Shown here: piece after piece, positions 1 to 21,032 of the stretch
Layout: every line of letters begins with the position of its first letter
Position numbering within the stretch: position 1 is the first letter of the stretch
Virus record (IMG/VR): IMGVR_UViG_3300035698_025780
Span: 1-21,032 of that record
Reading direction: 5' to 3' (one strand)
DNA: 21,032 bases
DNA from: a virus
Notes under the pieces: generated by a model
The model's input: the letters and a program-made list of their open reading frames with translations, nothing else
What the model was told of the DNA's origin: nothing
Databases searched by the model: none
Translations under genes and position numbers: made by a program

Positions 1-99
1 CAAAAGAAGATTGATGAGAATATATTTATACGTTTACTAAAGGTAGTAAAACAGAGGTTATCTGACAATACTGACTGCATAATATCTTGAGGTGGGTAG
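1..99 (+). CDS. 3' end of an unknown gene (partial)
   Basis: The reading frame is open from the window edge to a TAG at 97-99 and gives 32 residues ending in CIISGGG, with one UGA read as Gly near the end. The visible piece is helical and charged and carries no recognisable motif, so no function can be given. It lies on the same strand as all the following genes and probably belongs to the same early or accessory block. About 107 bp without a coding frame separate it from the next start at 207. Confidence 0.45.
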
Positions 100-206
100 A
101 AAAAAAAATACTTAAAGATCATACGGACTACTTCCTAGAAGAGTGAATTATAGAAGTTCGTGAAAATTGTTTTTTGGTTTTATCAATAGACACAACTCTA
201 CCCCCA

Positions 207-464
207 ATGGAACAACCAGAAGATAAAAGGAAAGAGCTACTTGCGTTTTTAGTTGAAGTAAACAATAAATGAAAATATCAGAAAACAGATAAATATAAAG
301 CATATAAGAAAGAATATCAGAAAGAATATCAGAAAACAGATAAACATAAAGCATATCAGAAAGAATATCATAAAACAGATAAATATAAAGCATATCAGAA
401 AGAATATCAGAAAGAATATCAGAAAACAGATAAATATAAAGAATATTATAGAAGAAAGCTATAA
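207..464 (+). CDS. Lys/Tyr-rich repeat protein, 85 aa
   Basis: A short N-terminal region (MEQPEDKRKELLAFLVEVNN) is followed, after a UGA-coded Gly, by imperfect tandem repeats built from YQKTDKYKA and YQKEY units, ending with KEYYRRKL. The protein is very basic, strongly helical and probably nucleic-acid binding. Similar KEYQKEYY-type repeats are known as tails of phage and bacterial proteins, sometimes next to nuclease domains, but no enzymatic domain is present here. The start is the first ATG after a pyrimidine-rich stretch and has no Shine-Dalgarno sequence. It stops at TAA. Function unknown. Confidence 0.6.
279..446 (+). repeat. In-gene tandem repeat, units of 51/39/51/27 bp
   Basis: Four in-frame units begin at 279, 330, 369 and 420, each starting with CAGAAAACAGAT or CATAAAACAGAT. 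The 39-bp unit lacks one 12-bp CAGAAAGAATAT submodule, so the array varies by whole codons. All units are coding and lie inside the Lys/Tyr-rich gene. Confidence 0.85.
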
Positions 465-522
465 AATAACACAATAGCTTGAAAAGAAGTAAGAAGCTTT
501 TACCTTTTATAAAAAACAACTA

Positions 523-1107
523 ATGCAAGTTTACATGGATATTGAAACCGCAAGTACAAAACAAATGGACGCAGAGCGAGAAAAGAAGTATCAGGAAAAA
601 TATTGAGATGCTCGTTGATTACATCCAGAATTCGGAAAAGTTGTCTGTATCTCTGTTTGAATGGAGGACCAGGGATGAAGGTTGTGTCTTAGGTCGTTCT
701 CTGGGGACGACGAAAAAGTTTTGTTAGAAGAAGCTAGGGTGGCGTTCACCGACAGTACTCAGTTTATTTGACACAACGTTACCACCTTCGATGTACCGTT
801 TCTAGCCAAAAGATACATCATAAATGGACTAAGAGTGCCTAAATGCCTGAACTTTTATGGCAAAAAGCCATGGGAGGTGAATATGATCGATACAGCAGTA
901 ATACGAAAATGATTGTCTTTGAATTACACATCGTTGGATGTTCTCTGTAAAGCTCTCGATGTAGAAACACCAAAGCAGGGAATCGATTGATCACAAGTAC
1001 AGTGATTTTATGATGATGGGAAGCTTACAGAAATTGTTGCGTATTGTGAAAGGGATGTAGTCGCAGTGTATGATGTTTTCCATAAAATAAAGGAGTTCTA
1101 TCTGTAA
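523..1107 (+). CDS. DnaQ-like / PolB-type 3'-5' exonuclease, 194 aa
   Basis: A stand-alone 3'-5' exonuclease of the DEDD superfamily, expected to remove nucleotides from DNA 3' ends with two metal ions. Three motifs are visible: Exo I as MDIET (D6, E8), Exo II as FIGHNVTTFDVPFL (D90), and Exo III as YCERDVVAVYD (Y174, D178), which is the DEDDy arrangement. The GHN and FDxPFL spacing resembles the exonuclease domain of family B polymerases and related uncharacterised exonucleases. I chose the ATG at 523 over the in-frame ATG at 535 because QVY completes the first beta strand before DIET. Eight UGA codons are read as Gly, including the G of GHN. There is no polymerase domain in the window. A role in phage DNA replication or recombination is inferred. 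Confidence 0.85.
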
Positions 1108-1141
1108 TTGTAGCAGGTTTTAAATTATTACATATCCAAAT
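1101..1141 (+). promoter_or_regulatory. Duplicated AT-rich leader, copy 1
   Basis: The 23-bp core TTTAAATTATTACATATCCAAAT (1119-1141) is repeated at 1335-1357 with one mismatch. The flank upstream also matches loosely (TCTGTrATT). The core runs into the ATG of the next gene. It is a candidate promoter or translation leader; no Shine-Dalgarno sequence is present. Confidence 0.5.
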
Positions 1142-1307
1142 GGGAAAGAATAAGAAACAATCGCCAGGTAGATTAAGAACAGAAAAGAAGATACGCATCC
1201 AAAGAATGGCAGAAGATATAGAATATAAGGCAAAAAATAAAGTAAAGTTAGCTGCGATTGCTAAGGTTGTCGCAGAAGTTATTACTAAAGAGAAGGAAGA
1301 GGTATAA
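1140..1307 (+). CDS. Small basic protein of unknown function, 55 aa
   Basis: Starts at the ATG inside leader copy 1 and stops at TAA. The N-terminal half is basic (MGKNKKQSPGRLRTEKKIR). The C-terminal half is a predicted amphipathic helix of Ala, Val and Lys (KLAAIAKVVAEVITKEKEEV). There is no UGA codon and no family match that I recognise. Size and charge suit a nucleic-acid-binding or adaptor protein, but this is only a guess. It has its own leader copy, as does the next gene. Confidence 0.55.
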   Translation: MGKNKKQSPGRLRTEKKIRIQRMAEDIEYKAKNKVKLAAIAKVVAEVITKEKEEV

Positions 1308-1319
1308 ACTCGATCTCTT

Positions 1320-1357
1320 TCTGTGATTATGTGCTTTAAATTATTATATATCCAAAT
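1320..1357 (+). promoter_or_regulatory. Duplicated AT-rich leader, copy 2
   Basis: Second copy of the leader seen at 1101-1141; the core at 1335-1357 differs from copy 1 by one base (C to T). It ends 4 bp before the ATG at 1362. The shared sequence ahead of two unrelated small genes argues for a regulatory role, either promoter or ribosome entry. Confidence 0.5.
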
Positions 1358-1361
1358 AGAA

Positions 1362-1466
1362 ATGATTATAGAAAATACACCACGGAAAGAAATCTTTGTC
1401 ATGGCTGGGGTTGGGGCAGTATTATGGTTAGTGTTTGTAGAACGACGACCAGAGAAATATAAATAG
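1362..1466 (+). CDS. Tiny single-span membrane protein, 34 aa
   Basis: M-IIENTPRKE is followed by one hydrophobic segment (IFVMAGVGAVLWLVFV) and a basic tail ERRPEKYK, ending at TAG. The positive tail suggests a cytoplasmic C terminus. This could be a holin-like, superinfection-exclusion or other small membrane peptide; nothing in the sequence decides between these. The evidence that it is real is the conserved leader directly upstream and the clean fit between neighbouring genes. It contains no UGA codon. Confidence 0.5.
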   Translation: MIIENTPRKEIFVMAGVGAVLWLVFVERRPEKYK

Positions 1467-1486
1467 TTTTATATAAATTCTTACTA

Positions 1487-1648
1487 ATGATCAACGTTGC
1501 AACACCAGTAGAGTACAACGAAGAAAATTCCATTGAGCAAATTGACGCACTCAAGGGAGACGCACAGAAAACGCTAGACAAAAAGATATGATCAGTTAAA
1601 GAGAATCTAGGAGAAGTACTAGAGTTTTCAGACAGTTTAGAAGAGTAA
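1487..1648 (+). CDS. Small acidic protein of unknown function, 53 aa
   Basis: ATG at 1487 follows an AT-rich leader; the stop is TAA. The protein is acidic and probably mostly helical (SIEQIDALKGDAQKTLDKKI then VKENLGEVLEFSDSLEE), with one UGA-coded Gly at the helix break. A short coiled coil or adaptor is plausible. I do not recognise a family. Confidence 0.5.
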
Positions 1649-1679
1649 CAACACCTTTTTATCTCATGATAAAATAAAT

Positions 1680-1856
1680 ATGTGACTTCTTAATATTGCA
1701 GGATCAGTAGGCAAAAACATGGTAGAGGGAGTAATGGATAAGATATGCCCAGAACAACCAAAAAAACGTGATAGACTAGATGGTGACTTTGAACCATACC
1801 ACGATTCTCAGGATGTGGATTTAGAAGAAGATAATGGAAATGATCGCCCTCAATAA
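1680..1856 (+). CDS. Small protein of unknown function, 58 aa
   Basis: The second codon is UGA (Gly), giving MGLLNIAGSVGKNMVEGV. It continues with a charged, acidic C terminus containing KKRDRLDGDFEPYHDSQD and stops at TAA. The N-terminal 20 residues could form an amphipathic helix. The gene overlaps the next one by 23 bp, which suggests translational coupling. An alternative start is the ATG at 1719, which would give 45 residues. Confidence 0.5.
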
Positions 1857-2214
1857 ACGGTATTTCTGTGAGCTGGATGATAACCGTATCAGGGAAAGTG
1901 CGATAAAGTACTTCCAAAAAATGGGGTGTAGCTTCCACCCAAAATTCGACCATGTACTATCCTACAAAAAAACAAAATTCAGGTATATAGTAATTTTTAG
2001 AGCGAAGATCCGCATGTATGCGAACTTTGAGGAATTTAACCGCATAAATAAACTAAAAAACCCAGAACAAACCTATATACCAGATCAGTTCCTGCTACCA
2101 GAAATTTCAGAGTGATGGGATGAGGCATACGAAGAAATAAAGGTGCTAGATTGTTTAGTGCCATTCTCCGACCACCGTGAGCTTTGTAATATTTTACAAA
2201 AATATATAAAATAA
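1834..2214 (+). CDS. Unknown protein, 126 aa
   Basis: Starts inside the preceding gene and runs through one UGA (Gly) to TAA at 2212, one base before the next ATG. The protein mixes basic and aromatic residues (KYFQKMGCSFHPKFDHVLSY, then KTKFRYIVIFRAKIRMYANF), suggesting a small alpha/beta fold with an amphipathic strand pair. The tail is SDHRELCNILQKYIK. I do not recognise a family. The next start follows without a gap, so this gene and the one at 2216 are probably co-translated. Confidence 0.6.
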
Positions 2215-2215
2215 G

Positions 2216-2470
2216 ATGGGACGATTTAGAAAAAACCTAGACAAACCAGATTATGAGTATGAAGATTACGATAAAAAGTCAGCAGAGCTTAGGGAAAAGT
2301 ACGTCGACAAAATACAGGATAGCGACGAACCTGATCCTAGTGGAGGGAAATACGCAGAAGGATATTCACAGATAGACACAACCCTTGATAGTCATATAAA
2401 TAGCTGACAGGCAGAGGGAGAACTCCAAAGAACTTTATGATTTGAGGATAATTTGTGAGATAACGAATAG
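2216..2470 (+). CDS. Unknown acidic hydrophilic protein, 84 aa
   Basis: ATG one base after the previous stop; TAG stop. It is rich in Asp, Glu and Tyr in the first third (DKPDYEYEDYDKKSAELREK), with a Gly/Ser-rich middle and three UGA-coded Gly in the last 22 residues. It is probably disordered. No domain is recognised. If the UGA codons were stops the product would end at residue 63, so the tail exists only under code 25. Confidence 0.55.
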
Positions 2471-2493
2471 GCTTTAATTAAACCGCTATCACC

Positions 2494-2700
2494 ATGAATG
2501 AAAAGATATTCAGATTCAAAGCAGCCTGTAGAGAAGACGCACAAAAGATAGCGGAAGAGATTCTTGGAAGTCTATCACACCTAGATATACTAGTAGAGGT
2601 TTACCAAAGAACAAACACTAATTATGTCGCTGTGTTTGAAAAGGGAAAAGCAGCCCCGGCTAATTGAGAATGTTTTGTGTACCCGAATAGAGTTGAGTAG
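2494..2700 (+). CDS. Unknown small alpha/beta protein, 68 aa
   Basis: The start ATG is preceded by CTATCACC, the TATC leader motif seen at several genes here. The pattern is helix-strand-strand: KAACREDAQKIAEEILG, then LDILVEVYQRTN, then NYVAVFEKGKAAPANG, then ECFVYPNRVE. It resembles small phage single-domain proteins, but I cannot name a family. One UGA-coded Gly. Stop TAG. Confidence 0.6.
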
Positions 2701-2720
2701 TTGTTTTATTTGTTATTTAA

Positions 2721-2990
2721 ATGAGTATGTGACATTGAATCTCGATAGAGTGATACGATTTCCCTAACGGGATGGAGTCTTTGAATATTACCTACAATCT
2801 TAGTAAAATGTATTACGCCGCCATAAAAAATACAGGGTATCCTATCAAGCGCCTATGAGAGTATCGAGATGGGAAGAAGCTTTCAGAATTAAATGAATTT
2901 TTAGTAGTCCTTAGGGCAGAATTAGAAAGTAAACCAAAGTATTATCAAAAAATGAACCCGAGAATTGACGAGGTAGTTATACTTGACTAA
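2721..2990 (+). CDS. Unknown protein, 89 aa
   Basis: ATG follows a T-rich leader (TTGTTTTATTTGTTATTTAA). UGA codons occur at residues 4, 6 and 11, so a standard-code reader would miss the true start and might begin at the internal Met 18. The body contains SKMYYAAIKNTGYPIKRLGEY followed by a helical ELNEFLVVLRAELESK segment. Stop TAA. Helical content and size fit a small regulator or structural adaptor; function unknown. Confidence 0.55.
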
Positions 2991-3068
2991 TAGACACCCT
3001 CACAACTTTAATTATAGCAGCGAATGAGATGCCAGATTGAGTACTATCTGATCGGTGTTAAAATATAC

Positions 3069-3176
3069 GTGGGCCGCTAGGCCTCCCAAAACTCCTAAAC
3101 GAATACCCAAGATTATGTCGGATGAGGGAAGATATTGGAGATTGGCACATCGTGGGTTCAAGTCCCACCGCCCACT
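3069..3176 (+). tRNA. tRNA-like element (possible degenerate, intron-bearing or attachment-site tRNA)
   Basis: The 3' part is convincing. There is a T arm with a 5-bp GTGGG/CCCAC stem (3152-3156 with 3164-3168) and the loop TTCAAGT. It is followed by the acceptor strand CGCCCAC and a discriminator T. A 5' strand GTGGGCC at 3069-3075 pairs with it at six of seven positions. A D-stem candidate TAGG/CCTA (3078-3081 with 3094-3097) exists, but its loop lacks the GG normally needed to contact the T loop, and I find no good anticodon stem. At about 107 nt it is longer than a normal tRNA. It may be a degenerate tRNA, a tRNA 3' end captured as an attachment site, or a tRNA with an insertion. No CCA is encoded. 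The rtcB gene begins 27 bp downstream. Confidence 0.35.
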
Positions 3177-3202
3177 TGATTATTTATTTTATAATTATTA
3201 TC

Positions 3203-4378
3203 ATGAAAGTATTCAATGAATGAGGTAGCCCAATAAAGTCACGATGTAACAACCCAGAACAAGGAGCATTGGACCAGGCCATAAATTTGTCAAGACTTCC
3301 CTTCCTACATAAACACGTTGCGCTTATGCCAGATACACACCAGTGATACTGAATGCCAATATGATGAGTAATCGCTACTGATGGTGTTATCATACCAAAC
3401 GCTGTGTGAGTGGACATCTGATGTTGAATGTGTTCCATGAGAACTACACTTAAATACCTATCTACAGACAATCTTAAGAAAATCTTATGACAAATAAGAA
3501 AATTAGTCCCTGTTTGATTCAACAGCCACAAAGAGCCACAAGATATTTGTGCTATGCCTAAGTGGGCAGATGCTGATATGCTTTGACCTAATTGTGTAGA
3601 ATCAATAGTTGAGGATAATTTCAAGAAAGCTTTAAAATCACTAGGCACCCTTTGAGGTGGAAATCATTTTATAGAAATACAGGAAGGATCTGATTGATAT
3701 ATTTGGATAATGATACATAGTGGTAGTAGAAATCTATGATTACAGGTAGCAAAGTATTATAATAATTTAGCAAAAGAGTTGAATGAGAAACGACATTCAA
3801 ATACCCAAGCCGACCTTGCGTTTCTTCCGGAAAATTCAGAGGAATGAAGGGCTTATGTGTGTGAAATGCAGTATTGTGTAGACTTTGCTTTCGCAAACAG
3901 GAAGCATATGATGATGGTTGTTATGGATATATTTGTAGATATTATGGATGGCTGCGGGTTCGGTGATATTATTAATATTGCACATAATTACGCCAGACTA
4001 GAGAATCATTATAGCAAAAACGTCCGAGTGCATAGGAAAGGGGCTACAAGTGCAAAAGAATGAGAGATTGGTATTATCCCAGGTAGTCAGTGATCTAAAT
4101 CGTATATAGTAAGGTGAAAGTGAGAGAAATCTAGCTTTACCTCATGTAGCCATTGAGCCGGGAGGAGAATGTGAAGAAAGGAAGCACAAAGAGTACTGAA
4201 TGTAGAAAATGAGCAGAAAATACTCAAAGATATGGGTGTTTTGCACTCAATAAGGGGTGTTTGAGACCTAGACGAAGCTCCTAGTGCTTATAAGGACATA
4301 GAATTGGTCATGTCAGAACAGACCAATCTTGTAGAGGTAGTGGTAGAGCTTACACCGCTTGGGGCTGTTAAGGGTTAG
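3203..4378 (+). CDS. rtcB: RtcB-type RNA ligase, 391 aa
   Basis: RtcB joins RNA 2',3'-cyclic-phosphate or 3'-phosphate ends to 5'-OH ends using GTP and Mn2+. The length is typical and all hallmark motifs are present in order: MPDTHQGYGMPIGGVIAT (about 42-59), VGVDIGCGM (metal ligands D71, C74), LGTLGGGNHFIEI (H155), IHSGSRNLG (H172), HNYA (H261), HRKGATSA and IPGSQGS (277-298), SHGAGR with H317 as the expected guanylylated His, APSAYKDI (359-366), and the C-terminal LTPLGAVKG. Many conserved glycines in these motifs are UGA codons, which makes the gene one of the best proofs of UGA=Gly. The start at 3203 follows an AT-rich leader ending in TATC. Phage RtcB probably repairs RNAs, such as tRNAs cut by host anticodon nucleases; this role is inferred. 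A tRNA-like element lies just upstream. Confidence 0.95.
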
Positions 4379-4417
4379 GTTTTATTGTTGAAGTATTTTA
4401 AATCATATCAAACAACC

Positions 4418-4816
4418 ATGATAACTCTAGAAAACATTAAAAATGGGATTTACTACAAATGTAAAGGATGCGACCATCAATGATTAATTCCAGCATGAAT
4501 TCCCCTTGTTGCGATTGCGAAAGAATTAAAGTCAGTAGATAAATGCGTTTTATGCTGACACACTAATGTTGTTTTTAATCATAAGATGCCTTATGTCGAC
4601 GAAGGAGATGAGTGTGAGGAATCTAACTTAGACATGATAAGTATTGAATATTTGAGGCAGACAATAGAGCATGAAAGTAAAAAAGCAAAGGCTTTCTGTG
4701 AACGCGGCGGTTACATACTAAAAAGTTCATGAAAAATATGTGCTTATGATTTTGTTTTATCTCTTTTAGATTGAGCCAAATGAAACAAAGATACAAAGTG
4801 TGAGACCATGTCTTAA
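4418..4816 (+). CDS. Zinc-ribbon protein of unknown function, 132 aa
   Basis: Two CxxC pairs, C15-x2-C18 (YKCKGCDH) and C43-x2-C46 (KCVLCGHTN), form a probable zinc ribbon with a 24-residue connector. The rest is a helical region (NLDMISIEYLRQTIEHESKKAKAFCERGG) and a tail with four more Cys. Six UGA codons are read as Gly, including the Gly after the last zinc Cys. The leader contains CATATCAAACAACC. A nucleic-acid-binding or transcription-related role is likely for such ribbons but not shown. It overlaps the next gene by 37 bp in another frame. Confidence 0.65.
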
Positions 4817-5028
4817 CGCCAAGGCGTGCTGATTATTCACCAAAAATACATCGTGATCAGCGATGAATTGTGTCAGAAGTTAGGGTTGGGAGGCACATAT
4901 CGTATAAGGTATGAAGGAATCGATACTTAGAAGATTTACTAAGAGACATGGGAGGTACTGCTTTACATATTGATTATAATAAAGATGGTAGATATTCAGC
5001 AAAAAAGGGATGATGAGAAGCTAGCTAG
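4780..5028 (+). CDS. Unknown small basic protein, SH3-like start, 82 aa
   Basis: The start lies inside the zinc-ribbon gene. MKQRYKVGDHVLTPRRADY followed by RGIVSEVRVGRHISYKVG has the VGDxV...G.V..V rhythm of small SH3-like or KOW-like barrels that bind nucleic acid or proteins. Several Gly are UGA-coded, including a GGG run near the C terminus. The stop is TAG. The overlap suggests translational coupling with the preceding gene. The fold assignment is only by pattern. Confidence 0.5.
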
Positions 5029-5062
5029 ATAGCGAATAAAACGATCAGTCAAACACGATAAA

Positions 5063-5230
5063 ATGTGAATCTATATATTTGATGCTAAATGAAGTATGAT
5101 ATTAACCGTAAGATGACGATGAGAATTAAGTACAACACTATGAGAAGAGGTAGGTATGGATGTACAGAAAAGTGCCGGGGAGTTTCTCCAAAACGCAATA
5201 AACGCATATTTAGAATCTGATAGGAAATAA
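5063..5230 (+). CDS. Unknown small protein, 55 aa
   Basis: The second codon is UGA, as in the gene at 1680. The sequence begins MGIYIFDAKGSMILTVRGRG, a beta-hairpin-like start, followed by a helical QKSAGEFLQNAINAYLESDRK tail. Five UGA-coded Gly. TAA stop 2 bp before the next ATG. Without recoding, nothing longer than about 26 residues would be seen here. Function unknown. Confidence 0.5.
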
Positions 5231-5232
5231 AC

Positions 5233-5430
5233 ATGAACAAGCCAATACTATACCCATCTAGGATCGACTACACACTCCCCTTCGACAGAGAACAAAAGCG
5301 TCAAATATTATTTGCTGATATGAAAAAAAAGTGACTCGTGTTGTACAAATCACAGGACATCGCGGCTAATAAGCGTAAAAAATATTGTATTTATTATTTC
5401 AAAATGGCAGTTGTATTAAAAGAAGACTAA
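5233..5430 (+). CDS. Unknown small basic protein, 65 aa
   Basis: ATG 2 bp after the previous stop. The N terminus is MNKPILYPSRIDYTLPFDRE, followed by a Lys-rich middle and an aromatic stretch KKYCIYYFKMAVVLKED. One UGA-coded Gly. It is the last gene of the leftmost + strand block; its TAA overlaps the last codons of the minus-strand gene by 4 bp. Function unknown. Confidence 0.55.
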
Positions 5431-5702
5431 ACATCATCTTTATCAGACAATTCTGCTACCCAGTCCCAGAAATCTCTTAATCTAAAGTCGTTTATCGAGT
5501 TTCAAATATCTTGACTAGCATCATTCCCAAGGAAATTCATTATCATATGTTGGGATACTTTAGATTTATATCACACGCTCTTTCATGAGGGTAGTCATTT
5601 AGTCATTCTTTTAAACTCTTGCAGTCTGCGTATCTTCTTGTTTAAGTCATAAATCATGGCGACGCATGCTTTATGTGTAGATGGCACTTGTAAGTTGGAC
5701 AT
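5427..5702 (-). CDS. Unknown minus-strand protein, 91 aa
   Basis: Read on the minus strand from ATG (complement of 5700-5702) to TAG (complement of 5427-5429), with four UGA codons as Gly. The sequence begins MSNLQVPSTHKACVAMIYDL, has a basic helix NKKIRRLQEFKRM, and ends with an acidic, Trp-containing helix (DFRLRDFWDWVAELSDKDDV). Three features support it as a real gene: it is open only under code 25 like its neighbours, it meets the upstream gene exactly tail to tail, and it fills an otherwise empty 270-bp stretch. It is the only minus-strand gene here and sits between the accessory and structural blocks, where a small regulator would be expected. That role is inferred. Confidence 0.6.
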
Positions 5703-5793
5703 ATTTATGTATACACATTAAATAAATCATTTGTCTATATTTATCGTTCCACAAGCAAACTTCAACAGTTTTTATTATTTTACCACATATATT
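5703..5793. promoter_or_regulatory. Divergent intergenic region (promoter candidates)
   Basis: A 91-bp AT-rich gap between the minus-strand gene and the first gene of the morphogenesis module. It is the only divergent junction in the window, so promoters for both directions are expected here. It contains AT-rich TATA-like stretches (for example TTGTCTATATTTAT near 5731), but I cannot place firm -35 and -10 boxes. Confidence 0.4.
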
Positions 5794-6351
5794 ATGAAAG
5801 TTATTAGTAGAAAATTAGAATTACTAGAGCCTGGTATATTCAAGCTACTAGAAACTAGAGAAACAGAAGATTCTGTAGATTGTCTAGAAGGAATTAAAAG
5901 GATGTACGAGTTGCGTGCAAACACAAAATGACTAAAGAACCAACGTATGGGTTTGAAAAGTCAAATAATCGCAGTTGGAGTTAAATTTAAAAAGCTTATC
6001 GAAGAAATGCCAAAGGATTTCGATCTTGGGTTGATGTTTATTGAATTCAGCGAAGCAATCGCTACAGACCTAGACTCAGACACTAGCAAGCTAGACGAAA
6101 AAGAAGGCAACAAAAAAATCATAGCCTTATTCCAAACAAAGGATATTTTACAGAACATGAAGAATCAAAGACTTGCTGTTGCGAAAAAAATCATTGATCA
6201 GGTTTCTGCATACAACAAAAGTATTCAATTACTTAACGAAGCAAACGTTGAACTTAAAATGGAGATAGAAGGTGTTCCAGAGGAAATGGTAGAAGAGGAA
6301 TATTTAGCTGATGTCGTGGACAATAAAGAGGCTGTAGAAAATGCAGGGTAA
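5794..6351 (+). CDS. Probable small terminase subunit (by position), 185 aa
   Basis: First gene of the packaging and head module, one small gene upstream of terL. The protein is largely helical with heptad-like stretches (KNQRLAVAKKIIDQVSAYNKSIQLLNEANVELKMEIEG) and an acidic C terminus (EEMVEEEYLADVVDNKEAVENAG). A helical oligomerisation region with an acidic tail fits small terminases, but I do not see a clear N-terminal helix-turn-helix. One UGA (residue 46) joins two stretches that would otherwise look like separate genes. I start at the ATG at 5794; an upstream TTG at 5731 is possible but lies in the promoter-like gap. Gene order supports TerS; the sequence alone does not prove it. Confidence 0.5.
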
Positions 6352-6577
6352 TAGACTAGCTAATAGACTAGCTTTGCCTAAAAATTGTTGAGATATTAAG
6401 GTGAAGCAACTAAACGTCAACATATCAGTCATATTTAAGCTTACAGACAAATGATATTTGCTTTCTTGTGAATGAGATGGAGAAGTCGACGTATCTTATA
6501 CTATCAGCGGAATGTGCTGTAAAAAGCATAGGGTTGATTGATTTATAAAGGACAATGCGGTATATGAGTGTATTTAA
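6341..6577 (+). CDS. Unknown small protein between terS-like gene and terL, 78 aa
   Basis: Starts 11 bp inside the preceding gene and ends 14 bp inside terL, so all three are probably translated together. It begins MQGNRLANRLALPKNCG, where NRLANRLA comes from a 12-bp tandem repeat. It continues with beta-rich sequence (VNISVIFKLTDKGYLLSCEGDGEVDVSYTISG) and a CCKKH motif near the C terminus, which with C16 and C45 could bind a metal. Four UGA-coded Gly. No family recognised. Confidence 0.55.
6349..6372 (+). repeat. Perfect 12-bp tandem duplication TAATAGACTAGC x2
   Basis: Two exact copies. In the frame of the small-terminase candidate it reads TAA TAG ACT AGC twice, giving double tandem stops. 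In the frame of the overlapping gene it encodes part of NRLANRLA. Confidence 0.9.
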
Positions 6578-9200
6578 GCCATCAATAAAACAGTACAAAG
6601 CGTTGATGTATCTTTGAATAGTCCCATTTTGTGATGCCGTGGACTGAAAACGAGTTCCAAGGAGATGACCAAAATGAATGCACGTATATGACGACACAAT
6701 TACTAGTCTATGATACGGTTGAGCAGCAGGGTGAGGTAAATCTCGCCTTGGTGTCCAACGAATAAGCATGGCCGCTAGAAGATACCCATGAACAAGACGA
6801 TTCATTGCCAGAGAAGAGCTCAAGAGGTTGAAGTGATCAACCTTGCTTACTCTGTTTGAATCTTTTTGAGATGAAGGATTAGTTCGTGATACAGACTACT
6901 CTTACAATAATATTTCCTGAGAAGTAAAAATCTATAATTGAGATAGAGAGACCTCTACGATAATGTTGATTTGATTGGAGCAACTTCCATCAGATCCATT
7001 GTATCTCAGGTTCTGATCTATGGAGTTTACGTGATGATTCGTAGATGAGTCCAATGAGATAGAAGAGATGTGATTTGACGTTATATGAACTCGTATCAGA
7101 TTTAAGTTGGAGGACTTTTGTCCTCATTGTGCCGGAGACCTGACGCCTGATAACTTTGTAAAGGTAATTAGAATACTGAACCCAGATCAGATAGATATTG
7201 ACGATGAGTATATCGAGAAAAACCTATACCTCTGCCCAACGTGCTGATCAGAAACTTGTTGATTGACACCCAAAACATTGAGTACATTCAATCCAGACAA
7301 AGGCTGGGTTTTTCATAAGTTCTACAAACCAAGTAGAGACTGAACGATGCCGGCACATACCGCGTTCATACCTGCACTAGCTACGGATAATCCCTACTTA
7401 CCAAAGGCATATGTACAATCTCTCAAGAAACTGAAAGATAAAGTAATGAAACAAAGGCTTCTGTACGGTAATTTTGATTATGACGCTTCTCCGGGTAGGT
7501 TGTATGAATACGATGAGATACTTGGTATGTTCAACAGAAGATCGGATACATCTATATTGGATGAAAAAATTTTGGAGGATCCACTGTTCCAGAAGGCAGT
7601 TTCTATACATTGAAAGTCACATTTGACTTGATACGAATACAGGATAACTTCCGATCCAGCTAGGCATGGTCGTGACTGGGCTATAATAATGGTGTGGAAT
7701 AATTTTAGTATTGAAGAAATTATAATTTACTTGAAGTCTAACAACACCGACCTTGAGAGTGAAATAGTAAAGATACGGGATAGGTTACATATTTGATCAA
7801 GAGAAACTCTTGTTGATGAGGATGGTCTGTGATGAGGAATAAAAGATACGCTAAGGTGTAGGTGATTTATAAATAGATCGCAGGCCATACAACCCAAGAA
7901 GGCCAAGAAGAATAAGCTTGAGAGGCTTAATTACGATAGCCTAAAGACGCAGTGTTATTTTGAACTAGCAAATTATATAGAGAAGATTTCCATAGACATG
8001 AACAACCTAAAATTAACAGTAAAGTGAGGTGACTCTCAGGAAAATATTTCTATTACTCACGCCCTGATAAAAGAAAGGATAATAGAAGAGTTAGATGCTA
8101 TGGTTGAGGTAGACATAGATAAAGATTGACCAAAAAAGATAATTTCTAAAAAAGAATTGAAGCAAAAACTATGAAGATCGCCAGATTTAGGAGATTGTTT
8201 CGTCTGATCGACCATGGTGTTAACAATAAAATGATATAAAAGAATAGATGAAATTGAAATATGAGATATGGTGGTTACTCCATATTGAAATAGAAAAGTA
8301 ATAGACACAATAAAGAAGAAATCAAAATCTCTATTTTTACTTAATGAAACTCTTTTATGAACCTGAAAGCACAAAATAATAACTAAAGAATGAACCAAAA
8401 GGCTTGACTCTATTTCAATGAAAGATAATATAATTATATTTAATTTATTAGATATAATAAGATGGAGATGGAGGCGTCTATTCAACATAAATGAAAGAAA
8501 TATTGGCTTCATGGGAAATATTACTATTACAAGTTCAGATGAAAAAGGAAGGCATTACATAGACAAATACGGGAAGAAAAAAAATGACAAATACCCGAAG
8601 GACACGTCGTGCACCATATTGACAGGAATGTTTCAAATAATTCTATTAGCAATTTGATTGTTATGGAAAAGACAGAGCATATGAAACTTCATATGAAACT
8701 TCATCTCAGCGATAAAGATCGGGTATTTAGGAATAATAAACACCTTGAGAAAATCAGACCTATGAGTAAAAAACGGCACTCATCTCCTGCCTGAAAAGAA
8801 CGGCACAAAGAGCACTATAAGTCGTCTATTGGGTCAGCTAAAGAATATTTCAAAAAATGTAAAATGTGTTGAGGAGAATATAAAACAACAAGAACAAATT
8901 GATCTTGAGTCTGCTGAAATAAGTGTTACCAAAAGCTCCGCTATAAAGAATGACGCTGGTTCGAGCTTAGGGTATGTATTCAGTGTTGATGAAAATTTTC
9001 GGTTAAAAAAAATGCAAAAACCAAGTGTTGTTCAAGGTCTTGTTGAGATAAATTTAGAAGATTACGCTAGTGTGTATGATTTAGAAATTGAGTGAGATCA
9101 TGTATATTACGCCAATGGCATATTGGTTTCAAATTGTATCATGATGAAAATGTATCGAGCCGTAAAGGGTAGCACTCGTGTATTTACATACTGATGATAA
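6564..9200 (+). CDS. terL: Large terminase subunit (TerL) precursor with intein, 878 aa
   Basis: The packaging motor ATPase-nuclease. The Walker A loop is GGAAGGGKS (residues 52-60). The Walker B region is FTGGFVDESNEI, followed by the Arg-rich GTRIRFKLEDF segment. The RLLYGNFDYD motif is typical of TerL. The RNase H-like nuclease carries its acidic residues in SDPARHGRDWAI, VDEDGLGGGIKDTL and SPDLGD. A 313-residue intein interrupts the gene at SPDLGD|C. After splicing, the exteins (544 + 21 aa) give a 565-residue protein reading SPDLGDCIMMKMYRAV, a normal TerL C terminus. Two CxxC pairs (CPHC, CPTC) between ATPase and nuclease suggest an inserted zinc site. About 30 of 45 extein glycines are UGA, including most of the Walker A glycines. 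It overlaps the upstream gene by 14 bp; the stop is TAA after two UGA-coded Gly. Confidence 0.93.
8462..9070 (+). CDS. HNH homing endonuclease nested out of frame inside the intein, 202 aa
   Basis: Lies wholly within the terL/intein coding sequence in the -1 (+2) frame, starting at ATG 8462 (or the in-frame ATG 8468) and ending at TAG 9068-9070. The upstream TAA at 8441 closes this frame. N-terminal part: KKYWLHGKYYYYKFRGKRKALHRQI. HNH core: IPEGHVVHHIDRNVSNNSISNLIVMEKTEHMKLH, with the HH, NN and EH..LH residues. Then two zinc clusters: CKMCGG...VCGNKC and CIQCGGKF...KCCSRSCGDKF. About 12 of 16 Gly are UGA, including those in the zinc knuckles. It most likely promotes homing of the intein by cutting intein-free terL. 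Expression could be by internal initiation or by a -1 frameshift near 8444-8461; no Shine-Dalgarno sequence is visible. Confidence 0.88.
8678..8701 (+). repeat. 12-bp tandem duplication in the dual-coding region
   Basis: CATATGAAACTT occurs twice in tandem. It encodes HMKLHMKL in the HNH frame and part of IGNFIGNF in the intein frame. The length is a multiple of three, so both frames survived the duplication. Confidence 0.85.
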
Positions 9201-9265
9201 TTATAATATTTGCAAAAAAAACATTTCTGATTATAAACACAGTGATTTAGTCTTATTTTCAAAAT

Positions 9266-10618
9266 ATGACAGATACAACTGAGAATAAAATAGAACATAC
9301 TGACGAGCAATTAGTCAGTAAAAGACTAGCAAAAGACGCTATGATGTCACAGTCTCTCCAGGCGAAGTGATATACATACATGGGGAATAAATTTTCTGAT
9401 TGTGGTAAATACGAAATAAGTCTTAATACGATGTATCAGATACAGCGTAACAATACAGAAGCACAATCTGCAAAAGATCTCATAGTCAAGATGGTATGAA
9501 AGCTAGGAATGCGTTTCACTAAAAAAGATAAGATTATTGAGGATTCGAGTTGGGCTAATAAGATCCAAACACTATTCACAGATCCTGTGACTAAATCATA
9601 CAAGACGTTCAGAGATAAATACTACACCAATAGTTTCTGTAGTGGTAATGTTTCTTGCTATTTCGCGACAATGTGAGATGGATCTAAAAGAGTGCAAATA
9701 CTTGATAGTAGAGGGGTCGCTAAAGACTCTGACGCCTTCTGAAATATGCAGAAGTTTTACTATAACCAAAAAGAATATCCACTTAGTGATGTACATTTCC
9801 AGATAACAAGATACGATCCAAACAACTCTAGTTTCGGTATGTCAATGTACGAGAGCGTTGTTTATACTGCCATGTCTGACTTTGAGGCAAGTAAGAGAAA
9901 TTACTACTTTTTCAGGAACAACGCAATGCCAAACGTTATCTTGACTATGGATGACGACATAGAAAACCCAGAAGAAGTGAATGCAGCTATAAAAAGATTC
10001 GAGGAAAGATACCAGTGAAGTGAAAAGTCACATTGAGTGATGGCTACTTGAGGTATTAAGGAGGTTAGAACTATAGACTTCACGAATAAAGATCTAGAAC
10101 TTCTTGAACTAAATAAATTTAGTATAAAAAAGATGGGTATACTTTTTGGGTTTGATCCTAGATTCTTGTCGTACAGAGATGGTGAGAATGGTTCTCATTC
10201 TGAATATGAAAAGATGGCACATCAGAGCGATAAATCAATGGTTGATTATGCTGATGTTTTGGAGGAATTTATGTTTCAGATAACAAAAATAATCTATCCA
10301 GGATTCCCATATGATACAATACAATTGAAGAACGATCAATTTCTCGATCCAACAATAAGACAAGAGTTGATATTGAAACAGCTTGAAAAGTGAACTATCA
10401 CGTTTATTCAAGCCATTGCAGAATTAGGGTATCCAACAGATAAATTACCTGAGTATTTGAATACATATATGGTGAACATCCAAAATGACTCTATAGAAAA
10501 CATTTTGAACAAATCAGTGGCGTCTATTGCTCAAACAAAGAAGACAACTAAAAATATATGAGTCGCACCAAAGGCAGTTGATACCTGATCAAAAGCAAAA
10601 GACAAAGAAGACGAATAA
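9266..10618 (+). CDS. Phage portal protein, 450 aa
   Basis: The dodecameric portal forms the DNA channel at the capsid vertex and docks TerL. Position directly after terL, length, and the central motif YDPNNSSFGMSMYESVVYTAM...SKRNYYFFRNNAMPNVILTM (about 190-233) match HK97/SPP1-type portals, where FG.S..E and RN.A.P..IL are typical. A later region GFDPRFLSYRDGENGSHSEYEKM resembles the portal clip/stem to wing segment. The C terminus is charged and Lys-rich. Ten of about 24 Gly are UGA-coded. The ATG at 9266 follows a T-rich leader without a Shine-Dalgarno sequence; the stop is TAA. Confidence 0.85.
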
Positions 10619-10685
10619 ACGAGATATTTGCAAAAATAGCAAAATTAAGTATATTATATAAAAATCTGGCAGATTTAGATATTCC

Positions 10686-10722
10686 ATTATATAGGCAGTT
10701 CGCCTAGGTCTGCCTATATAAT
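10686..10722 (+). terminator. Perfect 13-bp hairpin between portal and protease genes
   Basis: ATTATATAGGCAG (10686-10698) and CTGCCTATATAAT (10710-10722) are perfect inverted repeats with an 11-nt loop. Only weak T tracts follow, so it may be an attenuator, an RNA-processing site or a weak terminator rather than a full intrinsic terminator. It lies in the 132-bp gap between portal and protease genes. Confidence 0.55.
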
Positions 10723-10750
10723 AAAGTATTTAGATTTTTAATTAACGTCT

Positions 10751-12061
10751 ATGCTACAAGACACTAAGGATATGTCTAAGAAAGAATTCAAGCAGTATAT
10801 AAACGAGAATGGATTTTTCGTTAATTTTAATACAGATAAAATAAATAGAGAAGAGGTTAATTCATTCCTCGAAGATTGAGTTAAGGTCGACAAGGAAATA
10901 CCGAAGGGAGAAAACATACTTATATTCAAAGGTGTCGCTTCTCAGAATTATGGATTAGGAGAGAAATCCAGAAATTGATATAAGATAGACCAGAAGGGTC
11001 GGTTGTTTGAAAACTATCTTAAAAACCCAATCATATTGCTACAACATAATCATGAATATGGTGGAATTTGAAACGCTGCAAAGCTCCGGGTAGATAGAAA
11101 GGAAGGAAACCTAAATGTGTTGTTTTACGTAGACACAAATACACTAGACGATAAGACTAAATATCAAATTGAAAATGGGTTTATATCAGCTGTTAGTACA
11201 TCGCATTTGTCTCACGAGAACATGATAGAGGACAATAAGACAGGAGAAAGAATGACACGAGAAGAAGCTAGAGAAAAACTAGATTGGTTCGAGTTGTTTG
11301 AGGCAATGGTTTGATCAAGCGATACATATACATTGGTAGTGACTAAGGCAGAAATGATAGAGAATAGCATGGTTACTATTTGAAGTAATGAGGGTGCTAT
11401 CGTTGCACACAATAGTGTATGAAACTATTTCACAAACAAATATTCTGAGAAAATTATTTCAGAAATTTTATCAAATAAATTAAACGACATGACAGCCGCA
11501 GAGATTAAAGCATTCATGGATAAAGCAAATCTAACTAAAGATCAATCTAATAAAATTACTGCTAAATTAAATGAACTGACAGATGAAGAAAAGACACCTG
11601 AAAAAGTAGAAGAAGTAGTTGAGGAAGAGAAAAAAGAGGACGAGGTAGATGAAAAAAAAGAGGAAGAAAAAAAAGAAGATCCAGAAACTTCCGAGGAAGG
11701 TGAAAAACCAGAATGATCTGAAAAAGATCAGGAAACCCCAAAGGAAGATAAAGATATTGACGAAAAGTCAAAAGAAAACAAGGTAGTAACCAAGGAAGTA
11801 AAAAAGAATGAATTTAAGACCTACAAGAACGAAGTAGATTCTGAGATCGCTGGTTTGAAAAAAACCGTAGCAAATCATGAAGAAAATGCCCAGCTTTTGA
11901 CTGATGGTCTTACGGCAGCAATTAATGCCATCTCTACACTACAATGACAATTAAAAAACATCGTAGTAGGCGGCGTCTCTAATTTTGTCGCTGAGACTGA
12001 GGAAAAGAAAGCAGCTGCTAAAACGCAACTTACAAACGTATTAGAAAAAATCGCAGGCTAA
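10751..12061 (+). CDS. Prohead serine protease fused to acidic scaffold-like domain, 436 aa
   Basis: Residues about 55-215 resemble the HK97-type prohead maturation protease: IFKGVASQNYGLG, then NPIILLQHNHEYGGIGNAAKL with catalytic His near 99, then NGFISAVSTSH with the candidate Ser at 146, and SMVTIGSNEGA. Residues from about 247 form a separate helical region that becomes extremely Glu/Lys-rich (about 270-350) and ends in coiled coil and a small hydrophobic tail. That layout fits a scaffold that is destroyed during maturation. An in-frame Met at 247 (ATG 11489) could start a free scaffold, as known in other phages with nested scaffold genes. Eight UGA-coded Gly. It sits right before the capsid gene, as expected. 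Confidence 0.8.
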
Positions 12062-12086
12062 TATTTTATTTATTATTTATATCACA

Positions 12087-13235
12087 ATGCTCAATAACGA
12101 AGCTCTAATCAATCTCGTAGGAGAATTGAAAACCAATACAGGTGTTGAAAAAGACATCGTAGTAAAACAAATGGAACAAGCAAAAGAAAAGTATTCAAAG
12201 AATGCAAATGAAGTAGAACATACCAGTAATGTTGGATATGGTAAAGAACTCGTTCCTGTTGATGTTCTTACAGGAGAAGTTATCCAGATGATACCTCAAA
12301 CAACTTCATTTATGAATGAATTGCCAGGTTTCCAAGGTTCTGATATGGGTATTTCTGAGAAGAGACCTATCGTTGGTGAAATTGGTTTCGCTGTAGGTAA
12401 TCCAGAACGAACAACTGGTGCTGGAATCATATCTCAAGGTAATAGGAAACTTCCTACTGCTGATATAACAATCAATCAAGTACCAATGATCGCATCTGTT
12501 GATATTTCAAAGAGATTGACCAACTATTCTATCATGGACGTTGAGCAATACGTAAAAGAACAAGCAGCTAAGATCTACTCTAGAACAATGGAGTCTATGG
12601 TTCTTAATTGTGATACTACCACCACTGCCACAGGTAATGTAAATCTTGATGACGCACTTCCAGTTTCTACATTCGCCGATGGAGCAAATGATCACAGACT
12701 TCTACTTGACAATGGTTTGAGAAAAACATTCCTAAGTGGAACTGTTGATATTGATTGGAAAGACGTTGGTGCATTGGATCGAAGTGGCTTTATCGAAGTG
12801 AGAGCTTTGATGGGAGATTATTCTTATGATTTGTCAGAAATACTTCTCATTATGAATGGTGGAACCTACAATAAAGCATTGACTATTTCTGAGTTTAAAA
12901 AAGCTAACGAAAATGGTAGAAGTTCTACTATCTATACTGGTGCCATTACAAATATAGCTGGAGTAGATCTATTTGTTGCTAGAGATTACCCAAAAACAGA
13001 AGCTGATGGAAAAGTTTCCGTTACTGCTGCAAGCAATACTAAGGGTGGTTTCTTGTATTTCAGAAGATCTGCTGTACAATTTGGATTCGGTCAAGCAATC
13101 GAATTGGATTCTGTTAAAATCCCAGGTAAGGGTTACTCTGTAATCATGACTATGGAATTTGGTTTTGCTATTGTCAACAAAAAGGCAGGAGCTACAGATC
13201 CACGAGTTGTAGGAGGAATTAACGCTACATTATAA
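12087..13235 (+). CDS. Major capsid protein, HK97 fold, 382 aa
   Basis: The shell subunit. It lies immediately after the protease and scaffold gene. The pattern ELVPVDVLTGEVIQMIPQ...FMNELPG (N-terminal arm and E-loop area), then DITINQVPMIASVDISKRL, then DVEQYVKEQAAKIYSRTMESMVLNC (spine helix), then EILLIMNGGTYNKAL and a Gly-rich A-domain end, matches HK97-type capsid proteins in size and order. It has no UGA codon at all: all of about 37 glycines use GGN, unlike its neighbours. The leader is TTTATTTATTATTTATATCACA with no Shine-Dalgarno sequence. A hairpin follows the stop, so high-level expression as a discrete transcript is likely. Confidence 0.88.
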   Translation: MLNNEALINLVGELKTNTGVEKDIVVKQMEQAKEKYSKNANEVEHTSNVGYGKELVPVDVLTGEVIQMIPQTTSFMNELPGFQGSDMGISEKRPIVGEIGFAVGNPERTTGAGIISQGNRKLPTADITINQVPMIASVDISKRLTNYSIMDVEQYVKEQAAKIYSRTMESMVLNCDTTTTATGNVNLDDALPVSTFADGANDHRLLLDNGLRKTFLSGTVDIDWKDVGALDRSGFIEVRALMGDYSYDLSEILLIMNGGTYNKALTISEFKKANENGRSSTIYTGAITNIAGVDLFVARDYPKTEADGKVSVTAASNTKGGFLYFRRSAVQFGFGQAIELDSVKIPGKGYSVIMTMEFGFAIVNKKAGATDPRVVGGINATL

Positions 13236-13241
13236 CATATA

Positions 13242-13283
13242 TCTACTCACCATCGTCTGGTGGTGAGTAGACTTACTTTATTT
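13242..13283 (+). terminator. Hairpin after the capsid gene (probable terminator)
   Basis: An 11-bp stem TCTACTCACCA/TGGTGAGTAGA (13242-13252 with 13261-13271), 8-nt loop, then CTTACTTTATTT. It begins 6 bp after the capsid stop. The T tract is interrupted, so partial termination or 3'-end stabilisation of the capsid mRNA is likely. Confidence 0.65.
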
Positions 13284-13296
13284 ATAAATAAAACCT

Positions 13297-13956
13297 ATGG
13301 CTAATACATATTACAAATATACTGGTCAAGAACACACTCTTGTTAGAAAAGTTGAAGGAGGAAGAAAATATAGGGTTGATGAAGGAGGAATTATAGATTC
13401 AGAATTGGATTATAGCTACATGAAAAGCAATAGATTTGTTGCTTGTACTAAAAAAGGAAATCTAATAAACCCATTTGAGATTAAAGAATCTCCAGAAAGC
13501 AAAGAGATGAGATCTCCCCCTGTAAATGTAGTACCTACTCCTGCTAAGACAGAAGAAGCTATAGTGCCTCCAGTTGATGCTATTGTTAAGGTTCCAGCTG
13601 ATAATAGACCAGTTGACGCCCCTACTACACCTCCAGTTGATGAAAAACTAGCTGATGAAGTGACAAGTGCCGGAGAGCCTATTGTATCTCCAGAAGCCGG
13701 AGTTATTGCTCCAACGAATGTCGGCGAGCTAGACAACAACGACACAGCTTGAGTTGTTGATGTTACTACAGGTAAAAAAGACGGAGCAACTGATGCAGAA
13801 ATCAATTCTCTAATGGGAGACCTAGTAGAAGAAAAACCAATGACATATGTACAAGCAAAGAAATATCTTGATGACAATGAGGTGGCGTATGTTAAAAGTT
13901 CACCGCTAGAAACGTTGTTAGGGATCATAAAAACCCACAAAGCAGAACAAAAGTAA
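13297..13956 (+). CDS. Pro/Val-rich protein downstream of capsid, 219 aa
   Basis: The N-terminal about 70 residues (MANTYYKYTGQEHTLVRKVEGGRKYRV...FVACTKKGNLINPFEI) look like a small beta domain. A long Pro/Val/Thr/Ala linker follows (about 75-160, several PPVD-type repeats), then a C-terminal helical segment KPMTYVQAKKYLDDNEVAYVKSSPLETLLGIIKTHKAEQ. Position right after the capsid gene suggests a head decoration, head fibre or head-completion protein. Helices like the last one occur in proteins that dock to connectors. Function is inferred from position only. One UGA (residue 152); without it the protein would lose its last 68 residues. A TATAAATA box lies 6 bp before the ATG. Confidence 0.65.
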
Positions 13957-13976
13957 TTTACTCCTAAAATTGAAAG

Positions 13977-14555
13977 ATGTATGCAACAGTCGACGATGTA
14001 CTAGCAAAGTTGTGAGTAACAACTGCCTCTGATGCAAGAAGAGCTCAAATTCAAAAATATTTGGATCGGACAGCACCAGAGATAACATCTATAATCGGCG
14101 AGGTAAATATATCAGAAAAGACAGAGAAAATTATGTTCTGTGATATTGGTGATTGATGCCCAACAGAGATTTATCTACAAAACATTCAAGTCTCTGAAAT
14201 AAAAAAGATAAACTGAGTAGATTATACTGGTGTTGTTAATACGGATTATGCGATAACAAAACCACAAGATAGAAGAATCGTTATGAACGATCTGTACGAT
14301 TATATTGAATCAACCGACCTTGGATATTTCATGATAACATACATATCATGATATGTAAAAACCGAATTACCACAGGATATTATATTCGCACACACACTGT
14401 TGGTAGAGGAGGAAATGAGCAAGGAGAGTTTACAACAAATCTCTAATTACAAGATGTGACCAAGAACAATTAAGTACGCTTGAGGGTGAGAGGCAACATC
14501 TAGCATGAAGTGATTTAAATCGTATCTTAATAAGTATAGGATTTTAACTATCTAG
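13977..14555 (+). CDS. Head-tail connector / adaptor protein (gp6-like), 192 aa
   Basis: MYATVDDVLAKLGVTTASDARRAQIQKYLDRTAPEITSIIG shows the N-terminal helical pattern of small phage connector proteins (HK97 gp6 / SPP1 gp15 type), which bind below the portal ring. The middle is beta-rich and the C-terminal third is helical (DIIFAHTLLVEEEMSKESLQQ). It contains nine UGA-coded Gly. The order after capsid and before the neck genes supports the call. Stop TAG, 8 bp before the next ATG. The longer-than-usual middle makes the exact family uncertain. Confidence 0.65.
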
Positions 14556-14563
14556 CGATCGTG

Positions 14564-14929
14564 ATGCTTTATGATAAAACATGTAACATAAAGATAACCA
14601 CGACGGAAGATAAACGTGGCACAGATGTGCCAGTTGAAACTATGCTATATGAAGGTCTTGAGTGTGATTACTATATGGCCCCCAGGGGTAATGTAGTGAA
14701 TTATCTTGAAAGTATGTCCGTAAGGGAGCAAGATAAAGACAGGTTAGATTGTGTTATACCATGATATGCATACGATCCTGAGAAGAAGATAAAACAAGGG
14801 TATATCTTTGAATTATTCTGACCTCATGTATCTGAGGATGGTAAATATATGGTGGATCAGGTAGATTATTACGATATGCCAAATGGAAGACTAGAAAATA
14901 TTTACGTTCGTCTTAATCAAATACTATAA
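14564..14929 (+). CDS. Probable head closure / stopper protein, 121 aa
   Basis: The protein is mainly beta (YDKTCNIKITTTEDKRGTDVPVETMLYEGLECDYYM ... QGYIFELFGPHVSEDGKYMVDQVDYYDMPNGRLENIYVRLNQIL). The size, the beta character, a final strand like that of head-closure proteins, and its place between the connector and the HK97 gp10-like gene fit a stopper of the SPP1 gp16/HK97 type. The GTG at 14561 just before is an alternative start; I prefer ATG 14564. The stop shares its last A with the next ATG (TAATG), giving translational coupling. Two UGA-coded Gly. Confidence 0.55.
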
Positions 14930-15288
14930 TGAAATTCTCATTCAGCGTAGCAGATACCATGAGAAAGACCAAAAATAAATTGGTCATTGATCTGGAAAAA
15001 TGAATGGGAGCATTAGAAGTAATGGTTAATAGACTTACCCCAGAGGATACAGGTAGAATGCTTGCATGAAATATAAGAGACCCAGTAAAAGTAGAATGAA
15101 GTGATGTAGTCTGAAGGATGCACAATAGTACGCCATATTGATTGAAGGTGGAGGAATGACTATGAGTAATAGCTTCATATCAGAAGCCAAAATGAAATAT
15201 GTGATGGTATATCTGAGACTGAGTACATACTTATGAAAGGGCATTAAAAGCGATGAGACCGATAATACTTCAATTCTTAAAAAGATAA
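14929..15288 (+). CDS. HK97 gp10-like neck / head-tail protein, 119 aa
   Basis: The pattern RKTKNKLVIDLEKGMGALEVMVNRLTPEDTGRMLAGNIRD followed by STPYGLKVEEG and a C-terminal helix YERALKAMRPIILQFLKR is typical of the HK97 gp10 family, where a long N-terminal helix, a TP.DTG.L motif and a P(Y/H)...VE.G motif recur. It is thought to help join head and tail. There are 13 UGA-coded Gly in 119 residues, one of the densest in the window. Start is coupled to the preceding stop by TAATG. Confidence 0.75.
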
Positions 15289-15289
15289 G

Positions 15290-15715
15290 ATGCACATTAT
15301 TCTGAATGGAAATGATATTGTGGAGACACTCAAGACCATACCGGCTTTGGTAGAACTACTACCATGATGAATAAAAAATGAAAAAGAATTGAGGGAATCG
15401 CCGCTCAGACCATATATGTTCATTAAGAAGCAGGAAATGCCATCGTCAGCTAGCAATTCATTTAATAGAGAGGCGTTTATTACTATTAGCATAGTTTGAA
15501 CCAAAGACACTGTTGAAGATGAGTTGTCAGTTATATTTGAAATACTAGAAGATTCTATTCTCTGAGATATTGACTGATGTATCCCCATTACCTCACGAGG
15601 TAGCAAAGAAGTTAGTGGGATCAGACAAGGATACGCATCAGAACCAACCAGGGATGAGAAGCAGAATCTAATATTATATAGAGATTACGTTTTTACCTAT
15701 ATAACCCAAACATAA
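15290..15715 (+). CDS. Probable tail terminator protein, 141 aa
   Basis: The alpha/beta layout is MHIILNGNDIVETLKTI...ELLPGGI, PYMFIKKQEMPS, NREAFITISIVGTKDTVEDELSVIFEILED, then an end strand LYRDYVFTYITQT. A helix facing an antiparallel sheet with a C-terminal R.YVF.Y strand is seen in lambda gpU / SPP1 gp17 tail terminators. Position just before the tail tube genes supports this. Five UGA-coded Gly. TAATG coupling to the next gene. Confidence 0.6.
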
Positions 15716-15909
15716 TGTCAGAAGACAAAAAAACAAATGAGCCTCAAAAGAAAGTAGAAACCATCACACCAAAAAAGAAAAAAAATAAGACTATGGTCGC
15801 ACTCAAACAACTAAACTTCAAAACAGGAGTAGTAGAGGCGTGAGTTAAGTTCAACATACCTGTGGAGGTTGATTTACCAAAAACCTGGGCTACACTTTTA
15901 ACTTCTTAA
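15715..15909 (+). CDS. Small Lys-rich protein before the tail tube gene, 64 aa
   Basis: A disordered, highly basic N-terminal half (MSEDKKTNEPQKKVETITPK, then KKKNK) leads into a short beta-like segment MVALKQLNFKTGVVEAGVKFNIPVEVDLPKTWATLLTS. The start is coupled to the previous stop (TAATG). The last part resembles small phage proteins that end in a beta strand and a Trp-containing turn, but no family is recognised. One UGA-coded Gly. Located 12 bp before the tail tube gene; a tail-assembly accessory is a guess. Confidence 0.5.
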
Positions 15910-15921
15910 TAATCTTACACG

Positions 15922-16800
15922 ATGAGCACATTTACCAAAAACAACGTATCCTACAAGGCCGCTAAGGTTAGAATCTCCTCTTATGATCCAGAAGGGATTT
16001 TGGCAACTAATATGCCATCAAGAACTTTGACGACTGAGAACGATAATGTAGATGCAGTTATAGCATACGTTCAAGCAAACTGGGTCTTCAATAGAATGGC
16101 CGGTTTCAAAAATGCTAAAATTTCAGAAGCTTTTGAGAACGAAGTTACTGATGAAGTGGATGATTGTGATATTCAAGAGCGACAGAAGACTTCTGATCTT
16201 ATCCCTTCTTTTGAAGGAGATTGGTTGACTACACTTGATCTTGATGCACTAGAAATTCTCACTGGAAATGGATACTCTTCTGTTCCTGGTACTCCTGTTG
16301 TTGCATCAACTCAAGTACGATTAAGTGGTGCACTTGCGTTCAACAGAAATTCAAGACTCCAATACCAGCATCACGATAGTAATGTTAATATCGTTGTTCC
16401 TACTGTAGCTGCTTTGGTTGGTTCAATCGACACTACTTTGGTAGAGGGAACAGATTTCAGACTAGAAGATAATGGTTTTGGAGAATTCGGATTGGTCATC
16501 TACGCTGGTTGAGCTATCTCAACTGTGGCACAAGATTTCACTCTGACATACAACTATACACCAATCTCTGCTGAATATTCTGGTTACGATATTGGAACAA
16601 TGATTCAACCTTACTTTATTGTTGAGATTGAAACATGTCCTGATGAGAACGCTAAGATTGATAAGTATTACATCGTTAAGGCCAATCTATCTGGAGCACT
16701 CGACACTAACTTTATCTCTACTGGAGAGGTACCACTTTCTGGGATTACTCTACAAGGAGCGAAGGGAGGTCAGTTGTTGAAAGAAAGAACAAGAATATAG
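15922..16800 (+). CDS. Major tail (tube) protein, 292 aa
   Basis: A beta-rich protein with an N-terminal KVRISSYDPEGILATNMPSRTLTTENDN and a long Thr/Ser/Val-rich body. It lies between the tail terminator and the chaperone-TMP genes, as expected for the tube subunit of a long non-contractile or contractile tail. Size and high GGN glycine use fit an abundant structural protein: only one UGA (residue 197) among about 22 glycines. That UGA joins two stretches that would otherwise look like separate genes. A strong terminator follows the TAG stop. No sheath gene is seen, so a siphovirus tail is more likely. Confidence 0.75.
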
Positions 16801-16821
16801 TATAAATAATACGGTGACTAT

Positions 16822-16857
16822 GAGGGGGTTAGGGTTCTGACCCTTGCCCTCTTTTTT
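16822..16857 (+). terminator. Intrinsic terminator after the tail tube gene
   Basis: A GC-rich hairpin with AGGGT/ACCCT closing a TCTG loop and an outer GAGGG/CCCTC pairing, directly followed by TTTTTT (16852-16857). It begins 21 bp after the tube stop. This is the best intrinsic terminator in the window. Confidence 0.85.
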
Positions 16858-16874
16858 AAAATTTGATACTAGGT

Positions 16875-17438
16875 ATGTCAAATCAATGGTACGATTACCC
16901 CTTCGCTTGAGATTGGGAATTAAAAATACCAATAACGGTAAAGTTAGAAGGGAAGGAAGAAAAATTTCTTGTTGGTGTTAAATATAAACAGGCCACCATA
17001 GAGGAGACAATAAAATTTCTACAGAAAGACATAGACCATACAAAATGGATATTTGATTTTATGAAAGAATTTTGAAACTTAGAAGAAATTTCTGAAAATA
17101 TATTAAAGATGAAATGAGATTCTGTCCAGAAAATATATAAAACAATAATGGATACGAGATTCAGATGAGTTTTCGAGAGAAAGTGAGGCAAAAGAGGTGA
17201 TTCTTGAGGGAGGAGTGTACTTTATAGCACCCAGCTATCAGAACTAGCAGGAAAGATTTCCATCCACCCAGCAGAACTACAAAGAACGTATACTCTTGAA
17301 CAATTCAACCGATTCATAAGATGAATAAACTTTTGAGTGAACGAATGAAGCGAAGCATGACAACACGCAAACGATAAAATCCTATTCAATCAGACGTATA
17401 GCGACGATGAGTTATTGGATTTATTTAATAAGAAATAA
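16875..17438 (+). CDS. Probable tail assembly chaperone, 187 aa
   Basis: Position between tail tube and tape measure genes is where tail assembly chaperones (gpG/gpGT type) lie. The N-terminal half has the pattern DWELKIPITVKLEGKEEKFLVGVKYKQATIEETIKFLQKDI. After a Gly/Arg-rich linker, the second half (about 120-187) is helical, SVLYSTQLSELAGKISIHPAELQRTYTLEQFNRFIRGINFG... This could correspond to both halves of a G-T fusion in one frame; I see no need for a frameshift. Eleven UGA-coded Gly. The stop is TAA, 8 bp before the tape measure ATG. Confidence 0.55.
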
Positions 17439-17446
17439 CCACATAG

Positions 17447-20400
17447 ATGACTGATATTCTTGAGATAGAGGTAGTAGCGGATGTGAGCCAGATGGAGACT
17501 ACACTACAATGAATGTACTCTGACGCCGTACAAGTCGCTAAGAAAACCGAAAAGGCTCTTACGTTTACTCCAGAATTGGACACTAAAATAATAAGAGACC
17601 AACTTGAAAAAGTCAAATTAGTAGCCAGAGACACATGAAAGGTTATTGATTGAGCTATGAAGGAAAGATTCATCCAACTTAATATTGATGCAGACAGAGT
17701 AAAGAAAGAGATCGCAAATTTAGAGTCTCTGAAAAAAAGATTAACAACTCCTGCTGAACTTAGGATCGATGCTAATATTTTGGCCACTCAGAAAAAAATT
17801 AGACAGCTTGAGATTCAGAAGAAGCAGATCGCACAACAGGCAAAGATAGTTATCACAGCAGAAACCGCAGTAGCGAACTCAAGAATAAAGGAGTTGGTTT
17901 TGGCAAAAAGAGAAGCAGCAAAGAACGAGAAGGCTACCATTAGTATAAATATCCAGGAAGCTAGAGCTAAATTAGCTGCCTTCAAGGCAAGTAAGGCTGA
18001 TGCCACCCTATCGAAGACGGTGGTTATTTCTGCCGAAACGACAAAGGCAAAAGCCAAGCTTAGTGCCCTACAGATACAGAAGAATAAGATAGAGAAACCA
18101 TCAACAACCAAGATAGATTTGGATGTCAAAAATTTCAAAAGTAGTCTCAAGGAAATAAATAAATGAATATTAAACATAAGAAATACTTGAAATGATGTTA
18201 CAAGCAGGTTAAAGACTAGCTTTTCAGGACTAAGTAACTCTTTGAAAACATGACTATTGTCTACCTTTTGAGCTTTTAGTATTGCTTGAGGGATTGCCGC
18301 TGGGGTAAGAGCACTTGGTAGGGGTATGGCGGAAGCAAAGGATATTGCGGTCTCATTCGAGAGTGCTTTTGTTGGTGTTCAAAAAACAGTAGAAGCTACG
18401 GATAGGCAATTCGCTCAATTCAACGACTCTCTGCATGAGCTAACCTTAGAAATACCACTTACATACGAAGAGCTTGCAAAGATTGCCGAGCTTGGTGGAC
18501 AAATGGGAGTTCCAATCGAAGCGCTTGAAGAGTTTACTAAAGTTATTGCCCAGATGGGTGTTACTACGAACCTGACCACAGAAGAAGCGGCTTTGGCATT
18601 CTCTAGAATTGCAAATGTAGTTGGTTTGCCACTATCACAGGTATCCAAACTAGGAAGTGCAGTAGTTGCCCTTGGAAACAACTTTGCCGCACAGGAGTCT
18701 GAGATAACAAATTTCACACAAAGGATCGCAGGTGCAGGTAATGTTGCCGGACTTACGGTAGGAGATATGACCGGGATAGCTACTGCCCTTACTTCTGTTG
18801 GAATACAGGCAGAAAAAGGAGGAAGTGCGGTTAATAAGGCACTATTATTGATGAGCTCCGCCGTAACGGCAGGAGGCGTAGACCTTCAATGATTTGCTGA
18901 TACTGCTTGATTGTCCGCAGAGAAATTCACACAACTCCGAGAGAAAGACGCAGGAGAAGCTTTCAATCTATTTGTTGAATGATTGTGAAAAGCTTGAAAG
19001 AGAGCGGATAGTATAATCATAAACCTACTTTGAAATAATGTTAGGACGAAGGAAACTTTTCTTAACCTATCTTCCGCATGAAATCTTTTGAGGAAAACAA
19101 TAACTCTTGGAAACGCAGAATTCGAGAAAGGGAATGCTATACAGAAAGAAGCATCTTTGAGATACGGGACTACAGAAAGTAAGTTCATTAAGTTGAATAA
19201 TGAGATTAGGATCCAAAAGGAACAAATGGGGAAAGATTTGATCCCATTGTATATCACAATAAACAAAGTCATCCTTACGATATACAAATGAGTAAGTACA
19301 TTGGCTGGGCAGTTTCGTAATTTAAGCACCGCGTGACTAGTAGTTGTAAAGGCATTGTGAGCATGATGACTTATCGGGGTCGCAACTTTGATAAATCCTA
19401 TTTTATGAGGAGTAGTGGCTAGTATACTAGCCGTAGTTATGGCAGCCACTCTTTTGAAGGCTGCATTCGCATGACCACTCACAGAGACAGAAAAATTGGA
19501 AGAAAATATGAAGTCATTAAATGAAGAAATGGATTGACTATGAGAAAAAATGACTAATTTAGATAAGAGCTTGTCTAGATGAGCAATTAGTATGAACGAA
19601 TACGAAAAACAGTCTGCAAAAATGAAAGATGAGTATGTAAGATTATCTTTGGCCATAGATAAAACAGCAGAGTCTCTAGCTAAAGATAGAAAAATACAAG
19701 AGGCTGTGAATGAATTAAATATAAAAACAACAGCAGAACTAGGAAGATATAAGAAAAAATTACAAGAGGTGGAAAGTATAGAAAAAAAACATAGAGATAG
19801 ACTTAAGGAATTGGCGGATGAGAATAAAAAAAACTGAGGCGCCGTTAGGTTCAACACAGAGAGTAATGCAGCATATAAAAAGGAAGTTTCTGGCATGACT
19901 AGCGAAATTCAAACTGCAAAAAGTGAGCTAGCATGAATGAGAACGTCTATTGATGAAACTACACAGGCTACATCATCATGAATAGCAGCGTTTAGAATAG
20001 CCAGCTTAACTACGGACAATTACGCAGAAGCACTGGCTTTTGTGGATTCACTTAGAATAGACACATCACACACAGTAGAACAATTAGCAGTAGAGACGGA
20101 AGCCGCAAGGAAAGCAAAAGCAGAGCATATAGCAAAAGCAGAAGCTGCCGCATTAGCTACCGTTGGAATTAAAGAAGCTGCATTAGCAATTGCAGAGGCG
20201 ACAAGAGACGCCTCGCCAGACAGCCCTATTGCTAAGTTTTTTGGTATTGGTAGGCAAGGCAAATGAGTATCCGCCGCGGTAGCCGAACTTAAAGATGCAG
20301 AATTAAGCCTTGATAATATAAGAAAAGACGCTGCGGCAATAGAAATCGTTAAGTTTAACTCAGTGGAGGACGCTGCCGCGGAGCTAGGCATATTTTTTGA

Positions 20401-21032
20401 GAAAAACAAAAACTTCAATGCAGAGAATTTTACTACAATGACTCAATTAACAAAGGCATTATGAGAAGTAAACAATCTAACAAAAGATGCTGTAATTTGA
20501 TCAGAACAGAGAAATAAGTTACTAGAGTACACAAAAGACCTACAGGGAAGAATAAACTCACTAGATGAAGATGGGAATAGCGCAGCTAAGGCAAGGAATG
20601 GCGCAGCTAAGGCTACTGTAGATATTACCAAAACACAAATTGAATTAGCTAAGGCGAAGGCACAGTTAGAGATAGCCTGAATAGAGGACTCTGAAGCTAG
20701 CGAAATATCCAAAGCACAAAGCATATTGGACGTGAATACTAGGATGGAAGAAGAAATAAGGGAGTTGCAAGGAGACACACATAAGACATCTATCGAGAAT
20801 GCGAAGGATGTTATTAAGGCCTGGGAAGAACAAAAGGATAAATGAGTAGAGGCATACAACGATATTGGAGACTCAATAGAGGACGTAGTAAAAGACATGG
20901 GCGACTTGAGGCAGAAGATCAAAGAATCAAACGAGGAGATAGCACAAATAGACTCCGATGCTATCGAAGAGATACAAAAGAGATACGCTGATATAAACGA
21001 GGAAATAGTAAACAATACCCAAGATATTGACG
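17447..21032 (+). CDS. Tape measure protein (partial at window end), >=1195 aa
   Basis: Sets tail length and is ejected with DNA. N-terminal residues about 75-240 are coiled coil with about 30-residue repeats (for example TPAELRIDANILATQKKIRQ, VVISAETTKAKAKLSALQIQ). The conserved tape measure domain follows from about 270: a hydrophobic Gly/Ala helix, MAEAKDIAVSFESAFVGVQK, YEELAKIAELGGQMGVPIEA, and GLTVGDMTGIATALTSVGIQ. A second hydrophobic region lies near 630-675 (VVVKALGAGGLIGVATLINP...ILAVVMAATLLKA), then long charged coiled coil to the window edge. UGA-coded Gly occur throughout. The frame is still open at 21032, so the C terminus is missing. Confidence 0.9.

Follow-up and report, generated by a model that had tools for sequence, protein, structure and literature searches.

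The major capsid and tail tube genes of the viral sequence analyzed in this study (21,032 nucleotides, hereafter the window) are depleted in UGA codons for glycine, which exact counting confirms. We consider it highly probable that this depletion reflects translational selection among synonymous codons, the phage belonging to bacteria that read UGA as glycine (genetic code 25).

UGA share of glycine codons in the window and in related phages

The window uses genetic code 25, with UGA at conserved glycines in known families: the conserved glycine columns of the terminase large subunit (terL) and portal protein are 58-61% TGA, and 22 TGA codons are read through as glycine in RtcB (E-value 1.7e-109). 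The codons CGA and CGG stand for tryptophan in the window, which indicates an Absconditabacteria-type host. Glycine codons were counted per gene under code 25, and the TGA share is TGA over all glycine codons. The genes concerned, all on one strand, are as follows.

5731-6351, plus strand, hypothetical gene 5' of terL (TGA 1/9; third in the window for host-like non-glycine codon bias)
6555-8195, plus strand, terL, N-extein (exteins jointly TGA 32/48)
8196-9134, plus strand, intein in terL (TGA 12/26; starts with Cys and ends with Ser-Asn before the Cys of the C-extein)
9135-9200, plus strand, terminase C-extein
9266-10618, plus strand, portal protein, low-copy comparator (TGA 10/24; PF04860, E-value 1.9e-17)
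10751-12061, plus strand, head maturation protease/scaffold (TGA 8/26; weak PHROG 11321 match)
12087-13235, plus strand, major capsid protein, HK97-like (PHROG 283 major head protein, E-value 1.7e-6; PF05065 below threshold, E-value 4.6e-4)
13297-13956, plus strand, hypothetical gene directly 3' of the capsid gene (TGA 1/14; host-like non-glycine codon bias, fourth in the window)
13977-14555, plus strand, head-tail adaptor (TGA 8/13; PHROG 442)
14929-15288, plus strand, neck/tail completion protein (TGA 11/13; PHROG 5, E-value 0.006)
15922-16800, plus strand, tail tube protein (fold matches of its model; location shortly 5' of the tape measure gene)
16863-17438, plus strand, probable tail assembly gene, from position alone (TGA 10/17)
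17447-21031, plus strand, tape measure protein, from length and position, extending past the window end (TGA 33/78)

The predicted structure of the capsid protein was too poor to use (mean pLDDT 36), and the identity of this protein was therefore taken from profile matches and related phages. Pfam and PHROG profile searches with the tail tube protein gave no match, while the best fold matches of its low-confidence model (pLDDT 60) are solved tail tube proteins (E-value 7.6e-5). The PHROG 11321 profile that matches the protease/scaffold protein also matches a Pfam-supported protease in phage L157.

The capsid gene has no TGA among its 37 glycine codons (GGT 22, GGA 14, GGC 1) and the tube gene has one among 22. 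Compared with all other genes of the window, both deficits are significant (Fisher p 3.8e-10 and 7.5e-5, or 1e-8 and 0.002 after Bonferroni correction for 26 genes). These counts, as well as that of the portal gene, agree with the approximate ones of a preliminary description of this sequence. Its count for the terL exteins (about 30 of 45) was slightly low, and the 13 UGA codons given for the neck gene, which is indeed UGA-rich, are in fact its glycine total. Two further low-TGA genes, 13297-13956 and 5731-6351, had been overlooked; taken singly, their deficit is not significant after correction. When the four low-TGA genes are set aside, the remaining genes use TGA for 198 of 382 glycines with no significant leftover heterogeneity (chi2 24.7, df 17, p = 0.10). 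The TGA share within the window is thus nearer to a two-class split than to a smooth gradient.

The depletion recurs in related phages. The comparison set contains 15 code-25 phages with two capsid families, family 1 (that of the window, n = 8) and family 2 (n = 7), which we treat as distinct in sequence because profile comparison between them gave no significant match. The capsid gene has a lower TGA share than the low-copy virion genes in all eight phages of family 1 (CMH odds ratio 0.079, p 4e-56) and all seven of family 2 (odds ratio 0.22, p 2e-23), the copy numbers being those expected from general siphophage biology. In the capsid of the L138 prophage, the share is barely lower than the base (0.72 versus 0.74). 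The tube gene is depleted in 7/7 family 1 phages (odds ratio 0.157). The protease/scaffold gene of family 1 shows an intermediate depletion (8/8; odds ratio 0.41, p 5e-9), a graded middle step that is visible only when the related phages are pooled. The proposal that UGA use follows expected protein copy number is therefore supported for the capsid in 15/15 phages and, in family 1, for the tube and the protease/scaffold, but not for the tube of family 2, where no depletion was found (odds ratio 0.85, not significant).

Composition, timing and ancestry

Patchiness in mutation or base composition, or conserved glycines frozen as GGN, has a negligible probability as an explanation, and nothing was found in its favor. 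The G+C content is even across the region, which rules out local composition, and invariant and variable glycine columns have equal TGA shares within genes, which refutes frozen glycines. Glycine content is no predictor either, as the neck protein has 11% glycine and 85% UGA. An effect of position within the gene is ruled out by the low-copy genes, with TGA shares of 0.64 in the 5' halves and 0.67 in the 3' halves.

A timing effect, with the UGA content of late genes governing the moment of their translation, has been proposed for other recoded phages, as PMC10746230 reports, and had also been considered for the window. We regard it as very improbable here: neighboring genes of a single late cluster range from 0 to 85% UGA side by side, and the probable host already reads UGA as glycine, leaving nothing to switch. 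Late genes other than capsid and tube have TGA at the general level.

The preliminary description had named a recent gain of the capsid and tube genes from a standard-code phage, with UGA not yet acquired, as the finding that would explain the pattern by ancestry. There are indeed distant capsid relatives, L052 and L154, whose capsid gene lacks TGA and in which TGA is a stop in several frames. However, the capsid genes in the code-25 clade show a synonymous turnover equal to that of their neighbors, yet have gained no UGA. Between the window and phage L049, four-fold sites are identical at 46% in the capsid gene and 45% in terL; TGA use differs at 18 of 41 glycine sites in terL, while none of the 35 shared capsid glycine sites has TGA in either phage, and 15 of them differ among GGN codons. 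The low UGA share is thus maintained against synonymous turnover, and neither local mutation bias nor slow synonymous change accounts for it, given this turnover and the even G+C content. In addition, capsids with 0, 2, 5, 6, 13, and 15 TGA codons interleave in one clade, with L052 and L154 apart. Low-TGA, foreign-looking genes of a host chromosome are mostly poorly codon-adapted (about 0.45-0.65), whereas the phage capsid and tube genes are the best adapted of their genome. A recent acquisition is therefore most improbable and refuted for the family of the window, barring a capsid-clade history in a dense tree that differs from that of portal and terL.

Codon adaptation and the decoding of UGA

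The UGA depletion co-varies with the choice of other codons. Codon shifts in the capsid and tube genes of family 1 follow those in ribosomal protein genes of code-25 bacteria over 55 non-glycine codons (rho 0.74), and the non-glycine shifts of family 2 follow the host ribosomal shifts (rho 0.56). The four lowest-TGA genes of the window are also the four with the most host-like non-glycine codon choice. Within the phages of family 2, TGA share and non-glycine bias show no correlation (rho -0.08). Several hallmarks of translational selection are present: many amino acids shift toward host-preferred codons, and, in phage and host alike, the bias is greatest in genes for which high expression is expected or known. 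A general avoidance of reassigned codons is unsupported in family 1, where CGA/CGG for tryptophan is not avoided in capsid and tube (odds ratio 0.99). In the family 2 capsid, these codons are avoided (odds ratio 0.08, p 6e-4).

The same pattern is found in code-25 bacteria, with TGA shares of 0.20 in EF-Tu, 0.44 in ribosomal proteins, and 0.63 in other genes. EF-Tu has the lowest share in 21/21 genomes. As for the ribosomal protein genes, with which a comparison had been suggested, they likewise lie below the background share in 23 of 28 hosts (p 5.5e-5; deficit absent in G003, G004, G021, G206, and G215). In one complete code-25 chromosome (G001), EF-Tu (0/40) and EF-Ts (0/20) have no TGA, the 5% best codon-adapted genes have a share of 0.31, and the genome share is 0.55. 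Two relevant tRNA genes were found in this one genome, a tRNA(UCA) gene that has glycine identity elements and a tRNA-Gly(UCC) gene. The avoidance of UGA in EF-Tu and in the ribosomal protein genes fits the earlier suggestion that decoding by tRNA-Gly(UCA) is slow or scarce.

Competition with a release factor, also suggested earlier, would have residual RF2 terminate at UGA at the cost of product, so that the cost per UGA scales with expression. It is very improbable: no above-cutoff prfB was found in the listed genomes with at least two in-frame TGA codons in the release-factor match, from which RF2 appears absent, whereas 67 of 99 sampled-class genomes have prfB. Inspection of the window likewise revealed no gene for RF2.

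A more serious but still unlikely alternative is that accuracy rather than speed is at stake, with UGA misread as Trp or Cys and such errors being intolerable in abundant assembling proteins. Misread residues in capsid and tube, both of which assemble, could poison the lattice, and the UGA deficit exceeds the prediction from general codon bias by about three residual standard deviations in both families. In a code-25 bacterium, a few non-glycine peptides were indeed found at UGA (Hanke et al., PMC4032931). Against this alternative, UGA avoidance within genes is no stronger at invariant than at variable glycines (odds ratios 0.94, p 0.63, and 1.13, p 0.41).

Under translational selection, mutation pressure in an A+T-rich genome would raise UGA above all other glycine codons in genes under weak selection. 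Being decoded less efficiently than GGA or GGU, it would be removed from genes for the most abundant proteins, first the major capsid and then, in the family of the window, the tail tube. The host would likewise purge UGA from EF-Tu and, more weakly, from ribosomal proteins. We infer that the cost arises during elongation, where UGA would depend on a single tRNA-Gly(UCA) that pairs weakly and would, in addition, have to compete with the near-cognate tRNA-Trp and tRNA-Cys. More tentatively, and with somewhat less than even probability, UGA, a reassigned stop, may be penalized over and above normal codon bias: it would be the majority glycine codon through mutation, yet inherently poorer in decoding, because pairing is slow or because tRNA-Trp/Cys misread it. 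Code-25 organisms would then bear a permanent cost, visible in the almost total absence of UGA from capsid genes and those of the EF-Tu class.

The UGA share is a direct gauge of the quality of a reassigned codon in its own organisms; although frequent, UGA-glycine apparently falls short of full competence even where RF2 is missing. For genes of code-25 bacteria and phages, UGA share combined with non-glycine codon adaptation offers a practical tool to estimate expression: no UGA with good adaptation points to an abundant protein, and no UGA with poor adaptation to a recent foreign gene. Since 13297-13956 and 5731-6351 carry the codon signature of capsid and tube, their products are predicted to be abundant. 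The L049 homologue of 5731-6351 has TGA at 2 of 10 glycines.

Comparison with known systems

The principle itself is known from recoded eukaryotes. In Blastocrithidia (PMC12153298) and the ciliate Oligohymenophorea sp. PL0344 (PMC10553269), reassigned stops are underrepresented where expression is high. We found no published report of it for code 25 or phages, in a comparison outside which Borges 2022 and Campbell 2013 fall. As in the phages studied here, the reassigned stop is common genome-wide in both eukaryotes but scarce in highly expressed genes, and a decoding cost has been proposed. Both have other reassignments, and UAA also still serves as stop in Blastocrithidia, whereas here UGA encodes glycine in bacteria that lack RF2 and in phages of these bacteria, and the depletion is most extreme in the major capsid gene. 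As in classical codon bias, many amino acids are involved and host-preferred codons are most strongly favored in EF-Tu, ribosomal, and capsid genes, but here the disfavored codon is a former stop, the majority glycine codon, and its deficit lies above the general trend.

In-frame stops also serve as sense codons in Lak, crAss-like, and similar phages. According to PMC10746230, these infect standard-code hosts, often carry suppressor tRNAs, and are reported to control late genes through the codon. The phage studied here probably has a host with the same code as its own. No tRNA genes were found in the window and no suppressor tRNA in most related phages, the records being partial; the partial record of L165 has a tRNA-Gly(UCC) but not UCA. 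Late structural genes are not enriched in the reassigned stop, with capsid and tube depleted, which argues against a late-gene timing role for UGA in these code-25 phages. The opposite trend noted earlier is thus right in direction, but the standard-code hosts of those phages make for a different situation.

Also close are the code-25 phages of Absconditabacteria and Gracilibacteria, which share the code and probably the host group of the window. Many of them have in-frame TGA throughout, and TGA was suggested in the same source to be perhaps favored and efficient (PMC10746230). No per-gene analysis was found in that work; our results argue against UGA as a favored, efficient codon in code-25 hosts, as the most expressed genes point the opposite way.

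Genetic code and gene content of the fragment

The virus record of 21,032 bases has one main coding strand, which is open only if TGA counts as a sense codon. TGA encodes glycine: the RtcB gene matches PF01139 (E 1.7e-109) with 22 TGA codons as glycine, and 58-61% of the invariant glycine codons in the portal and terL genes are TGA. The window is a siphophage fragment encoding an intein-bearing terminase, portal, protease/scaffold, capsid, connectors, tube and tape measure; no tRNA genes were found within it. Genes were called by open frames, and the phage records are partial. The capsid was named from PHROG 283 (E 1.7e-6) and from kin with PHROG 10 matches. The tube gene matched no sequence family; it lies where a tube gene is expected, and the best Foldseek matches to an AlphaFold model built from five sequences (pLDDT a modest 60) are solved tail tube proteins (E 7.6e-5, probability 1.00, TM-score only 0.31). 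Inside the terL intein (8196-9134) lies an out-of-frame HNH endonuclease frame of 202 aa (8462-9070; PF13392, E 2e-14), and the intein frame is open throughout the DNA covered by it. Either the two genes overlap, or a homing endonuclease has entered the intein in a different frame.

In the window and in loci L138, L160, L162 and L163 of a second capsid family of seven phages (family 2), CGA and CGG align mostly to tryptophan of kin, not arginine. Tryptophan is their commonest aligned partner in the window (examples are CGA at 12408, 12780 and 18938 and CGG at 11000, 11087 and 7776), and it fills 57 of ~66 cells in L160 and 20/20 in L138. The code is probably table 25 with CGA and CGG as tryptophan. 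Since this reassignment was predicted for Absconditabacteria (PMC8629427), the alignments give it phage-side support and point to a host of that type. In ribosomal proteins and EF-Tu of the bacterial genomes G002, G003, G004, G005, G015, G020, G021 and G206, CGA aligns with tryptophan and other non-arginine residues; in G023, by contrast, it is arginine (29/35).

Depletion of UGA-glycine in virion genes

The preliminary description had reported, from hand counts, that UGA-glycine is scarce in the abundant structural genes. Exact TGA/Gly counts bear out this contrast, with 10/24 in the portal, 32/48 in the terL exteins and 11/13 in the neck gene against the capsid and tube, and two more genes are low:

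12087-13235, capsid gene, 0/37 (Fisher test against the rest of the window, p 3.8e-10)
15922-16800, tube gene, 1/22 (p 7.5e-5)
13297-13956, 1/14
5731-6351, 1/9

Once these four genes are set aside, TGA share does not differ significantly among the others (p = 0.10); the window thus forms two classes more than a slope. Copy numbers of the capsid, tube and low-copy proteins are those expected from general siphophage biology.

Capsid searches of viral contigs yielded kin whose copies of these genes could also be scored for TGA. In each of the eight phages of the window's capsid family (family 1), the capsid (0/37, 0/37, 0/38, 2/36, 5/39, 6/33, 13/37 and 15/35) has a lower TGA share than the low-copy virion genes (0.51-0.77), with a pooled odds ratio of 0.079 (p 4e-56). 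TGA is also lower in the tube (7/7, odds ratio 0.157) and in the protease/scaffold (8/8, odds ratio 0.41). Family 2, first seen as prophages of two host genomes and later in viral contigs, has a depleted capsid (7/7, odds ratio 0.22, p 2e-23) and no significant depletion in its tube (PF18906; odds ratio 0.85). These p-values overstate independence because kin have common ancestry. Despite kinship within the phage sets, two capsid families, not alignable by profile comparison, and the hosts agree on UGA depletion.

Selection, ancestry and wider codon bias

A rival reading is ancestry, with the gene acquired recently from a standard-code phage. The capsids of the window and its relative L049 are 75% identical with 35 glycine sites in common, of which 15 differ within GGN and none has TGA in either phage; in terL, TGA use differs at 18 of 41 common glycine sites. 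Four-fold sites are similarly worn in both genes (capsid 46% identical, terL 45%). In the capsid tree, capsids with 0 to 15 TGA are interleaved within one clade; those of L052 and L154, which look standard-coded, fall outside it. Synonymous turnover without UGA gain and the interleaved tree make ancestry very unlikely, and we read the low capsid UGA as selection.

The depletion is part of a wider codon bias. Over 55 non-glycine codons, the shift of capsid and tube against other phage genes tracks the ribosomal-versus-other shift of code-25 bacteria (rho 0.74, and 0.56 for the capsid of family 2), and the four low-TGA window genes rank 1-4 for host-like non-glycine codon choice. UGA lies ~3 residual standard deviations under the codon-shift line in both families, leaving room for a UGA-specific cost. 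The gene at 5731-6351, upstream of terL, is conserved (L049 4008-4511) with few UGA and host-like codons; its product is predicted to be abundant.

Host bacteria and decoding of UGA

Host genomes (Gracilibacteria and Absconditabacteria) were picked by a nucleotide pattern that encodes GHVDHGKT if UGA stands for glycine. The TGA share of ribosomal proteins is below background in 23/28 genomes, and that of EF-Tu below both in 21/21 (means: EF-Tu 0.20, ribosomal 0.44, background 0.63). In the complete code-25 chromosome G001 (1,343,103 bases; genome share 0.55), EF-Tu has 0/40, EF-Ts 0/20, a pilin-like protein 0/25 and an S-layer-like protein 1/91, the latter two named from sequence reading only. 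By codon adaptation, its low-TGA genes are of two kinds: the well adapted would encode abundant proteins and the poorly adapted are probably foreign.

The listed TGA-reading genomes lack RF2, which makes termination at UGA unlikely as the cost. G001 has one tRNA(UCA) gene with G1:C72, C2:G71, G3:C70 and U73, the elements by which such a tRNA is assigned to glycine (PMC8629427), and one tRNA-Gly(UCC) gene; ARAGORN found no tRNA-Gly(GCC) on the chromosome (loci L094-L114 and L170-L217), and all four GGN codons may therefore be read by one tRNA. UGA would pair weakly, depend on a single tRNA gene and be near-cognate for Trp and Cys tRNAs, and would hence be slow. Accuracy could instead underlie the avoidance, but invariant glycine sites avoid UGA no more than variable ones, which favours efficiency.

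Among the phages, L049 carries a tRNA-Trp(CCA) gene (3266-3338), and L165 a tRNA-Gly(UCC) gene (758-834) that lies close to an integrase-sized frame and may serve as an attachment site. A 110-codon frame of L049 (2456-2788) has 47 TGA and zero GGN (43% Gly, all UGA); it either encodes a Gly-rich protein of repetitive sequence or is a repeat without coding role.

A literature search of incomplete coverage returned no earlier report of such depletion for code-25 bacteria or phages. The part of the code-25 phage work covered here (PMC10746230) treats code use genome by genome and puts TGA forward as an efficient codon; no per-gene analysis was found in that part. Reassigned stops are depleted in highly expressed genes of Blastocrithidia (PMC12153298) and of a ciliate (PMC10553269).
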